Assembly (NCBI RefSeq): GCF_041222825.1
Contig: NZ_CP139482.1
Coordinates: forward strand, 3,539,501-3,603,500
From: Candidatus Thalassolituus haligoni
GTDB lineage: Bacteria; Pseudomonadota; Gammaproteobacteria; Pseudomonadales; Oceanobacteraceae
DNA length: 64,000 bases
Direction: 5' to 3'
Under the pieces are notes generated by a model. That model was not told where the DNA came from. It saw nothing but the letters and a program-made list of their open reading frames with translations, and did not search any database. Shown here piece after piece: positions 1 through 64,000 of the stretch. The translations under genes and the position numbers were made by a program. How positions within the stretch are numbered: position 1 is the stretch's first letter; every line of letters begins with the position of its first letter.

Positions 1-1
1 C

Positions 2-1801
2 CGTTACTGGAACAACGACACACCCCTTGAAATGACCATCGGTGCCCCGGACTTGAGCACCTCGGCCAAAACAGGCGAAGACGTGAACTCAGGCAATCTG
101 GCACCAGGAGACACCTTGAGGTTCAGCATTACCGTCGTCAACACCGGCACGATCAGCGCAAACGGCGTAAATGTGACTGATCATCTGCCTTCACAAATCA
201 ATAGTTACACCCTTGTCAGTGCACCAGCCGGCAGCACCAATAACAGCGTCCTGGCACCGGCGGGGGATTACGGTGCCGGTACCGTGGTGATCGATAACAT
301 CACCATTGCCGCCGGAGAGACAGAGACCATTGTTATTGAAGCCGTGATCAGTGCGGCGGCGGTTGATGGCGAAACCGTCGACAACACAGCCATCATCACG
401 GATGCACAGGGCAACAACCTGCAGGTGCAATCTGCCACCCTGACCGTGTCGACCACTTTTACCAGCGGCAGCAACAAGCCACTGTATTTGCAGAATGACC
501 AGACTTTGACACGGGTTGCCTCCACCAGCACCACAGCCATTACCCTTGCCGGTGCCGTCGGCGGCACATCGGCCTCCTGGACATTAACACCAGCGCTGCA
601 AACCGATGTCAGCCTCGACTACAGCAGCGGCACGATTCCGGTTCAACTTATTCTCCAGTCTGAAGCAGGTGGTGGCGGCGGCGGTACTCGCAACCATAAC
701 CTGACCATACGTTTGTTGGCTGACGGCACCGAGATCGCCCGTTACGACAACAATTTGGGCATCAACAGAAACACCCCGACCCAATATTCGCTGGATTTAA
801 CTGTGACCAACCCTCTGGCGCTGTCCTCCGGCGACACTATGAGCGTTGAAATCACCCAGCAAGCCTGTGGTGGCCGTAACGGTACCAACTGTCGTGATTT
901 GTACGTCTATCCGTTCAGTTCCGGCAATACCAGTCAGATCAATCTGACCTCGAATACCGTTATTAACGTCAACAGCCTGGAACCCTACAGCTCTGCCTAT
1001 GCCGCTGGTGCTGTGATGACCAAAGTGATTGAAAACTCGATCGTGTATTTGCGGGCTGTCGTCAGCGACCCGTTTGGCTATAGCGATATCACCAGCGCCC
1101 GCATGACCATCACGGATCCTGCCGGTAACCCGGTCAATGACAGTGGCGGGAGTCCTGTCACCGACCGAGTACTAACGGCTGTTTCATCCAGTGGTGCCTA
1201 TAACACCTACGAACAGGCGATCGAGATACCGGATGGTGCCAGCAGTATTGGCAACTGGGTCGTCACCCTGACGGCCGACGAAGGGTATGAAGGTGATGTA
1301 TACAGCAGCCGTAGCAAGGTTATTCAGGTCTATGGCCGCCCGGAGATGTCGATCACCAAAACGACGCTGGTGATTTATGACCCAGTCAATGGCAGCAACA
1401 ATCCCAAACGTATCCCCGGTGCAGAAATTCTGTACACCCTGACGACCACCAATGCCGGGGATGGCACTGTAGACGAAAACACCCTCGTTATTGTCGACCC
1501 GGTGACCGATCTGATGCCGCTGTTTGTCAGTGATTTACAGAGCGGTAGCCCTATTGGTTTTGTTGATGGCAGCCCCCCTAGCAACTTGACCTTTACCTTC
1601 GAGCAGCTCGACTCCAGCACCGACGATGTCGATTTTTCTGATGATAACGGCGCGACATTTGGCTATGTGCCACAACCCGATGCAGGAGGATATGACGCAG
1701 CTGTCACGCATATTCGCCTGACGCCAAAAGGCGTGATGAGTGAATCCAATGGCAGCAGCAATCCAGCATTTTCCTTTCAATACCAAGTACTTGTAGAGTA
1801 A
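2..1801 (+). CDS. DUF11 repeat surface protein, 5'-truncated by window edge
   Basis: The reading frame is open to the window edge (residues RYWNNDTPLE precede the first ATG at 32), so the N-terminus lies outside. About 600 residues are visible. A DUF11-like module (residues LAPGDTLRFSITVVNTGT) lies near the start, a middle region is rich in Ser, Thr, Gly and Asn, and a second DUF11-like module begins with a DPVNGSNNPKRIPGAE motif near the end. Low Cys, high Thr/Asn/Gly and beta-rich modules fit an exported cell-surface or periplasmic protein. Sixteen bases separate it from the next gene, so it is the first visible member of a five-gene run. The function is unknown; DUF11 domains are usually found in adhesin-like or envelope proteins. 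Confidence 0.75.
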   Translation, partial: RYWNNDTPLEMTIGAPDLSTSAKTGEDVNSGNLAPGDTLRFSITVVNTGTISANGVNVTDHLPSQINSYTLVSAPAGSTNNSVLAPAGDYGAGTVVIDNITIAAGETETIVIEAVISAAAVDGETVDNTAIITDAQGNNLQVQSATLTVSTTFTSGSNKPLYLQNDQTLTRVASTSTTAITLAGAVGGTSASWTLTPALQTDVSLDYSSGTIPVQLILQSEAGGGGGGTRNHNLTIRLLADGTEIARYDNNLGINRNTPTQYSLDLTVTNPLALSSGDTMSVEITQQACGGRNGTNCRDLYVYPFSSGNTSQINLTSNTVINVNSLEPYSSAYAAGAVMTKVIENSIVYLRAVVSDPFGYSDITSARMTITDPAGNPVNDSGGSPVTDRVLTAVSSSGAYNTYEQAIEIPDGASSIGNWVVTLTADEGYEGDVYSSRSKVIQVYGRPEMSITKTTLVIYDPVNGSNNPKRIPGAEILYTLTTTNAGDGTVDENTLVIVDPVTDLMPLFVSDLQSGSPIGFVDGSPPSNLTFTFEQLDSSTDDVDFSDDNGATFGYVPQPDAGGYDAAVTHIRLTPKGVMSESNGSSNPAFSFQYQVLVE

Positions 1802-1817
1802 CGGAGGTTTTTTACTC

Positions 1818-2867
1818 ATGACAACGCTTAACCGGGCATTCAAACTGCTCACCGGCACACTGGCCGCCATGGCCAGTTCTGCGGCATTGGCGATTGGTAC
1901 CCCTGCGGGTACCGAAATCACCAACACCGCCAGCGCCACCTTTGACCTGCCAGGCGGTACTACTGGCCTGACCAAAAGTGCCGAAGTCAAACTGAGCGTT
2001 CTGGAACTGATTAACGTCAACGTGACTTCCCAGAACAGCGGCAACGTATCCACGATTGCTGGCGCAACAGATCAGGTTCTGACGTACGTTGTTACCAACA
2101 CTGGTAACGGCGCGGAAGACTTTGAGATCAGTCTGGATCAACTGACTTCCGACGATTTTGACGCTCTCAATGTACGTATCTACCAGGATACTGACGGCAA
2201 CGGTACCTACACCCCAGGCACTGACACTCTGCTGACATCCGGTTCCAGCTCCATCGGCCTGACTGCCGATGATGATCAAACCATTTTCATCCTCCTGGAT
2301 ATTCCTAACACCGGTTCCGAAGCGGCAGGGGATATCGGCCAGCTGAAGCTGTCCGCCATTTCGGAAACCGTGGTCTCCCATGGCGGTGCCAGTCCAGCCC
2401 CTGGCGACCTGATGGCCGGTGTTGGTAGCGGTGGTGCCAACGATGCCGTTATTGGCAATTCCTACACCGACGCCGCCACCGGCGCCCTCGAAATCGGCAC
2501 TGGCGCCGGTAGCGCCACCGTCAATATGACCAAGACCGTCTTCCGTGTGGTTGATCCCTTCGGTGGCAGCAGCATGGTGCCTGGCTCAATCATCACTTAT
2601 CAGATCGATGCCACTGTTGCCAACGGTTCTGTAGACAACCTGGTTATCAGCGATGAGCTGCCAGGTGAGCTGACCTACAAAGCCAACTCGATTGTGCAAA
2701 TCGACACCCTGACCAGCACCAGCACTCCACTGACCGACACCGCAACGGATGCTGACGCCGGATCGTTTGACTCTGCTGCAGGCAGTAACGGCACGGTTTT
2801 TGTCACGTTGGGCACCCAGGCAGCCGGCGCCAGTTTCCGCGTCCAGCTGCAAGCTGAAATCAAGTAA
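1818..2867 (+). CDS. Secreted DUF11-domain protein
   Basis: This 349-residue protein has a clear Sec signal peptide (MTTLNRAFKLLTGTLAAMAS, then an ALA cleavage site near residue 25). The mature start IGTPAGTEITNTASATF is shared almost word for word with the proteins encoded at 3369-4586 and 4590-10463. The C-terminal third contains a DUF11 module (MTKTVFRVVDPFGGSSMVPG and then ITYQIDATV) like the ends of its neighbours. An SD-like GGAGG precedes the ATG. It probably acts outside the inner membrane as a structural or adhesive subunit; this is inferred from domain type and context only. Confidence 0.8.
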   Translation: MTTLNRAFKLLTGTLAAMASSAALAIGTPAGTEITNTASATFDLPGGTTGLTKSAEVKLSVLELINVNVTSQNSGNVSTIAGATDQVLTYVVTNTGNGAEDFEISLDQLTSDDFDALNVRIYQDTDGNGTYTPGTDTLLTSGSSSIGLTADDDQTIFILLDIPNTGSEAAGDIGQLKLSAISETVVSHGGASPAPGDLMAGVGSGGANDAVIGNSYTDAATGALEIGTGAGSATVNMTKTVFRVVDPFGGSSMVPGSIITYQIDATVANGSVDNLVISDELPGELTYKANSIVQIDTLTSTSTPLTDTATDADAGSFDSAAGSNGTVFVTLGTQAAGASFRVQLQAEIK

Positions 2868-2882
2868 TCAAAGGGCATTCCT

Positions 2883-3350
2883 ATGAAGATAATTCGCGCA
2901 TTTGTTATCGGTTTGATACTGACACCTCTGGCCGCCATGGCCGATGTCACGCTGGTAAACCAAGCCTTCAAAATTGTACTGAAGCAACAGCAAGACGGCT
3001 CGGTGACCGAAGAATGGCAATCGCTGGACAAGATTGTCCCCGGTGACATCGTTGGCTATCGCATTGAATACGCCAACACGGGAACCGAGGCCGCCACCTC
3101 CGTCGCCATCAATAATCCGATTCCTGAAAAAACCACCTACATTGCCAACAGCGCCACAGGCCTGAACAGCAAGGTGACCTATTCCGCAGACAACGGGCAA
3201 GCCTTTGCCCGCGCTGCCGAATTGTTCGTTGTAAAAGACGGCAAGCAACAACTGGCACGCCCTGAAGAGATTACCCATATCCGCTGGAACCTGGATGCAA
3301 TAGCCCCGGCTTCAAAGGGTACGGTTGAATTCAAAGTACGTGTTAACTAA
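2883..3350 (+). CDS. Small secreted protein of the DUF11 cluster
   Basis: The product has 155 residues with a signal peptide MKIIRAFVIGLILTPLAAMA. The remaining ~135 residues look like a single DUF11/Ig-like beta domain (VPGDIVGYRIEYANTGTEAA, then INNPIPEKTTYIANSA, the usual DUF11 'conflict' and 'NP.P..t.Y' signatures). It sits 15 bases after the preceding gene and 18 before the next, so co-transcription is likely. It is the only single-domain member of the run and could be a minor subunit or chaperone-like partner of the larger proteins. The function is not recognised. Confidence 0.75.
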   Translation: MKIIRAFVIGLILTPLAAMADVTLVNQAFKIVLKQQQDGSVTEEWQSLDKIVPGDIVGYRIEYANTGTEAATSVAINNPIPEKTTYIANSATGLNSKVTYSADNGQAFARAAELFVVKDGKQQLARPEEITHIRWNLDAIAPASKGTVEFKVRVN

Positions 3351-3368
3351 CCCCGGGAGAGAACTACC

Positions 3369-4586
3369 ATGAAACTGCACAACGCCCTTTGGGTTCCTGC
3401 TGTTATTGGCGCACTGAGCGGTATGGCAACCAATGCCTACGCCGTCGGCACCACGGCAGGTACCACGATTAACAACACCGCAACGCTGGACTTTAAAGTC
3501 GGTGCTACCGATCAGCCGCAGGTTGAGTCCACCCCCACTATTGGCGGTACACCTGGCGACCCCACCAGCTTTGTTGTTGACGTCAAGGTCAACTTCTCAG
3601 TTGACCGTCTGGCCACCACCACCTACACCGTCACCAACGATGGCCTCGAGACCACCGTAATGGCGTACAAGATTACCAACCTGAGTAACGCACCACTGGA
3701 CTTCTCTTTGGCTGCTATTGATCAGATGGCAACCGCTGGCACGGTGGCGGTTACAGGTGGTGATCCGGCCACTAACCCGGTAGCTGATACCATAGACAAC
3801 GCCCTGACCGCAGTTAAATACTATGAGTCGGATGATGCGATTCTGGATACCGGAGCAGATACCGAGATTACCGGTACTCTGGTCACTTCCCAGCTGACCA
3901 CCACCACATTGGCCGATGGCGCAACAAACGCAACAGACGATATTACCTATATCTATGTCACCGCGACCGATATCGGCTTTGAAGGTACTGACGCCGACAT
4001 CCTTGGTCTGGAGACGACCGTCTCGGGTCGTAATGCCCTGATCAGCAGCGTTCAAACCGATATCACCACCGAAACAACGGCCGCAGACAGCGTTGGTGCT
4101 GTCGATATCGTTCATGCAGATATCGCCGATAGTGCCAAGAACGAAGAAACCACTACCGATGCCCTCGAACTGACCTTCCCGATACTGGAACTGGTGAAAA
4201 CCCAGGCCATTTCTGAAGACCCAATCAACGGTACCACCAATCCGAAGTTCATCCCGGGGGCGGTCGTCACCTATACCCTGACACTGACCAATACCGGCCG
4301 AGGTACTGCGACCAACGCTGTGATTGCGGATACGCTGGTATCGAGCCTGCGCTTTGGTGATGCGATTAACGGCACCGATCTGTTCACTCTCGACTTCACC
4401 GATAACAGCGCCGGAACAACCACGCCGACCACTCTGACGCCAGCAGTGGATACGGACGAAGGTGAAGTCGCGACCGACAGCTCAGGTGCAAGCCCGATTG
4501 ATACCGTCACGGTTGATCTGGGTACCGGTTTGCAGATGGAAGCCGACGACATCGCGGTGGTTAAGTTTGAAGTCACCATCCAGTAA
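3369..4586 (+). CDS. Secreted DUF11-domain protein
   Basis: The product has 405 residues. A signal peptide ends at the residues NAYA, and the mature protein starts VGTTAGTTINNTATLDF, the same N-terminal module as the gene at 1818. The C-terminal DUF11 module begins LELVKTQAISEDPINGTTNP and continues KFIPGAVVTYTLTLTNTGRG. ATG is preceded by GGGAGAG. The gene lies between the 155-aa protein and the giant OmpA-domain protein, three bases upstream of the latter's annotated start. It is Thr/Asp rich and Cys-free, consistent with an extracellular subunit. The role is inferred from context. Confidence 0.78.
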   Translation: MKLHNALWVPAVIGALSGMATNAYAVGTTAGTTINNTATLDFKVGATDQPQVESTPTIGGTPGDPTSFVVDVKVNFSVDRLATTTYTVTNDGLETTVMAYKITNLSNAPLDFSLAAIDQMATAGTVAVTGGDPATNPVADTIDNALTAVKYYESDDAILDTGADTEITGTLVTSQLTTTTLADGATNATDDITYIYVTATDIGFEGTDADILGLETTVSGRNALISSVQTDITTETTAADSVGAVDIVHADIADSAKNEETTTDALELTFPILELVKTQAISEDPINGTTNPKFIPGAVVTYTLTLTNTGRGTATNAVIADTLVSSLRFGDAINGTDLFTLDFTDNSAGTTTPTTLTPAVDTDEGEVATDSSGASPIDTVTVDLGTGLQMEADDIAVVKFEVTIQ

Positions 4587-4589
4587 CGC

Positions 4590-7500
4590 ATGCCTCACTT
4601 TCCTGGGTTGAACATGCGTTATGGCCGCTCAGCACACGGGGTTATGCCCCGGGTGCTGACGCGTCCATACCTGCGCCCGGGAGTAGCGTTATTGGTGATT
4701 GGTATTAGTGGGTGGAGCCATGCAGTAACACCCGCCAATACTGAAATTACCAACCATGCCAGTGCCAATTACCAGGTTGGCCAAACGTCCATGCGCCAAT
4801 CAGCATCAGCGACCTTTACCACTGGCAGTATCAGTTTTGCCCCTGCAGCCACCAGCGCAACTCTGGATTTACTTCACTTCAGTGGGGCAAGCGGCTCTGA
4901 ACAGGTTGCGATTTCCGCTTCAGAATGTGCCGATAGTACAGGTAACTTTACCGCCAACAACCACTTCACCGATCTCTCAGGTAGCACCCAGAATCTACCT
5001 GGCGATTACGGTATCAGTGCGCTGGAATATGGTTTCAAGGTCGGCGAACCCTTACTGGTGCGAGTGGAAGATCAGGACAAAAATCTTAACCCGGTACGGA
5101 TTGACCAGATTACGGTTACCCTTTCCAACAACGAGGGCAGCGATTACGAAACCCTGCGCTTGAGTGAATCCGATATCAACAGCGGCATTTTCTACGGTGT
5201 GATCAATACCGTGAGCGCAGACGACCGTGTCGTCAGCTATAACTGCGCACTGTCGGTATCCACCAACTCGGGTATTACCGCGTCGTATATCGACTCGACC
5301 GACGCAACCGATACCGTCAAGGATACCGGCACCTTTGATCCCTACAGCCGGGTATTCGACGCCAGCACCGGCGAACTACTGAACGGTATTCAGGTTACTC
5401 TCATCGACAACAGCACCGGTCTACCCGCCACGGTGTACGATGACGATGGCATTACCCCGTACACTGCCACACTGACCACTGGCCCAACCGCCAGCATTAG
5501 TGCGGCAGACACCATGGCGACCAACGTCAGCTTTCCGGATGGCAGTTTCCGCTTCCCGTATTTGCCAAACGGTGAATATCGACTGGAATTTAAAACTCCC
5601 ACCAATTACCAGATTCCGTCCGCCACCAGCAATGCGGCCATTGCGGCGCTGGATGGTGGCTTTCTTATCAACGCCATTTCCCGTGGTGGCGCGTTTACCG
5701 TGAGCAGTCATCTCTTTGTTACCGACGTTCCCGCCGATCGCCTCGACACCGGCGTACTGTTGAAAAAATCGGCCAATGTCACGTCAGCCGCCATTGGTGA
5801 CTTCATCAAATACAGCGTCACCTTAACACTTGCAGATGTTGCCCTGAGCGATGGCCAACTGTCCGATCAATTACCCGTGGGGCTGACATACCAGCCAGGC
5901 TCGGCCTATTTCGCTGGAGAGAAACTTGCCGATCCAGACATCAGCCGTAACGGCCGTACCCTGCGATTCAGCATCCCGGACGTTGCCGCCAACTCATCCG
6001 CCAGCCTCAGCTACGTGACTCAGGTAGCGGCCAACGCCAAAGGCTCGCTGGTGAATACCGTCAACCTTATCGACGACGTTTTAAGTACCAATGAGGCAAC
6101 GGCTCGCGTCAAAGTGAACGACGATTTTTATCGTGACTATGCGCGCCTGTTTGGCCGGGTTTATATCGGCGACTGTGACAACACCACCGAACAGATTGGC
6201 GTCGCTGACGTGCGTCTGTTCATGGAAGACGGCACCTACGTTGTCACCGACGAAAACGGTGAATGGCACATTGAACATGTTCGCCCAGGCAGCCACGTCG
6301 TCCAGCTGGATACCATCACCCTGCCCGGCAACCTGGAATTACAGGCCTGTGACAACCTCGGTTTTCATGCTGGCCGGGATTTCAGCCAGTTTGTCGATTT
6401 ACAGCCAGGTTCCCTGTGGCGGGTTGATTACACCCTCAAACCGAAAATACCGCCATCGGGTGAAGTCAGCCAGAAACTGCTGCAAACCCTGGTGCCAATG
6501 AGCGCATCAGAACGCACAACATTGGCAGAGTATCACTCACCAGTCAGCGAGTTGCTGTCCTACGCCTTTACCCTGAACGGTGAAGGCTTGGCGATACAGA
6601 ATGTCCGCAGCATGATCTCCTTGCCAGCAGGCGTTGCCTATGTGCCGGGCAGCAGCCAAGTCGATTCATACCCCAGTGCAGACCCAAAAAATTACACGGG
6701 CACGCTGGTATTCGATCTGGGCGACAAGCCAGAACAGTGGCAACAGCTCATCACCTTTAACGGCGTTGTGACCGACCAGGCAGTAGCCGGTGACCTGACC
6801 ACCAAAGCCGTTACCCTGTTTGAAGTCGGTGAGCAAAAAAACCTGAAAATCACACCAGTCACGACACTGGCTAAACTGCGTATTCCGCCACCGCAGGGAG
6901 TGCTGGAACAACCAGAGCAACCCAAGTTTGAAGTTTTCTTTGCCGAGCTGTCTGACAACGACCAGATGACCCTGGATGGCGTGGTCAACCGTCTGCTGGA
7001 TCTGAAAAACATCCAGCTGGAAGTGGTCGGCCACACCGACCGCACCCGCATCGCCCCCCGCAGCCGTCATATTTTTCCTGATAACCAGGCCCTGTCAGAA
7101 GCCCGTGCCGATGCCGTGGCAGACTATATTAAAGACAAGCTGAAGCTGACCGATGACCAGATCAAGGCGGAAGGCCGTGGCCAAGTCGACCCGATTGCGA
7201 CGAATACCACCACCGAGGGCCGGGCCAAAAACCGGCGAGTCGAAGTCAACCTGCTGGCCGCAGAAGCGAACGTCCAACTGGAATCCGTCGGTGCTCAAAT
7301 TGAATCCGAGAAAATACAAGCCAGTCTCGACTCACTGAGAATCAAGCGTCATCGCAAAACGGTTGACCTGGATCAGAATGAATTTTCCGAGCAAGAGAAG
7401 ATGCCATCCTTCGATGAAAACTGGTTTGCCAGCCAACCAGAAACAGCCGGATGGGTATGGCCACAACTGGATCGCAGTGCCTCTATTTCTGCCGTCAACA

Positions 7501-10463
7501 TTGCCATTCGCCACACCAGAGATCAGCTCATCAAGCTGAAACTGAATGGCGAGCCAGTCTCCATGCTCAACCTCGAAGGGGTTTTCCGCAGTCGCGCACG
7601 AAACCTGATGGTCACCACCTGGAAAGGCATCAGCATTAATACCGGTGCCAACCGCTTCTCGGTCGATGTCCTGAACAAGAATGGAGAGCGGCTGGAAACC
7701 ATTGATGCCCGCGTTCAACTGTCAGAACAGTCCGCCAACGCCAGACTGGAGCCAGAACTCAGCACCCTGGTGGCCGACGGGATTACCACACCGGTGATTG
7801 CGGTACGCCTGACCGACCGCGATGGCTACCCGCTGCACACCAACCTGCAAATCAGCACCGCCGTTGAATCACCCTACACCCTCTACTCCGAACAGAGCGA
7901 AACCGAATCCAGCCCGCTGAATGAAAGCTCGCAGAACTTCTATCAAGTGGGCCAGGATGGTGTGGTTCGTATTACGCTGGCCCCCACCAACCGCTCCGGT
8001 GAAGCCGTACTGGTGTTTAACCACGCCGACGGCCAGAGTGAAGAAATCCGCGCCTGGCTGAAACCGGAACCACGCGAATGGATTCTGGTCGGGCTGGGCG
8101 ACATGACCGTTGGTTTTAATTCAACCTCCGGCGACGCCGCAGGACTCAACGCCACTGGCGTTGATAACAACATTTACCATGATGGCCGAGTCGCCTTTTA
8201 CAGCCAGGGCCGAGTCTCGGGCGAGTGGCTGCTGACGGCTGCCTATGACAGTGGTAAACCCCAGGCAGAAGCCTTCTCGCAGCTGATTAACGCCGACGAG
8301 TACTACACCCTCTACGGCGACGCCAGCAACCAACAGCTCGATGCCAGCTCCGGCCGCAAACTTTATGTACGCCTGGAGCGTAACCGCTTCTATACCATGT
8401 TTGGTGATATCGACACCGACCTCGACCAGACTGAACTAGGCCAATACAGCCGCCGCATGACCGGCCTGCAAACCGCCTACCAAGGTGAAAATGTCGAAGC
8501 GACAGCGTTTGTATCACAAACCGACAACGGTTTTATCCGTGACGAAATCCAAGGTGATGGCACCTCGGGCCTATACCGGTTGAGCCGCAAAAACCTGGTA
8601 AAAAGCAGCGAATCGCTGACTCTGGAAGTCCATGACCGCTACCGTAGCGAGTTGGTGATTAGCACCGAACCTCTGCTGCGTGACTATGACTACGTCATCG
8701 ATTACGAAGACGGCACCATTTATTTCAAACAGGCAATTCGGGCCACCGATGATGCATTTAACCCTCGCTATATCGTGGCCGAATACGAAGTCGATGATCA
8801 ACAACTGGGTTACGTGGCCGGTGGTCGTGCCGGAGTTAAATTTTTTGATCGCCAACTCAAGGCTGGCGTATCCGCAGTGAACGTCAACCAGCCCGACCAT
8901 GAAGGCCAACTGACCGCTGTCGATACCACACTCAAGCTAGGTAACACCGAAATCACCGGTGAAGTTGGCCAAAGCAGCAAAAAAACCATTGCAGGTGAAT
9001 TCAGTGGCAACGCCTATCTGCTCGATGTCACTCATCGCAGCGAAAACCTGCAGACCCGCGCCTATATCCGCCGCCAGGGCGAACGTTATGGTGTTGATGA
9101 CAACGAAGACAGCGAAAATGACTCACGCAAGGAAGGCATTGAAGGCACCTGGTTTATTGGTGACAGGGATCAGCTGTCGCTGACAGCCTTCCACCACCAT
9201 GAACTGTCTACCGGCCTCGATACCTATCAGGGCCAGGGCGACTGGACCCGCGCGATAGATGACAGTAACCGCCTCACTTTCGGGGTCATTAACGCCCAGG
9301 CAGAGAGTGAAACAGACACCGTGTTTGCCGATCAGCTATCGGCGGGTATCTCCAGCACCTTCTTTGAAGAACGGCTGACCACCAACGCCACCGTACTGGC
9401 CAATTATACCCGTCGCAGTGAAGCTCAGGATCAGCTGATCTTCTCGGCAGACTACAAGTTGACCAATAAAACCTCCGTGTTCAGTACAATGGAAACGGGC
9501 TTTGCCCGTGAAGCCTCGCAACGCATTGGACTGGGTGTGCGTACCAGCCCATGGCGAGGTGCCATTGCTGAGCAGAGTGTTGAGCAAGTTCGACAGGATG
9601 ACGCCTATCAGCTCATGGCGCTGTCGGGACTGAGTCAAGAATTTATTATTGATGAACGCTGGACCGCCAGTCTGGGATTCGATCAAGCTCGTAACATTGA
9701 AGCCAACCAGCCAGCCGAAAGCGCCGACCAGACCGAAGACTATTACGCGCTGCGTACCGGGGTGAGCTACAACACCCAACCCTGGCAGTGGAACAACCGG
9801 CTGGAATACCGAGACGGCCGAGAAACCGACAAATGGGTCGTTTCCTCCGCGCTTTACCACCCGATCAGTGACACCTTGTCTACCGGTGCCAGTCTGGACT
9901 TCTTCCGCTCCATGGCAGGCAGCATTTACAGTCAACAACTGGATGCCATGTTTGACTTGGCACTGCGCCCGCAACAGGCTCGCTATGCCGCCTTGTGGCA
10001 AACGCGCTGGCTGCAGACTGCGGATGGCGGTAACCACACACCCGATCGCACTCGCAAGCTGATTAACAACATTCATGCTAACTGGATGTTCACCAGTCGC
10101 GATCAGCTTGCCGGGCAGTACGGATTGAAACGGGTGCTGAGTCAATACGATGGCGACGACTACGCGGCTTCGATCGACTATATGGCTGGAGAATGGCGTC
10201 ACCACCTGACCGACCGCTGGGACGTTGGTGCCCATGGCCGCCGCCTGCACAGCTATGAAGCTGGCCAGTCGGAACATGGCACCGGTTTCTCGCTAGGCTG
10301 GATTCCCAAAACCAACGTCTGGCTGGGTGTGGGCTATAACTTTTCCGGCTTTATCGACAGTGATTTTTCGGCGGCTAACTACACTGCCCAGGGTGTCTTT
10401 CTGAAAATCCGCTTCAAGGCGGACCAGCAGTCGCTGGCGGCGATGCGCTCGTCGTTTGATTGA
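4590..10463 (+). CDS. Giant DUF11/OmpA-domain envelope protein with probable C-terminal beta-barrel
   Basis: The product has 1957 residues. In order: an N-terminal hydrophobic export segment (about residues 30-50), the shared TPANTEITNHASANY module, a DUF11 domain (about 390-510), a carboxypeptidase-regulatory-like beta domain (about 517-620), another DUF11-like stretch (about 650-770), an OmpA C-terminal peptidoglycan-binding domain (about 780-890, with VVGHTDRTR and GRAKNRRVEV), Ig-like repeats, and from about 1165 to the end alternating amphipathic strands ending in GVFLKIRFKADQ, typical of an outer-membrane barrel. The start is uncertain: no good Shine-Dalgarno precedes 4590, and ATGs at 4614 and 4644 are alternatives. 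It may anchor or export the neighbouring DUF11 proteins; that role is inference. Confidence 0.82.
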   Translation: MPHFPGLNMRYGRSAHGVMPRVLTRPYLRPGVALLVIGISGWSHAVTPANTEITNHASANYQVGQTSMRQSASATFTTGSISFAPAATSATLDLLHFSGASGSEQVAISASECADSTGNFTANNHFTDLSGSTQNLPGDYGISALEYGFKVGEPLLVRVEDQDKNLNPVRIDQITVTLSNNEGSDYETLRLSESDINSGIFYGVINTVSADDRVVSYNCALSVSTNSGITASYIDSTDATDTVKDTGTFDPYSRVFDASTGELLNGIQVTLIDNSTGLPATVYDDDGITPYTATLTTGPTASISAADTMATNVSFPDGSFRFPYLPNGEYRLEFKTPTNYQIPSATSNAAIAALDGGFLINAISRGGAFTVSSHLFVTDVPADRLDTGVLLKKSANVTSAAIGDFIKYSVTLTLADVALSDGQLSDQLPVGLTYQPGSAYFAGEKLADPDISRNGRTLRFSIPDVAANSSASLSYVTQVAANAKGSLVNTVNLIDDVLSTNEATARVKVNDDFYRDYARLFGRVYIGDCDNTTEQIGVADVRLFMEDGTYVVTDENGEWHIEHVRPGSHVVQLDTITLPGNLELQACDNLGFHAGRDFSQFVDLQPGSLWRVDYTLKPKIPPSGEVSQKLLQTLVPMSASERTTLAEYHSPVSELLSYAFTLNGEGLAIQNVRSMISLPAGVAYVPGSSQVDSYPSADPKNYTGTLVFDLGDKPEQWQQLITFNGVVTDQAVAGDLTTKAVTLFEVGEQKNLKITPVTTLAKLRIPPPQGVLEQPEQPKFEVFFAELSDNDQMTLDGVVNRLLDLKNIQLEVVGHTDRTRIAPRSRHIFPDNQALSEARADAVADYIKDKLKLTDDQIKAEGRGQVDPIATNTTTEGRAKNRRVEVNLLAAEANVQLESVGAQIESEKIQASLDSLRIKRHRKTVDLDQNEFSEQEKMPSFDENWFASQPETAGWVWPQLDRSASISAVNIAIRHTRDQLIKLKLNGEPVSMLNLEGVFRSRARNLMVTTWKGISINTGANRFSVDVLNKNGERLETIDARVQLSEQSANARLEPELSTLVADGITTPVIAVRLTDRDGYPLHTNLQISTAVESPYTLYSEQSETESSPLNESSQNFYQVGQDGVVRITLAPTNRSGEAVLVFNHADGQSEEIRAWLKPEPREWILVGLGDMTVGFNSTSGDAAGLNATGVDNNIYHDGRVAFYSQGRVSGEWLLTAAYDSGKPQAEAFSQLINADEYYTLYGDASNQQLDASSGRKLYVRLERNRFYTMFGDIDTDLDQTELGQYSRRMTGLQTAYQGENVEATAFVSQTDNGFIRDEIQGDGTSGLYRLSRKNLVKSSESLTLEVHDRYRSELVISTEPLLRDYDYVIDYEDGTIYFKQAIRATDDAFNPRYIVAEYEVDDQQLGYVAGGRAGVKFFDRQLKAGVSAVNVNQPDHEGQLTAVDTTLKLGNTEITGEVGQSSKKTIAGEFSGNAYLLDVTHRSENLQTRAYIRRQGERYGVDDNEDSENDSRKEGIEGTWFIGDRDQLSLTAFHHHELSTGLDTYQGQGDWTRAIDDSNRLTFGVINAQAESETDTVFADQLSAGISSTFFEERLTTNATVLANYTRRSEAQDQLIFSADYKLTNKTSVFSTMETGFAREASQRIGLGVRTSPWRGAIAEQSVEQVRQDDAYQLMALSGLSQEFIIDERWTASLGFDQARNIEANQPAESADQTEDYYALRTGVSYNTQPWQWNNRLEYRDGRETDKWVVSSALYHPISDTLSTGASLDFFRSMAGSIYSQQLDAMFDLALRPQQARYAALWQTRWLQTADGGNHTPDRTRKLINNIHANWMFTSRDQLAGQYGLKRVLSQYDGDDYAASIDYMAGEWRHHLTDRWDVGAHGRRLHSYEAGQSEHGTGFSLGWIPKTNVWLGVGYNFSGFIDSDFSAANYTAQGVFLKIRFKADQQSLAAMRSSFD

Positions 10464-10592
10464 TTCCGTTTGATTGACCCGATTGAACCAATGCCTCACG
10501 TCTAGCCCAAATGACTAATTTTCAGACAAACGCTTCTTTCGACCAGACGGTTTTTGTATAGTTCTGTCACATCCGTCTGCAGGAAGCTACAC

Positions 10593-11591
10593 ATGAGTTC
10601 ACAGCGTTCGAAGTATCTTTCCCAAACCCTGATGGCCGTTGCGGTTGCTACTGCTTCCATGTCGGCCCTGGCAGAATATGAAAACCGTTCCTTCAGTGTT
10701 TTTGGTGCTGCTGGCATGCAATACATTAACTACAGCGAAAAGTTGAACAACTACTACGGTGTCAACATGAAGTCGACTTTCGAGACGGTCAACTTTGTGC
10801 AGCGTTCCGGTGGTTATACGGCAGTGAATAACACTCTCGGTTTTTCCATCATCTCATCTTCGACACTACTGAGCTTTGAAGATCGAGAAGACTGGGAACT
10901 GAAAGGCGAAGACGGTTACGTGCAGCAAAACACCACGTCACTGAGTTTCCAGACTCTGGACATGATGATGTCCTACCACTTACAGAACGGCTGGTACGCC
11001 TCAGCCGGGATGCACTACCAGAAAACCGCCTTCTCTCGTTTTGACTGGACCACCGGCAACGCCAACGACGCCTACAACGCCACGATCAAGGATTACATTA
11101 CCAACAACCCGGCGATGATGGACGTGGTGCAGCAATACATCGATCAATTCGATGATATCTCCAACGAAGCCGATTATTTTGATCTTATCCGCAACGACCC
11201 GGAAACCAACCAGACCGTTGTATTTGAGGATGCCAGTAATTTTGGCGCCATGATTGGCATCGCCTACGACAGTTATTTCATGAAACAATCCAGTGGCATG
11301 CGTTACCAGTTTTCTCTGGAAGTTGGCACACCAATCTACGAAAAAATCCTCAACAGCAGCCACAATGGCTCACTTGAACGCACCTTCGGTGGCGGTCTGG
11401 ATGTCACTGGCAAACTGGGGGTTGGTTATCAGTTCAGCCAGCAACTGAGTACCATGTTGCTGATTACTGGTCTGTACAGTCATCGTGACAAGATTCAGGA
11501 ATGGTCCAACGCACTGGATTCTGTCACCCTGCCGGAAAACACCCTATACGCTGCAGCCGCGTATATCTCTGTTGGCTGGAACTTCGAGTAG
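10593..11591 (+). CDS. Putative outer-membrane protein
   Basis: ATG at 10593 follows AGGAAG at a normal distance and begins a signal peptide (MSSQRSKYLSQTLMAVAVAT, cleavage near ALA); a frame-open upstream ATG at 10554 has no such signals. The 332-residue product has alternating hydrophobic/polar segments (for example MRYQFSLEVGTPIYEKI) and ends in SVGWNFE, an aromatic C-terminus typical of outer-membrane beta-barrels. It is 129 bases from the giant gene and followed by a strong terminator, so it is probably a separate unit. No specific family was recognised. Confidence 0.7.
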   Translation: MSSQRSKYLSQTLMAVAVATASMSALAEYENRSFSVFGAAGMQYINYSEKLNNYYGVNMKSTFETVNFVQRSGGYTAVNNTLGFSIISSSTLLSFEDREDWELKGEDGYVQQNTTSLSFQTLDMMMSYHLQNGWYASAGMHYQKTAFSRFDWTTGNANDAYNATIKDYITNNPAMMDVVQQYIDQFDDISNEADYFDLIRNDPETNQTVVFEDASNFGAMIGIAYDSYFMKQSSGMRYQFSLEVGTPIYEKILNSSHNGSLERTFGGGLDVTGKLGVGYQFSQQLSTMLLITGLYSHRDKIQEWSNALDSVTLPENTLYAAAAYISVGWNFE

Positions 11592-11599
11592 CCAGCCCA

Positions 11600-11630
11600 G
11601 GGATGGGGACAGAGCCCCATCCCTACGTTT
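11600..11630. terminator. Bidirectional terminator between OMP gene and sagB-like gene
   Basis: A 9-bp perfect stem GGGATGGGG / CCCCATCCC (11600-11608 and 11615-11623) with a 6-base loop is followed by TACGTTTT. It lies between two convergent genes and overlaps the stop codon of the minus-strand gene. Confidence 0.75.
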
Positions 11631-13302
11631 TGCTGTACGCTGCCCAGCTGGTAATACGATGATCAATCACCGGCAATCCCACCGTAAAGTGATACAGCAC
11701 TTGCCACTGGTCGTTTTGCAGGCCAAACAGGTTATGCACCATGTCATCGTAGTAACAACCAATCCCGGTGCCGCGTAATCCAGCCGCTTCCGCTTCCAGA
11801 TATAATACCTGTCCGATAGCACCGGCTTGCCAGTAAAGATGGCGGTAGCTCCAGGGTTCGGTTTCCAGTTTTTTGCAGTCTGCCATCATGGCGAGGCTGA
11901 AAGCGCTTTCTCCAGCGATGGCTTGTTGGCAACTGAGGCGCATCGCCGTACGGCGTGTCCCGGCAGCTAACAAGCGATAGAACGACAGATGCGGCGGTGC
12001 CGAATCGACTTCTTGCCACTGAAATTCTGCCCGTAATTGTCCCCGCATATCCGGCAGCGCTACATTACTGTCGCGCTGCAGGCAATACAGGCCGGAAGGT
12101 AATCCTTCCACCTTGTGCACAAACAGCATCAGCTGTACGCCAGTGGCAAACGGCAAGGTGTTCCATGGGCTGTAGTCAGACCGTGGCAGACAGTGATCCA
12201 GCAAGGTGTAGAAATCGGCCAGCGCCATGCCCCCGGCAGGATCAAATGCCTGTGCCGAACGACGCTGCCGAATCAGCCGCGCTGCCGGTTCGACCGCACG
12301 TTGGCCACTGGCACAGATCGGCACCGACCAGCTTGCGGATGCTGGCGGCATTAGCGGCTCGACCACCTGGATGGCTGCAGTGGAAATACTGGCAGCTTTG
12401 GCGACGTCGTCGATCACCGGCCATTGATAAAAGTGGCGTTTGTCGAGCACATTGGCGTGGCCAGACCACGCCCCTTGTTGTACATGCTCCCGTATTTTCT
12501 CCAACCACCGGTGTGACGCAGCCATTGAAGCAGTATCAGTCTGATCGCTGGCGAGCAAATTCAGCATACAATCAGGATGTTCCGCTTCTGCCACCGAGCC
12601 ATCCGCTTGTTGCAGATCCTGCGGGCGATCCAACCCCAGCAAGCTCGCCAGAGAGCTGTCTGGCAGCGCCACTGGGCGAATCTGGCGACTCGCCCAGCCC
12701 AGTGTCGAAGCCGCAAAGCTGACCGCCGCCAGCGCATGACCGACATCAAGCTGACAGTAGCGATAGCCACGTTCGCCGTATTTCCAGGCTTCGCGCCAGT
12801 GCACCGAACTTAATCCCAGATACAGCAGCGGCGTTGCAGACCCGGTGACCGCATCCAGCGGGCAACGCAACTCCAGTGCATGCTGATCCGGGCGATAGTG
12901 ATAAACACCGTCTTCCAACCCCGCAATCGAACAAGCCACCAGATAACATTCTGTCGGGTGCAGGTTGCCGCTGGACGGGTTTACCCGCAGCGACCATTTG
13001 GCGCTGCCGAACTGCTTCCAGGCCGACAAGGCCAGCGACAATTCAAGTAACAAGCCCAGTTGCGCCAGATCAGGGATGACCACGGGCGGGCTAGCCGCTG
13101 GTTGCGGTTGCCACAGCTGTTCCCAGCGCCGGCTGTTGGGGTCAAGAATCAACTCCGAGGCAGCCAATGGCAAACTGGTCAGCCGGGCGCCGTCGTAACG
13201 CCGGAACGGATCGGGCTGAGCATCCCAGTCGATACTTTCCGGCCCGGCAGCGTAAGCATCCGGCAGATGACGGGTGCGTTGGTGGTATTCCCTGATTAAC
13301 AT
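11623..13302 (-). CDS. SagB-type nitroreductase-family oxidoreductase
   Basis: The 559-residue product belongs to the SagB/ThcOx-like flavin oxidoreductases and appears to carry two nitroreductase-like halves: REYHQRTRH at the start, KWSLRVNPSSGNLHPTECYL and GVYHYRPDQHALEL in the first half, and RRSAQAFDPAGGMALADFY with YCLQRD in the second. Such enzymes use FMN; SagB oxidises azolines in peptide natural-product pathways, but no precursor peptide or YcaO partner is seen here. The ATG at 13302 lies 10 bases after the stop of the upstream NifZ-like gene; an alternative ATG at 13347 would overlap that gene by 35 bases, and neither has a strong Shine-Dalgarno. The nif context suggests a redox role, which is inference. 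Confidence 0.72.
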   Translation of the reverse strand: MLIREYHQRTRHLPDAYAAGPESIDWDAQPDPFRRYDGARLTSLPLAASELILDPNSRRWEQLWQPQPAASPPVVIPDLAQLGLLLELSLALSAWKQFGSAKWSLRVNPSSGNLHPTECYLVACSIAGLEDGVYHYRPDQHALELRCPLDAVTGSATPLLYLGLSSVHWREAWKYGERGYRYCQLDVGHALAAVSFAASTLGWASRQIRPVALPDSSLASLLGLDRPQDLQQADGSVAEAEHPDCMLNLLASDQTDTASMAASHRWLEKIREHVQQGAWSGHANVLDKRHFYQWPVIDDVAKAASISTAAIQVVEPLMPPASASWSVPICASGQRAVEPAARLIRQRRSAQAFDPAGGMALADFYTLLDHCLPRSDYSPWNTLPFATGVQLMLFVHKVEGLPSGLYCLQRDSNVALPDMRGQLRAEFQWQEVDSAPPHLSFYRLLAAGTRRTAMRLSCQQAIAGESAFSLAMMADCKKLETEPWSYRHLYWQAGAIGQVLYLEAEAAGLRGTGIGCYYDDMVHNLFGLQNDQWQVLYHFTVGLPVIDHRITSWAAYSKT

Positions 13303-13312
13303 ACGGGATCGC

Positions 13313-13570
13313 TCAATGACTAGTGGGTGGCTCGGCGCTGATTTCATCCGGGAAGCAGGTCACCAGATGAATCGGATTCCCCGCATCGTCCGGAAAACAC
13401 ACCAGCAACATTTCCTGCTCAGGATCTTCTTCCAGATGACCAGTATTAACCAGCATTCCCATAGTGCCCGGTTCGGCAAAGACATGGCTTTCCGGTGCAC
13501 TGGGTACAGAGCCATCGTTGGTGATGGTAACGGTGGCAAAGACGGCGTCGCCTTTTTGCAATTGAGTCAT
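13313..13570 (-). CDS. NifZ-domain-like small protein
   Basis: The 85-residue product reads like a NifZ domain: TNDGSVPSA (NifZ: RNDGT), FAEPGTMGMLVNTGHLEED (NifZ: G..GfV.d.G.fLqd) and MLLVCFPDD, ending in FPDEI. NifZ assists P-cluster maturation of MoFe protein together with NifW in known systems. ATG at 13570 is preceded by AGGAG. The gene heads a two-gene unit with the SagB-like enzyme and is divergent from the ankyrin-modBC unit. The assignment is by motif resemblance, and it might be a diverged paralogue rather than the true NifZ. Confidence 0.58.
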   Translation of the reverse strand: MTQLQKGDAVFATVTITNDGSVPSAPESHVFAEPGTMGMLVNTGHLEEDPEQEMLLVCFPDDAGNPIHLVTCFPDEISAEPPTSH

Positions 13571-13601
13571 GTTGCAGCTCCTGTCGTTGTCGGCTTTGTC
13601 G

Positions 13602-13617
13602 TGTCGTATTTACGACA
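13602..13617. promoter_or_regulatory. NifA upstream activator site
   Basis: TGTCGTATTTACGACA is a near-perfect palindrome matching TGT-N10-ACA. It lies 131 bases upstream of the candidate sigma54 promoter of the ankyrin-modBC unit. The identical 16-mer recurs at 38459-38474. Confidence 0.75.
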
Positions 13618-13748
13618 ATTACCGAAGAATCAGTCGGATAACAGACCTTGTCCATTACCCGCACCGGATGTGGTTTTCCCTTGAAAACAGCGGCTTGCCT
13701 GCTATAACAAGCGCCAGAACCCACCGTTTGAGCGCTGAGCGTTTTCAC

Positions 13749-13764
13749 TGGAATATCCTGTGCA
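13749..13764 (+). promoter_or_regulatory. Candidate sigma54 promoter of ankyrin-modBC unit
   Basis: TGGAATATCCTGTGCA keeps the essential GG-N10-GC spacing of the TGGCACG-N4-TTGCA consensus. It is 58 bases before the ankyrin gene start and downstream of a perfect NifA site. Confidence 0.55.
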
Positions 13765-13822
13765 GAGCAAGAGTTTTGCCATACCGTTGTCTGGCACCGC
13801 CAGGACCTACAGGAGTTGCCCC

Positions 13823-14320
13823 ATGCCCGTCACTCTCGAACCCGTTACGCTGCAGCCCGTCACCATCAGCTGGATGGTCGAGCATGGCTTCGACCCGCAA
13901 CGCCTCGACAAGCCAGGCCGTTACCACGACACGCCACTGATTCTCGCCAGTCGTCAGGGCCGATTTGATGTGGTTTCCGACCTCGCCACCATGCCGGACG
14001 CCATCGCCACGAACGCCCTCAACTATCGCAATATGGATGGTACCAATGCCCTCTGGGCTGCGGTTGTTGCCGATGACTATGCCATTGCCGAGCTGCTGCT
14101 AACCCTGGGGATCGATCTCGATAATCTTAATGACAATGGCGCCAGCGTGCTGATGTATGCTGCCTCCAGTGGTAAAACCCCCTGGGTCGCCTGGCTACTC
14201 GACAAGGGGGCCGATACCCGTGCCGAAACCCTCGATGGCTTCACCGCCCTCGACCTGGCCAGCAATATTGACTGTCTGCGTTTGCTCAAACGCGCCAAAA
14301 CAGGTGAGACTAGCGCCTGA
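13823..14320 (+). CDS. Ankyrin-repeat protein preceding modBC
   Basis: ATG at 13823 follows AGGAG; the upstream in-frame ATG at 13760 has no Shine-Dalgarno and would overlap the promoter. The 165-residue product consists of about four ankyrin repeats (YHDTPLILASRQGRFDVV, DGTNALWAAVVADDYAIAEL, NGASVLMYAASSGKTPWVAW, DGFTALDLAS). The repeats closely resemble the C-terminal half of the rhodanese-ankyrin protein at 40415-41206 (DGNNALWMACHSKNARIVKL, HGATALIYAVSIGHNPLVAQ). It precedes modBC by 64 bases and probably shares their NifA-dependent promoter. It likely mediates a protein contact in Mo or nitrogenase metabolism; no partner is known from the sequence. Confidence 0.78.
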   Translation: MPVTLEPVTLQPVTISWMVEHGFDPQRLDKPGRYHDTPLILASRQGRFDVVSDLATMPDAIATNALNYRNMDGTNALWAAVVADDYAIAELLLTLGIDLDNLNDNGASVLMYAASSGKTPWVAWLLDKGADTRAETLDGFTALDLASNIDCLRLLKRAKTGETSA

Positions 14321-14384
14321 GTCCGACAGGCTCCCAGTTACCCGCATAGTTACCCGCATAACCCGCCCGGAGAGCACGGTTCGA

Positions 14385-15071
14385 ATGGATATTTCCAGTG
14401 CAGACCTCACCGCTGTTTGGCTCACCATCAAACTGGCAACGCTGGTGACCCTGATTCTGTTGCTGCTGGCCACCCCGATTGCCTGGTGGCTGGCGCATAC
14501 CCGTCACCCGTTACGGGGACCCGTGAGTGCGCTGGTCGCTCTGCCGCTGGTGTTGCCTCCCAGTGTATTGGGGTTTTATCTGCTGCTCACCATGGGGCCA
14601 CATGGACTGATTGGCCAGCTGACCCAGAGTCTCGGCCTCGGAACCTTGCCGTTCACCTTTGCCGGACTGGTGGTGGCCTCGGTGTTTTACTCCTTGCCCT
14701 TTGTGGTACAACCGATCCAGAACGCTCTCGAAGCGCTCGGTGATCGTCCACGGGAAGCCGCTGCGACGCTGGGCGCTGGGCCATGGGATACTTTTTTCCA
14801 CGTTATACTGCCGCTGGCTCGCCCCGGTTTTTACACCGCAGCGGTATTGGGGTTTGCCCATACGATTGGTGAATTTGGCGTGGTACTGATGATCGGCGGT
14901 AATATCCCCGGCGTCACCCAGGTCATTTCAGTGCAGATCTACAACCATGTTGAAGCGCTCGACTACGGCCGCGCTCACACCCTGGCCGCCGGTATGGTGG
15001 TCTTTTCTTTTGTGGTGTTGCTGCTGTTGTATGGTTTTCGACGTGACCAGGGAGCCAAACCGCTGCTATGA
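14385..15071 (+). CDS. modB: Molybdate ABC transporter permease ModB
   Basis: The 228-residue inner-membrane permease has several hydrophobic helices and the ABC permease EAA signature (EALGDRPREAAATLGAGPWD, with the following FFHVILPLARPG). GEFGVVLMIGGNIPG near residue 165 is characteristic of ModB. The ATG at 14385, after GGAGAG, gives the normal ModB length; longer in-frame starts run through the ankyrin gene. It overlaps modC by 4 bases (ATGA). No modA is present, so the binding protein must be encoded elsewhere. Confidence 0.88.
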   Translation: MDISSADLTAVWLTIKLATLVTLILLLLATPIAWWLAHTRHPLRGPVSALVALPLVLPPSVLGFYLLLTMGPHGLIGQLTQSLGLGTLPFTFAGLVVASVFYSLPFVVQPIQNALEALGDRPREAAATLGAGPWDTFFHVILPLARPGFYTAAVLGFAHTIGEFGVVLMIGGNIPGVTQVISVQIYNHVEALDYGRAHTLAAGMVVFSFVVLLLLYGFRRDQGAKPLL

Positions 15072-16261
15072 ACATGAACCCACTTAAAAAAACAACGTTA
15101 GCAACGGCCAGTCGTCATCCCCAGGGCGAACACCCTGAGCTGTTGGTACGCTGTTACCTGCAACGACCAGGCTTTACCCTTGACGTCGATCTCGCTCTGC
15201 CCGGTCGTGGCGTCAGTGTTTTATTTGGACACTCAGGTTCTGGCAAAACTACACTGCTGCGCTACATTGCCGGGCTTGAACGCGCCAGCGGCGAACTGGT
15301 GTTTCAGGGTCAGTGCTGGCAAGACAAGCACCGTTCTGTGCCGACCTGGCAACGGGCGCTGGCCTATGTATTCCAGGAATCCAGCCTGTTTGATCACCTG
15401 ACCGCAGCAGGTAACCTTCAGTTTGCCATCCAGCGGGCCCGAGGCCCGGTTGAAGCGGACGACCTCGAACAGGTGACAGAGCTGCTCGGTATTCAGCACA
15501 CGCTGAAGCGCTACCCACATCAGCTTTCCGGTGGCGAGCGCCAACGGGTTGCCATCGCTCGCGCCTTGCTCAGCAAACCGCGCTTGTTATTGATGGACGA
15601 ACCACTGGCGTCACTGGATGAACAGCGCAAACAGGAAATTTTACCCTGGCTGGAACGGCTGAAAAACCATCTTGATGTGCCGATTGTGTACGTTACCCAC
15701 TCCCCTGCGGAAGTCGCCCGACTGGCCGATTATCTGGTTGCTCTCAAGGATGGCCTGGTCGTCGCCAGCGGAACCCTGAACGACACCCTCACCCGGCTCG
15801 ATTTCCCATTGCAACAGGGAGAAGATGCCAGCGTAGTGTTGCAAGGTCACATCCGCGAACGCGACAGCCACTGGCAACTGGTACGTATCGGCTTTGCCAA
15901 TCAGCCACAGGACGAAGACGATGGTTCGATCTGGATCAGCGATCCGGCCTGTCGGAAAGATGCTCCCGACAGCCTGACCAACCGCACTGGCAACGCCATC
16001 GACCAGCCCGTACGGGTGCGTATTCTGGCTCGCGACGTCAGTCTGTCACTCAACCGCCACGACGACACCAGCATTGTGAATGCCTTGCCCTGTACTGTCG
16101 AAGCCCTCAGTAACGGCGACCACGATGCACTGGCGCTGGTACGGGTCAAGGTCGGCGAGACCCGGCTGCTGTCACGCATGACTCGCCGTTCGGTGGTGCA
16201 CCTGGGGCTGACACCCGGCCAAACACTCTGGGCACAAGTGAAGTCGGCAGCACTGTTGTAA
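15068..16261 (+). CDS. modC: Molybdate ABC transporter ATPase ModC
   Basis: The 397-residue ATPase energises molybdate import. Walker A is GHSGSGKTT, the Q-loop is YVFQESSLFDHL, the ABC signature is LSGGERQRVAIARAL, and Walker B is LLLMDEPLASLDE. The C-terminal third contains a TOBE (Mop-like) domain (RILARDVSLSLNRHDDTSIV, then NALPCTVEALS), diagnostic of ModC. The protein is somewhat longer than common ModC owing to a ~25-residue N-terminal extension and an insertion in the linker around residues 255-310. Translational coupling with modB is evident from the ATGA overlap. Confidence 0.9.
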   Translation: MNMNPLKKTTLATASRHPQGEHPELLVRCYLQRPGFTLDVDLALPGRGVSVLFGHSGSGKTTLLRYIAGLERASGELVFQGQCWQDKHRSVPTWQRALAYVFQESSLFDHLTAAGNLQFAIQRARGPVEADDLEQVTELLGIQHTLKRYPHQLSGGERQRVAIARALLSKPRLLLMDEPLASLDEQRKQEILPWLERLKNHLDVPIVYVTHSPAEVARLADYLVALKDGLVVASGTLNDTLTRLDFPLQQGEDASVVLQGHIRERDSHWQLVRIGFANQPQDEDDGSIWISDPACRKDAPDSLTNRTGNAIDQPVRVRILARDVSLSLNRHDDTSIVNALPCTVEALSNGDHDALALVRVKVGETRLLSRMTRRSVVHLGLTPGQTLWAQVKSAALL

Positions 16262-16302
16262 ACTGTGTTATATGACGGCCCTTGTAAAACAGCACCGCCC
16301 AT

Positions 16303-16334
16303 TGAACAGTCAAACGTGTGAACAGCCAAACGTG
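16303..16334 (+). repeat. Two tandem copies of a 16-bp repeat
   Basis: TGAACAGTCAAACGTG is followed directly by TGAACAGCCAAACGTG (one difference), in the 80-base gap between the convergent modC and 96-aa genes. No function is evident. Confidence 0.6.
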
Positions 16335-16341
16335 GAACCGA

Positions 16342-16632
16342 TCAGTCGCTTTCGCCCCACAGATAATCGTCTATTTCTTTCATCAGAAAAGCATTGTCTT
16401 TCAGGTTGGCGGCCAGTGTTTCCGCTTCGTCACGACTGTAGCCGTAGAGGTTAAAACTGGTTGTACCAGCGGTATCACCATCGTACGACATATGCACAAA
16501 CAACAACCAATTGTCTGACTCCGAGGTGGGCTTCAGCTCGATGATGGCGCGCAGCTTGCCTTCGAGCTGGAGTAAATAGTGGCTGCTGGTTATCTCCGGG
16601 TTTGACCCGGCAAGGGTGATGTTTTTTGTCAT
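16342..16632 (-). CDS. Uncharacterised 96-aa protein at the end of the nif accessory tail
   Basis: The 96-residue acidic protein (MTKNITLAGSNPEITSSHYL) has no signal peptide or membrane segment. It overlaps the hemerythrin gene by 4 bases (ATGA), so it is the last gene of the long nifH transcription unit. A central beta-rich part (SHYLLQLEGKLRAIIELKP) is followed by a helical C-terminus (SRDEAETLAANLKDNAFLMK). No family is recognised. Coupling to nif genes suggests a nitrogenase-linked role. Confidence 0.7.
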   Translation of the reverse strand: MTKNITLAGSNPEITSSHYLLQLEGKLRAIIELKPTSESDNWLLFVHMSYDGDTAGTTSFNLYGYSRDEAETLAANLKDNAFLMKEIDDYLWGESD

Positions 16633-17021
16633 ACCTGGCTCCGTTTCAGGTGCTCCACCAGTGCGGCATCCATAGTGGTTACGTGGAGATCGAACCAGCC
16701 GGGTAGTTGTTCCAGAACGTAGGCGCGACCAAAGCTGACACGGCCACTTTCGACACGGGCACGGAAATTGGTCATTTCGCCCAGTACCCGGTTATGTTCA
16801 CCCCGGTGTTCAGTGCAGGCAGGGTAGCTCGATTGCACCATCAGGGTATTTTCACGTTCAAAGTGATGGCTCAGGTGATCGGTCAGTTGGCCAAATTGCT
16901 GGATAAATTCGGCGCCTGAAGCGGCCTCCAACCGGGCTAGCCATTCGGTAAACTCTTGGTGATCACCATCAATATCGGTATGTCCCAAGGTCAGAGGGAC
17001 AGGGATTGGGCGGCTTGTCAT
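16629..17021 (-). CDS. Bacteriohemerythrin in the nif operon
   Basis: The 130-residue cytoplasmic hemerythrin-like protein carries the di-iron ligand pattern: H21 (DIDGDHQEF), H53 and E57 (HHFERE), H72 and H76 (HRGEH), H113 and D118 (HVTTMD). Hemerythrins bind O2 reversibly at a di-iron site and can buffer or deliver oxygen. Its start overlaps the stop of the TPR gene by one base (TAATG), and its end overlaps the 96-aa gene, so it is translationally embedded in the nif accessory unit. Protection of nitrogenase from O2 is a reasonable inference. Confidence 0.85.
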   Translation of the reverse strand: MTSRPIPVPLTLGHTDIDGDHQEFTEWLARLEAASGAEFIQQFGQLTDHLSHHFERENTLMVQSSYPACTEHRGEHNRVLGEMTNFRARVESGRVSFGRAYVLEQLPGWFDLHVTTMDAALVEHLKRSQV

Positions 17022-17539
17022 TAACTGTCATCATCCGTCAGACTGAGGGCCATCTGGTACACCACACTGCCACCTACTTCATCACTGGGATCAAGTGCCA
17101 ACAGCTTGGCTAACACCTGCTCAGCCAAGGCAATATTCCCGGCTCTCAGCGAGACAAAACCAAGGGCTTTCATGCTGTACAGATACAACCGTACCGGGCC
17201 ATGAATACCGTTGGCCAGCAGGGTATCAAACGGTGTTGATGCCGAGGTCAGCAAACGCCAGTCTGGCTGAAAACCGGCTTGTTGAGCAGCCCGTTGCAAC
17301 ACCTGTTCAATCAGTTGTCGCGAGGCATCAAAACAGTTGGCGTAGGCGTACATTTTGTAGAGCGCGATCTGTACTTCCAACTGTTCTGGCAGATGTTCTG
17401 CCACTTGTTGTAACAGCCGTTCAGCACGGTGCCAGTCGCGGGCAATATCGATCGGTTCACGTAATAGCCGCTGGACGTCAAGTGAGACCAGACCATCAGG
17501 ACTCAGGGGAGCGTCGTTAAATAATTCTCGTACCAGCAT
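17021..17539 (-). CDS. TPR-like helical protein of the nif accessory tail
   Basis: The 172-residue product has paired helices resembling tetratricopeptide repeats (RDWHRAERLLQQVAEHLPEQ, LYKMYAYANCFDASRQLIEQ, KALGFVSLRAGNIALAEQVL). ATG at 17539 is chosen over the TTG at 17545, with GGAG about 11 bases upstream. It lies between the 160-aa protein and hemerythrin and overlaps the latter by one base. TPR proteins usually act as adaptors, and a chaperone-like role in nitrogenase assembly is possible but unsupported by any motif. Confidence 0.65.
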   Translation of the reverse strand: MLVRELFNDAPLSPDGLVSLDVQRLLREPIDIARDWHRAERLLQQVAEHLPEQLEVQIALYKMYAYANCFDASRQLIEQVLQRAAQQAGFQPDWRLLTSASTPFDTLLANGIHGPVRLYLYSMKALGFVSLRAGNIALAEQVLAKLLALDPSDEVGGSVVYQMALSLTDDDS

Positions 17540-17557
17540 GGTCAATCAGACTCCGGG

Positions 17558-18040
17558 TCAGGCGGCATCGGCTGATGCATTGGACTGGCTGGCGCGTTTT
17601 TCAGGCAGTAGCCCCTGTTGCCGAATCCAGCCTTTGAATTCTTTCATTACCGGGCGCGACAGCCGGGTTTCTGCCAGCAAGCGCCGCTCGTAGACTTCAA
17701 GAGTCAGCGCCGGATCCAGCTCGGCGAGGGTTTCCCGAGGCAGTTCTGATGCCTGCGCCTGCATGTTTGCCAGATACAGGCAATGACGGGCGCGAACAAT
17801 CAGCTGGTGAGTATCACTGCCCAGTAACTCCCCTGGCTGATGTTTGACAGCATCATAAAGCCAGGTCATGCGGACTTTTTCGTGACGCGGCATTTTGCAT
17901 TTACCATCGAGTACTTTCAGCATCACAGTGGTGGCACAGTCCACCTGTTCCGGTGTCAGCGGGTGGTTAATCACCCAGACTCGTACCAGTGCTTCCGCAG
18001 TGATTGCGGCAGACGAGCCTGAATCAGCGAGCATGCCCAT
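17558..18040 (-). CDS. Uncharacterised 160-aa nif-operon protein
   Basis: ATG at 18040 follows a strong AGGAGGG and overlaps the end of the NifX-like gene by 17 bases; a frame-open extension to 18196 has no ribosome site. The 160-residue product is mostly alpha-helical and charged (LTPEQVDCATTVMLKVLDGK, RPVMKEFKGWIRQQGLLPEK) with no signal peptide, cysteine motif or membrane segment. No family is recognised. Its position between a cofactor-binding NifX-like gene and a TPR gene argues for a nif-related role. Confidence 0.7.
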   Translation of the reverse strand: MGMLADSGSSAAITAEALVRVWVINHPLTPEQVDCATTVMLKVLDGKCKMPRHEKVRMTWLYDAVKHQPGELLGSDTHQLIVRARHCLYLANMQAQASELPRETLAELDPALTLEVYERRLLAETRLSRPVMKEFKGWIRQQGLLPEKRASQSNASADAA

Positions 18041-18434
18041 GACAACCCTCCTGATTCTGCTGCAGGCAAAGATCCCGGTAGGCTTGCAGCGATTCGTCAA
18101 TACCAAGGTAAGCGTAGTCATCAACAGGTTCGACGCCGATAGCACGGAGTTTGTCGGCAGGACCATCACCAACCCGAGCGACCAAAACAGCGTCACAGTC
18201 CTGAATAGTGGTCAGGATATCGGCCATGGCGGCGTGATCTGCACTGTGGCCGTGGCAATACAGACTCACCTCTCGTTGTTCGAGTGACTCAATGCCGTCT
18301 GCCGTCAACTGATACACCACAAAGGTTTGTGCATGGCCAAAATGCTGGTTGATCGACACGCCATCCTTGCTGGCGACTGCCACCCGCCAGCCCTGATGTG
18401 AGGCATGCAACAACAGCGGCCCAGACTCAGACAC
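18024..18434 (-). CDS. NifX/NafY-family FeMo-cofactor-binding protein
   Basis: The 136-residue product is a single PF02579-type domain (dinitrogenase Fe-Mo cofactor binding): WRVAVASKDGVSINQHFGHA, FVVYQL, AAMADILTTIQDCDAVLVAR and VGDGPADKL are the family landmarks also seen in NifB's C-terminus. Start is GTG at 18434, overlapping the lrv stop by 8 bases. Such proteins bind FeMo-co or its NifB-co precursor. nifX normally follows nifEN; here nifEN are absent from the window, so the specific name nifX is not assigned. Confidence 0.8.
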   Translation of the reverse strand: MSESGPLLLHASHQGWRVAVASKDGVSINQHFGHAQTFVVYQLTADGIESLEQREVSLYCHGHSADHAAMADILTTIQDCDAVLVARVGDGPADKLRAIGVEPVDDYAYLGIDESLQAYRDLCLQQNQEGCHGHAR

Positions 18435-19167
18435 TGGCTTTCAGCCGCGCTGCGGCTGCCTCTCGTACTTCGTTGTCTTCGTCTTGCAGTACCGGGTGCA
18501 AGGTATCCAGCGGGGCGTTGGCTACTGCTTCCAGCCGTACCGTCCAGTCCGGGTCATCAAGCAGCACCACCACATCCGGCCCATGTAAGCGGGAAGCCAC
18601 AATACGACGCACTTCTGGTTCCGGGTCGTGGGCCATCATTACCAGACTTTCTTCTGGCAGGCGTTTGGCCACCATTTTGCGTACCTGGCGATCTTCATCC
18701 CGCATAAAGCGGAACAGACGTCCTTCCGGCAGCCGCTGCACCACGTAGGCCCGCACCAGATAGTCACGGTCGACGGCCATTTTTTCCAGCTGTTCCAGGG
18801 GCAGACGATCCGCCACTGTGATCCGTACTTCGCGATCTTCATCATTCATCAGCGCGTGCAGCTGCTCCCGTGGCAAGCGGTAGGCAACAGCACGACGTAC
18901 AGCTTCGTCAGAGTCGGTGACCAGTCTGCCGAGATCTTCCAGCGGGGAATAACGAACCGCAATGGCGCGGCGTTCCCAAAAGGCATCGGCCAGGTAATGA
19001 CGTGCCAGTTCCGGGTTGAAACGCAAAAAGCGATCCATTTGCCGCCCGCTGTCGACCGCGATACAGGCATCACCGGGGATGCAGCGACCAGCCAGTAACA
19101 GATTGGCACGGTAACGGCAGCGACGGCAGTCGCCAATCGGAGTGAGATTCTCGGTATCAGAATTCAT
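18427..19167 (-). CDS. lrv: LRV protein: Fe-S cluster plus leucine-rich variant repeats
   Basis: ATG at 19167 is preceded by GGAG; an upstream in-frame ATG at 19227 is not. The 246-residue product has an N-terminal cysteine cluster (CRRCRYRANLLLAGRC, then a further Cys in GDACI) matching the 4Fe-4S module of the A. vinelandii LRV protein. About eight ~24-residue helical repeats follow (LVTDSDEAVRRAVAYRLPRE, MNDEDREVRITVADRLPLEQ, MRDEDRQVRKMVAKRLPEES). In A. vinelandii lrv lies downstream of nifY, as here. The biochemical role is unknown; the repeat surface suggests protein binding. Confidence 0.85.
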   Translation of the reverse strand: MNSDTENLTPIGDCRRCRYRANLLLAGRCIPGDACIAVDSGRQMDRFLRFNPELARHYLADAFWERRAIAVRYSPLEDLGRLVTDSDEAVRRAVAYRLPREQLHALMNDEDREVRITVADRLPLEQLEKMAVDRDYLVRAYVVQRLPEGRLFRFMRDEDRQVRKMVAKRLPEESLVMMAHDPEPEVRRIVASRLHGPDVVVLLDDPDWTVRLEAVANAPLDTLHPVLQDEDNEVREAAAARLKASV

Positions 19168-19177
19168 GCTGTCTCCG

Positions 19178-19444
19178 CTAGTCGTCAATAATTTCGGCAA
19201 ATACAACCCCGGAAGCAACTTCAACATCGCGGGTCAGGGTCGAGCAATGATCACGGGAATCCACCAGAAACACGTTAAACCCCGGTCTTTCAAGGTAGGG
19301 ATACGGGAAGTTGATGTCGTCATCAAAGCACCAGGTAAAGTGCATGCCTTTGTACTGCTCACGCAGTTCAAGCAGGGTTTGTTCACTCAGGCCCTGTTGT
19401 TCGACATAGTCAAAAATAACTTGCAGTTGATGGCGATTACTCAT
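19178..19444 (-). CDS. Conserved small nif-operon protein between nafY and lrv
   Basis: The product has 88 residues starting MSNRHQLQVIFDYVEQQGLS. ATG at 19444 overlaps the nafY stop (ATGA) and has AGGAG upstream; the GTG at 19453 abuts that site and is unlikely. Residues WCFDDDINFPYPYLERPGFN suggest a compact acidic domain with many aromatic residues. An uncharacterised small ORF occupies the same nifY-lrv position in A. vinelandii, so this is probably its orthologue. No function is known. Confidence 0.75.
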   Translation of the reverse strand: MSNRHQLQVIFDYVEQQGLSEQTLLELREQYKGMHFTWCFDDDINFPYPYLERPGFNVFLVDSRDHCSTLTRDVEVASGVVFAEIIDD

Positions 19445-20163
19445 GATAAACACTCCTGCTGTCTGGCCCAGGTCGCCCGTGCGGACGCTTCCATAATTTT
19501 TAACAACCAGGGTGGTGGTGTTTGATCCAGCACCCGTTGGAACTCAGCCATCATGGCAGTCGCAGCGCGTGGCGATCCTGACTTGACCGGGTGTAAACCG
19601 GCATTCACCACTTTGGCACTGGCAATGCCACCAATGGTCAGTGCGCAGAGGACGTGACAGTCGCGAATCAGACCCGCTCTGGCGCTGTGTTTGTCGCCTT
19701 CAAACTGGTCTGCGAGCGTTCTTGTATCTGGCACTTCACGCACATCAATCAGGCGTATTTCCTGTGCCGATACCTGATACACCAGAAACCGCTCACAGGT
19801 GCCAAACGGGCCATCAACCCGATCACCCCGATTGGAAGCGCAGGCAATACGCACAGAACCTGGCATATCACCTTCGTCGTAGGCTTGTGGCGTTGGCACC
19901 GACTGGCGCATATCCACTCCCTGCCCGCGCAGCAGGGCAATGACCTGACGCAGGGTGTCATCGCTGACCGGTTTCAGTGCTCCCCGGCCCGACTGACGCA
20001 GACGATTCAGACGTAAACGCCCGAGCCGTTGTGGCGTTAAAGGCAACCCCACTGCCCGGATCAGAATCTCCATCCACTCTGCCAGAGCTATATCGGGCAA
20101 CAACCTCGACGCCATACCAATCCGCAGCGCAACGTGGTCGTTCAACCCAGACGCCGCGGCCAC
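19441..20163 (-). CDS. nafY: NafY/NifY FeMo-cofactor and apodinitrogenase-binding protein
   Basis: The 240-residue product has two parts: a helical N-terminal domain (LNDHVALRIGMASRLLPDIA), typical of the NafY apodinitrogenase-binding region, and a C-terminal PF02579 domain (GSVRIACASNRGDRVDGPFG, FLVYQVSAQEIRLIDVREV) that binds FeMo-co. The start is GTG at 20163, two bases past the nifT stop, with GGAGG at good spacing. It follows nifHDKT as nifY/nafY does in Azotobacter. A second, paralogous copy lies at 38895-39608. Confidence 0.87.
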   Translation of the reverse strand: MAAASGLNDHVALRIGMASRLLPDIALAEWMEILIRAVGLPLTPQRLGRLRLNRLRQSGRGALKPVSDDTLRQVIALLRGQGVDMRQSVPTPQAYDEGDMPGSVRIACASNRGDRVDGPFGTCERFLVYQVSAQEIRLIDVREVPDTRTLADQFEGDKHSARAGLIRDCHVLCALTIGGIASAKVVNAGLHPVKSGSPRAATAMMAEFQRVLDQTPPPWLLKIMEASARATWARQQECLS

Positions 20164-20164
20164 C

Positions 20165-20386
20165 TCAAGCCTCCGCGCCGCGTTTTGCCCGAATGGTCAG
20201 GGGCAAATCCGGCTTACCGGGCAAGGTGTCAATGATATAGCTGGAGCCATCACCCAGGGTCAGCTCACCCCCCCAGGTATCGGCAGTATCAAATTCGATG
20301 GAAGCGACAATGTCTTCCTGGTCTTTTTTGGGTACATACAGGGTCAGCTCACCCTTGTCATTTTCGCGCAGCATTACGTTTGGCAT
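20165..20386 (-). CDS. nifT: Nitrogen fixation protein NifT
   Basis: ATG at 20386 follows GAGGGT and gives a 73-residue protein of the usual NifT size; the frame-open extension to 20440 is not preceded by a ribosome site. Residues MPNVMLREND, LTLYVPKKDQEDIV and WGGELTLGDGSSYII are typical NifT sequence. It follows nifK and precedes nafY as in Azotobacter. NifT is conserved but largely dispensable, and its biochemical role is unclear. Confidence 0.92.
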   Translation of the reverse strand: MPNVMLRENDKGELTLYVPKKDQEDIVASIEFDTADTWGGELTLGDGSSYIIDTLPGKPDLPLTIRAKRGAEA

Positions 20387-20430
20387 GAGACTACCCTCTA
20401 TCGAGTTGGATCTGACTAAATGGGTATGCA

Positions 20431-20467
20431 GAAAAGCCACGAAAAATCAGATTTCTCGCGGCTTTTC
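20431..20467 (-). terminator. Stem-loop between nifK and nifT
   Basis: GAAAAGCC (20431-20438) pairs with GGCTTTTC (20460-20467), with further imperfect pairing inside. It lies in the nifK-nifT gap and may stabilise the nifHDK mRNA 3' end or attenuate expression of the downstream genes. Confidence 0.5.
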
Positions 20468-20539
20468 AGACCCCGGCCTGAACCGGGAAGCGACACTACT
20501 ACGTCGTTTACAACGTTAAACACGGGGAGTGGTGGTTGA

Positions 20540-20570
20540 CATCAGAGCCAATTCCAACGCTGCTCTGATG
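20540..20570 (-). terminator. Second stem-loop just after nifK
   Basis: CATCAGAGC (20540-20548) pairs with GCTCTGATG (20562-20570), a 9-bp perfect stem with a 13-base loop, 28 bases after the nifK stop. There is no U-tract, so transcript processing or stabilisation is more likely than full termination. Confidence 0.5.
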
Positions 20571-20598
20571 ATGATGCCAGCCACACCCAGTGTGATTC

Positions 20599-22170
20599 TT
20601 AGCGAATCAAATCGTAGTTATAGTCAGTGGTCTGCATGCCGCGAGTATCATCATCCAGACGTTCCAGCACTGCGTTGACGATGGTGGTCAGCATCTGCAT
20701 GGCACCTTCGTAGCCCAGGGTAGTCTGGCGATGCAGGTGGTGACGGTCAAAGATCGGGAAGCCCAGGCGGATCAGTGGAACTTCGAACTCTTTGCCCTTG
20801 TACAGGGTGTCACGCTGGATAAACTTGCCGTAGCTGTTACCAATCATGAAGTCTGGCTGGTTGGTGAATACCAGTGAGCGCATGTGCCACAGGTCTTTAC
20901 CGATGTGAACTTCACAGTCGGAACCTTGTGGGTATGTAGCCAGCATGGCATCCATCATTTTCTTCCAACGCTTGTTACCGTTGTTAGCCAGAATATGAGT
21001 CGGTTCACAACCCAGTTCCAACAGGAACTTGGTCATGCCTTCGACGTAGTCTGGATCACCCCAAAGTGCGAACTTCTTGCCGTGCAACCAGGTGTGGGAG
21101 TCGGTCATCATGTCGACCAGGCGACCACGCTCTTTTTCCAGTTCCGCCGCGATTGGCTTGCCGGTGATTTCGCTGACTTTCATCAGGAATTCGTCGGTCC
21201 AGCCCAGACCCATAGGGATCTTCAGAGCAGGGACGTCGTGCTTCCAGGTGCCCTTGATGAACTTGGTGGTTTTTACCAGCTGGTTAGGCTGCAGCATGAT
21301 GGTGTTCAGTGCGTTTGGCGCATCCTTCACTTCATCCTGTGTTGTGCCACCGGCGTACATGCGGAACTGGCCATCAGCCGGAGTATCCAGTACTTCGTCA
21401 GGATCAGACAGCATGGTGAAATCGACATCCATCTCTTTCATCATGCGCTTGATGACACGGTAGTTACCCAGATAGGTTTCAAAACCTGGTACCAGGTTCA
21501 GCTTACCGTTGCTGCCAACCACCTTGTCTTCCATGAAGTTCAGGGTGAAGTAGCGAGCAATACCTTCAAACATATTGTCCCAGCCAGTCACGTGTGAACC
21601 CACAAATGATGGGGTATGCGCGTAAGGCGTTGGGTATTCCTGCGGAATATGACCTTCCTTTTTGGTGTTGTTGATAAAGGCGTTAAGGTCATCGCCGATC
21701 ACTTCTGCCATGCAGGTGGTGGATACCGCAATCATGTCTGGTTTGTAAGTTGCCTTACAGTTTTCCAGACCATCTTTCATGTTTTGCTGACCACCAAATA
21801 CGGCTGCGTCTTCTGTCATGGAGTCAGATACACAAGCAATCGGCTCTTTGAAGTGACGGTTGAAGTAGGTACGGAAGTACGCTACGCAACCCTGGGAACC
21901 GTGAACGTAAGGCATGGTTTTTTCAAAACCCAGTGCACACAATACTGCACCCAGTGGCTGACAAGCCTTGGCTGGGTTAACCGTCAGGGCTTCACGCTGG
22001 AAGTTCAGATCCTGATACTCCTGAGTGGTCGTCCACATGAAGGTTTCGTCGATCTTTTCCTGGCTGTGTGCTTCTTCGAAGCTGGCTTTCTTGTTACGCA
22101 GTGACTCTTTGTAATCATCGTCACGGAACAGCGGATAGCTTGGTTTGATGTTGTCTACTGACTGGCTCAT
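20599..22170 (-). CDS. nifK: Nitrogenase MoFe protein beta chain NifK
   Basis: The 523-residue product has the same length as A. vinelandii NifK and identical numbering of the P-cluster ligands: C70 (AKACQPLGA), C95 (GSQGCVAYF), C153 (STTCMAEVIGDD) and S188 (AHTPS). With NifD it forms the alpha2beta2 dinitrogenase that reduces N2. ATG follows GGAGGAGG. nifD lies 100 bases upstream and nifT 212 bases downstream, with two stem-loops in the latter gap. Expression is from the nifH promoter. Confidence 0.98.
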   Translation of the reverse strand: MSQSVDNIKPSYPLFRDDDYKESLRNKKASFEEAHSQEKIDETFMWTTTQEYQDLNFQREALTVNPAKACQPLGAVLCALGFEKTMPYVHGSQGCVAYFRTYFNRHFKEPIACVSDSMTEDAAVFGGQQNMKDGLENCKATYKPDMIAVSTTCMAEVIGDDLNAFINNTKKEGHIPQEYPTPYAHTPSFVGSHVTGWDNMFEGIARYFTLNFMEDKVVGSNGKLNLVPGFETYLGNYRVIKRMMKEMDVDFTMLSDPDEVLDTPADGQFRMYAGGTTQDEVKDAPNALNTIMLQPNQLVKTTKFIKGTWKHDVPALKIPMGLGWTDEFLMKVSEITGKPIAAELEKERGRLVDMMTDSHTWLHGKKFALWGDPDYVEGMTKFLLELGCEPTHILANNGNKRWKKMMDAMLATYPQGSDCEVHIGKDLWHMRSLVFTNQPDFMIGNSYGKFIQRDTLYKGKEFEVPLIRLGFPIFDRHHLHRQTTLGYEGAMQMLTTIVNAVLERLDDDTRGMQTTDYNYDLIR

Positions 22171-22270
22171 AAGAGTCCTCCTCCCGCGCCACGAATCTGT
22201 GGTCTGGCGGGTAAATGGGATGATTCAGATGAGGGCAACCACGCCCTCACCCGTTCTTGCATCGGGAATA

Positions 22271-23749
22271 TCAGGCGGTTGCTGCCACAGCGGAGTCTTC
22301 CGCTTCGGTTTTCTTCCATGGCACTGCCAGCATTTTCCAACATGGGTTGTTCAGGGTCATGTCCATGTCACGGGCGAAGATAGCGAAGCCATCAAAGCCG
22401 TGATAAGGGCCTGAATAATCCCAGGAGTGCATTTGACGGAAAGGCACGCCCATTTTCTGGAAGATGTATTTTTCCTTGATGCCGGAACCGATCAGGTCTG
22501 GCTGTACCCGCTTGACGAATTCTTCGAATTCATAGCCGGTCACATCATCGTACAGCAGGGTGGAGTCACCCATTTCTTTCAGGGTACGGTCGTAGTCATC
22601 GTTGTGACCAAATTCATAACCAGTACCAACCACTTCCATACCCAAGTCTTCGTAAGCGCCAATCACGTGACGTGGACGCAAACCACCGATGTAAAGCATG
22701 ACGCGCTTGCCTTCCAGACGAGGACGGAATTTGGCAATCACCGCTTCCCATTCTGGCTGGTATCTGGCGATCACTTCTTCGCACTTGGCCTGAATGCTTT
22801 CGTCAAACTGAGCCGCAATCTTGCGCAGTGACTCACAAGTCTTGGTTGGGCCAAAGAAGTTGTATTCCATCCAGGGAATCTTGTACTTCTCTTCCATGTG
22901 ACGAGAGATGTAGTTCATGGAGCGGTAGCAGTGAACCAGATTCAGCTTCACTTTTGGCGTCAACTCGATTTCAGAGATGGTGCCGTCACCAGACCATTGA
23001 GCGACTACGCGCAGACCCATTTCTTCCAAAAGGATACGGGAAGACCAGGCGTCACCACCGATGTTGTAGTCACCGATAATGGCAACGTCGTATGGTGTAG
23101 TGTCAAAGCTGTCGTCTTCATCACGGGCACCTAATGCCCAGTCACGTACGGCATCGTTGGCAATGTGGTGACCCAGAGACTGGGATACGCCACGGAAACC
23201 TTCACAACGAACCGGCACAACGGTCTTGCCGTGTTCAGCCGTTTTCTTCTTGGCAACGGCTTCAATGTCGTCACCGATCAGGCCGATTGGGCACTCGGAC
23301 TGAATAGTAATACCCTTGTTCAGTGGGAACAGGGTTTCGATTTCGTCAATCAGCTTGGACAGCTTCTTGTCGCCACCGAATACGATGTCTTTTTCCTGGA
23401 AATCCGAGGTAAAGTTCATGGTCACAAAGGTGTTCACCCCTGTGGTACCGATGTAGTAGTTACGACGTCCAGCACGGCTGTATTGACCACAACCAACAGG
23501 GCCATGGGAAATATGGATCATGTCCTTGATAGGACCCCATACCACACCCTTGGAGCCAGCGTAGGCACAACCACGAATGGTCATTACACCTGGCAGGGAT
23601 TTTTTGTTGGAAGTAATACACTTCTTGGACTGTTCGAGGGTCGGATCGTTTGGAGTCAGGTGCTTGGCGCGGTCTTTTTTGGCTTTCTCTGGATAAACCT
23701 CAAGCACTTCTTGAATCAACGATTCCACTTCATCGCGTGACATGGCCAT
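22271..23749 (-). CDS. nifD: Nitrogenase MoFe protein alpha chain NifD
   Basis: The 492-residue product retains all key ligands, offset by one from A. vinelandii: P-cluster C61, C87 and C153; FeMo-co ligands C274 ([10 protein letters not shown]) and H441 ([14 protein letters not shown]). R95-R96 ([10 protein letters not shown]) and the GGLRPRH loop near the cofactor are also present, so this is a molybdenum nitrogenase, not a vanadium or iron-only form. ATG follows AAGGAGG. It is separated from nifH by 146 bases containing two stem-loops. Confidence 0.98.
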
Positions 23750-23789
23750 GGTGAGCCTCCTTCAAGTTAATAACGGGTAACAGACCGGG

Positions 23790-23817
23790 TTGCGCAAGCG
23801 AGGGGATGCCTGCGCAA
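23790..23817 (-). repeat. Stem-loop in nifH-nifD gap (distal)
   Basis: TTGCGCA (23790-23796) and TGCGCAA (23811-23817) form a 7-bp stem with a 14-base loop. Together with the neighbouring hairpin it could set the nifH to nifDK transcript ratio. Confidence 0.5.
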
Positions 23818-23827
23818 CACGGGTTCC

Positions 23828-23849
23828 GATAGGACTAATCTGTCCTATC
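23828..23849 (-). repeat. Stem-loop in nifH-nifD gap (proximal)
   Basis: GATAGGAC (23828-23835), loop TAATCT and GTCCTATC (23842-23849) form a perfect 8-bp hairpin 46 bases past the nifH stop. Such intercistronic hairpins can protect nifH mRNA so that Fe protein exceeds MoFe protein. Confidence 0.6.
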
Positions 23850-23895
23850 CCGAGCATGGGCAACTGACTCCGGAGAGGCAGATCAGCCCAGCTGC

Positions 23896-24816
<921 letters not shown>

Positions 24817-24931
24817 TTACCCTTAAGGGTTCGGGGCGGCAGGCAACCGTGCTTCATTGGCACTACTGATAAAAACCAGTAACTTCCGGCGTTTACCGAA
24901 AGCCTGTGCTGCCTGTTCACAGTTCCAATAC

Positions 24932-24947
24932 TGCAGACCTCGTGCCA
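24932..24947 (-). promoter_or_regulatory. nifH sigma54 promoter
   Basis: On the minus strand TGGCACGAGGTCTGCA matches the TGGCACG-N4-TTGCA consensus at all but one defined position. Predicted start of transcription is near 24920. Confidence 0.85.
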
Positions 24948-25041
24948 TTCTGCTAAAAATACATAACTCATTGTTTTTAAAAGATTTTAATAAATAAAGA
25001 ATGTTGATTTCCGGTATGTATCACGACAACAACACATGCGA

Positions 25042-25057
25042 TGTACTACACCCAACA
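25042..25057. promoter_or_regulatory. NifA upstream activator site in nifH/SIR2 intergenic region
   Basis: TGTACTACACCCAACA fits TGT-N10-ACA, 95 bases upstream of the nifH promoter. It is less symmetric than the other sites. The surrounding 24950-25200 region is AT-rich, as expected for DNA looped to bring NifA to the polymerase. Confidence 0.6.
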
Positions 25058-25160
25058 AACAATTTGTCGGGTTTTGTATCTTTGGCTGGCGCTTTATTAA
25101 CGTCTTATAGAAGCGTTTATATCTGGCTATAAAAAGCCCATATAAGTAGCAATATCCGAA

Positions 25161-25176
25161 TGTCGTCTTTACGCCA
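25161..25176. promoter_or_regulatory. Imperfect NifA-like site
   Basis: TGTCGTCTTTACGCCA is one base from TGT-N10-ACA and shares the TGTCGT and TACG core of the sites at 13602 and 38459. It lies 59 bases upstream of the candidate promoter of the SIR2-like gene and could also serve nifH. Confidence 0.4.
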
Positions 25177-25234
25177 AAAATAGCGTCAAGGTTGATTTGC
25201 TACATAGCGACAAGAACCTGCAGCAAGGCACCTG

Positions 25235-25250
25235 TGGCGGCCTGAAAGCA
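25235..25250 (+). promoter_or_regulatory. Weak candidate sigma54 promoter of SIR2-like gene
   Basis: TGGCGGCCTGAAAGCA has the GG-N10-GC spacing but diverges from consensus elsewhere. It sits 119 bases before the SIR2-like start codon. Confidence 0.35.
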
Positions 25251-25368
25251 CGCAAGGGCGGGCACGGGCAGAACCGTCACCGGCAGCTGCCGTTCTGGCG
25301 TGAATATTGAAGCAGCCGCAGTAACGCTTAGACGATTTACCCAAAATGACGACAGAGAGGAATCCCAC

Positions 25369-26220
25369 ATGGCAAGCTCGGAGCTTCTGCAAACACTGAC
25401 CAACGGTCTGCGCACAGGGCAGATTATCCCTTACCTGGGCGCAGGAACATTAAACGGTGTCGTAGAAACCACCACTGGCGAAGCGATTCCAGCCGACAGT
25501 GACAGCCTGATATTGGCAATGAATGACGGCAAACCCATGGCCCCGCGATTGATGTACGAATTTCCCCGTGCAGCAATGAATCTGGAAAACAAGAAAGGCC
25601 GCAAGTTTATCGAGCGTTTTCTGACCACCCAGTACGGCGAACGCCAATGGAGCCAGTCTTCCTTCCACCAGTGGCTGGCCACGATGGAATTGCCCTACAT
25701 CGTTGATATCAATCGCGATACCCAGCTACAAAATGCTTACCAGGGCCGCGCCCATACACTGATTGTAGGTATCTCGCGGATTGCCGGAACAGACTATCGT
25801 TTCCGAATTTTCCAGTCCGATGGCAATGAATACAGCGAAATAGACCAGGCCAGCGTCGACACTCAGCTGCCCGTACTGTTCAAACCAATGGGTACACCGG
25901 TTCCCGATCCTTGTTACATTGCCTCCGACGCCGACTACGTTGATTACATCACCGAACTGATGGGTGGCTTCGCCATTCCTGGTTTCCTCAAGGAATATCG
26001 CCAGGGCAAACAGTACCTGTTCGCCGGTATACGGATGCAACGGGATACCGAGCGTATGGTACTGAGCGATATGATCTACAACGCTGGTGAACCTGCTGGT
26101 TGGGTACTGATGCCGGAGCCTAATGACAAGGAACGTCGCTTTTGCGACAAAAAGAATCTGGTGATTGTTGAAGCCGATTTCAGCGATCTGATGGCCGAAG
26201 CACAAGCCTTGTCTGCCTGA
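25369..26220 (+). CDS. SIR2-like domain protein divergent from nifH
   Basis: ATG at 25369 follows AGAGAGG; an upstream in-frame ATG at 25300 lacks such a site. The 283-residue product starts with a helical segment and then GQIIPYLGAGTLNGV, resembling the GAG nucleotide-binding loop of SIR2-like proteins. No zinc-binding CxxC pairs of classical sirtuins are present, so it may be an NAD-binding or NAD-hydrolysing SIR2-like domain rather than a deacetylase. It is transcribed away from nifH and ends at a hairpin. A link to nitrogenase control or defence is possible; the family assignment rests on one motif and general layout. Confidence 0.58.
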   Translation: MASSELLQTLTNGLRTGQIIPYLGAGTLNGVVETTTGEAIPADSDSLILAMNDGKPMAPRLMYEFPRAAMNLENKKGRKFIERFLTTQYGERQWSQSSFHQWLATMELPYIVDINRDTQLQNAYQGRAHTLIVGISRIAGTDYRFRIFQSDGNEYSEIDQASVDTQLPVLFKPMGTPVPDPCYIASDADYVDYITELMGGFAIPGFLKEYRQGKQYLFAGIRMQRDTERMVLSDMIYNAGEPAGWVLMPEPNDKERRFCDKKNLVIVEADFSDLMAEAQALSA

Positions 26221-26226
26221 GTCCGC

Positions 26227-26252
26227 GCCGTCGTTCATCTGACAACGACGGC
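26227..26252 (+). terminator. Hairpin after SIR2-like gene
   Basis: GCCGTCGTT (26227-26235) and AACGACGGC (26244-26252) form a perfect 9-bp stem with an 8-base loop, 7 bases past the stop codon. No U-run follows, so it may be a factor-dependent terminator or mRNA 3' stabiliser. Confidence 0.6.
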
Positions 26253-26803
26253 CAACTCACCCACTCATTGGCAGGTGCTTTCACCCGCGCACCTTCCAAT
26301 GAGCATCACACGTTACGCCTCGTCATTGCTGTGTCGACAGCAGGGCTAATCATCCGTAGCCTCTTCCTTTCCCCTCGCTGGTGACCATCACTACACGTCT
26401 TTCGTCTCCCCGGCCAGGGGGCAAAATTCAATTAATGCATCACGAACGCACGAGCAAGGCTTCGCTGTCGTGCCTATTCACACCCTTTTGTCGTATAACG
26501 TCCAATACATTGACATAGCTGATAATCCCGCTCAAAAACCTGCAATCCGGCTTCCGAACACAGGTATAACTGCATAAGCAAACACTTGAAGCTGTCATCA
26601 GGAAGGCAGATGCTAAAAGCAGACGCTGGCTGAGAGTGTCTGAATCACATCAGACAACCACCTTCGCTCGATCATTGTGAATAATCCGACAATCCTGGGA
26701 ACCCGCCCGTTCTGCTCAGACAGGTGGTTCTCCGGAATAAAGGAAGTAAGGCCCGGACAGATGACCGGCCCGGTGCCAGGACCAAGGCAAAAAGGATAAC
26801 AAT
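26253..26803. other. Intergenic region upstream of glgC
   Basis: This 551-base stretch shows no convincing coding frame. It must hold the glycogen operon promoter, but no clear -35/-10 pair or GG-N10-GC sigma54 element was found. An imperfect NifA-like match (TGTCGTATAACGTCCA, 26489-26504) has no promoter at a suitable distance. AAGGA at about 26792 is the glgC ribosome site. Confidence 0.5.
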
Positions 26804-28078
26804 ATGCTCAAGAGCTATGATGATGATGTACGACTGCCGACCGATATTTCCCGCAAGACCCTTGCCCTGGTGCTGGCCGGGGGCGAAGGCAGCCGCCTGA
26901 AACAGCTCACTCGCTGGCGCGCCAAACCGGCAGTGCCCTTTGGTGGTAAATACCGCATTATCGATTTTGTCTTGTCGAATTGTGTTAACTCCGGCATTCG
27001 AAAAATCAGCGTGGTGACCCAATACAAGTCCCACTCCCTGATCCGCCATGTGCAGCGGGCCTGGTCCTTTATGCGTTACGAGGTGGGCGAATTTGTCGAA
27101 CTGATGCCAGCCCAGCAACGTATCGACAAGGGCTGGTACAAGGGTACTGCCGACGCCATTTACCAGAACCTCGATATCCTCCGTCATCACACCCCAAATT
27201 ATGTGCTGATACTGGGAGGCGATCACATTTACGCCATGGATTACACCCACATGCTGGCTGCCCACCAGCAATCTGGTGCTGATGTCACGGTCGGCTGTAT
27301 TGAAGTGCCCCTTGAGGAAGCTTCAGATTTCGGGGTGATGTCGATCGACGAGGACATGAAGATTACCCGCTTTAGCGAGAAACCGGCCAAGCCAGAGTGC
27401 ATTCCTGGCAAACCGGGATCGGCGCTGGCGTCCATGGGTATCTACGTGTTCTCCAGCGACTTTCTCTATCGCACCCTGATTGACGATAACGATAACCCGG
27501 ATTCTTCCCGCGATTTCGGTAAGGACATCATTCCTGGTGTGATATCCAGGCACAATGTTCAGGCCTTCCCGTTCACTGACGAGGTCAAAGGCAAACCCGC
27601 CTACTGGCGCGATGTGGGTACCCTGCAAGCCTTCTGGAAAGCCAATATCGACCTTTGCAGCATCACACCAGATCTCAACCTTTACGACCGTGATTGGCCG
27701 GTGTGGACTTATCAGCCGCAGCTGCCACCGGCCAAATTCACGTTTGACGACGAAGGCCGTCGGGGTGAAGCCATCGATTCCCTGGTCGCCGGAGGCTGCA
27801 TTATCTCCGGTGCCAGAATCAAGCGCTCAGTGATTTCCAGTGACTGCCGGATTCACAGTTATTGTCATATCAAGGACACCGTGATGCTGCCGCAAGTGAA
27901 TGTGCACCGTCACTGTCGCATCCAGAACGCGGTGATCGACAAGGACTGTGAAATTCCGGCTGGCACCATTATCGGTGAAGACATCGAAGCCGATCGCAGG
28001 CGTTTCCATGTTGACGAATCCGGTATCGTACTGGTCACCCCGGAGATGCTTGGTCAGAATATCCATATGACCCGTTAA
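26804..28078 (+). CDS. glgC: Glucose-1-phosphate adenylyltransferase GlgC
   Basis: The 424-residue enzyme makes ADP-glucose from ATP and glucose-1-phosphate, the committed step of glycogen synthesis. Visible motifs: nucleotidyltransferase loop [13 protein letters not shown] (24-36), substrate region [24 protein letters not shown], and [10 protein letters not shown] with the metal-binding Asp. The C-terminal part holds a left-handed beta-helix domain ([20 protein letters not shown]). ATG follows AAGGA. It heads a six-gene glycogen operon. Confidence 0.95.
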
Positions 28079-28092
28079 ACAAGACCTCTTAG

Positions 28093-28232
28093 CAGGTTGT
28101 TGATTTTTGTTTTCGAGACAGTCAATGCAAGGCAAAAACCGGCGAAAAGAGGGAGTTTATACGAGATAAATGACCGATTTGAGCCTGTTTTTAACAACGC
28201 AGTGGCCACGCAGATAGAAAATCAACAACCTG
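28093..28232. repeat. MITE-like intergenic element with 15-bp terminal inverted repeats
   Basis: CAGGTTGTTGATTTT (28093-28107) is matched in inverted orientation by AAAATCAACAACCTG (28218-28232). The ~110-base interior can itself fold (GGCAAAAACCGGC near 28133 against GCCTGTTTTTA near 28182). It carries no ORF. It lies between glgC and the GH57 gene inside the operon, so it is transcribed and may act as a stem-loop. Short repeats of this design are usually multicopy non-autonomous elements. Confidence 0.7.
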
Positions 28233-28277
28233 TTAGACAAGAACCACTGAACCCGCCCCCATAACGGACAGTTCGAG

Positions 28278-30005
28278 ATGCAGCCAAACAAGATCAAACT
28301 GGTTATTTGCTGGCATATGCACCAGCCGCACTATCGTGATGGACTCGACGGCCAGTATCGACTGCCGTGGGTTTACCTGCACGCCATCAAGGATTATTCC
28401 GACATGGCCGCGCACCTGGAAAACAATCCGGCGGCACGGGTGGTGGTGAACTTTGCCCCCGTGCTGCTGGAACAGCTCGATGACTACGCCATCCAGATGC
28501 GTCAATGGCTGGCCAACGGTCAGCCGATGGGTGACCGCTTGCTGAATCTGGTGGCCGGTGCCATGGCGGTGGAAGACGACCTCGATACCCGGTTTGAGAT
28601 CCTGCAATCGTGCAACAAGGCGTTTGCCCCGACCATGATTGATGTCTTTCCGCCATTCCGAAAATTGCTGGATATGGCCAGAGCCGATCAAATAAAAGGC
28701 ATCGAAGATGCAACCAGCCTATCGTATTTCAACACCGCCTTTTTTACCGACCTGCTGGTCTGGTATCACCTCGCCTGGATGGGTCATTCCCTGCGCCTGC
28801 GTGACGAACGGGTTGAACAGCTGATTAACAAGGGCCTGGCAGAAGAACATTTCAACCGTGACGACCAGCAAACCCTGGTGTTGATCATGGCGGATATTCT
28901 TGAAGACATCGTGCCGCGTTATCGCCAACTGCAAGATAGCGGCCAGATTGAAATCTCCATGACCCCTTATGGCCATCCGATTGTGCCGCTGCTGATCGAC
29001 TTCAATACCACCCGCGATGCCATGCCGGATGCCGCCTTGCCAGAGCATCCCGGCTATCCCGATGGTTACGCACGGGCGCGTTGGCATATGCAGCATGGCA
29101 TTGAGCAGTTCCGGCACTTCTTTGGCAAGGCACCGTCCGGGGTCTGGTTATCGGAAGGTGCGGTTTCCAGCGCTGCGGTCGGATTGCTCGACGAGTTTGA
29201 TATTCGCTGGACGGCCTCCGGTGAAGGGGTATGGCGACATTCCTGCGAAGCCTCACGGCTGGATGTCCACGCCATCTCCTCAAAGCGGGCGCTGTATCAG
29301 CCGATGCGCCATAAAGACCAGCACTGTGCGCTGTTTTTCCGTGATGACGGCATGTCTGACCTGATCGGTTTTGAATACAAAACCTGGAACCCGCAAGACG
29401 CTGCCAACAACTTCTCCCACAACCTCGACAACATCGCCAACCATCTTGGTGATCAGGTCGAAGAGCATGTGGTGGCGGTGATTCTCGATGGCGAGAACCC
29501 CTGGGAGTATTACCCGGATAACGGTTACACCTTCCTTGAAACCCTTTACAAAACCCTGACCGAACATCCCCGTGTGGAAATGACTACCTTTTCCGATGCC
29601 CTGGATCAGAACGCCAAGGTGCGCGACTTGCCGGTGCTCAAGGCCGGTAGCTGGGTCTATGGCAGCTTCTCGACCTGGATTGGGGACAAGGACAAAAACA
29701 TCGGCTGGGATCTGTTGGTGGAAGCCAAGCAGGCGTTCGACAGCGTTGTCGCCAGCCAGCAACTGAGTGATAGCGAACTCGAAGTAGCCACTCACCAGCT
29801 GGCCGTATGTGAAGGTTCCGACTGGTTCTGGTGGTTTGGTGACTACAACCCGGCCGATTCGGTACGCGACTTTACCCTGCTGTATCAGCGTCATCTGGAA
29901 AAACTCTATCAGCTGTTAAAACTGGCACCACCGGACAATATCACCCGGCTGCAGTCCAGTGGCGGCAGCCATTCCAACCATTCGGGCACCATGATTCGCA
30001 ACTGA
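28278..30005 (+). CDS. Glycoside hydrolase family 57 alpha-glucan enzyme
   Basis: The 575-residue cytoplasmic protein has GH57 signatures: the N-terminal VICWHMHQPHYRD motif, GVWLSEGAVSSAAVGLLDEF holding the likely catalytic Glu, and VILDGENPWEYYPDNG holding the likely Asp. GH57 enzymes include amylases, 4-alpha-glucanotransferases, branching enzymes and amylopullulanases; the length and YGSFSTWIGDKDKN region fit the bacterial alpha-amylase-like group. Exact specificity cannot be read from sequence. It lies between glgC and malQ, so it probably trims or remodels storage glucan. Confidence 0.85.
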   Translation: MQPNKIKLVICWHMHQPHYRDGLDGQYRLPWVYLHAIKDYSDMAAHLENNPAARVVVNFAPVLLEQLDDYAIQMRQWLANGQPMGDRLLNLVAGAMAVEDDLDTRFEILQSCNKAFAPTMIDVFPPFRKLLDMARADQIKGIEDATSLSYFNTAFFTDLLVWYHLAWMGHSLRLRDERVEQLINKGLAEEHFNRDDQQTLVLIMADILEDIVPRYRQLQDSGQIEISMTPYGHPIVPLLIDFNTTRDAMPDAALPEHPGYPDGYARARWHMQHGIEQFRHFFGKAPSGVWLSEGAVSSAAVGLLDEFDIRWTASGEGVWRHSCEASRLDVHAISSKRALYQPMRHKDQHCALFFRDDGMSDLIGFEYKTWNPQDAANNFSHNLDNIANHLGDQVEEHVVAVILDGENPWEYYPDNGYTFLETLYKTLTEHPRVEMTTFSDALDQNAKVRDLPVLKAGSWVYGSFSTWIGDKDKNIGWDLLVEAKQAFDSVVASQQLSDSELEVATHQLAVCEGSDWFWWFGDYNPADSVRDFTLLYQRHLEKLYQLLKLAPPDNITRLQSSGGSHSNHSGTMIRN

Positions 30006-30011
30006 GCAGGG

Positions 30012-31382
30012 ATGATGATGGCTACTACCGCAACAACCGATGCCCGCTGCGCCGGGATTCTGCTCCATCCCACCTCGCTGCCCTCCGGCAAACTGGATGC
30101 CACAGCAGGGACGTTTCTCGACTGGATGACAGCCGCTCACCTGACGGTGTGGCAGATGCTGCCGTTAACCGAACCGCTGGATGGCCTGTCGCCCTATCAG
30201 GGAATCTCGGCTTTTGCGTTTAATCCAGCCTTGTTGCCTGACAACTGGCAAGCAGAGGTTGACCCACAAGCGCTGGCGACTTTTATGGCCAATCCGCCCC
30301 ACTGGCTGTTGCCTTACGCTCGTTTTACATTATTAAAAAGCCTGTTCGGGGGCAGCGCCTGGAATCAGTGGCCCGATATCTACAAGTTCCGTAATCCTCA
30401 GGCTCTGGCGCAACTCGACCAAAGCCATGTTGCCGAGCTGCAAGCCATCTGTACGCAACAATTTGCCCTGATCCAGTGCTGGCAACAACTGAAAGCCGAC
30501 GCCAATACCCGTGGTATCCGGCTGTTTGGGGATATTCCGATTTTTGTTGCCTACGACAGTGTTGATGTCTGGAGCAATCCCGACGAATTCAGGCTCGACG
30601 ATAACCTCGACCCCACCGTCGTGACCGGCGTGCCACCGGATTATTTTTCTGAAACCGGCCAGCGCTGGGGCAACCCCCACTACAACTGGCCCACCATGGA
30701 GGCCAACGGCTTTCGCTGGTGGCAACAGCGCATGGCCTGGAGCCTGGAACTGTTTGATCTGGTGCGTATCGACCATTTCCGTGGCCTCGAAGCCAGTTGG
30801 GAAATCGTCGCCAGTGAACCAACAGCCATGCAGGGAACCTGGGTCAAGGCACCGGGGCATGAACTGCTGGCGGCGTTACAAGCCAGCCATAATCCGCTGC
30901 CCGTGATCGCCGAAGACCTCGGTATCATTACCCCGGAAGTGGTCGCGCTGAAGGAATCCTTTGGTCTGCCCGGTATGTCAGTACTGCAATTCGGTTTTAA
31001 CGGCTTGCCCGACAACCCCCATGCGTTGGCCGAGCAGGTAGAAAATTCAGTGGTTTATACCGGCACCCACGACAACGAAACCACCTTGGGCTGGTGGCAG
31101 GCATTACAGGACGAGGGTCAGAAAAGCTGGATACTGTCGCAACTTGACCTGACAACTGGCGATATGCCCTGGCCGCTGATCAACGCCGCATTCCACTCGC
31201 CTGCCCACATGGCCATTGTGCCGTTGCAGGATTTCCTGGGCCTGGATAATCAGGCCCGAATGAATACCCCCGGAACCATCGTCGACAACTGGCAATGGCG
31301 TTATGATCCACAACAACTGACCAGTACCCTGGCACAACGGATTGCTGCGTTGGCGGATGCCGCCAAACGCTCCCCCTGCTGA
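30012..31382 (+). CDS. malQ: 4-alpha-glucanotransferase (GH77)
   Basis: The 456-residue amylomaltase transfers glucan segments between maltooligosaccharides. GH77 motifs: GILLHPTSLPSG near the N-terminus, LFGDIPIFVAYDSVDVWSNP, catalytic Asp in LVRIDHFRGLEA, acid/base Glu in PVIAEDLGIITPEV, and THDNETTLGWW. The start lies in an ATGATGATG run just after the GH57 stop; which of the three is used cannot be told. The gene order GH57-malQ-glgB indicates a combined synthesis and turnover operon. Confidence 0.93.
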   Translation: MMMATTATTDARCAGILLHPTSLPSGKLDATAGTFLDWMTAAHLTVWQMLPLTEPLDGLSPYQGISAFAFNPALLPDNWQAEVDPQALATFMANPPHWLLPYARFTLLKSLFGGSAWNQWPDIYKFRNPQALAQLDQSHVAELQAICTQQFALIQCWQQLKADANTRGIRLFGDIPIFVAYDSVDVWSNPDEFRLDDNLDPTVVTGVPPDYFSETGQRWGNPHYNWPTMEANGFRWWQQRMAWSLELFDLVRIDHFRGLEASWEIVASEPTAMQGTWVKAPGHELLAALQASHNPLPVIAEDLGIITPEVVALKESFGLPGMSVLQFGFNGLPDNPHALAEQVENSVVYTGTHDNETTLGWWQALQDEGQKSWILSQLDLTTGDMPWPLINAAFHSPAHMAIVPLQDFLGLDNQARMNTPGTIVDNWQWRYDPQQLTSTLAQRIAALADAAKRSPC

Positions 31383-31396
31383 CCAAGAGAACCAAC

Positions 31397-33574
31397 ATGA
31401 CTGAAACAGCAGACGTGTCACAACACCTGCAATGGATGGAAAACGGAGTACATGGTGACCCTTTCAGCTTTCTGGGTTTACACCGCGATAACAACGGCTG
31501 GCTAGTCCGGGTTTGGTTACCCGGAGCCAACAAGGGCTGGCTCGAAGGCCAGCCACTGCGACCACTGGCAGGCTCCGCCTGTTTTGTCGCTCACCTCAGT
31601 GAGGATCAGAAAAACCGGCTACCACAGCACTATCGAGTCGCCTGGGAAGAAGACGACGGGGTTCGCCATGACATGGTATCGCCCTGGTCGTTTGCCCAAC
31701 AGGCAGGCGACCTCGACCTGCATCTGTTTGCCGAAGGTCGCCACTGGCACATTTATAACCTGCTCGGCGCGCACCCCAGCTGCATTGATGGCGTCGACGG
31801 CGTGTATTTTGCCGTCTGGGCACCGGCCGCCAAACGGGTGTCGGTAATTGGCAACTTCAACAACTGGCATGGCCTGCGCCACCCCATGCGCGTCTGTGGC
31901 AGCTCCGGCGTGTGGGAGCTGTTTATTCCCGGACTGCAGTGCGGTGACCTCTACAAGTTCGAAATCCTCTGTGGCCACAACAATGCCCTGCGCATCAAAA
32001 CCGACCCCTACGCCAGCCAGATGGAAATGCGACCGGAAACCGCTTCGGTGGTTTGTCGCAGCCAACATCTCTGGCAAGACCAGCAGTGGATGCAACAACG
32101 CGCCGAAGCCGACTGGCAACACCAGCCGATCAGTATTTATGAACTGCATCTGGGTTCCTGGGCACGCGATGAGCAAGGCAATTTTCTCAATTACCGCGAA
32201 CTGGCCCAGCGCCTGCTCGGCTATTTGCAGCACACCGGCTTTACCCATGTGGAGTTGCTACCGGTCGCCGAGCACCCTCTCGATCAGTCCTGGGGTTACC
32301 AGACCTCCGGCTATTACGCCCCAACCAGCCGGTTTGGCACACCCGATGACCTGCGTTACCTGATTGACCTGCTGCACCAGCATGGTATTGGCGTCTTCCT
32401 CGACTGGGTACCGGCCCACTTCCCCCGTGATGATTTTGCCCTCGCCCGCTTCGACGGCACCGCACTGTACGAGCACCAAGACCCACGTCAGGGAGAACAC
32501 CTGGAATGGGGCACCTACATTTTTAACTACGGCCGTAACGAGGTACGTAATTTCCTCATTGCCAATGCCCTCTACTGGCTGCAGGAATTCCACATTGATG
32601 GTCTGCGAGTTGATGCCGTGGCCTCCATGTTGTGTCTCGACTATGCCCGCGAAGACGGCCAGTGGCTGCCCAACCGTTATGGCGGCAATGAGAACCTGGA
32701 AGCCATCGAATTTATCAAGACTCTGAACCACGAAGTCCACGCCCAGTGCCCTGGTGCGCTGATGATGGCGGAGGAATCCACCTCCTGGCCGCTGGTATCC
32801 CGTCCAACCTGGATGGGTGGCCTCGGTTTCTCGATGAAGTGGAATATGGGCTGGATGAACGACACCCTGCGTTATTTCAAGCAAGATCCGATTTACCGCA
32901 GTCACCACCACAACCAACTGACCTTCAGTCAAATGTACGCCTACAGTGAAAACTTCGTTTTACCGCTGTCCCACGACGAGGTGGTACATCTGAAAGGCTC
33001 ACTGGCAGGCAAAATGCCCGGCGACAACTGGCAAAAAATGGCCAATCTACGTCTGTTATTAGCCTGGCAATGGCTCAACCCCGGCAAAAAGCTGCTGTTT
33101 ATGGGGGGCGAAATGGGGCAATGGACAGAATGGAACGAAGCCGTTTCCCTCGATTGGAACCTGCTCAACTACCCCGATCACAAAGGTATCCAGCAACTGG
33201 TGTGCGACCTCAACCGGCTGTACCGGCAAGCCCCGGCCCTGCATCAGTATGAATTTGAGCAACAGGGATTCGAGTGGATCGAATGCAACGACCAGCAGCA
33301 TTCCTTGCTGAGCTTTATTCGCAAGGGCGACCAGGAATGCATGGTCTGCCTGTTCAATTTTTTACCGCTACCACGCCAGCACTACCAGGTGGGCATGCCA
33401 CACCCTGGCACCTGGCAAGAAATCCTCAATACCGATGCCAGCCTGTACGGCGGCAGCAATGTCGGTAATCAGGGCACCGTTTTCACACAAGAGCAACCTC
33501 TAATGGGTAAACCCTGTTCAGCGACGGTAAATATTCCACCGTTGGGCGCAGTGGTGCTGAAATATCAGGGTTAA
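31397..33574 (+). CDS. glgB: 1,4-alpha-glucan branching enzyme GlgB
   Basis: The 725-residue enzyme adds alpha-1,6 branches to glycogen. An N-terminal CBM48 pair (NGVHGDPFSFLGLHR, then VYFAVWAPAAKRVSVIGNFN) precedes the GH13 barrel. Catalytic residues are D406 (DGLRVDAVASML), E459 (MMAEESTSWP) and the conserved LSHDEVVHLKGS. Numbering is one away from the E. coli enzyme. It starts 14 bases after malQ and ends 17 before glgA. Confidence 0.96.
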   Translation: MTETADVSQHLQWMENGVHGDPFSFLGLHRDNNGWLVRVWLPGANKGWLEGQPLRPLAGSACFVAHLSEDQKNRLPQHYRVAWEEDDGVRHDMVSPWSFAQQAGDLDLHLFAEGRHWHIYNLLGAHPSCIDGVDGVYFAVWAPAAKRVSVIGNFNNWHGLRHPMRVCGSSGVWELFIPGLQCGDLYKFEILCGHNNALRIKTDPYASQMEMRPETASVVCRSQHLWQDQQWMQQRAEADWQHQPISIYELHLGSWARDEQGNFLNYRELAQRLLGYLQHTGFTHVELLPVAEHPLDQSWGYQTSGYYAPTSRFGTPDDLRYLIDLLHQHGIGVFLDWVPAHFPRDDFALARFDGTALYEHQDPRQGEHLEWGTYIFNYGRNEVRNFLIANALYWLQEFHIDGLRVDAVASMLCLDYAREDGQWLPNRYGGNENLEAIEFIKTLNHEVHAQCPGALMMAEESTSWPLVSRPTWMGGLGFSMKWNMGWMNDTLRYFKQDPIYRSHHHNQLTFSQMYAYSENFVLPLSHDEVVHLKGSLAGKMPGDNWQKMANLRLLLAWQWLNPGKKLLFMGGEMGQWTEWNEAVSLDWNLLNYPDHKGIQQLVCDLNRLYRQAPALHQYEFEQQGFEWIECNDQQHSLLSFIRKGDQECMVCLFNFLPLPRQHYQVGMPHPGTWQEILNTDASLYGGSNVGNQGTVFTQEQPLMGKPCSATVNIPPLGAVVLKYQG

Positions 33575-33591
33575 AAGGGTCCGAATCCTCC

Positions 33592-35058
33592 ATGAATATA
33601 TTGTTTGCCACTTCCGAAATTCATCCGGTCATAAAGACCGGCGGTCTGGCGGATGTATCGGGCGGCCTGCCCAATGCCTACTCCCGGCTCGACCATCAGG
33701 TACGGGTCGTGCTGCCCGGTTACCTGGCCGTGTGGGAAAAACTCACCGACGTCCACAAGATTGCCGAATTCCACACGGGTACAACTTTTTACAACCACCC
33801 GGTAGTGATCAAGGAAGCCCGCAGCAGTGGTATCGATGTGCCGCTGTGGATTGTCGATATCCCGGAACTGTTTGATCGCCCTGGCAACCCGTATCTGGCC
33901 GCCGACGGTAGTGACTGGTGGGACAACGGCGAACGTTTCGGCGTGTTCTCCCGCATTGTTGCCGAGCTGGCGATGGACAAACATGGCATCGGCTGGCGTG
34001 CTGACCTGGTGCAAGCCAATGACTGGCAAACCGGGCTGGTACCGGCATTTTTGGCGGAAGAGTCACAACCACCAGCCACTATCTTTACCATTCACAACAT
34101 GGCCTATCAGGGCAATTTCCCCAACAGCCTGTTCAACTACCTGAACCTGCCATGGCACTGGTGGAGCGCCGAAGGCGGGCTGGAATTCCATGGTCAGATG
34201 TCGATGTTAAAAGCAGGCATCGAAAAAGCCGATTGGGTCACCACCGTCAGCCCGACCTACGCCAAAGAGATTACCTGGCCAGAATTCGCCTACGGACTGG
34301 AAGGCGTGATGGCCCGCAAACTGGGCGAAGGCCGCCTGGTGGGTATTATCAACGGCATCGACCAGGACGTCTGGAACCCGGCAACCGACCGTTTGATTGC
34401 CCGTACCTACAGCGCCGAAAAAGGCCGGGTAGCCGCCAAAGCCGAAAACAAAAGAGCCCTGCTCAATCATTTTGGCTGGCACGAATCCGAAATAGACCCA
34501 AACATACCGGTGATCGGCATGGTCGGACGTCTGGTCTGGCAAAAAGGCGTGGATCTGGTACTCGACCTGATTCCGCAAATCCTTGAGCAGGAAAATGCCA
34601 TATTTGTCGTACTGGGAAGCGGTGACCGTGAGCACCATGACGCATTACAGCGACTGGCCATTTATTATCCTCGCAGGGTGCTGGTATATCTCGGCTATTC
34701 CGAGGCACTGGCCCACCTGGTGGAAGCGGGCTCCGACATATTCCTGATGCCATCCCGCTTTGAACCCTGTGGCCTTAACCAGATTTATAGCCTGATGTAT
34801 GGCACCCCACCGATTGTGCACAGCACCGGCGGCCTCGCAGACACCGTCGTCAATGCTACGGTCGAGAACCTCGACAATGGTACGGCGACGGGCTTCGTGT
34901 TCTACGACCCCAGCCTGCACGCCCTGAAATCAACACTACAACACGCCCTGTACCTGTTTGGTAAAAAACGGAGCTGGCAAAAATTGCAGAAACAAGGCAT
35001 GCAACAGCACTTTGGCTGGCAAGACAGCGCCCAACAATATCTGAACCTGATTCAGTAA
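33592..35058 (+). CDS. glgA: Glycogen synthase GlgA (GT5)
   Basis: The 488-residue ADP-glucose:glycogen glucosyltransferase carries KTGGLADVSGGLP (K15 onward, ADP-glucose binding), VQANDWQTGLVPAFL, and the C-terminal nucleotide-binding signature PSRFEPCGLNQIYSLMYGT followed by STGGLADTV. Length and motif layout are normal for bacterial GlgA. It uses the product of GlgC from the same operon. Confidence 0.96.
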   Translation: MNILFATSEIHPVIKTGGLADVSGGLPNAYSRLDHQVRVVLPGYLAVWEKLTDVHKIAEFHTGTTFYNHPVVIKEARSSGIDVPLWIVDIPELFDRPGNPYLAADGSDWWDNGERFGVFSRIVAELAMDKHGIGWRADLVQANDWQTGLVPAFLAEESQPPATIFTIHNMAYQGNFPNSLFNYLNLPWHWWSAEGGLEFHGQMSMLKAGIEKADWVTTVSPTYAKEITWPEFAYGLEGVMARKLGEGRLVGIINGIDQDVWNPATDRLIARTYSAEKGRVAAKAENKRALLNHFGWHESEIDPNIPVIGMVGRLVWQKGVDLVLDLIPQILEQENAIFVVLGSGDREHHDALQRLAIYYPRRVLVYLGYSEALAHLVEAGSDIFLMPSRFEPCGLNQIYSLMYGTPPIVHSTGGLADTVVNATVENLDNGTATGFVFYDPSLHALKSTLQHALYLFGKKRSWQKLQKQGMQQHFGWQDSAQQYLNLIQ

Positions 35059-35078
35059 TTCAGCAGGAGAACAGCACA

Positions 35079-37601
35079 ATGTCGGAACCTACACATGCGG
35101 CAACCCCGGAAACCCTGTCTCCACAAGCACAACGCGAGTTAATTGAAGAGCTGTTGAAAAAAGTCGGTATGAACGTCACCGACATCGAAGAGGATTTTGT
35201 TAACTACCTCTACAACATGCTGGGTCGCAATCTGGCCTCAGAACCCGACTACCACTACAAGGCACTCGCCTATGCCGTACGCGACCGGGTGATGAAGCTG
35301 TGGAAGCAAACCTGGGCCGGTTACCATCAGGAAAAAAGCAAAAAAGCTTATTACCTGTCGATGGAGTTTCTTATCGGCCGCTCGCTGAGCAACAACATGC
35401 TCAACCTCGGTATCGAAGACAAGGTCGACCTGGCCATTTATAAATTGGGCCTGGCGCTGGAACACATCGAAGATGCCGAAGCCGATGCCGGCCTCGGCAA
35501 TGGTGGTCTTGGTCGACTGGCGGCCTGCTTTATGGACTCCTGTGCCACCCTGCGACTGCCAGTGATGGGCTACGGCCTGCGTTATGAATACGGCATGTTC
35601 AAACAGCTGATCCAGAACGGCCACCAGATTGAAGCTCCAGATCATTGGCTTGGCTACGATAGCTACCCGTGGGAATTCCAGCGCCGCGAATACACCCGCG
35701 TGATCCGCTTTGGGGGCGTATCCCGTCCCTACCGCGATCATCAGACCGGCCGTCTGACCGTACGCTGGGAAGACACCGAAGAAGTACTGGCAGTACCGTA
35801 TGACGTACCGATTCCTGGCTACAAAAACAACACCGTCAATACCCTGCGGTTATGGTCAGCCCAGGCCACCGAAATATTCAACTTCTCCGAATTTAACCGG
35901 GGCTCCTACTTCGAAGCAGTATCTTCCAAGGCCGAAGCCGAAAATATCACCATGGTGTTGTACCCCAACGACGCCAGTGAAAACGGCAAGGAACTGCGCC
36001 TGAAACAGCAGTACTTCCTGGTCTCAGCCTCGCTGCAAGATGTGGTGGCCCAATGGATTGAACAACACGGTCACAACGTCGACGACTTTGATACCCATAA
36101 CGTCTTCCAGCTCAATGATACTCACCCGAGTCTGGCGGTCGCCGAGCTGATGCGAATCCTGATTGACGACCTGGGGCTGGAGTGGGACAAGGCCTGGAAA
36201 ATCACCAGCAACTGCATGGCCTATACCAACCACACCCTGCTGCCGGAAGCACTGGAACGCTGGCAAGTCTCGTTGTTCCAGAAACTGCTGCCGCGCTTGC
36301 TCGACATTATTTACGAAATCAATACCCGCTTCCTCAAGCAGGTAGCGATGAAATGGCCTGGCGACAATGATCGTCTGCGGCAGATGTCGGTGATCGACGA
36401 ACACCAGAACGTGCGTATGGCCTACCTCGCCATTGTTGGCAGCTTCTCGGTGAATGGCGTCGCGGCGCTGCACTCACAACTGCTGAAAGATGGTCTGTTC
36501 AATGATTTTTACCAACTGTGGCCATGGAAATTCAACAACAAGACCAACGGTGTAACCCAGCGCCGCTGGATTGCCAGTTCCAACCCCGGATTACGCAAAC
36601 TGCTGGCCGACACCATTGGTGAAGGCTGGATTACCCATCTGGACGAACTGACCGCTATCGAACAACAGATCGACAACCACTCATTCCGTCAAGCCTGGAT
36701 TGAAGTCAAACGCGACAACAAAAAACGTCTCGCACAACTGGTACAACAAGATACCGGCGTTGTTTTTAACCCGGATTCCATGTTCGACGTCCAGGTCAAA
36801 CGCATTCACGAGTACAAGCGCCAATTACTGAACGTATTACACGTGATCCACCTGTACGCCCGCATCAAACGGGGTGACACCGCCAACTGGACCAACCGTT
36901 GTGTGCTGATTGGTGGCAAGGCCGCACCGGGCTACTTTATGGCCAAAACCATCATCAAGCTGGTTAACAACGTGGCCGACATCATCAACAACGACCCGGA
37001 AGTCGGCGACAAGCTGAAACTGGCGTTTATTCCCAACTACCGGGTATCGGTCATGGAAATCATCGCCCCTGGCACCGATCTGTCGGAGCAGATATCCACC
37101 GCCGGTAAAGAAGCCTCCGGCACTGGTAATATGAAGTTCATGATGAACGGTGCCGTGACCATTGGCACCCTTGATGGCGCCAACGTGGAAATCCTCGAAG
37201 CTGCGGGCGAAGACAACTTCTTCCTGTTTGGTCTGAAAACCGACGAAGTGGCTGAGCTACGTCACCAGTATCATCCTCAAAGCTATATCGACAGTGATCA
37301 TGACCTGCAAAGCGTCTTCAACCTGTTGGAATCCGGTCACTTCAACCACTTTGAACCCGGCCTGTTTGACGACCTGATCAATGGCATGAAATCACCTGGC
37401 GACCCTTGGGTGACACTGGCCGATTTCCGCAGTTTTGTTGATGCCCAGCAACAAGCCGCCACGGCTTTCCGCAACGTCGAACGCTGGACCAGCATGAGCA
37501 TTATCAACTCTGCCCGTAGTGGTGTGTTCTCCACCGACCGCACCATCAGTCAGTACAATGAGGAGATCTGGAAATTGACACCGGTAGGTGACGGAGACTG
37601 A
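35079..37601 (+). CDS. glgP: Glycogen/alpha-glucan phosphorylase GlgP
   Basis: The 840-residue GT35 phosphorylase releases glucose-1-phosphate from glycogen. The PLP-binding lysine is K686 in EASGTGNMKFMMNG; NGGLGRLAACFMDS and VQVKRIHEYKRQLLN are also diagnostic. ATG follows AGGAG. It is the last gene of the operon; a tandem-repeat tract starts right at its stop codon and a strong hairpin lies about 100 bases on. Having synthesis and breakdown in one operon would allow coordinated storage and release. Confidence 0.96.
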   Translation: MSEPTHAATPETLSPQAQRELIEELLKKVGMNVTDIEEDFVNYLYNMLGRNLASEPDYHYKALAYAVRDRVMKLWKQTWAGYHQEKSKKAYYLSMEFLIGRSLSNNMLNLGIEDKVDLAIYKLGLALEHIEDAEADAGLGNGGLGRLAACFMDSCATLRLPVMGYGLRYEYGMFKQLIQNGHQIEAPDHWLGYDSYPWEFQRREYTRVIRFGGVSRPYRDHQTGRLTVRWEDTEEVLAVPYDVPIPGYKNNTVNTLRLWSAQATEIFNFSEFNRGSYFEAVSSKAEAENITMVLYPNDASENGKELRLKQQYFLVSASLQDVVAQWIEQHGHNVDDFDTHNVFQLNDTHPSLAVAELMRILIDDLGLEWDKAWKITSNCMAYTNHTLLPEALERWQVSLFQKLLPRLLDIIYEINTRFLKQVAMKWPGDNDRLRQMSVIDEHQNVRMAYLAIVGSFSVNGVAALHSQLLKDGLFNDFYQLWPWKFNNKTNGVTQRRWIASSNPGLRKLLADTIGEGWITHLDELTAIEQQIDNHSFRQAWIEVKRDNKKRLAQLVQQDTGVVFNPDSMFDVQVKRIHEYKRQLLNVLHVIHLYARIKRGDTANWTNRCVLIGGKAAPGYFMAKTIIKLVNNVADIINNDPEVGDKLKLAFIPNYRVSVMEIIAPGTDLSEQISTAGKEASGTGNMKFMMNGAVTIGTLDGANVEILEAAGEDNFFLFGLKTDEVAELRHQYHPQSYIDSDHDLQSVFNLLESGHFNHFEPGLFDDLINGMKSPGDPWVTLADFRSFVDAQQQAATAFRNVERWTSMSIINSARSGVFSTDRTISQYNEEIWKLTPVGDGD

Positions 37602-37654
37602 ACCGGCAATAACCGGCAATAACCGGAAAGAAGAAAGAAGAAAGAAGAAAGAAG
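37601..37654 (+). repeat. Two short tandem repeat tracts after glgP
   Basis: AACCGGCAAT repeats 2.6 times (37601-37626), then AAAGAAG repeats four times (37627-37654). Such tracts are prone to slippage but here lie outside any coding frame. Confidence 0.85.
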
Positions 37655-37698
37655 AAAACAACCAGTAAACGGACAGCGGCTGAACCCTGTCCACTATA

Positions 37699-37733
37699 TT
37701 GACCGCTGCATGAATCATCCATGCAGTGGTCAA
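37699..37733. terminator. Strong hairpin between convergent glgP and 187-aa gene
   Basis: TTGACCGCTGCATG (37699-37712) pairs over 14 positions with CATGCAGTGGTCAA (37720-37733), with one G-T wobble and a 7-base loop. It probably ends transcription from both sides. Confidence 0.7.
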
Positions 37734-37758
37734 TTCAAGGAACAAAACAACCTGACAA

Positions 37759-38322
37759 TTACAAGGCGCCGTGAATCTCACGAACGGCAGAGTTGGTCAT
37801 GGTCATTGCTTCTTCCAGTGATGTCAGCGGGTACTTCTTCGGCTTGTAGCCTTTCAGTTCGGCGTACATGGTTTCCAGCTTGGCGGCTGGCTTCTGGCCT
37901 TTAAAATCGCTTTTTTCCAGAGCCAGCTCTTCCATCAATTCGTTCCAGGGGACACCCTGAACCATAGGAATCAGCACAAAGTTGATGCCATTGATGTCGA
38001 CTTGCACCGGGCTTTTCAGGTTGACAACAAACAGCACAGCCTTCATATCCGGTGCAAAATCACCCCCGTAGAAGTCGACCAGTCCAGGAATGGACGCCAT
38101 TTTGTCGAGTGCACCAACAAACATATGAATCTTGTCATCTGCCAGGATCACGGCTTCCCGCATAATTTCCTTGGGTGGCAGAGTATGGCCTTTGTCGTCC
38201 CCTATTTCACCGGCAACGATCACCAGATCGCCGCGATAAGCCAGCAGGCCGGATTCACTGGTTGCCTCCAGAAAGTTGGAGTAGAACAAACGCCCGGTTT
38301 CTTTATAGGTAGTAAGCAGCAT
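37759..38322 (-). CDS. Uncharacterised NifA-regulated 187-aa protein
   Basis: The 187-residue soluble protein (MLLTTYKETGRLFYSNFLEA) has no signal peptide, membrane helix or cysteine motif. It appears to be a mixed alpha/beta domain (LLAYRGDLVIVAGEIGDDKG, DDKIHMFVGALDKMASIPGL, MKAVLFVVNLKSPVQVDING) with a basic helical C-terminus (TMYAELKGYKPKKYPLTSLE). ATG is preceded by AGGA. Its upstream region carries a sigma54-like element and two perfect NifA sites, so expression under nitrogen-fixing conditions is strongly implied. It is monocistronic between a terminator and the glycogen operon. I do not recognise the family; a role in nitrogenase physiology or protection is inference. Confidence 0.82.
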   Translation of the reverse strand: MLLTTYKETGRLFYSNFLEATSESGLLAYRGDLVIVAGEIGDDKGHTLPPKEIMREAVILADDKIHMFVGALDKMASIPGLVDFYGGDFAPDMKAVLFVVNLKSPVQVDINGINFVLIPMVQGVPWNELMEELALEKSDFKGQKPAAKLETMYAELKGYKPKKYPLTSLEEAMTMTNSAVREIHGAL

Positions 38323-38363
38323 GGTAGTTTCCTGTTGAAAGTGATGATTACCTGCTATTTGCT

Positions 38364-38379
38364 TTCAAGAATCCTGCCG
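38364..38379 (-). promoter_or_regulatory. Candidate sigma54 promoter of 187-aa gene
   Basis: On the minus strand CGGCAGGATTCTTGAA matches TGGCACG-N4-TTGCA except at three positions; the -12 is GA instead of GC. It lies 41 bases before the start codon and about 80 bases downstream of the nearer NifA site. Confidence 0.55.
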
Positions 38380-38458
38380 CCTTGCGGCGCAAGGACTTCT
38401 TAAAAAATCCTTAAAAATCATAGCGTTATAATTCAACAAAAAAAGCACATGGTAATTA

Positions 38459-38474
38459 TGTCGTATTTACGACA
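38459..38474. promoter_or_regulatory. NifA upstream activator site 1 of 187-aa gene
   Basis: TGTCGTATTTACGACA fits TGT-N10-ACA and is identical to the site at 13602-13617 upstream of ankyrin-modBC. Confidence 0.8.
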
Positions 38475-38518
38475 CAACGCTGCCGACGCTATCCGACAAA
38501 GCGGACACAACCCAGAGC

Positions 38519-38534
38519 TGTCGGATTTGCGACA
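38519..38534. promoter_or_regulatory. NifA upstream activator site 2 of 187-aa gene
   Basis: TGTCGGATTTGCGACA fits TGT-N10-ACA and begins 60 bases from site 1, close to six helical turns, so both could face the same side of the DNA. Confidence 0.75.
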
Positions 38535-38605
38535 ACAGCGGAGCCAGGCAGGTCACCAACATCAGAAACACCAGCCACGGAAAGGCACTGACAAAGAAGG
38601 CCCGA

Positions 38606-38654
38606 CCAACCTGCCGGAACAGCAGGTTGGCTGGAATAGAGAGGACTGCTATTC
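38606..38654. repeat. Two adjacent hairpins in nafY2-187-aa gap
   Basis: CCAACCTG/CAGGTTGG (38606-38613 and 38623-38630) and GAATAG/CTATTC (38634-38639 and 38649-38654) are short inverted repeats. The rest of the 38323-38894 gap holds NifA sites and a terminator but no credible gene. Confidence 0.4.
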
Positions 38655-38743
38655 AGAGAACATCTATTTAATCCGGTGCCCGCTCTGGGCTTTCGGATGG
38701 TGTCGTATCACGAAGCCGGTTTGCAGGCCTGACGAGTCGCGTC

Positions 38744-38766
38744 AAAAACCGGCGACACCGAGCCGG
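38744..38766 (-). terminator. Candidate terminator of the nifB operon
   Basis: Read on the minus strand, CCGGC, an 8-base loop and GCCGG are followed by TTTTT, about 130 bases after the nafY2 stop. The stem is short but GC-rich. Confidence 0.5.
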
Positions 38767-38894
38767 AATCATCCGGCCGCCCCGTAGAGCGCGGGTTGCC
38801 GAATTTGAAAAGGACTCGTCATTTCGCTGCATTCGCCGCCTTGCCCTGATCACCGATCAACACTCGCGCAGAGAGGATTAAATAGATGTCCCCT

Positions 38895-39608
38895 TCAAGC
38901 TTCTTTAGCGAACCGTACCCGATCTTCGGCTGATACGCCCAGAATCTTGGCCAGCCAGGGCGGAGGAGAGTTTTCCATCACCCCCTGCAAACGCATAAGT
39001 ACCTCACTGGCCTCGCAGACGTCTTTTTGCTTGATCGGATATACGCCCGCACGCACGACCTTGGCTGCAGCCGGGCCGCCTATCGATTGCACATACGCCA
39101 CTTGACAGTCATTGATCAGGCTAGCGCGAAAGGCATTGCGATCATCCGACAAGTCAGCTTCCAGCGCCGAACGTACGTCCACCAGCTGAAATTCGCTGGC
39201 ACTCAACTGATACACCAGAAAACGCAGGCAGGAACCAAAATGGCCGTTGAGCAACTCGCCACTATTGGAAGCCACAGCCACCCGGATGGAATTGGGCATA
39301 TCACCGGCTCCCGCTACGGGTTGTGGCAAATCTTCCTCTTCATTCTCACCCCAAAGAATCCGTACGGCTTCCTTGATAGCTGGCAGGCCAAGACTGATGT
39401 CTTCACCATCCTCTTCACCATCGGCACTGCCAAAGCCGGTTTTCAAATCCGTGACCGTGATCGTCGCCAGAGATTCTTCCGACAGATCGCCATCTATTCG
39501 GCGGGTAAGAATATCCAGCAACTGGCCAATGCTGATATCCGGCAGAATGCGGGCAGCCATGGCTATTCGAAGAGCCGCTTCGCGGCTGATAGGCGGTAAT
39601 TCACTCAT
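38895..39608 (-). CDS. Second NafY-family protein
   Basis: ATG at 39608 follows GGAG; the upstream in-frame ATG at 39626 has no ribosome site. The 237-residue product has the NafY layout: a helical N-terminal domain (REAALRIAMAARILPDISIG) then a PF02579 cofactor-binding domain (NSIRVAVASNSGELLNGHFG, RFLVYQLSASEFQLVDVRSA), ending ENSPPPWLAKIL. The copy at 19441-20163 has near-identical landmarks (PPPWLLKIMEASA), so these are paralogues with an acidic linker difference (EEDGEDISLG). It is the last gene of the nifB unit, separated from bolA by three palindromes. It may bind NifB-co, FeMo-co or apodinitrogenase. Confidence 0.82.
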   Translation of the reverse strand: MSELPPISREAALRIAMAARILPDISIGQLLDILTRRIDGDLSEESLATITVTDLKTGFGSADGEEDGEDISLGLPAIKEAVRILWGENEEEDLPQPVAGAGDMPNSIRVAVASNSGELLNGHFGSCLRFLVYQLSASEFQLVDVRSALEADLSDDRNAFRASLINDCQVAYVQSIGGPAAAKVVRAGVYPIKQKDVCEASEVLMRLQGVMENSPPPWLAKILGVSAEDRVRFAKEA

Positions 39609-39694
39609 CGCTAGTCTCCATCTCATTATTGGGTGCCGACGAGTCGGCCAAACGGCATGTCATCTCATCATAACTGGGCACCTCACCACGCTTG

Positions 39695-39777
39695 CCACGG
39701 CATGCCGTGGTGCTACAACGCAGGTGCATTACCTGGCTTATCGTAGCCAGGCTGCAAGCCCACGGCATACCGTGGGC
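39695..39777. repeat. REP-like cluster of three palindromes
   Basis: Three hairpins occur in 83 bases: CCACGGCATGCCGTGG (39695-39710, perfect palindrome), CCTGGCT/AGCCAGG (39732-39738 and 39745-39751) and GCCCACGG/CCGTGGGC (39758-39765 and 39770-39777). The outer two share the CCACGGYATRCCGTGG core, as in REP/BIME elements. They lie between bolA and the second nafY. Confidence 0.7.
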
Positions 39778-39782
39778 CGCCA

Positions 39783-40052
39783 TTACATCAATCGGGTCAG
39801 ACCACCTGGTGCACGGGCTTGCCACTCCATCGTGGTAAACGCTTCCACCGTCAGGGCATGTAACTCGCCCGTGGCCAGCGATTCACTGAAAGCCGCCAGG
39901 ATACGTTGCTGCCGTTGCACTGGTCGCAGGCCATCAAAGACCTGACTGACCACTCGGGCGGTGAAATTGCAGTCCGCTCCGTCTATCTCGATGCTTGCAT
40001 CCGGATCTTCCAGAGCCTGCAGGATACGCTGACGAACTTCACTGGTTTCCAT
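39783..40052 (-). CDS. BolA-family protein
   Basis: The 89-residue product has the BolA fold pattern: RQRILQALEDPDASIEIDGA, FTARVVSQVFDGLRPVQRQQ and LATGELHALTVEAFT, close to the usual 'S..F.G.s.v.rHr.vy..l..e....iHAL.i....' signature. BolA proteins form [2Fe-2S]-bridged complexes with CGFS monothiol glutaredoxins. Such a glutaredoxin is encoded 12 bases upstream, so the two probably work as a pair in Fe-S trafficking for nitrogenase proteins. Confidence 0.85.
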   Translation of the reverse strand: METSEVRQRILQALEDPDASIEIDGADCNFTARVVSQVFDGLRPVQRQQRILAAFSESLATGELHALTVEAFTTMEWQARAPGGLTRLM

Positions 40053-40064
40053 AATGACGTCCTG

Positions 40065-40403
40065 TTATTCAGCGCTGGCACTGACGTTGGCTTCTTGCAG
40101 CAGTGTTTTCAGCGAGCCATCCGCTGCCATACTGCAAACAATGTCACTACCGCCAACCAGTTCGCCATTAACGAACAACTGGGGAAAGGTTGGCCAGTTG
40201 GAAACCTTCGGCAGGCGCTCCCGAATCGATGGTGCTTGCAGGATATTGACATAGGCAAAGTCGGCACCGGTTGCTTGCAGTGACTTGACTGCCGCCGCAG
40301 AAAAACCGCATTCCGGCGCTTCCGGTGTGCCTTTCATATAGATCAGTACCGGATTGCTGGTGATTTGCTTATTGATGGTTTGGATAATATCGGTGGTGCT
40401 CAT
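40065..40403 (-). CDS. grx5: CGFS-type monothiol glutaredoxin (Grx5/GrxD family)
   Basis: The 112-residue product has the active-site C32-G-F-S (PEAPECGFSAAAV), the glutathione-binding WPTFPQLFVNGELVGGSDIV region and the normal family length. CGFS glutaredoxins carry glutathione-ligated [2Fe-2S] clusters. A. vinelandii has a nif-associated copy next to the rhodanese gene, matching this order (rhodanese gene 11 bases upstream). Fe-S supply to nitrogenase maturation is the likely role. Confidence 0.92.
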   Translation of the reverse strand: MSTTDIIQTINKQITSNPVLIYMKGTPEAPECGFSAAAVKSLQATGADFAYVNILQAPSIRERLPKVSNWPTFPQLFVNGELVGGSDIVCSMAADGSLKTLLQEANVSASAE

Positions 40404-40414
40404 GGTGGTTTCCC

Positions 40415-41206
40415 TCAGGCGACAAAGCGATTAACCGGGTGGTTATCCGGCAGAATGTGGTGTTGCAGCAGGCGTAAGGTACTGGTACTGGCGGCAACGT
40501 CGAGTACCGAGAAGTCATCCAGCGTGGTCGGTGAGGTATCAGCACCGGCCTCCAGCAGTTGTGCAACCAGTGGGTTATGACCAATAGAAACGGCGTAAAT
40601 CAGCGCCGTCGCACCGTGGTCATTTTGCTGGTCCATATCAATATCGTTATCGAGCAATAGTTTGACGATACGAGCGTTTTTACTGTGGCATGCCATCCAG
40701 AGGGCGTTATTACCATCCTTGTTAACCAGATCGATACCCGCACCGGCCATCACCAACTCGTGGGCGATGGCAAAATTACCTTCCCGACAAGCCTGCATCA
40801 GCGCTGTGTTCTGGTTGTCACCACGCTGGTCAAGATTGGTCGGATCAAATTCGTTGTCGACCAGCCAGCCACACAGTTCGTGGCTGATAGCATCAAGCGG
40901 ACGGCTGATGCTCGGATACCAGGCTTCATAGCCACCATCAAGGCTGTAACAGCTGGTAAAGCCGAAGTCACTGAACAGCTGTGCCATATCCTGACTGGCG
41001 TGGCCGTGATAGCAGTAGATCAACACCGGCACGGAGCGCGCGGTATGTTTGATCAAGGCGCGCAAATTACTGTCATTCAGATGCAGCGCAGCAGGATGAT
41101 GACCCGACAGATAAGAACGGAAATCACGCATGTCAAGCAGCAACATAGGGCCGTCATATAACATCGCTTCAGCTTCGGTAACGGACAGGGTTTGCCATTG
41201 AGTCAT
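40415..41206 (-). CDS. rhdN: Rhodanese-ankyrin fusion (RhdN-like)
   Basis: ATG at 41206 follows GAGGAG; an in-frame start at 41236 is less likely. The 263-residue product has an N-terminal rhodanese domain (about 1-100) with active-site Cys in VLIYCYHGHASQDMAQLFSD, able to carry persulfide sulfur. A C-terminal ankyrin domain follows (about 115-255; NTALMQACREGNFAIAHELV, NALWMACHSKNARIVKLLLD, ATALIYAVSIGHNPLVAQLL). The ankyrin part is closely similar to the separate protein encoded before modBC. The gene order nifQ-rhodanese-grx matches A. vinelandii nifQ-rhdN-grx5; sulfur delivery for Fe-S clusters is likely. Confidence 0.88.
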   Translation of the reverse strand: MTQWQTLSVTEAEAMLYDGPMLLLDMRDFRSYLSGHHPAALHLNDSNLRALIKHTARSVPVLIYCYHGHASQDMAQLFSDFGFTSCYSLDGGYEAWYPSISRPLDAISHELCGWLVDNEFDPTNLDQRGDNQNTALMQACREGNFAIAHELVMAGAGIDLVNKDGNNALWMACHSKNARIVKLLLDNDIDMDQQNDHGATALIYAVSIGHNPLVAQLLEAGADTSPTTLDDFSVLDVAASTSTLRLLQHHILPDNHPVNRFVA

Positions 41207-41261
41207 GGTGATCTCCTCTTCCAGAAAAATGGTCATTGATGGATTAATGGGTCATTCGAAA

Positions 41262-41903
41262 TCAGTCTTCAGGGCCAAAACAGTCGGCATACGCGGTGCA
41301 TTCATCACAGCTGGGGGCGCGACAAACATAACCGCCACCGGCTTCACACAACTGCTTGTAAAAGAATCGTTTCCACTTCATGTCGCGATCGTTGGCGGCC
41401 ACCAGCTGAGGAAAATTCTGCGACAACAAAGCACTCAACTCGCTGCGATTGAGCAAGCCGAGGTCACGCCAGAGATGTTCGCCACCAAGACAACCCGCAG
41501 CGACGATATCAGCCATCAGCAATTCGCTATCGTCCTTGCCAGCCCGGTATTGCAGCAGCAACTGGCGTATTTCCTGCCATTCGTCCTCACGCATTTCCAG
41601 CAGTTGCTGGCGCAAGTCGGTATCGTGACGCAGATTGTCACGGTCTTGCTGGCGTGGCGACGGCAGGCTTTGATAACGGTTTTGGCCATGCAGGTAGCGA
41701 TGCATAAACCAGCGAAAATCGACCGGCTTCAGACCCAGGTAGTACGGCAGACAGGTACGTCCCTGACGCTGACCACGCAGCATTTGTCCTAACCAGCGAC
41801 TGGTATTGGCACGCAGGGGTTGCCGCTCACTATTGGCCATTGGCAACAGCTGGATGACAATCTGTCGCCAGAGTGTTGGACGTAAAGTCACCGCCAGGTT
41901 CAT
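41262..41903 (-). CDS. nifQ: Molybdenum donor protein NifQ
   Basis: The 213-residue product ends in the NifQ metal motif C-x4-C-x2-C-x5-C (CRAPSCDECTAYADC, then FG). NifQ carries a Mo-Fe-S cluster that donates molybdenum to the NifEN/NifH stage of FeMo-co synthesis. It overlaps the nifO stop by 4 bases, so the two are translationally coupled. It precedes the rhodanese gene. Confidence 0.93.
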   Translation of the reverse strand: MNLAVTLRPTLWRQIVIQLLPMANSERQPLRANTSRWLGQMLRGQRQGRTCLPYYLGLKPVDFRWFMHRYLHGQNRYQSLPSPRQQDRDNLRHDTDLRQQLLEMREDEWQEIRQLLLQYRAGKDDSELLMADIVAAGCLGGEHLWRDLGLLNRSELSALLSQNFPQLVAANDRDMKWKRFFYKQLCEAGGGYVCRAPSCDECTAYADCFGPED

Positions 41904-42376
41904 GCGTATTCTCCTGTCTGGGTACGACTGTTTGTTATGCTGCCGGGAACCGTGCAGCTCTTCCCCGAAGCGTGGTGGCTGGCACAGCCTTCAATATCAT
42001 CAGGAACATCCAGTTCTTCGCGGCTGCGAGCGCCCAGCCCCAGCTGCTGCTGTAAACGGGGCCAGTCAAAACCGCAGTGATACCAACCTTCCAGCTGAAT
42101 TAACGGCCGTCGGATCAATAGCGGTTCGGCAATCATCGCTGCCATTGCTTGCTCTGCCGTACAGTGTTCAGGGTCGATCTGACCGTTTTTAACGGCGGGT
42201 GCCGAGCGGTTGAACCACTCGCTCACCGGCAAGGAATCAAAAAAACGTCGCAACTGCTGTGCCTGCCAAGGAGTGGTGAGCAGGTTATGCTCAACCACGT
42301 CAACACCGGCTTCGCGCAGAATCTTTTTCTGGCGGGTATTATTGATGCAGCCTGGTTTTTCATAAAAATGCAGCAC
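41900..42376 (-). CDS. nifO: NifO, ArsC/thioredoxin-like nitrogenase-associated protein
   Basis: The 158-residue product starts LHFYEKPGCINNTRQKKILR, the ArsC-like fold with one active-site-type Cys (C10), and continues PWQAQQLRRFFDSLPVSEWF and LLIRRPLIQLEGWYHCGFDW, as in NifO-type proteins. In A. vinelandii nifO lies between fdxN and nifQ, as here, and influences molybdenum partitioning. The C-terminal ~40 residues are variable and Ser/Cys-rich. Confidence 0.87.
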   Translation of the reverse strand: MLHFYEKPGCINNTRQKKILREAGVDVVEHNLLTTPWQAQQLRRFFDSLPVSEWFNRSAPAVKNGQIDPEHCTAEQAMAAMIAEPLLIRRPLIQLEGWYHCGFDWPRLQQQLGLGARSREELDVPDDIEGCASHHASGKSCTVPGSITNSRTQTGEYA

Positions 42377-42412
42377 GATACAATCTCCTGTTGCGACGAG
42401 TTCTTACGACCG

Positions 42413-42691
42413 TTAGCGGGCCTGGATTTCTTTCAGGGCTTCAGCCATTTTTTCTGGCGGAATACCGGTCAATGAGCCTGGCGGGTTAATCGCCATGCCG
42501 CTGGCATCAAGAATCGCTTCTTCAATCGGGCAAATGCTGGCGCACTGAGGCTGGGCGTAGTCGTCCTCACACTCGGTACACTTGCGGGCATTGATTTTGA
42601 AATGCGGCTTGCTTTCGTAAATGGCATCGCTGGGGCATACGTCGTAACAGGCCCAGCAGTTCACGCAGGAATCAACAATAGATAACGCCAT
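42413..42691 (-). CDS. fdxN: 2x[4Fe-4S] ferredoxin FdxN
   Basis: The 92-residue ferredoxin has two cluster motifs: C9-x2-C12-x2-C15-x3-C19-P and C38-x2-C41-x8-C50-x3-C54-P. The enlarged x8 spacing in the second motif is typical of the nifB-associated FdxN type. It lies directly downstream of nifB and probably donates low-potential electrons to NifB or nitrogenase. ATG follows GGAGG. Confidence 0.93.
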   Translation of the reverse strand: MALSIVDSCVNCWACYDVCPSDAIYESKPHFKINARKCTECEDDYAQPQCASICPIEEAILDASGMAINPPGSLTGIPPEKMAEALKEIQAR

Positions 42692-42746
42692 GCTAACCTC
42701 CGAGGGTGCAGTGGATGGCCGGGGTATTCCCCGGCCGGGTTATGAC

Positions 42747-44279
42747 TCAGGCAGAGACCCGTTCTGCTGCCGGTGCAGATTCAGCCGCGTCATCAAGTTG
42801 ACCGTTGGCGGCCATTTCCTTGTAGACCTCCAGCACGGCTTCTTCGATAGGCTCCATGGCATGTTCACCGTTAGGCACGATTCCCGCGTCTTCCAGCAAG
42901 GACCATGGCTCGTAGCCAATCTTGGAACAAAGCACCGCTTCACAACCGCTGAGGGCGCGAATGGAACCGGCCAGGGCACTTTCTTTTTCACCACAAGCGT
43001 CATCACCAACACAGTACTGATCAACCTTGCGGTGACTGATAAAGCGCACGCCTTTGGGTGAGGCTTCATAGATCAGGAATTCGGTCGCATGGCCAAAGTG
43101 CTGGTTGATCAAACCACCTCCACTGGTGGCTACGGCCATCAATACCGGACGCAGACTGCTGGAGATCGCATTCTCCGCAGAGGGGACGGAAACTGCTGCC
43201 AGACGACTACGCTTGGCTTCTTTTTCGTCCAGTTCTTCAAGAATACCGGCGTGTACAACGGCTCGGGTTTTCATCGCCGCGTTGTAATCGATGTCCATGG
43301 CGGCAATCTTGTCGAGTGTGAACTCTTCACCCCGATCTTCACCCAACAGGCCAACCGCATCAGCACGGCACTGACGGCAGTGACGCATCATGTTCATGTC
43401 ACCGGAACAGGCATCCTGCAGGTCTTGCAGCTCTTCTGGCTCTGGCCCACGCTGGCCCATGATGCCGAAGAAAGTGCCGTGCTCAGATTCAGAAATCAGC
43501 GGCATGACGTTGTGCAGGAAAGCGCCTTTGGATTTGACCGTACGGGAAACTTCTTTCAGGTGTTCGTCGTTCACACCAGGAATCATCACCGAGTTAACCT
43601 TCACCAGGATGCCGCGTTCAACCAGCATCTCCAGGCCTTTTTGCTGTTGGGCAATCAGGATTTTGGCGGCTTTTTCGCCGTAGATACGCTTGTTGTTCCA
43701 GTAGATCCAGGGATAGATCTTGGCACCAACAGCCGGGTCTACGCAGTTGATGGTGATGGTGACGTGATCGATATTATGCTTCGCCAGTTCTTCAACCGAA
43801 TCCGGCAGCGACAGACCATTGGTGGAGACACACAGTTTGATGTCTGGAGCCTGTTCGCTCAGCATACGGAACGTTTCGAACGTGCGTTCAGGGTTGGCTA
43901 ACGGGTCGCCAGGGCCAGCAATGCCAAGTACGGTCATTTGCGGGATATTGGCCGCCACGGCCTTGGTTTTCATCACGGCTTCTTCTGGGGTCAATACCTC
44001 AGATACCACTCCGGGACGAGATTCATTGGAGCAGTCATACTTGCGATTACAGTAATGACACTGGATGTTACAGGCAGGGGCGACCGCTACGTGCATACGA
44101 GCAAAGTAGTGGTGTGCCTCTTCGGAGTAACACGGGTGATTTTTTACCTTGTCACGAATTGCATCAGGCAGCTGCGACATTTGGTCGTTATCGCTGCCGC
44201 ACGAGCCAGAGGCGCAGCTGCTGCTTTCTGCTGCTGCCGCCTCGTTGCTTTCGTCTTGTCCAAGCACTGTCAGTTGCAT
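42747..44279 (-). CDS. nifB: FeMo-cofactor biosynthesis radical SAM protein NifB
   Basis: The 510-residue enzyme makes NifB-co, the Fe-S-C core of FeMo-co. The radical SAM motif is C70-x3-C74-x2-C77 (PACNIQCHYCNRKYDC); GIAGPGDPLANPE is the SAM-binding glycine-rich loop. A C-terminal PF02579 domain (RPVLMAVATSGGGLINQHFG, FLIYEASPKGVRFISHRKV) matches two-domain proteobacterial NifB. The N-terminus has a Ser/Cys-rich stretch. ATG follows AAGGAG. Expression is predicted from its own sigma54 promoter with three NifA sites upstream. Confidence 0.97.
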   Translation of the reverse strand: MQLTVLGQDESNEAAAAESSSCASGSCGSDNDQMSQLPDAIRDKVKNHPCYSEEAHHYFARMHVAVAPACNIQCHYCNRKYDCSNESRPGVVSEVLTPEEAVMKTKAVAANIPQMTVLGIAGPGDPLANPERTFETFRMLSEQAPDIKLCVSTNGLSLPDSVEELAKHNIDHVTITINCVDPAVGAKIYPWIYWNNKRIYGEKAAKILIAQQQKGLEMLVERGILVKVNSVMIPGVNDEHLKEVSRTVKSKGAFLHNVMPLISESEHGTFFGIMGQRGPEPEELQDLQDACSGDMNMMRHCRQCRADAVGLLGEDRGEEFTLDKIAAMDIDYNAAMKTRAVVHAGILEELDEKEAKRSRLAAVSVPSAENAISSSLRPVLMAVATSGGGLINQHFGHATEFLIYEASPKGVRFISHRKVDQYCVGDDACGEKESALAGSIRALSGCEAVLCSKIGYEPWSLLEDAGIVPNGEHAMEPIEEAVLEVYKEMAANGQLDDAAESAPAAERVSA

Positions 44280-44359
44280 GGTCTCAGCTCCTTCATTGTG
44301 ACCTGCCTGCGGCAGGTGAATCTCTGATAACCCGGGTGGGCCGGTTGCTAACAGATCGA

Positions 44360-44375
44360 TGCAATGCCAATGCCT
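44360..44375 (-). promoter_or_regulatory. nifB sigma54 promoter
   Basis: On the minus strand AGGCATTGGCATTGCA fits GG-N10-GC with a perfect TTGCA at -12. It lies 80 bases before the nifB start. Confidence 0.75.
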
Positions 44376-44425
44376 AAATACAACCCGTTGTTTTCATTGA
44401 TTTTTTACATTTTCAACTGGCAATT

Positions 44426-44446
44426 TGTCGTGTTACATACAGCACA
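44426..44446. promoter_or_regulatory. Two overlapping NifA sites upstream of nifB
   Basis: TGTCGTGTTACATACA (44426-44441) and TGTTACATACAGCACA (44431-44446) both fit TGT-N10-ACA, offset by 5 bases. Only one could be filled at a time. Confidence 0.6.
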
Positions 44447-44460
44447 TCAGGGAGTATTTT

Positions 44461-44476
44461 TGTGGTGTAGGGTACA
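44461..44476. promoter_or_regulatory. Third NifA site upstream of nifB
   Basis: TGTGGTGTAGGGTACA fits TGT-N10-ACA, 86 bases upstream of the nifB promoter. The remainder of the 44280-44598 gap between nifA and nifB holds no gene. Confidence 0.6.
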
Positions 44477-44598
44477 AAGGCAGGAATGTTCAATGATGTA
44501 GCAATGCCCCACCGTCGGCAGTCGTTCCAGCCGTACCGATGAGAACCTGGCACATCAGCAGCGCATTCGGCGCAACGGCAGAGCACGGAACCTTGGCC

Positions 44599-46206
44599 CT
44601 ACAGTTTGCGCACATTGATTTTCATGGTTTGGATCCGATAGGCAATCTGACGCGGGGTCATATTGAGCAAACGAGCTGCCTTGGCTTGCACCCAGCCGGT
44701 TTGTTCAAGAGCTGCGATCAGGCGTTCGCGTTCATCCATTTCAGGATTGTCGAGATCAACGCTGGAGGCTGTTGCCGGTGCAGGACTGCTGTAGCCCGTA
44801 CTGCCATTGCCGGTACTGACACTACCCTGGCGCTGATGATCTGGCAGCGCAATCACGTCGCTGTCGATCACCCCTTCTTCACTCATCACCGCTGCCCGTT
44901 CGAGGCAGTTTTCCAACTGCCGCACATTGCCGGGCCAGTCATGGCTCATCAATATGCGAATGGCGTTGTCAGTCAATCGCAAGGGGCGACCTTGCTGGCG
45001 GGATACCTTGTCGAGCAGGAAGGTGGCCAATTCCGGCACATCCACCAGCCGTTCTCGCAGTGGTGGCAGCTGGATCGCCATGACATTAAGACGGTAATAG
45101 AGATCTTCGCGGAAGCGGCCTTTTTCAACTTCTTCTTCGAGATTGCGGTTGGTCGCAGCAACGATACGTACGTTGACCTTGATGGTCTGGCCACCCCCGA
45201 CCCGCTCCAGTTCGCCTTCTTGCAACACCCGTAACAGTTTGGCCTGAAACAGGGCGGAGATTTCGCCAATTTCATCCAGGAACAAGGTGCCCCCGTCGGC
45301 TTGTTCAAAACGGCCCTTGCGCTGCTTGATGGCATTGGTAAACGCGCCTTTTTCATGGCCAAACAATTCCGATTCGAGCAAATTTTCTGGCAAGGAGGCG
45401 CAGTTCAGGCAGACAAAATGATTGTGCGCCCGCGGCGAGTTGTAGTGAATAGCGTTGGCGATCAGCTCCTTGCCGGTACCGGATTCCCCCAGAATCAGCA
45501 CGGTGCTGTCCCATTTGGCCACCCGACGCACCTGATCAAACACCCGCCGCATACCATCAGAGTGGCCGACAACCATGTTGTCAAAGCCGTATTTCACCCG
45601 TACTTCCCGACGCAGCTCGTCGCGCTCACGAGCAATGGTCTGGCCTTCTTCCTGGTTCACCAGCAAGCGCACGGTTTGCGACAGCAAATTGGCTGCCGCC
45701 GTCATAAACTCGGTGCGTTCAGCCAGATAGTCATCGGCGGGAACATCAGGCTGGGCGGCCAGTACGCCGATTGCCTTGCCTTTGCCATCCCGGATCGGCA
45801 CACCAATAAATGGCAGTTCCAGATCGTAGAGTTCCAGTCGATCTAAAAATCTCGGTTCACTGGAGATACGCCCCAGTACGATCGACTGATTGCTCGACAG
45901 CACCCGCCCCACGATCCCTTCGCCAGGCTGATACTTGACCGATGGTGTCTTGCCGCCACCGTCATTTTCACGGTACACGGCACCGACCTGCAGTGTGCTG
46001 TTCTCGGGGTCATACAGGTTGACCACACCATGCTGCAAGCCACAATGATTATGCAGGATGCCCAGAATTCCGGTAAGCGTTTCCTCAATGGTGCGAGCTT
46101 CCGACAGCACTCCGGCGACTTCCGCCAGGCAGCGGAATTGCCGCTCCATCAACTCAGCCTTACTGTTAACACGCTTGCCACCAGCCGCTAATCGGGAGGT
46201 TGTCAT
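44599..46206 (-). CDS. nifA: Nif-specific sigma54 activator NifA
   Basis: The 535-residue product has an N-terminal GAF domain (about 25-185), a central AAA+ domain (about 210-440; Walker A GESGTGKE, Walker [13 protein letters not shown]-finger region [11 protein letters not shown]) and a C-terminal Fis-type helix-turn-helix ([20 protein letters not shown]). No Cys-rich interdomain linker is present, so oxygen control must come through NifL. The usual GAFTGA loop that contacts sigma54 reads GAFTNA here. ATG at 46206 has AGGAGG eight bases upstream; a GTG at 46209 is the alternative. nifL ends 12 bases upstream. Confidence 0.96.
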
Positions 46207-46218
46207 CACGTTGGCCTC

Positions 46219-47910
<1,692 letters not shown>

Positions 47911-47980
47911 TCAATTGCCCGACAATGCCGCGAACATTTGTCAGTAATGCAACAATGGCATTTCCCGGTTTTTTACTGTT

Positions 47981-47996
47981 TGTCGCAAGTACGACA
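47981..47996. promoter_or_regulatory. NifA site shared by nifL and rnfA
   Basis: TGTCGCAAGTACGACA is a near-perfect TGT-N10-ACA palindrome lying 104 bases from the nifL promoter and 110 from the rnfA promoter, so one site could serve both. Confidence 0.75.
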
Positions 47997-48106
47997 AACA
48001 AAATCTTTGTCGTTTTTCAATCAAATGCCCTGTTTTCAAGCCTTTGCGCACCATTTGCAGTCATTCCTTTGTCGCTTCGATACAACAGCAGCTACGGCCA
48101 ATCCCG

Positions 48107-48122
48107 TGGCACAGGAAATGCA
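48107..48122 (+). promoter_or_regulatory. rnfA sigma54 promoter
   Basis: TGGCACAGGAAATGCA matches TGGCACG-N4-TTGCA at all but two defined positions. It is 45 bases before the rnfA start. Confidence 0.85.
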
Positions 48123-48167
48123 ATTTTGAGCTGATACGACAGACCCGCCCGAGATTCAGGAGGCCTT

Positions 48168-48740
48168 ATGGAATATCTGTTGATTCTGGTCAGCACGTCG
48201 CTGGTCAACAACATCGTACTGGTGAAGTTCCTTGGTCTGTGCCCACTGATGGGGGTATCCAGCAATGTATCAGCCGCCTGGGGCATGAGTCTGGCGACGA
48301 CCTTTGTACTGACGCTGTCGGCGCTGTGCAGCTGGATGATTGAACACTGGCTGTTGCAACCACTGGGCATTGAATTCCTGCGCATTCTGTCCTTCATCCT
48401 GATTATTGCTGCCGTGGTGCAGTTCACCGAAGTACTGATTCGCCGGGCCAGCCCGCTGCTGCACAAGGCATTGGGCATTTACCTGCCGTTGATTACCACC
48501 AACTGCGCAGTGCTGGGCGTTGCTTTACTGAACATCACCGAACAACACAATCTGGTCGAAAGCCTGATGTTTGGTCTCGGTTCGGCACTCGGGTTTGTGA
48601 TTGTCATGGTGATGTTTGCCGGACTACGGGAACGACTGGCACTGGCCAATGTGCCCGAGCTGTTTAGCGGTACACCGATCAGCCTGGTTACGGCTGGCTC
48701 GTTGTCGCTGGTATTTATGGGCTTTAGCGGAATGATCTGA
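48168..48740 (+). CDS. rnfA: Rnf complex membrane subunit RnfA
   Basis: The 190-residue protein has six hydrophobic segments and typical RnfA sequence ([37 protein letters not shown]). RnfA and RnfE form the membrane core that holds an Fe-S site in the ion- and electron-translocating complex. ATG follows AGGAGG. It heads the NifA-controlled rnf operon, which uses the ion gradient to reduce ferredoxin or flavodoxin for nitrogenase. Confidence 0.96.
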
Positions 48741-48823
48741 GTCTGCCGTCTCGAACGGCAGCTGTTTTTCACCTACCACCCAAACGCCGGGGCAGACCGG
48801 CAAACAGGATCTTCGGAGGCATT

Positions 48824-49351
48824 ATGTTGATCGCAACTCTGGTACTCACTCTATTAGGCCTGGTTCTCGGAGGCCTGCTTGGTCTGGCAGCCAAATACTT
48901 TGCCACTGGCGAAGACGATCCGATGATGAAAGAAATCGAACAAATGCTGCCTGGCAGCCAGTGCGGCCAATGCGGATTTCCTGGCTGTACACCAGCAGCA
49001 GAGGCCATCGCCAGCGGCAATGCCGATGTCACTTGCTGTCCTCCTGGTGGCCGGGCACTGGCTGAAAACCTCGCCCGCTTGTTGGATATCGACCTTTCCA
49101 CTCTGGGAGATTCTCCGGAGCCACAACTGGCCACCATTAATGAAACCCTGTGTACCGGCTGCACCCGCTGTTACAAAGCCTGCCCTACCGATGCCATTGT
49201 CGGGGCCAGCAAACAGATCCACGTCGTCGTCTCCAAGGCCTGCACCGGTTGCAGCCAATGCATGGAAGCCTGCCCTGAAGACTGCATCAGCCTGACCACA
49301 CAACCTGTGACGCTGGAGCGTTGGCACTGGTCGAAACCAGAGGCCGCCTGA
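48824..49351 (+). CDS. rnfB: Rnf complex Fe-S subunit RnfB
   Basis: The 175-residue product has an N-terminal membrane anchor (LIATLVLTLLGLVLGGLLGL), a 4Fe-4S domain with CGQCGFPGC and a later Cys pair (TCCPPGG), and a bacterial-type double 4Fe-4S ferredoxin domain (CTGCTRCYKACP, CTGCSQCMEACP). It is the entry or exit point for ferredoxin electrons. ATG follows GGAGG and rnfC starts immediately after its stop. Confidence 0.96.
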   Translation: MLIATLVLTLLGLVLGGLLGLAAKYFATGEDDPMMKEIEQMLPGSQCGQCGFPGCTPAAEAIASGNADVTCCPPGGRALAENLARLLDIDLSTLGDSPEPQLATINETLCTGCTRCYKACPTDAIVGASKQIHVVVSKACTGCSQCMEACPEDCISLTTQPVTLERWHWSKPEAA

Positions 49352-49352
49352 T

Positions 49353-50891
49353 ATGTTATTCGGACTCGGCCGCATTCGCGGCGGCGTGCACCCCGACGGC
49401 CACAAGGCTGACAGTGCCCGCTTTGAAATCAACAGCCATTTGCCCTTGCCCGACACGCTTTGGCTGCCGCTGTGCCAGCATTCTGGTGAAGACGCCAAGC
49501 CACTGGTACAGGTCGGTGAGCGAGTACTCAAGGGCCAGCGGATTGCCGCCGCAGCAGGGCGTTTTTCTGCCAATATTCACGCCCCGACGTCCGGTACGGT
49601 TACGGCTATCGACACGATCACCATGCCCCACCCGTCAGGTTTGCCAGCCAAAGCCATTATCCTGCAACCGGATGGCCAGGAAGAATGGATCGCGCTGACA
49701 CCGCCGCCGGATCCGTTTGCCATGCCTCAGGAAGAGCTGGCCACACTGGTGGAACAGGCTGGTATTGTCGGCATGGGCGGCGCGATTTTCCCCGCTGCGA
49801 TCAAACTGCGTCAGGGCCGCCGTTTCGAAATCAAGACCCTGATTGTGAATGGCAGTGAATGCGAACCTTACCTGACCACCGACGACCGGCTGATGCGTGA
49901 ACGCGCCGTCGAGATTGTCGAGGGTGCCCGTCTGGTGCGCTACATCATTGAAGCCTATCGCACAGTCATCGCCATTGAAGACAACAAACCCCAGGCGATT
50001 GCGGCCTTGCAAGAAGCCGCCGCCAATGTCGGTGCGATTGAGATCGTGGTGGTGCCTGCCCGCTATCCCATGGGTTCCGCCAAACAGCTGATTCAGGCAG
50101 TGACCGGACTGGAAGTCCCTGCGGGCAAACGCAGCAACGACATTGGGGTATTGGTGCACAACGTCGCCACGGTATACGCCATTCAGCAAGCACTGATTTA
50201 TGGCAAGCCGCTGATTTCCCGGATCACCACGGTTGCTGGCGGTTGTATCGGCGAACCCCGTAACGTTGAAGCTCTGTTGGGTACCCCCATCAGGCATCTG
50301 TTTGAGCATTGTGGCGGACTGATCGCCACCCCGGCACGGCTACTGATGGGTGGCCCGATGATGGGCCAGGTACTGCCAACCACCGACGTCCCCCTGATCA
50401 AGGGCAGCTCTGGGGTATTAGCTCTGACCCGTGCCGAAGTCAATGAACACATGCCATCGCCGTGTATTCGTTGTGGCCGCTGCGTTGATGCTTGCCCAAT
50501 GGGATTGTTGCCGCTGGAGATGGCACGCAGCTCAAAGCAGGACGACTTCGACAGTGCTCAGGATGCCGGACTGCGTGACTGCATTCTGTGCGGTTCCTGC
50601 GCCTATGTTTGCCCTTCTCATATTCCACTGGTGCAGTACTTTGAATACGCCAAGGGCGAACTGGCCGAAAGCCGTGCCAGCCAGCAAAAGCTGACCTATA
50701 CCCAGGATTTGATGGCCGCCCGCAAGGAGCGACTGGAAGCAGAAGCCGCTGCCAAGGAAGCAGCGAAACAGGCTAAAAAAGCCAAAGTCAAAAAACCGCG
50801 CAAAACAGCCGAGTCCGCTGCAGATGCAAGCAGCACTACCGCTGCTGACACAGCCGAAGCGGCTTCCACCACCGACAACGCGGGAGCATAA
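49353..50891 (+). CDS. rnfC: Rnf complex NADH/Fe-S subunit RnfC
   Basis: The 512-residue soluble subunit carries an FMN/NADH-binding core homologous to complex I NuoF (GIVGMGGAIFPAAIKLRQGR, VNGSECEPYLTTDDRLM), a SLBB-like region, and two 4Fe-4S motifs (CIRCGRCVDACP near residue 371, CILCGSCAYVCP near 410). The C-terminal ~70 residues are Ala/Lys-rich and probably disordered. It is the NADH interaction site of Rnf. Confidence 0.96.
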   Translation: MLFGLGRIRGGVHPDGHKADSARFEINSHLPLPDTLWLPLCQHSGEDAKPLVQVGERVLKGQRIAAAAGRFSANIHAPTSGTVTAIDTITMPHPSGLPAKAIILQPDGQEEWIALTPPPDPFAMPQEELATLVEQAGIVGMGGAIFPAAIKLRQGRRFEIKTLIVNGSECEPYLTTDDRLMRERAVEIVEGARLVRYIIEAYRTVIAIEDNKPQAIAALQEAAANVGAIEIVVVPARYPMGSAKQLIQAVTGLEVPAGKRSNDIGVLVHNVATVYAIQQALIYGKPLISRITTVAGGCIGEPRNVEALLGTPIRHLFEHCGGLIATPARLLMGGPMMGQVLPTTDVPLIKGSSGVLALTRAEVNEHMPSPCIRCGRCVDACPMGLLPLEMARSSKQDDFDSAQDAGLRDCILCGSCAYVCPSHIPLVQYFEYAKGELAESRASQQKLTYTQDLMAARKERLEAEAAAKEAAKQAKKAKVKKPRKTAESAADASSTTAADTAEAASTTDNAGA

Positions 50892-50893
50892 CC

Positions 50894-52000
50894 ATGACAG
50901 CCGACGTCCAGTACAACCCCACTGCTTCACCTCATGCCCATGACCGCTCCAGTATTGATCGCATCATGCTGCGCGTGTGCCTGGCACTGACGCCCGTTAG
51001 TTTATGGGGATTTTACTGCTTTGGCTGGCCAGCGTTGGTGCTATTTGTCACCACTTGTCTGGCTGCCATCCTGACCGAGCTGGCCTGTCTGTATTTGCAA
51101 CAACAGCCGTTAAGTCGACTCGGGGATGGCTCGGCCCTGCTCACTGGCTGGTTGCTGGCGCTGACTCTGCCACCCTGGGCACCCTGGTGGATTGGTGTCG
51201 GTGGTGCTTTTTTTGCCATTACCATCGGCAAACAGATTTATGGTGGTATTGGCCAGAACGTCTTTAACCCGGCCCTGCTGGCACGTATCGCCTTGCTGAT
51301 TTCCTTCCCGGTACAGCTCACCACCTGGGTGAACGTGATGCCTATCGACAGTGCTAATGCGCCGGGGCTGGCCGATGCGTTTGGTATTATCTTTGCTGGT
51401 CAACCCTGGATGAGTGATGCCGCAGACGGTATCACAGGTGCCACCTGGCTGGGGGCCAGCAAGGCTGCTGCTGCCGGAGGTGCCGACCTGGAGGCCATGC
51501 TCAGCCAAAACTTTTCCCTCTACGATGCCTTTTTTGGCTTTACCCGTGGCAGTCTGGGGGAAACCTCTGAACTGCTGGTGCTATTGGGCGGCCTGTGGTT
51601 GTTGATTACCCGAACCATCAGCTGGCATATTCCGGTATCCATGCTGGGTTCGCTGGCTTTTTTGGCCTGGCTCGGACAGCTCAGTAACCCGCAAGCCTAC
51701 GCCGGAGCGCTGTTCCACCTCACTTCTGGCGGCGTCATGATCGGGGCTTTTTTCTACGCTACGGACTACGTTACCTCACCTTCAACACCCGTCGGCAAGC
51801 TGACCTTCGGAGCCGGTTGCGGCGTCCTGCTGTTTGCTATTCGCAGTTGGGGTGGCTTCCCGGAAGCCGTTGCCTTTTCCATTCTGCTGATGAACGCGTT
51901 AGCGCCACTGATCGACCGCGTGACCAAACCCCGAGCTTATGGCCGCCGCCGCTCCGGCGACGCCATCAAACACGTACCGGCACAGCGCAAGGTGGTATGA
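50894..52000 (+). CDS. rnfD: Rnf complex flavin membrane subunit RnfD
   Basis: The 368-residue integral membrane protein contains the covalent FMN attachment motif T-GAT (DGITGATWLGASK; modified Thr at about residue 184) and the conserved GQNVFNPALLARI loop. ATG follows GGGAG two bases after rnfC. Confidence 0.96.
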   Translation: MTADVQYNPTASPHAHDRSSIDRIMLRVCLALTPVSLWGFYCFGWPALVLFVTTCLAAILTELACLYLQQQPLSRLGDGSALLTGWLLALTLPPWAPWWIGVGGAFFAITIGKQIYGGIGQNVFNPALLARIALLISFPVQLTTWVNVMPIDSANAPGLADAFGIIFAGQPWMSDAADGITGATWLGASKAAAAGGADLEAMLSQNFSLYDAFFGFTRGSLGETSELLVLLGGLWLLITRTISWHIPVSMLGSLAFLAWLGQLSNPQAYAGALFHLTSGGVMIGAFFYATDYVTSPSTPVGKLTFGAGCGVLLFAIRSWGGFPEAVAFSILLMNALAPLIDRVTKPRAYGRRRSGDAIKHVPAQRKVV

Positions 52001-52001
52001 C

Positions 52002-52646
52002 ATGGAACAACCACTCGAGCAGCCGATAAAACAACCGCAGCCGTCCTGGCGCGACCAGCCACTGTATCAGGCACTGTTACTGGGTGGAGCCTGCGCCATC
52101 GTCAGCCTGCTGCTGGTGCTCGGTAACCTGGGCACCCAGCAGTCGATCGCAGACCACCAGATAGCGGACAAACTCGCCATGCTGGCGCAGGTGCTGCCAC
52201 AGAGTTATTACGACAATGATCCGCTCAGTGATACCGCGCAGCTTTCCAGCCCGGCGCTGGACGGCCCGGCCACGCTGATGCTGGCGCGGCGGAACGGCGA
52301 AATCACGGCTCTGGCACTGCAGCTCAGCATTGCTGGCTGGGGCGGTATCATCGACATGATTCTGGCCACCACGCCGGAGGGCGAGCTGTTGGGCGTCCGT
52401 ATCATCAGCCATAAGGAAACTCCGGGGCTGGCCGACAAGATCGAACGCCCCAAAAGCGACTGGATCACCGGCTTTGACGGCAAATCTCTCGCCAATACCT
52501 CGGAACAGCAATGGGCCGTACAAAAGGACGGTGGCCGCTTCGACCAGTTTACCGGTGCCACCATTACCCCCAGAGCCGTGGTTAAAGGCGTGCATCAGGG
52601 CTTGCTGCTACTCAACCAGTGGCGTCAACAACAGCCAGCGTCATGA
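52002..52646 (+). CDS. rnfG: Rnf complex FMN subunit RnfG
   Basis: ATG at 52002, one base after the rnfD stop, gives 214 residues; earlier in-frame starts lie inside rnfD. One N-terminal membrane helix (LLLGGACAIVSLLLVLGNLG) precedes a periplasmic FMN-binding domain with the covalent attachment motif FTGATITP (Thr at about 187) and SHKETPGLADKIE. Confidence 0.94.
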   Translation: MEQPLEQPIKQPQPSWRDQPLYQALLLGGACAIVSLLLVLGNLGTQQSIADHQIADKLAMLAQVLPQSYYDNDPLSDTAQLSSPALDGPATLMLARRNGEITALALQLSIAGWGGIIDMILATTPEGELLGVRIISHKETPGLADKIERPKSDWITGFDGKSLANTSEQQWAVQKDGGRFDQFTGATITPRAVVKGVHQGLLLLNQWRQQQPAS

Positions 52647-52670
52647 CGGCAATGAACAGGAGAGCATGAT

Positions 52671-53348
52671 ATGAACCATTATCGGCAGATTTTTCGTGAA
52701 GGCATGTGGGACAACAACGTTGCCATGGGGCAGATGCTTGCCCTCTGCCCGCTACTGGCCGTCACTACCAGCGCTACCAACGGCCTCGGTATGGGGATCG
52801 CCTCCCTCGCCGTGCTGCTGCTGACTAACATCATGATTTCAGCGGTACGCGGCGTGATCAGCCCGCAAGTACGGATACCGGTATTAATTGTATTGATCGC
52901 CACCGTTGTGACCATGGTGGATATGGCCATCAACGCCTTTCTCCACGATCTGTACAAGGTGCTCGGGTTATTTATCGCCCTGATTGTGACCAACTGTGCC
53001 ATCTTCGGTCGCGCCGAAAGTTTCGCCAGCAAACAGCCGGTGGCTCTGGCAGCGGCCGATGCCCTCTCCATGGGACTGGGCTTTACCTGGGTACTGGTTG
53101 CGGTTGGTGCCATGCGCGAAATACTCGGCACCGGCACCCTGTTCGCCAATGCCTCACTGTTGCTCGGCAGCCACTTTGCCTGGCTGGAGACAGAAGTTAT
53201 TCCCCACTACTCCGGTATCCTGCTGGCGATATTGCCACCGGGTGCCTTTATGGCGCTGGGGTTTCTGATCGTGATCAAACGCATGATAGACCGTCGCCTG
53301 CCAGCCTCCACGAACAATGGACTGGTCACGATCCAGAGCCACTGCTGA
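52671..53348 (+). CDS. rnfE: Rnf complex membrane subunit RnfE
   Basis: The 225-residue protein has six membrane segments and RnfE motifs ([53 protein letters not shown]). It is homologous to RnfA and forms the other half of the membrane core. ATG follows AGGAG. Confidence 0.96.
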
Positions 53349-53403
53349 GTTACCCAAACCAACGTAACGCCAAAAGCCGGATTAAATATTGAAGGAACAC
53401 GCC

Positions 53404-53664
53404 ATGCACATCAGCGTTATTTACGCCATTGGCAACGACCAGCCCTGGATTGAACTCGACGTCGAAGAGCCCTGTCTGCTGGCCGAAGCGGTCGCCCAAT
53501 CCGGCTTGCTGAACAACTACCCCGACATCGATCTCGACCAGCAGCGCGTCGGTATTTTTGGCAAGCTTGCCAAACCCGATACTCCGTTAAAACACGGTGA
53601 TCGCGTTGAAGTGTATCGTCCGATTACCCGTAATCTGGATGACGATGATGAGGATGATGACTAA
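53404..53664 (+). CDS. rnfH: RnfH-family ubiquitin-like protein
   Basis: ATG at 53404 follows AAGGA; the in-frame ATG at 53389 has none. The 86-residue product has a beta-grasp fold pattern (ISVIYAIGNDQPWIELDVEE, VGIFGKLAKPDTPLKHGDRV) and RPITRN, with an acidic Asp/Glu tail. RnfH occurs at the end of the nif-linked rnf operon in A. vinelandii. A terminator follows directly. Confidence 0.93.
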   Translation: MHISVIYAIGNDQPWIELDVEEPCLLAEAVAQSGLLNNYPDIDLDQQRVGIFGKLAKPDTPLKHGDRVEVYRPITRNLDDDDEDDD

Positions 53665-53687
53665 ACGCCCAGACGGGCGTTTGTTTT
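53663..53687. terminator. Terminator after rnfH
   Basis: AAACGCCC (53663-53670), loop AGAC and GGGCGTTT (53675-53682) are followed by GTTTT. It also lies at the end of the converging TRAP gene and could act both ways. Confidence 0.85.
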
Positions 53688-53716
53688 AATACAGCGTCCT
53701 TGCATCCAGCAGCACC

Positions 53717-54685
53717 CTACAGTGCCGCCGCTTCTGCTTCGAGTGCCTTCAGCGCGGGAGCTTTGACACGCCACTCCTGATACCAGCGATCCACCGCGTC
53801 ACCAAAAAACTCACGACCTACCTTGGTGACCGGAACCTTCGACGTTTTGATCTTGTCCAGATAGCTTTGGTCAAGATCGGAGTAGATCGAAAACACTTTA
53901 TCCAGATGCTTGCCAACAAGAGACTTGATCAGCTGCCGGTCGGCGACGGACAAACCGTTCCAGCGTTTGCCTGATGCCACCCCAACCATAGGCAATAACA
54001 TATGCGAGGAGTAAATGACGCTACCGGCATAATCCAGGTAACGGGCATTCCAGGTGCCTTCAAAATCGATTTGCATGCCATCAACCTGGCCATTGGCAAA
54101 AGCATCGTACAGTCCTGGCAGTGGAATCGGCGTGGGTGCCGCACCAATTTTTGTCCAGAAATCACGTTCAGGCTCAATTGGAATCGTACGGACTTTTTTA
54201 CCTTTCAGATCATCCACGCTGTGGACTTCATTACGCATCACAATCTGGCGGAATCCGGCCATACCATAACCAAGCCCGACCAGCCCCAGGGTTTTCAGCT
54301 CGGTCAGCATCCCGGTTGCCGTTTCCCCATGCAGCAGGAACATGGCATCTTCCGGTGTATTCACCAGGTACGGCGCAAACAAGGCCGCGAAGTCTGGTCG
54401 ACGATTCGCCATTTCACCGGCGGTCAAAAAGGCCATATCCAGAGCACCGGTCTGTAACTGCTGCAGCATTTGGGCTTCGTTGCCGAGTTGACCGGATGGG
54501 AAAATCAGTACCTTGAGCTTGCCGTCACTGTTCTTTTCCAGATCGTCAGCAAACGCCTTGGCCGCCAGCGTCCACTGATGGCTGGGCGGAGTAATCAACC
54601 CCAGCCGCAAGGTGTCGGCACAAGCTATTGTCGGTAGCAGTAGCACCACCAGCAACATGGATAGATAACCCGTGATTGTTTTCAT
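53717..54685 (-). CDS. TRAP transporter substrate-binding protein DctP-type
   Basis: ATG at 54685 follows AGGAG. The 322-residue product has a signal peptide (MKTITGYLSMLLVVLLLPTI, cleavage at ACADT) and a DctP-family body (TPPSHQWTLAAKAFADDLEK, GKLKVLIFPSGQLGNEAQML, LKGKKVRTIPIEPERDFWTK with the conserved Arg for carboxylate binding, ANGQVDGMQID). It should bind an organic acid in the periplasm and hand it to the DctQM pair encoded upstream. Specificity cannot be read. Confidence 0.9.
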   Translation of the reverse strand: MKTITGYLSMLLVVLLLPTIACADTLRLGLITPPSHQWTLAAKAFADDLEKNSDGKLKVLIFPSGQLGNEAQMLQQLQTGALDMAFLTAGEMANRRPDFAALFAPYLVNTPEDAMFLLHGETATGMLTELKTLGLVGLGYGMAGFRQIVMRNEVHSVDDLKGKKVRTIPIEPERDFWTKIGAAPTPIPLPGLYDAFANGQVDGMQIDFEGTWNARYLDYAGSVIYSSHMLLPMVGVASGKRWNGLSVADRQLIKSLVGKHLDKVFSIYSDLDQSYLDKIKTSKVPVTKVGREFFGDAVDRWYQEWRVKAPALKALEAEAAAL

Positions 54686-54794
54686 CTGTATCTCCTGGGC
54701 AGACAAGCTGCCATTGTTATTATTTGAGAGGTTTGACCAAACCATGGTCAGCGGTGAGCAACAGGGATGACCCGCTACTCATACATTATTTGGC

Positions 54795-56054
54795 TTAGAT
54801 CAGCGCCGTAACGAGGAAAGGGAAAAACACCAGCAGCAGTACAACCAGCAACATGGCACCCAGATAAGGCCCCAATAGCCAGGCAATACGCTCGGCTTTG
54901 ACACCGGACAAGGCAGAAGCGGTAAACAGCGCTGATCCAACCGGTGGTGTCAGCAAACCCAGCACCAGCGTCAGGCAAACCACGACACCAAAATGAAACG
55001 GGTTAATGCCATACACTGAGGTCGCAACCGGCAGCAATACCGGCACAACCAGAATCAGCGCTGGAATCGGGTCAAGTATCATACCGATGAGCAACAGCAA
55101 ACCGGTCACCAGCAACAAAAAGACCAGTGGTGACGAAGACACATCCTGCAACCATGCTGCTGTAAGACCGGGCAGGTTTTCAAAGGTAATCACCCAACTG
55201 AACACCTGTGCGGCAGCAATCAACAGCAACACAATGGCGGAGCTTTGGGCAGTGCGCAGCAGTGCTGGCCAAAGGTTGGCCAGTTCAAACTCGCCGTATA
55301 CATAACGACCCACCAGCACCGCGACTACAACCGCCAGCGCAGCGGATTCTGTCGGTGTCGCCAGGCCGGATAAAATACCGCCAATAATCGCCAGTGGCAC
55401 CAGCCCGGCGGCAAGTCCGTTACGGAACGATGCCAGACGCTGACGCCAGCTCATACGCTGATTGGCGGGAAAATCGTGGCGACGAGCCATCCATCCAAGC
55501 AGGGCAAAAAATGCCAGCCCCAGCAACAGTCCCGGTATGATGCCGGCGATAAACAGGTCGCCGATGGAAATCTGGGCAATGACCCCGAAGATCACGAACA
55601 GCATGGATGGCGGAATAATCGGTGCCAACAGCCCACCCGCTGCGGTTAAAGCCACCGCCATGTCTTTGGGATAGCCAGCCCTTTCCATTTCCGGCACCGC
55701 AACACGGGTCATAATGGTGATCTGCGCCACGGTTGACCCCAGAATGGATGCCATCATCATATTGGACAGCAGGTTCACATAAGCGAGGCCGCCACGTACC
55801 GAACCAATCAGTGCCATCGCCATCGCCATCAAACGCCGGGCGATCCCGCCTTCGTTCATACACTCACCGACCAGAATAAACAGCGGCAACGCCAGCAAGC
55901 CGTAGTTTTCCAGGCCGCCAAAAAACTGCTGGGGATAGGAGCTGAGCAGTACCAGGTTACCGCTGCTATAGATATAGATCAGTGCTGTCATCGCCAACAG
56001 AAAGGCAATCGGTACACCAATAACCAACAGTATAAAAAAGCCGGAAATCACCAT
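54795..56054 (-). CDS. TRAP transporter large permease DctM
   Basis: The 419-residue membrane protein has about 12 hydrophobic segments and DctM landmarks (GVPIAFLLAMTALIYIYSSG, ALPLFILVGECMNEGGIARR, PIIPPSMLFVIFGVIAQISI, GLATPTESAALAVVVAV). It drives ion-coupled uptake with DctQ and the binding protein. It overlaps dctQ by 7 bases. ATG follows AAGGAG. Confidence 0.93.
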   Translation of the reverse strand: MVISGFFILLVIGVPIAFLLAMTALIYIYSSGNLVLLSSYPQQFFGGLENYGLLALPLFILVGECMNEGGIARRLMAMAMALIGSVRGGLAYVNLLSNMMMASILGSTVAQITIMTRVAVPEMERAGYPKDMAVALTAAGGLLAPIIPPSMLFVIFGVIAQISIGDLFIAGIIPGLLLGLAFFALLGWMARRHDFPANQRMSWRQRLASFRNGLAAGLVPLAIIGGILSGLATPTESAALAVVVAVLVGRYVYGEFELANLWPALLRTAQSSAIVLLLIAAAQVFSWVITFENLPGLTAAWLQDVSSSPLVFLLLVTGLLLLIGMILDPIPALILVVPVLLPVATSVYGINPFHFGVVVCLTLVLGLLTPPVGSALFTASALSGVKAERIAWLLGPYLGAMLLVVLLLVFFPFLVTALI

Positions 56055-56668
56055 GATTTTTCTCCTTTTACTGTCGTATCACCCGTTGCAGCAGAAGTAC
56101 CTGTGAACGTAGCAGCGGTCGTACCTTGCGTATTGCCGGTCGACCTCAAAGCCTGCAGACTGGTGACCAGTCGAACCCCGAGGTGCAATGCGGAACCCAT
56201 CGCAAACAGAGGCAGAACCAGCCAGAACCAGACCTTGCGAAGCCCCAGCGTCATCGTCGGTTCTTCATAGATAAAATTGAACGTCGTCACAGAATAGGCA
56301 GCCAAATCGCCATCCATTTGCCACAGGGTCAGAGGGTCGAACCAGCGCCATAGCATCAGCAGCAACAGGCCGATAAACACCAGCAGGATGCAAGTCACCA
56401 GGACGTCCATCAGCCGTGCCAGGGGTGCTGGCAAACGCTCAACCAGCAAGGTCATGGCGATATTGGTGCCATTATGCAAACTGGCGGCACTGGCCAGAAA
56501 AGCCATCCATACCATCGCCAGTACTGCAGCTTCATCCACCCAGAACAACGCCTGACCAAGCGCCCGCGTAACAATATTGAGCAATAACAAACCCAGCACC
56601 AGAGTGAGCATCACACCGGCTGCCGCCAGCTCTAGCCGAGCCAGCCGGGCACTCCATTTTGACAACAT
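56048..56668 (-). CDS. TRAP transporter small permease DctQ
   Basis: ATG at 56668 follows AGGAG; the frame-open extension to 56794 overlaps the aldolase-like gene and is rejected. The 206-residue product has four membrane helices (AGVMLTLVLGLLLLNIVTRA, VLVTCILLVFIGLLLLMLWR) and the FWVDEAAVLAMVWMAFLASA motif of DctQ. The C-terminus has a Thr/Gly-rich tail. The gene lies between the aldolase-like gene and dctM. Confidence 0.9.
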   Translation of the reverse strand: MLSKWSARLARLELAAAGVMLTLVLGLLLLNIVTRALGQALFWVDEAAVLAMVWMAFLASAASLHNGTNIAMTLLVERLPAPLARLMDVLVTCILLVFIGLLLLMLWRWFDPLTLWQMDGDLAAYSVTTFNFIYEEPTMTLGLRKVWFWLVLPLFAMGSALHLGVRLVTSLQALRSTGNTQGTTAATFTGTSAATGDTTVKGEKSW

Positions 56669-56760
56669 GATCAGTACTCCTGTTGGGTCAGTGTTAACGC
56701 CACGTGTCTTTGTGGCTGTTTCGACAACAGCAGTGGCAGCCAGGCTCGATGCCAGCGGAT

Positions 56761-57462
56761 TCATTCCGGGTCTCCCCAGCTCAGGTAATCCCACATACGT
56801 TCAAAAATACGCCCGCTTCGGGTCGCTCGCTGGTGTGCTTCCGCCAGGCTCAACTCCCGCACCGCCTGCGCCATCGACAAGCAATCCAGCTCTACCCGGG
56901 CGGCATCATTGAGATACCAGGTTAATGAAACAGCCTCTTCGAGCGAGATGGCGGCCGTGACCACGCCGTTGCCACGCATCACAATGGCACTGCCGTCACC
57001 AAGCTGATCTGCCAGGGCATTGGCCGCCTCGTCAGACCGAATCAGTTGTGGGTCATCCCAGAGTTCCGGACAAGGGGCAAAGTAACTGCCCATACCGTGC
57101 AAGGCTCGAGGCGTTCGCCCCAATGCCGACAGCGACATCGCTGATGGCGGCATACTGCGAACCACGCCATTCACTTCCGGGCGGCGGCGATAAATTTCAC
57201 GGTGGATACGGACTTCACCTAACACATGCTCAGGCAAATCACCGTCGATAGACACCACAGTGCCAGTATCCTGTGGCCCGATAGTGCCCAGCGGCTTGGG
57301 TGCGCACACCAGAAAATGTGTGGTACTGAGGCGAGTACTGCAATGGCCGTAGGCGTGCACCAGACCATGGCGATCCAGTGCACGCGCCGCACGGCGAACC
57401 AGGATTTGGCTGGCAGCAGGCACAAGAATGCTCTCCTCCAGAGGGTGAGGATGTGTCGTCAT
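56761..57462 (-). CDS. Class II aldolase/adducin-like protein with altered metal site
   Basis: The 233-residue product has the class II aldolase fold pattern: GLVHAYGHCSTRL near residue 33-45 (usual GN.S.R), HVLGEVRIHREIYRRRPEVN and MRGNGVVTAAISLEEAVSLT. The usual zinc-binding His-Thr-His is replaced by R102-S103-M104, and the third His (in RGHG) by N165. The Glu in the catalytic-type position (E83) remains. It may therefore lack the normal metal, use another chemistry, or be a binding protein. It lies between a dioxygenase-like gene and TRAP genes, so a catabolic role on an imported acid is likely. Confidence 0.75.
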   Translation of the reverse strand: MTTHPHPLEESILVPAASQILVRRAARALDRHGLVHAYGHCSTRLSTTHFLVCAPKPLGTIGPQDTGTVVSIDGDLPEHVLGEVRIHREIYRRRPEVNGVVRSMPPSAMSLSALGRTPRALHGMGSYFAPCPELWDDPQLIRSDEAANALADQLGDGSAIVMRGNGVVTAAISLEEAVSLTWYLNDAARVELDCLSMAQAVRELSLAEAHQRATRSGRIFERMWDYLSWGDPE

Positions 57463-57500
57463 AAATCAGATCTCGTGATCGGGGGCTGTGTGTGCCCGGC

Positions 57501-58355
57501 TTAACTCTTGAACTCAGGAATATCCGGCTTTGAACCCCACATGCAGAACCCGGACGGTTCCAGTGGAAACTGACGAGGCCGATGGGTCGCTTCATCAACC
57601 TCGGATACCCCGCAGGAATATTCATAGACCATGCCTTCCGGCCCCTCAAAGTAGAGGAAGCGGGCACCCGATGTCGGGTGACGACCTGGCCCAAACACTA
57701 CTTTTACACCCTGCTCTTGCAAGAAGTACCAGGAGCGCATGATGTCATCGATACTATCAACCTGATGATTAATATGCTGAACACCGGATCGATTGGTCGG
57801 AAACAAGGCCAACCGATGGTGAATGGCATCCAGCCGTAACAGTGCCGATGGCCCGATCCAGTCACTCACCCGAGCATTAAAAACCTTGGTCCAGAACTGT
57901 TCATCACGGGCCGGATCTTTCGAACACAAGCCGACATGACTAAAGCCGGTAATCCCGGCATCCCGTGAAGGGAAATAACGGCGGCCACTGGCATGAGGAC
58001 GCCAAACCAGCTCGATTTTATTGCCGGTATGATCATGAAAGGTCAGAAAGGAATGGACATAACGCTGCTCACACTCGTCTTGCGTTCCAAACCGCACCAG
58101 CAAGCCATCCTGCTCCAGTTCCGCAGCGGCACAATCCAGTTGGCTGACGTCGCTGACTTCAAAACCGAGCGTATGATCGCCGGGGTCGCCTTCGAAATAA
58201 CACAGCGTATGATCACGATCATCGGAGCGAAAGTAAGCACTGCCATGTTCCTGGCGCACCAGTTCGAGACCGACAATACGGGTGGCAAAATCGATTGCTG
58301 CGGGCAAATTACGGGTACCAAAACGGACGTAACGAACGTCGGTAATATCAGACAT
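57501..58355 (-). CDS. VOC-superfamily extradiol-dioxygenase-like protein
   Basis: ATG at 58355 follows AGGAG. The 284-residue product has two vicinal-oxygen-chelate halves, as in type I extradiol dioxygenases: an N-terminal half (VRYVRFGTRNLPAAIDFATR) and a C-terminal half with the metal triad H140 (TGFSHVGL), H194 (GVQHINHQV) and E245 (MVYEYSCGV). Such enzymes cleave catechol-type rings using Fe(II) or Mn(II). It heads the operon with the aldolase-like and TRAP genes, suggesting breakdown of an aromatic acid. The substrate is unknown. Confidence 0.83.
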   Translation of the reverse strand: MSDITDVRYVRFGTRNLPAAIDFATRIVGLELVRQEHGSAYFRSDDRDHTLCYFEGDPGDHTLGFEVSDVSQLDCAAAELEQDGLLVRFGTQDECEQRYVHSFLTFHDHTGNKIELVWRPHASGRRYFPSRDAGITGFSHVGLCSKDPARDEQFWTKVFNARVSDWIGPSALLRLDAIHHRLALFPTNRSGVQHINHQVDSIDDIMRSWYFLQEQGVKVVFGPGRHPTSGARFLYFEGPEGMVYEYSCGVSEVDEATHRPRQFPLEPSGFCMWGSKPDIPEFKS

Positions 58356-58560
58356 CGTCAAACTCCTGCTTATTTTTATTGTGTGTCGTGCTCGGGTTTC
58401 AGCGCTGGGCAGAACCTGTGTTCACGTTATGGATTTAATGTATTACACCCTCCCTATTGCTGGTAATGAATAATAGGCTCCCCGCCATAACCAGAGTAAC
58501 TATCTCCCTGAATTCAACCAGTAACGCCTGCCTGCTTATCGTCATCTCCATCCTGCGGTG

Positions 58561-59490
58561 TTATTCATAACGCCGGGCCGTTGCCCGCAGCTGATCGACC
58601 AGACGCAAGGCCGCATGCGACAGTGGTCGCTCTTTTACCTGGCTGATACCCACCGCCCCAAAGGATCTCGCCGGACTAATCGGAATAGCAGCCAACAGGC
58701 CAGTATCCAGATCGGTTTGGATCACCTGGGTAGGAAACGCGGCAATGTAATCGGTTTCCATAATCAGACGCCGGTTGGTAATCACCGAGATGGACTCACA
58801 CGGCGCGGCAGGCAAATCCAGTCCGGCATCGTGGAAAGCACTTTCGACCATTTGTCGCAAGGTGGTATCAGCCAGCGGCATGATCCAGGGCCATTCCAAC
58901 AAATCACTCAGAGCCACGGCAGGTCGGGACAACAGCGGGTGCTGCGGACAGACGGCAAAGGTAATATTCTCCTCGTACAAGGGCTCCACTTCGAGACCGT
59001 CACGAAAGCGGTAGGCAGGAATACGCCCGACGATCATTTCGATAGCACCTTGCTGAAGTTGGGGAATCAGGTGGTCGTAGGTGCCTTCAATTACTGTCAC
59101 CCGGATGCCGGGATAGGCGCGGTAGAGGCTCGCCAGCGCCCGAGGTAAAAAATCCGCGCCGCCCGCTGGCAGCACCCCCACCACCACATGGCCACTCAGT
59201 CCCTCATTAAGATCATGAATTTCCTGAGCCACACGCTCCAGCTGGGAAAAAATAACCCGTACACGTTCGACCAGCATATCGCCCATCGGGGTCGTGTGAC
59301 TGCCACGGCTGGTGCGGGTAAACAGCTCCACACCCAGGTCGGTTTCCAGCTCGCGCAGTATTTTGCTGACGGCTGGCTGACTAAGATTCAGGCTTTCCGA
59401 CGCTCGCACCAGACTGGGACTTTCCGCCAGTGCCAGCACGGCGCGCAGCTGCTGCAGTTTGACCCGACGTATCCAACTGAAATTCTGCAT
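58561..59490 (-). CDS. LysR-type transcriptional regulator
   Basis: ATG at 59490 has a purine-rich GGGGA upstream; an earlier in-frame ATG at 59559 would add unrelated residues. The 309-residue product has the N-terminal winged helix (RRVKLQQLRAVLALAESPSL, LNLSQPAVSKILRELETDLG) and a LysR substrate-binding domain (GHVVVGVLPAGGADFLPRAL). It lies just upstream of, and in the same direction as, the dioxygenase-TRAP operon and probably controls it in response to a pathway compound. Confidence 0.92.
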   Translation of the reverse strand: MQNFSWIRRVKLQQLRAVLALAESPSLVRASESLNLSQPAVSKILRELETDLGVELFTRTSRGSHTTPMGDMLVERVRVIFSQLERVAQEIHDLNEGLSGHVVVGVLPAGGADFLPRALASLYRAYPGIRVTVIEGTYDHLIPQLQQGAIEMIVGRIPAYRFRDGLEVEPLYEENITFAVCPQHPLLSRPAVALSDLLEWPWIMPLADTTLRQMVESAFHDAGLDLPAAPCESISVITNRRLIMETDYIAAFPTQVIQTDLDTGLLAAIPISPARSFGAVGISQVKERPLSHAALRLVDQLRATARRYE

Positions 59491-59832
59491 GATATTTCCC
59501 CATCTCTCCCGGCTGTAATCTGTCCTCAACAAAGTGCCCAAACAAGGCAACCCAAGCAAGACAATTCAGGATAACGGTTCGTTTCCATGTTGCGGTTCTG
59601 GATTGCGATTCTGGGGTGCGTTGTTGGGGTGCGTTGCTGGGTTTCGATCCCATATTCCATAGCGTGACCAGAAGAACCATCTTCAACGGGCATGCAGCAA
59701 TAAAATAACCAGGCAATAACCAGGCGAAGGTAAACAAGGAGATAAAACGAGGGAAATCAGAGCTATTATGGCCAGTAAGCAGCTGGCCACAGCCAGCCCA
59801 GGAGCTAGCGAGATTAATACAACCGCGTTATT
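59491..59832. other. Intergenic region upstream of LysR gene
   Basis: This 342-base stretch has no credible ORF. It contains small imperfect direct repeats (GGGGTGCGTTG twice near 59615 and 59629, AATAACCAGGC twice near 59703) and ends at the hairpin following the GyrI-like gene. The LysR promoter must lie here but was not identified. Confidence 0.45.
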
Positions 59833-59841
59833 TCAACGCGG
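59823..59841 (-). terminator. Hairpin at the end of the GyrI-like gene
   Basis: CCGCGTT (59823-59829) and AACGCGG (59835-59841) form a 7-bp stem overlapping the stop codon region, followed on the minus strand by TTGTATTAAT. Confidence 0.5.
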
Positions 59842-60396
59842 CTCAACCGGTACAAGAATGTCCACCAGCGCGTTTTCCGGCTCCACAAACGGCGGGAACT
59901 GGACCCGTTCAAACAGACAAATCCCTTCGCCCGGTTCATAACCGGACGCCGGTAGCCAGTCGTTGATCAGCCAGTTCAACGCCACCCCCAATCCGGCTTC
60001 CCCACCCTGAATCCGCACACGAGCGTACTCACCTGAACCCAGCAAATGTAATCGGAATCCATCCGGCAAGGTCGTGGCGTACAACTCAGCCTTATGCGAC
60101 GCTGGAATGCTGGCGGCAATACCAATATGCCAGTCACCTTCAACACCTGGCGCAGGGTAATACATCAGGTTAAACGTGCGACTGATGTCCGGGTGCAGAT
60201 GCAAGAGCCGACGCTGTCCAATCAACTGGCGGATCGTGCCCGGCATTAATTCCAATGGGCCACGGTGATCCACCACCAGCAGGCTGAGTGATGGCAGTAC
60301 CAGCAGATCCACCAGCCTGTCGGGGCGGATATAATTGGGGTCAAGCCAGTCCGAGGACTGGCTGATGACAACAGGTAGTGCAGTCGCCAGCGTCAT
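59833..60396 (-). CDS. GyrI-like small-molecule-binding domain protein
   Basis: The 187-residue product resembles the GyrI/AraC effector-binding domain: LVVDHRGPLELMPGTIRQLI, GDWHIGIAASIPASHKAELY, YATTLPDGFRLHLLGSGEYA, LINDWLPASGYEPGEGICLF and FPPFVEPENALVDILVPVEP. No DNA-binding domain is present. Its start overlaps the stop of the preceding gene by one base (TAATG), indicating coupling. The ligand is unknown. Confidence 0.7.
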   Translation of the reverse strand: MTLATALPVVISQSSDWLDPNYIRPDRLVDLLVLPSLSLLVVDHRGPLELMPGTIRQLIGQRRLLHLHPDISRTFNLMYYPAPGVEGDWHIGIAASIPASHKAELYATTLPDGFRLHLLGSGEYARVRIQGGEAGLGVALNWLINDWLPASGYEPGEGICLFERVQFPPFVEPENALVDILVPVEPR

Positions 60397-62231
60397 TAAA
60401 ACAGGCTCTTGAGCTTGTCTTTGGCTTTTGATTTCAGCTTGTCGGCTTCGTCATCTGCTTTGGCTTGTGCCTTGTCTTTGGCTTCCTGCTTCTGCTCGGC
60501 AACGTAGTCGTCCAGTTCGGCACGGGCCATGTCTTCCAGCTGGGCCAGCTTGTCCGTCAGGCTGCTATCTGCGGTGTTCAGAGCCTGCAGGTCGTCGGCA
60601 TAGGGGCCAGCGTATTCGCTGATTTTGTCGTTTAATTTACTTTGCAGCTTGGCTTCCAGCTTGTCTTGCTGTTCGCGCAGACGCTGGTTAAAGGCGCTAT
60701 TCAGCTGTTTGTCGATATCCGAACCAAACTCAAGTTTCGGACTGGTCAGCTCTCCGTTGGCGCGAGCATCGATGGTAAATTGCTTGATGCTGGCCAGTGC
60801 CCGTGTCAGCTCTTGGGCAAACACGGTGTGTCCGGCACCACTGAACGCCGCTTGCCCAAACTGACCTTGCAGTCGGGAAGATAATTCATCCTTGCCCTTG
60901 CCGCTGGTGATCTGCGCCATCCCCTGCAATTGACCCATGGCTGATTCCAGCTGGGTATCACCCAACCCCAGGTTGACGCTGTCCAGCTGCCAGTCAGTCA
61001 CATCCAGAGTCAGCGTATCGCGGCCGATGGCCTGACGATGATCCAGAATCATATTAAGTTTGAGGCCCTTGACCTTGTTGAGGCCGGCACCGTCAATATC
61101 GATCCGCGCCGGACGTCCCAGTACCGCTTGCTGGTGGGTCAGGTCGGTGCCGGTAATGGCCAGGTTACCGGCACTGGTCTCGGCACTGATGCCACTGTGG
61201 CGAACCAGAAATTCTGGCCACGGGTTATTGGTCGGAAAATGGATATAACGGCCGTCAGGGCGCTGATATTCCGGCTCCGAGTCTTCGTCGTCACCGGAGG
61301 CGAGATAGGGTTTGATTTTTTCGTACCAATACAGCGCCTCGGTCGCCCACTCACCCGCCTGATTACCAAACAGCAAACCACTAAGATTGGCGGCACCCTG
61401 GGCGTTGAGCTGATATTTATCCCGAATGCTGGCAAGATCTTCACCCGGTGCGGCTTTCAGGTCTTTGAGTCGCTGGGTGATTTCAACCCGTGTTTCACCA
61501 ATCAGATCCTTGGCGCTATTGACGGCTTTTTTATCGGCCTTGAACTGGTCGCGCAGAGCTTCCAGGCGTTTTTTACGCTGGTTAAAATCATCCAGTGAGG
61601 TGATTTTTTCCGTGGTGATGGCTTTGACCTCCACTTCATATTGCTTCAGGGCAGCTTCGTCCGGTACGTCTGCCAGAACAGTATCCAGCTGTTGCTGACG
61701 ACGATCGAAGGTTTCTGTAAACGCCTTGCCTGCGGCTTCGGTCTTGAGTGATTCCCGTGCCAGTATTTCTTCTGCCGATGGCAGCTGGCTCACCAGCGCT
61801 TCAGTAATACCGGGTTCTTTATCCTGATCCTGGCCGCTGCCACTGGTGCCGGAATCGGCCTTTTTTTCCAATGCCCCGGATGTCGTCCGGGCGGTATTAA
61901 AACGCAGGGTGTTGACGCTCAGATCATCAATAATCCCTTTTCCCATCAATAACGGGCCGAGGTCGACGGTTGCAACAGCGGAGTCAAATTCCAGCAGGTT
62001 TTCCATCGGCTTGTCGGCGTTGGCAACCATCAGGTGCTGCAGCTCGAAGCCCAGCGGCGACAAGGTCAGAGATACATTATCAACACTGACCTTGGCACCG
62101 GCCGCCTTGCTGCCGACACTTTCGATGGCCATTTTGACCAGCGGCCCGGCTGCCAGTAAAAAAAATGCGGCCAACAGCGCCACGACAGCAGCAAAGCCTA
62201 TCAGTCCAGACCAGCGAATCCATTTCAACAT
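60396..62231 (-). CDS. TIGR03545-family inner-membrane-anchored protein
   Basis: The 611-residue product has a single N-terminal membrane helix (GLIGFAAVVALLAAFFLLAA) and then an AsmA-like beta-rich segment (AGAKVSVDNVSLTLSPLGFE), charged helical stretches in the middle and a highly charged Lys/Ala/Asp C-terminus (LDDYVAEQKQEAKDKAQAKA). Layout and its adjacent partner fit the TIGR03545 family of unknown function. It probably faces the periplasm. Confidence 0.75.
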   Translation of the reverse strand: MLKWIRWSGLIGFAAVVALLAAFFLLAAGPLVKMAIESVGSKAAGAKVSVDNVSLTLSPLGFELQHLMVANADKPMENLLEFDSAVATVDLGPLLMGKGIIDDLSVNTLRFNTARTTSGALEKKADSGTSGSGQDQDKEPGITEALVSQLPSAEEILARESLKTEAAGKAFTETFDRRQQQLDTVLADVPDEAALKQYEVEVKAITTEKITSLDDFNQRKKRLEALRDQFKADKKAVNSAKDLIGETRVEITQRLKDLKAAPGEDLASIRDKYQLNAQGAANLSGLLFGNQAGEWATEALYWYEKIKPYLASGDDEDSEPEYQRPDGRYIHFPTNNPWPEFLVRHSGISAETSAGNLAITGTDLTHQQAVLGRPARIDIDGAGLNKVKGLKLNMILDHRQAIGRDTLTLDVTDWQLDSVNLGLGDTQLESAMGQLQGMAQITSGKGKDELSSRLQGQFGQAAFSGAGHTVFAQELTRALASIKQFTIDARANGELTSPKLEFGSDIDKQLNSAFNQRLREQQDKLEAKLQSKLNDKISEYAGPYADDLQALNTADSSLTDKLAQLEDMARAELDDYVAEQKQEAKDKAQAKADDEADKLKSKAKDKLKSLF

Positions 62232-62236
62232 GTCCG

Positions 62237-62743
62237 TTACCCCGCCACTGACTGGTAGATGGAATAAAACTTCGACGCTTTCAGCGCCTGCACGATTTTG
62301 AGTTTGTTAACCCAGGCCATCACCTTGCTGCGGTACTGTTTGATCAATACCTGCATCACCGCAAACAGCGGGGCCATGCTCACCAGTGCAATAACAAATC
62401 CGCCCAGGGTGAGGGTGTGGTTAAAGCCCATCAGACGCCAGAAGTCGCTCTGATAGAGTGACGTCCAGGTGTCAATCAGCGCCGGATTGGCCAGCAAACT
62501 CTCACCCAGCCGCACCGACAGCGGATCGATCAGCATGGCCAATAAAGAGAACAGCGCCAGGCCAAACAGGAAACTGGCGATATTGGTACGAATCAGTAAC
62601 ACCAGTAATAAAATCAGCAAATTATGCAGTCCCCAGAAGGGGGTCAGCGCTACAGGTAATGACAGACAAAGCGCCAGAGAAATTTGCCAGGGGGCGGTTT
62701 CTGAATTCAGAGCTTTCAGCAGATTGGCCAACATACTCAACAT
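62237..62743 (-). CDS. TIGR03546-family membrane protein
   Basis: The 168-residue product has three to four membrane helices (ISLALCLSLPVALTPFWGLH, NLLILLLVLLIRTNIASFLF, LGGFVIALVSMAPLFAVMQV) and the short N-terminal LLKALNSETAPWQISLA typical of TIGR03546. It is 5 bases upstream of the TIGR03545 gene, the usual pairing. Function unknown, possibly envelope lipid or protein handling. Confidence 0.78.
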   Translation of the reverse strand: MLSMLANLLKALNSETAPWQISLALCLSLPVALTPFWGLHNLLILLLVLLIRTNIASFLFGLALFSLLAMLIDPLSVRLGESLLANPALIDTWTSLYQSDFWRLMGFNHTLTLGGFVIALVSMAPLFAVMQVLIKQYRSKVMAWVNKLKIVQALKASKFYSIYQSVAG

Positions 62744-62813
62744 AAGCAGTTCCTTGCAGCATGTGCGGGTACAGATACAGGAAAGAGAGGTGCGCGTATT
62801 GCTGCGCCAATAT

Positions 62814-62847
62814 AAAACCGGGCGGAGGATAAATCCACCGCCCGGTT
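62814..62847 (-). terminator. Terminator of the RND gene
   Basis: AACCGGGCGG (62816-62825) pairs with CCGCCCGGTT (62838-62847), with an inner GGAT/ATCC extension. On the minus strand the stem is followed by TTTTAT, as in intrinsic terminators. Confidence 0.8.
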
Positions 62848-62903
62848 CCGGGGTTGCCTGTTGACAGGTAGTTACAGGCTATAAGACATGTTACAGCACA
62901 GGA

Positions 62904-64000
62904 TCAGGTGGTTTTCTTGTTACCACTCAGCCATTCGGTCAACTTGATCACCAGTACGTAAAAGACCGGTACAAAGAAGATCGCCAGGAAGGTGGCACTG
63001 AGCATGCCACCAATCACGCCGGTACCAATTGCCTGACGGCTCGCCGCTCCGGCACCTGTACTGATTGCCAGTGGCAATACCCCCAGTATGAATGCCATTG
63101 AGGTCATGATAATCGGACGTAAACGCAAGCGTGCTGCTTCTATCGCAGCGGCAACCAGCGGTTTTCCTTCTTCATGCAGCGCCTTGGCAAACTCCACAAT
63201 CAGAATGGCGTTCTTGGCCGACAGACCAATGGTCGTCAGCAAGCCGACCTGGAAGTACACGTCATTGGCCAGATCCCGGCTGTACGTTGCCAGCAATGCA
63301 CCCAACACCCCCAGAGGGACGACCAGAATGACCGCAAAGGGAACAGACCAGCTTTCGTACAGAGCCGCCAGGCAGAGGAACACCACCAGCAATGACAGCG
63401 CATACAGCATCGGAGCCTGCGACCCTGCCATACGCTCCTGATAGGACATGCCGGTCCATTCAATACCTACACCCGGAGGCAACTTGGCGACAATCTCTTC
63501 AATCGCTGCCATCGCGTCACCGGTACTCATACCCGGTGCCGACTCACCCTGAATATTGACTGCAGGCACGCCGTTGTAGCGTTCCAGACGCGGCGAGCCG
63601 TAGTCCCAGTGAGTGGTTGCGAATGAGCTGAAGGGTACCATTTCGCCTTTGTTATTACGGACGTACCACTTGTTCAGGTCACCCGGTAACATACGCGCCG
63701 GAGCATCTGCCTGGATGTAAACCTTTTTCACCCGGCCCCGATCCAGGAAGTCGTTAACATACGCCGACCCCCAGGCGGTGCTGAGCGTACTGTTCACATC
63801 ACTGACGCTAAGCCCCAGGGTTTTAACTTTTTCATAGTCGATATCAATACGGAACACCGGCACATCTTCCATGCCATTCGGCCGTACACGTACCAAACGC
63901 GGATCTTGCGCCGCCATCCCCAGCAACATATTGCGGGCTTGAACCAGCTTGTCATGGCCAATATTGCCACGATCCTGCAGCATGACGTTGAAACCGGTTG
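62904..64000 (-). CDS. RND efflux transporter, inner-membrane pump subunit (C-terminal part)
   Basis: The frame is open beyond the first in-frame ATG (63983; residues TGFNV precede it) to the window edge, so this is the C-terminal ~365 residues of a protein usually ~1040 long. AcrB/MexB-type sequence is clear: [100 protein letters not shown] and [20 protein letters not shown]. It should export hydrophobic compounds with a periplasmic adaptor and outer-membrane channel encoded outside the window. Confidence 0.95.

Follow-up and report, generated by a model that had tools for sequence, protein, structure and literature searches.

A putative accessory protein of nitrogen fixation encoded by an unnamed, NifA-associated gene of Candidatus Thalassolituus haligoni

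PnfA (PST1325) of Pseudomonas stutzeri A1501 is encoded by a NifA-sigma54-dependent 'hypothetical' gene beside nifHDK, which was described as diazotroph-specific (PMC2820453). According to this description the pnfA mutant has 23% nitrogenase activity while nifH transcription is normal, and partial similarity to UspA/ETF-alpha proteins was reported for the 31.7 kDa protein. In Azoarcus olearius strain BH72, azo0536 is an unnamed nif-cluster gene that lies downstream of draT, with dcrH1; RpoN and NifA sites were predicted for it, and it is included in the list of NifA-regulated genes (PMC3916325, PMC8467165).

Other unnamed genes are known from expression tables. Table 1 of PMC8305402 compares nifA-mutant and wild-type nodules for 142 genes of the symbiotic plasmid of Paraburkholderia phymatum, a bean symbiont. 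Bphy_7752 (−11.54 log2 in the nifA-mutant nodules) and Bphy_7807 (−11.11) form the final numeric rows of this sorted table, before 11 NA rows; the values for nifH and nifD are −7.40 and −10.05. For bll1754 of Bradyrhizobium diazoefficiens, Table 2 of PMC6515984 gives an increased protein level in microoxia (log2 6.2) and a 120.9-fold transcript value in bacteroids (96.2 for nifH); the entry of the gene for the NifA+RpoN1/2 regulon (Hauser et al. 2007) is '-'. Table 3 of PMC4926349 lists bll1754 with −4.8 log2 in nifA-mutant nodules.

Here we analysed a stretch of 64,000 nt of the marine bacterium Candidatus Thalassolituus haligoni (NZ_CP139482.1, positions 3,539,501–3,603,500), in the following called the window, which contains a gene for an unnamed protein of 187 aa. 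Bphy_7752 and Bphy_7807 are homologues of this protein. The gene bll1754 is flanked by blr1753, which is of Rieske type, and by blr1755, a homologue of iscN, and since this matches the Rieske/family gene/iscN layout of the Bradyrhizobium locus L052 and of L039 and L045, we assign it to the same family by position, not by sequence.

The unnamed gene and its control region

The window protein (20.6 kDa, pI 5.0) contains no cysteine. A sequence-only reading of the DNA had been unable to assign it to a family, and this was borne out: Pfam, NCBIfam, PHROG and PADLOC gave no family match, with 0 Pfam/NCBIfam families over the curated cut-off. Searching with the window protein gave 160 homologues; when the divergent L013 homologue served as the query, 2,190 were obtained, and the best of those with a name belongs to Methylococcus mesophilus. 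Of 7,998 candidates scored with a profile built from 45 members, 2,135 matched (E ≤ 0.001), and this conservation confirms the ORF as a genuine gene. Two subfamilies can be distinguished, which are homologous to each other (hhalign probability 98.9%, E 2e-17). In these sequence comparisons neither Pfam nor NCBIfam provided a model for the family. Other members gave weak and scattered rows: the best in 67 members (set A1) was Tic22 with E 0.0019 in 5 members, and the 45 members (set A3) yielded only two Pfam rows at E ~0.008, one member each, and none from NCBIfam.

R30, G31 and K141 are invariant in the 45 members, D42, P50, G70, N101, E128 and K148 are nearly invariant, and 41 members have a (D/E)xK triplet at positions 139–141. 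Any cysteine at all is found in 28 of the 45, and there are no conserved cysteines as in Fe-S or thiol-redox nif proteins. The lack of cysteines in the window protein speaks against a function in cluster binding or in thiol-based redox reactions. Both subfamilies were modelled with AlphaFold2 at high confidence (mean pLDDT 93.2 and 91.6), and the order of elements is nearly the same in the two models. No significant match to a solved structure was obtained with either predicted model, which does not by itself prove a new fold.

In the window the gene follows a run of nifL, nifA, nifB, nifO, nifQ, rhodanese-ankyrin, Grx4 and NifX-like genes and converges with the glycogen phosphorylase gene (Table 1). 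Within this run a rhodanese domain is fused to ankyrin repeats. The spacer that separates the NifX-like gene from the promoter of the family gene harbours a MITE-like repeat, about 240 bp long, for which the own genome has 43 matches including the window copy. This spacer comprises 572 bp in the window and about 295 bp in Oceanobacter sp. 1_MG-2023; the repeat would not fit into the shorter spacer.

Table 1. Positions of the features discussed (window coordinates unless another locus is named).
Feature	Position	Strand	Basis or remark
Gene of the unnamed 187-aa protein	37759-38322	-	ORF, homologues, alignments
Far NifA-type UAS, TGT-N10-ACA	38519-38534		motif scan; not kept in Oceanobacter sp. 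1_MG-2023
Near NifA-type UAS, TGTCGTAAATACGACA (read on -)	38459-38474		motif scan; position kept in Oceanobacter sp. 1_MG-2023 (L003)
Sigma54-like -24/-12 element, CGGCAGGATTCTTGAA	38379-38364	-	imperfect at -12 (GA for GC)
AGGA, ribosome-site-like sequence	38330-38333	-	before ATG 38322; AACAGGAAA also in L003
Inverted repeat of 18 nt, 89% complementary	37698-37734		between convergent gene ends; possible two-way terminator
NifX-like gene, upstream of the family gene	38895-39626	-	annotation searches; ends the nifB-nifO-nifQ-rhodanese/ankyrin-Grx4-NifX-like run
MITE-like repeat	38640-38900		20-nt inverted arms at 38655-38674 and 38875-38894
Rhodanese domain fused to ankyrin repeats	40415-41236	-	inside the nif run
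SIR2_2-domain protein, 306 aa	25300-26220	+	divergent from nifH
Hemerythrin-domain protein paired with small unnamed gene	window 16629-17021; L004 7160-7788; L007 4031-4720	- (window)	

A full NifA/sigma54 control region had been proposed for this gene from its sequence. The two perfect TGT-N10-ACA sites, whose starts are 60 bases apart, are indeed present, at −152 and −212 relative to the ATG, and a ribosome-site-like sequence (AGGA) was likewise confirmed. The near UAS is identical over 16 bases to positions 13602–13617, as had been noticed; for the label ankyrin-modBC given to that place, we find a ModB-like match nearby. TGT-N10-ACA occurs 23 times in the window with 19.2 expected, and this number was attained in 20 of 100 shuffles, so that the motif alone is uninformative here. 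The candidate sigma54 element CGGCAGGATTCTTGAA fits 9 of the 12 fixed positions. It fails the strict GG-N10-GC test because the GC at −12 is replaced by GA (TTGA instead of TTGC), and the control region is therefore not full under this criterion. What stands is a sigma54-like element at a distance from the near UAS (79 bp) that is equal in Oceanobacter sp. 1_MG-2023, where the element is conserved as CGGCAAGATTCTTGAA. The terminator that had been suggested can be related to the inverted repeat downstream of the gene; this repeat has no T run and is not among the results of the terminator scan. The predicted promoter signal exceeds chance through comparison across the homologues, not from the upstream region of the window gene alone.

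Promoters, neighbourhood and distribution of the homologues

For this comparison we required TGT-N10-ACA 72–126 bp before a GG-N10-GC element and used dinucleotide shuffles as control. A complete pair of UAS and sigma54 element precedes 16 of the 32 homologues, with 0.22 expected from the shuffles; as a rough control, 339 long ORFs of these nif-rich loci were taken, which gave 30. The sigma54 element lies far from the start codon in two homologues, L012 (230 bp) and L057 (193 bp). Three copies with a complete pair (L018/L011, L035/L023, L061/L057) have no nif gene of the reference set within 5.5 kb, although modAB-like genes are found 2–3 kb away in L061. The 16 homologues that fail the rule comprise the window gene and L003, both with an imperfect −12, six that have the sigma54 element but no UAS (the two copies of P. 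phymatum, Cupriavidus, L010, L022 and L032) and eight with neither element, five of which follow a gene on the same strand (L013, L027, L050, L051 and L058).

Genes of nif or nif-cluster type lie within 5.5 kb of the family gene in 26 of 32 loci, the others being L007, L018, L035, L041 (a 4-kb contig), L048 and L061. In seven loci (L014, L033, L046, L047, L050, L051 and L060) the family gene belongs to a unit transcribed away from nifH. Genes for a Rieske protein, NifO, nitroreductase, ankyrin, rhodanese, DraT/DraG, IscN and NifX-like proteins recur as neighbours, in varying combination. Ankyrin genes recur next to it in Paraburkholderia and Cupriavidus. Two copies of the family gene are present on one contig of genome G461, about 28 kb apart (L044 and L045), and the L044 copy adjoins broken-up IscN- and Rieske-like stretches. 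The gene divergent from nifH in the window codes for a SIR2_2-domain protein and occupies the position held by PnfA in P. stutzeri; similar genes are found in L017, L045, L051 and L052. Dependence on DraT was excluded, since the own genome lacks DraT and DraT is present in 11 of 21 carriers.

In order to describe the distribution of the family, 274 genomes of the class were scanned, with nifH called at E 1e-80 or better. With the combined profile the family gene was detected in 9 genomes, all of them among the 26 with nifH, and in none of the 248 without nifH (Fisher 1.5e-10); a narrower profile gave 7 carriers, again all with nifH. In the phylum, 13 of 398 genomes match, and the 12 besides the window's own all have nifH. 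Five further carriers were reached via related loci; four have nifH, one of these (L002) being approximately the window's own organism. That homologues occur only in diazotrophs thus holds for 9/9 carriers of the class, 12/12 further ones and 4/5 more, and a Marinagarivorans MAG stands against it: nifH was not detected in this carrier, and nifB and nifA gave nothing over the cut-off. Its gene order is modABC-like genes, a DUF2750 gene, hemerythrin, a small unnamed gene and then the family gene. In Amphritea the same pair of hemerythrin and small gene directly precedes the family gene, and in the window the matches to both sit near the modB match. Considering this resemblance in context, the MAG may simply be missing its nif contigs rather than lacking nif genes. 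Conversely, no copy was detected, at the sensitivity of the search, in 17 of the 26 class genomes with nifH, so that the family gene is not universal in diazotrophs.

The restriction to nifH genomes, the promoters of 16 of 32 homologues and the published tables for relatives in nifA mutants together support the view that the window gene is part of the nitrogen-fixation regulon, as had been proposed; the '-' of bll1754 for the regulon of 2007 speaks against it. The case rests on the relatives and not on the window's own control region; on this comparative basis the gene very probably belongs to the NifA/sigma54 regulon. The further claim that this member is undescribed applies in part. The expression tables considered here already list relatives under the name 'hypothetical protein', and what is undescribed is thus the family and its role.

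Putative role of the protein

We consider it quite possible that the product of this regulon member is a soluble protein with an accessory role in nitrogen fixation. As to this role, we tentatively favour the protection or upkeep of nitrogenase. The small size and the lack of cysteines, the induction of relatives to the level of nitrogenase genes, and the absence of the gene from many nifH genomes would together fit a protective or maintaining binding protein. After being switched on by NifA and sigma54, the gene would provide a protein that acts once nitrogenase has been made. This cysteine-free, hence probably non-redox, binding protein would preserve nitrogenase or the Fe protein when oxygen is low and fluctuates, and may work alongside oxygen-binding proteins such as bacteriohemerythrin or truncated haemoglobin. 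Neither a ligand motif nor a fold match was recognised for it.

The link to oxygen comes from the neighbourhood. Genes for bacteriohemerythrin or truncated haemoglobin lie within 1.5 kb of the family gene in 9 of 33 loci. Altogether 11 loci have an oxygen-carrier gene, so that 9 of 11 have it within this distance, with about 2 expected under random placement (8 of 10 if the second Amphritea is left out), and these counts come from loci that are centred on the family gene and not phylogenetically independent. The query genes were picked post hoc, after being noticed beside the family gene, and we therefore regard the pattern as a lead and not as proof. A Pfam check covered 5 of the oxygen-carrier proteins. 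The window's own hemerythrin gene is about 21 kb away from the family gene. Hemerythrin is found in one branch of the family and truncated haemoglobin in another, and the pairing of two unrelated oxygen carriers with two branches points to oxygen and favours nitrogenase protection or maintenance over the alternatives.

In its widest form this proposal describes a never-named class of nitrogenase safeguards common to alpha-, beta- and gammaproteobacterial diazotrophs, which would lack conserved cysteines, reach the induction level of the nitrogenase genes, have an upstream region in common with nifH in several lineages, be repeatedly paired with unrelated oxygen carriers and, by binding nitrogenase or the Fe protein, protect it or restore its activity in microoxia, perhaps with a fold that has no solved relative. 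Taken with all its parts, this wide form is rather doubtful.

Other readings were weighed as well. A helper that builds or loads nitrogenase, by delivery of Fe-S, Mo or FeMo-cofactor beside IscN/NifU, NifX-like, NifQ/NifO and Mod proteins, is unlikely, yet the strongest of these. In its favour, the family gene adjoins IscN-type genes in Bradyrhizobium and L042, immediately precedes genes of rhodanese and NifX-like type in L019, comes after a NifX-like gene in the window and has modAB within 4 kb in L007, L040 and L061. However, no assembly partner is constant across the loci, and with a cysteine-free window protein and cysteines in only 28 of 45 members, cluster binding by thiols is unlikely.

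The draT/draG genes, which adjoin the family gene in L033 and L060 and are near it in L019, would suit a regulator that acts, for instance, in NifL/NifA signalling or on the modification of the Fe protein by DraT/DraG. We regard this as quite improbable: the own genome has no DraT, the 11 of 21 carriers with DraT are to be seen against 6 of 17 nifH genomes without the family gene, and nifL is absent from two 18-kb stretches of P. phymatum.

Equally improbable in our judgement is an enzyme or degenerate nuclease-like fold that acts on a small molecule or a nucleic acid. Conservation of R30, D42, N101, E128, K137, K141 and K148 and the frequent (D/E)xK triplet would agree with it, as would weak structural rows that, for both predicted models, repeatedly include Can2, McrC, VC1899 and EcoT38I, which we take to share the PD-(D/E)XK fold. 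A passenger gene near nif with no role in nitrogen fixation is very hard to reconcile with its absence from all 248 class genomes lacking nifH, the complete promoter in three copies away from nif genes and the nifA dependence published for two genera, even if only 9 of the 26 nifH genomes of the class carry it and one MAG carrier has no nifH.

Comparison with described systems

If the proposed role in nitrogen fixation is true, a widespread and strongly NifA-dependent family would join the parts list of nitrogen fixation, which has been studied for decades and is now being transferred to new hosts. How bacteria keep nitrogenase alive near oxygen is a long-standing question that would become directly testable through members of this family, since P. 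phymatum, B. diazoefficiens and Methylococcus are tractable laboratory strains in which such genes can be deleted.

DraT/DraG, NifO, NifX-like, Rieske, truncated haemoglobin and hemerythrin proteins are separate families and relate to the window protein as recurrent neighbours only. The gene azo0536 resembles the family by description alone, as an unnamed and NifA-regulated gene of a nif cluster; it is not mentioned in the Tn-Seq passages of PMC9769520. Closer are Bphy_7752 and Bphy_7807 as homologues and bll1754 with its Rieske-iscN layout, all of which are known in print from expression values in the tables cited above. PnfA is set apart from the 20.6 kDa window protein by its described size of 31.7 kDa, not by sequence, and on these grounds the two are probably different proteins. 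As a NifA-dependent gene next to nifHDK that is needed for full microaerobic activity according to its published description, pnfA is a precedent of the same kind.
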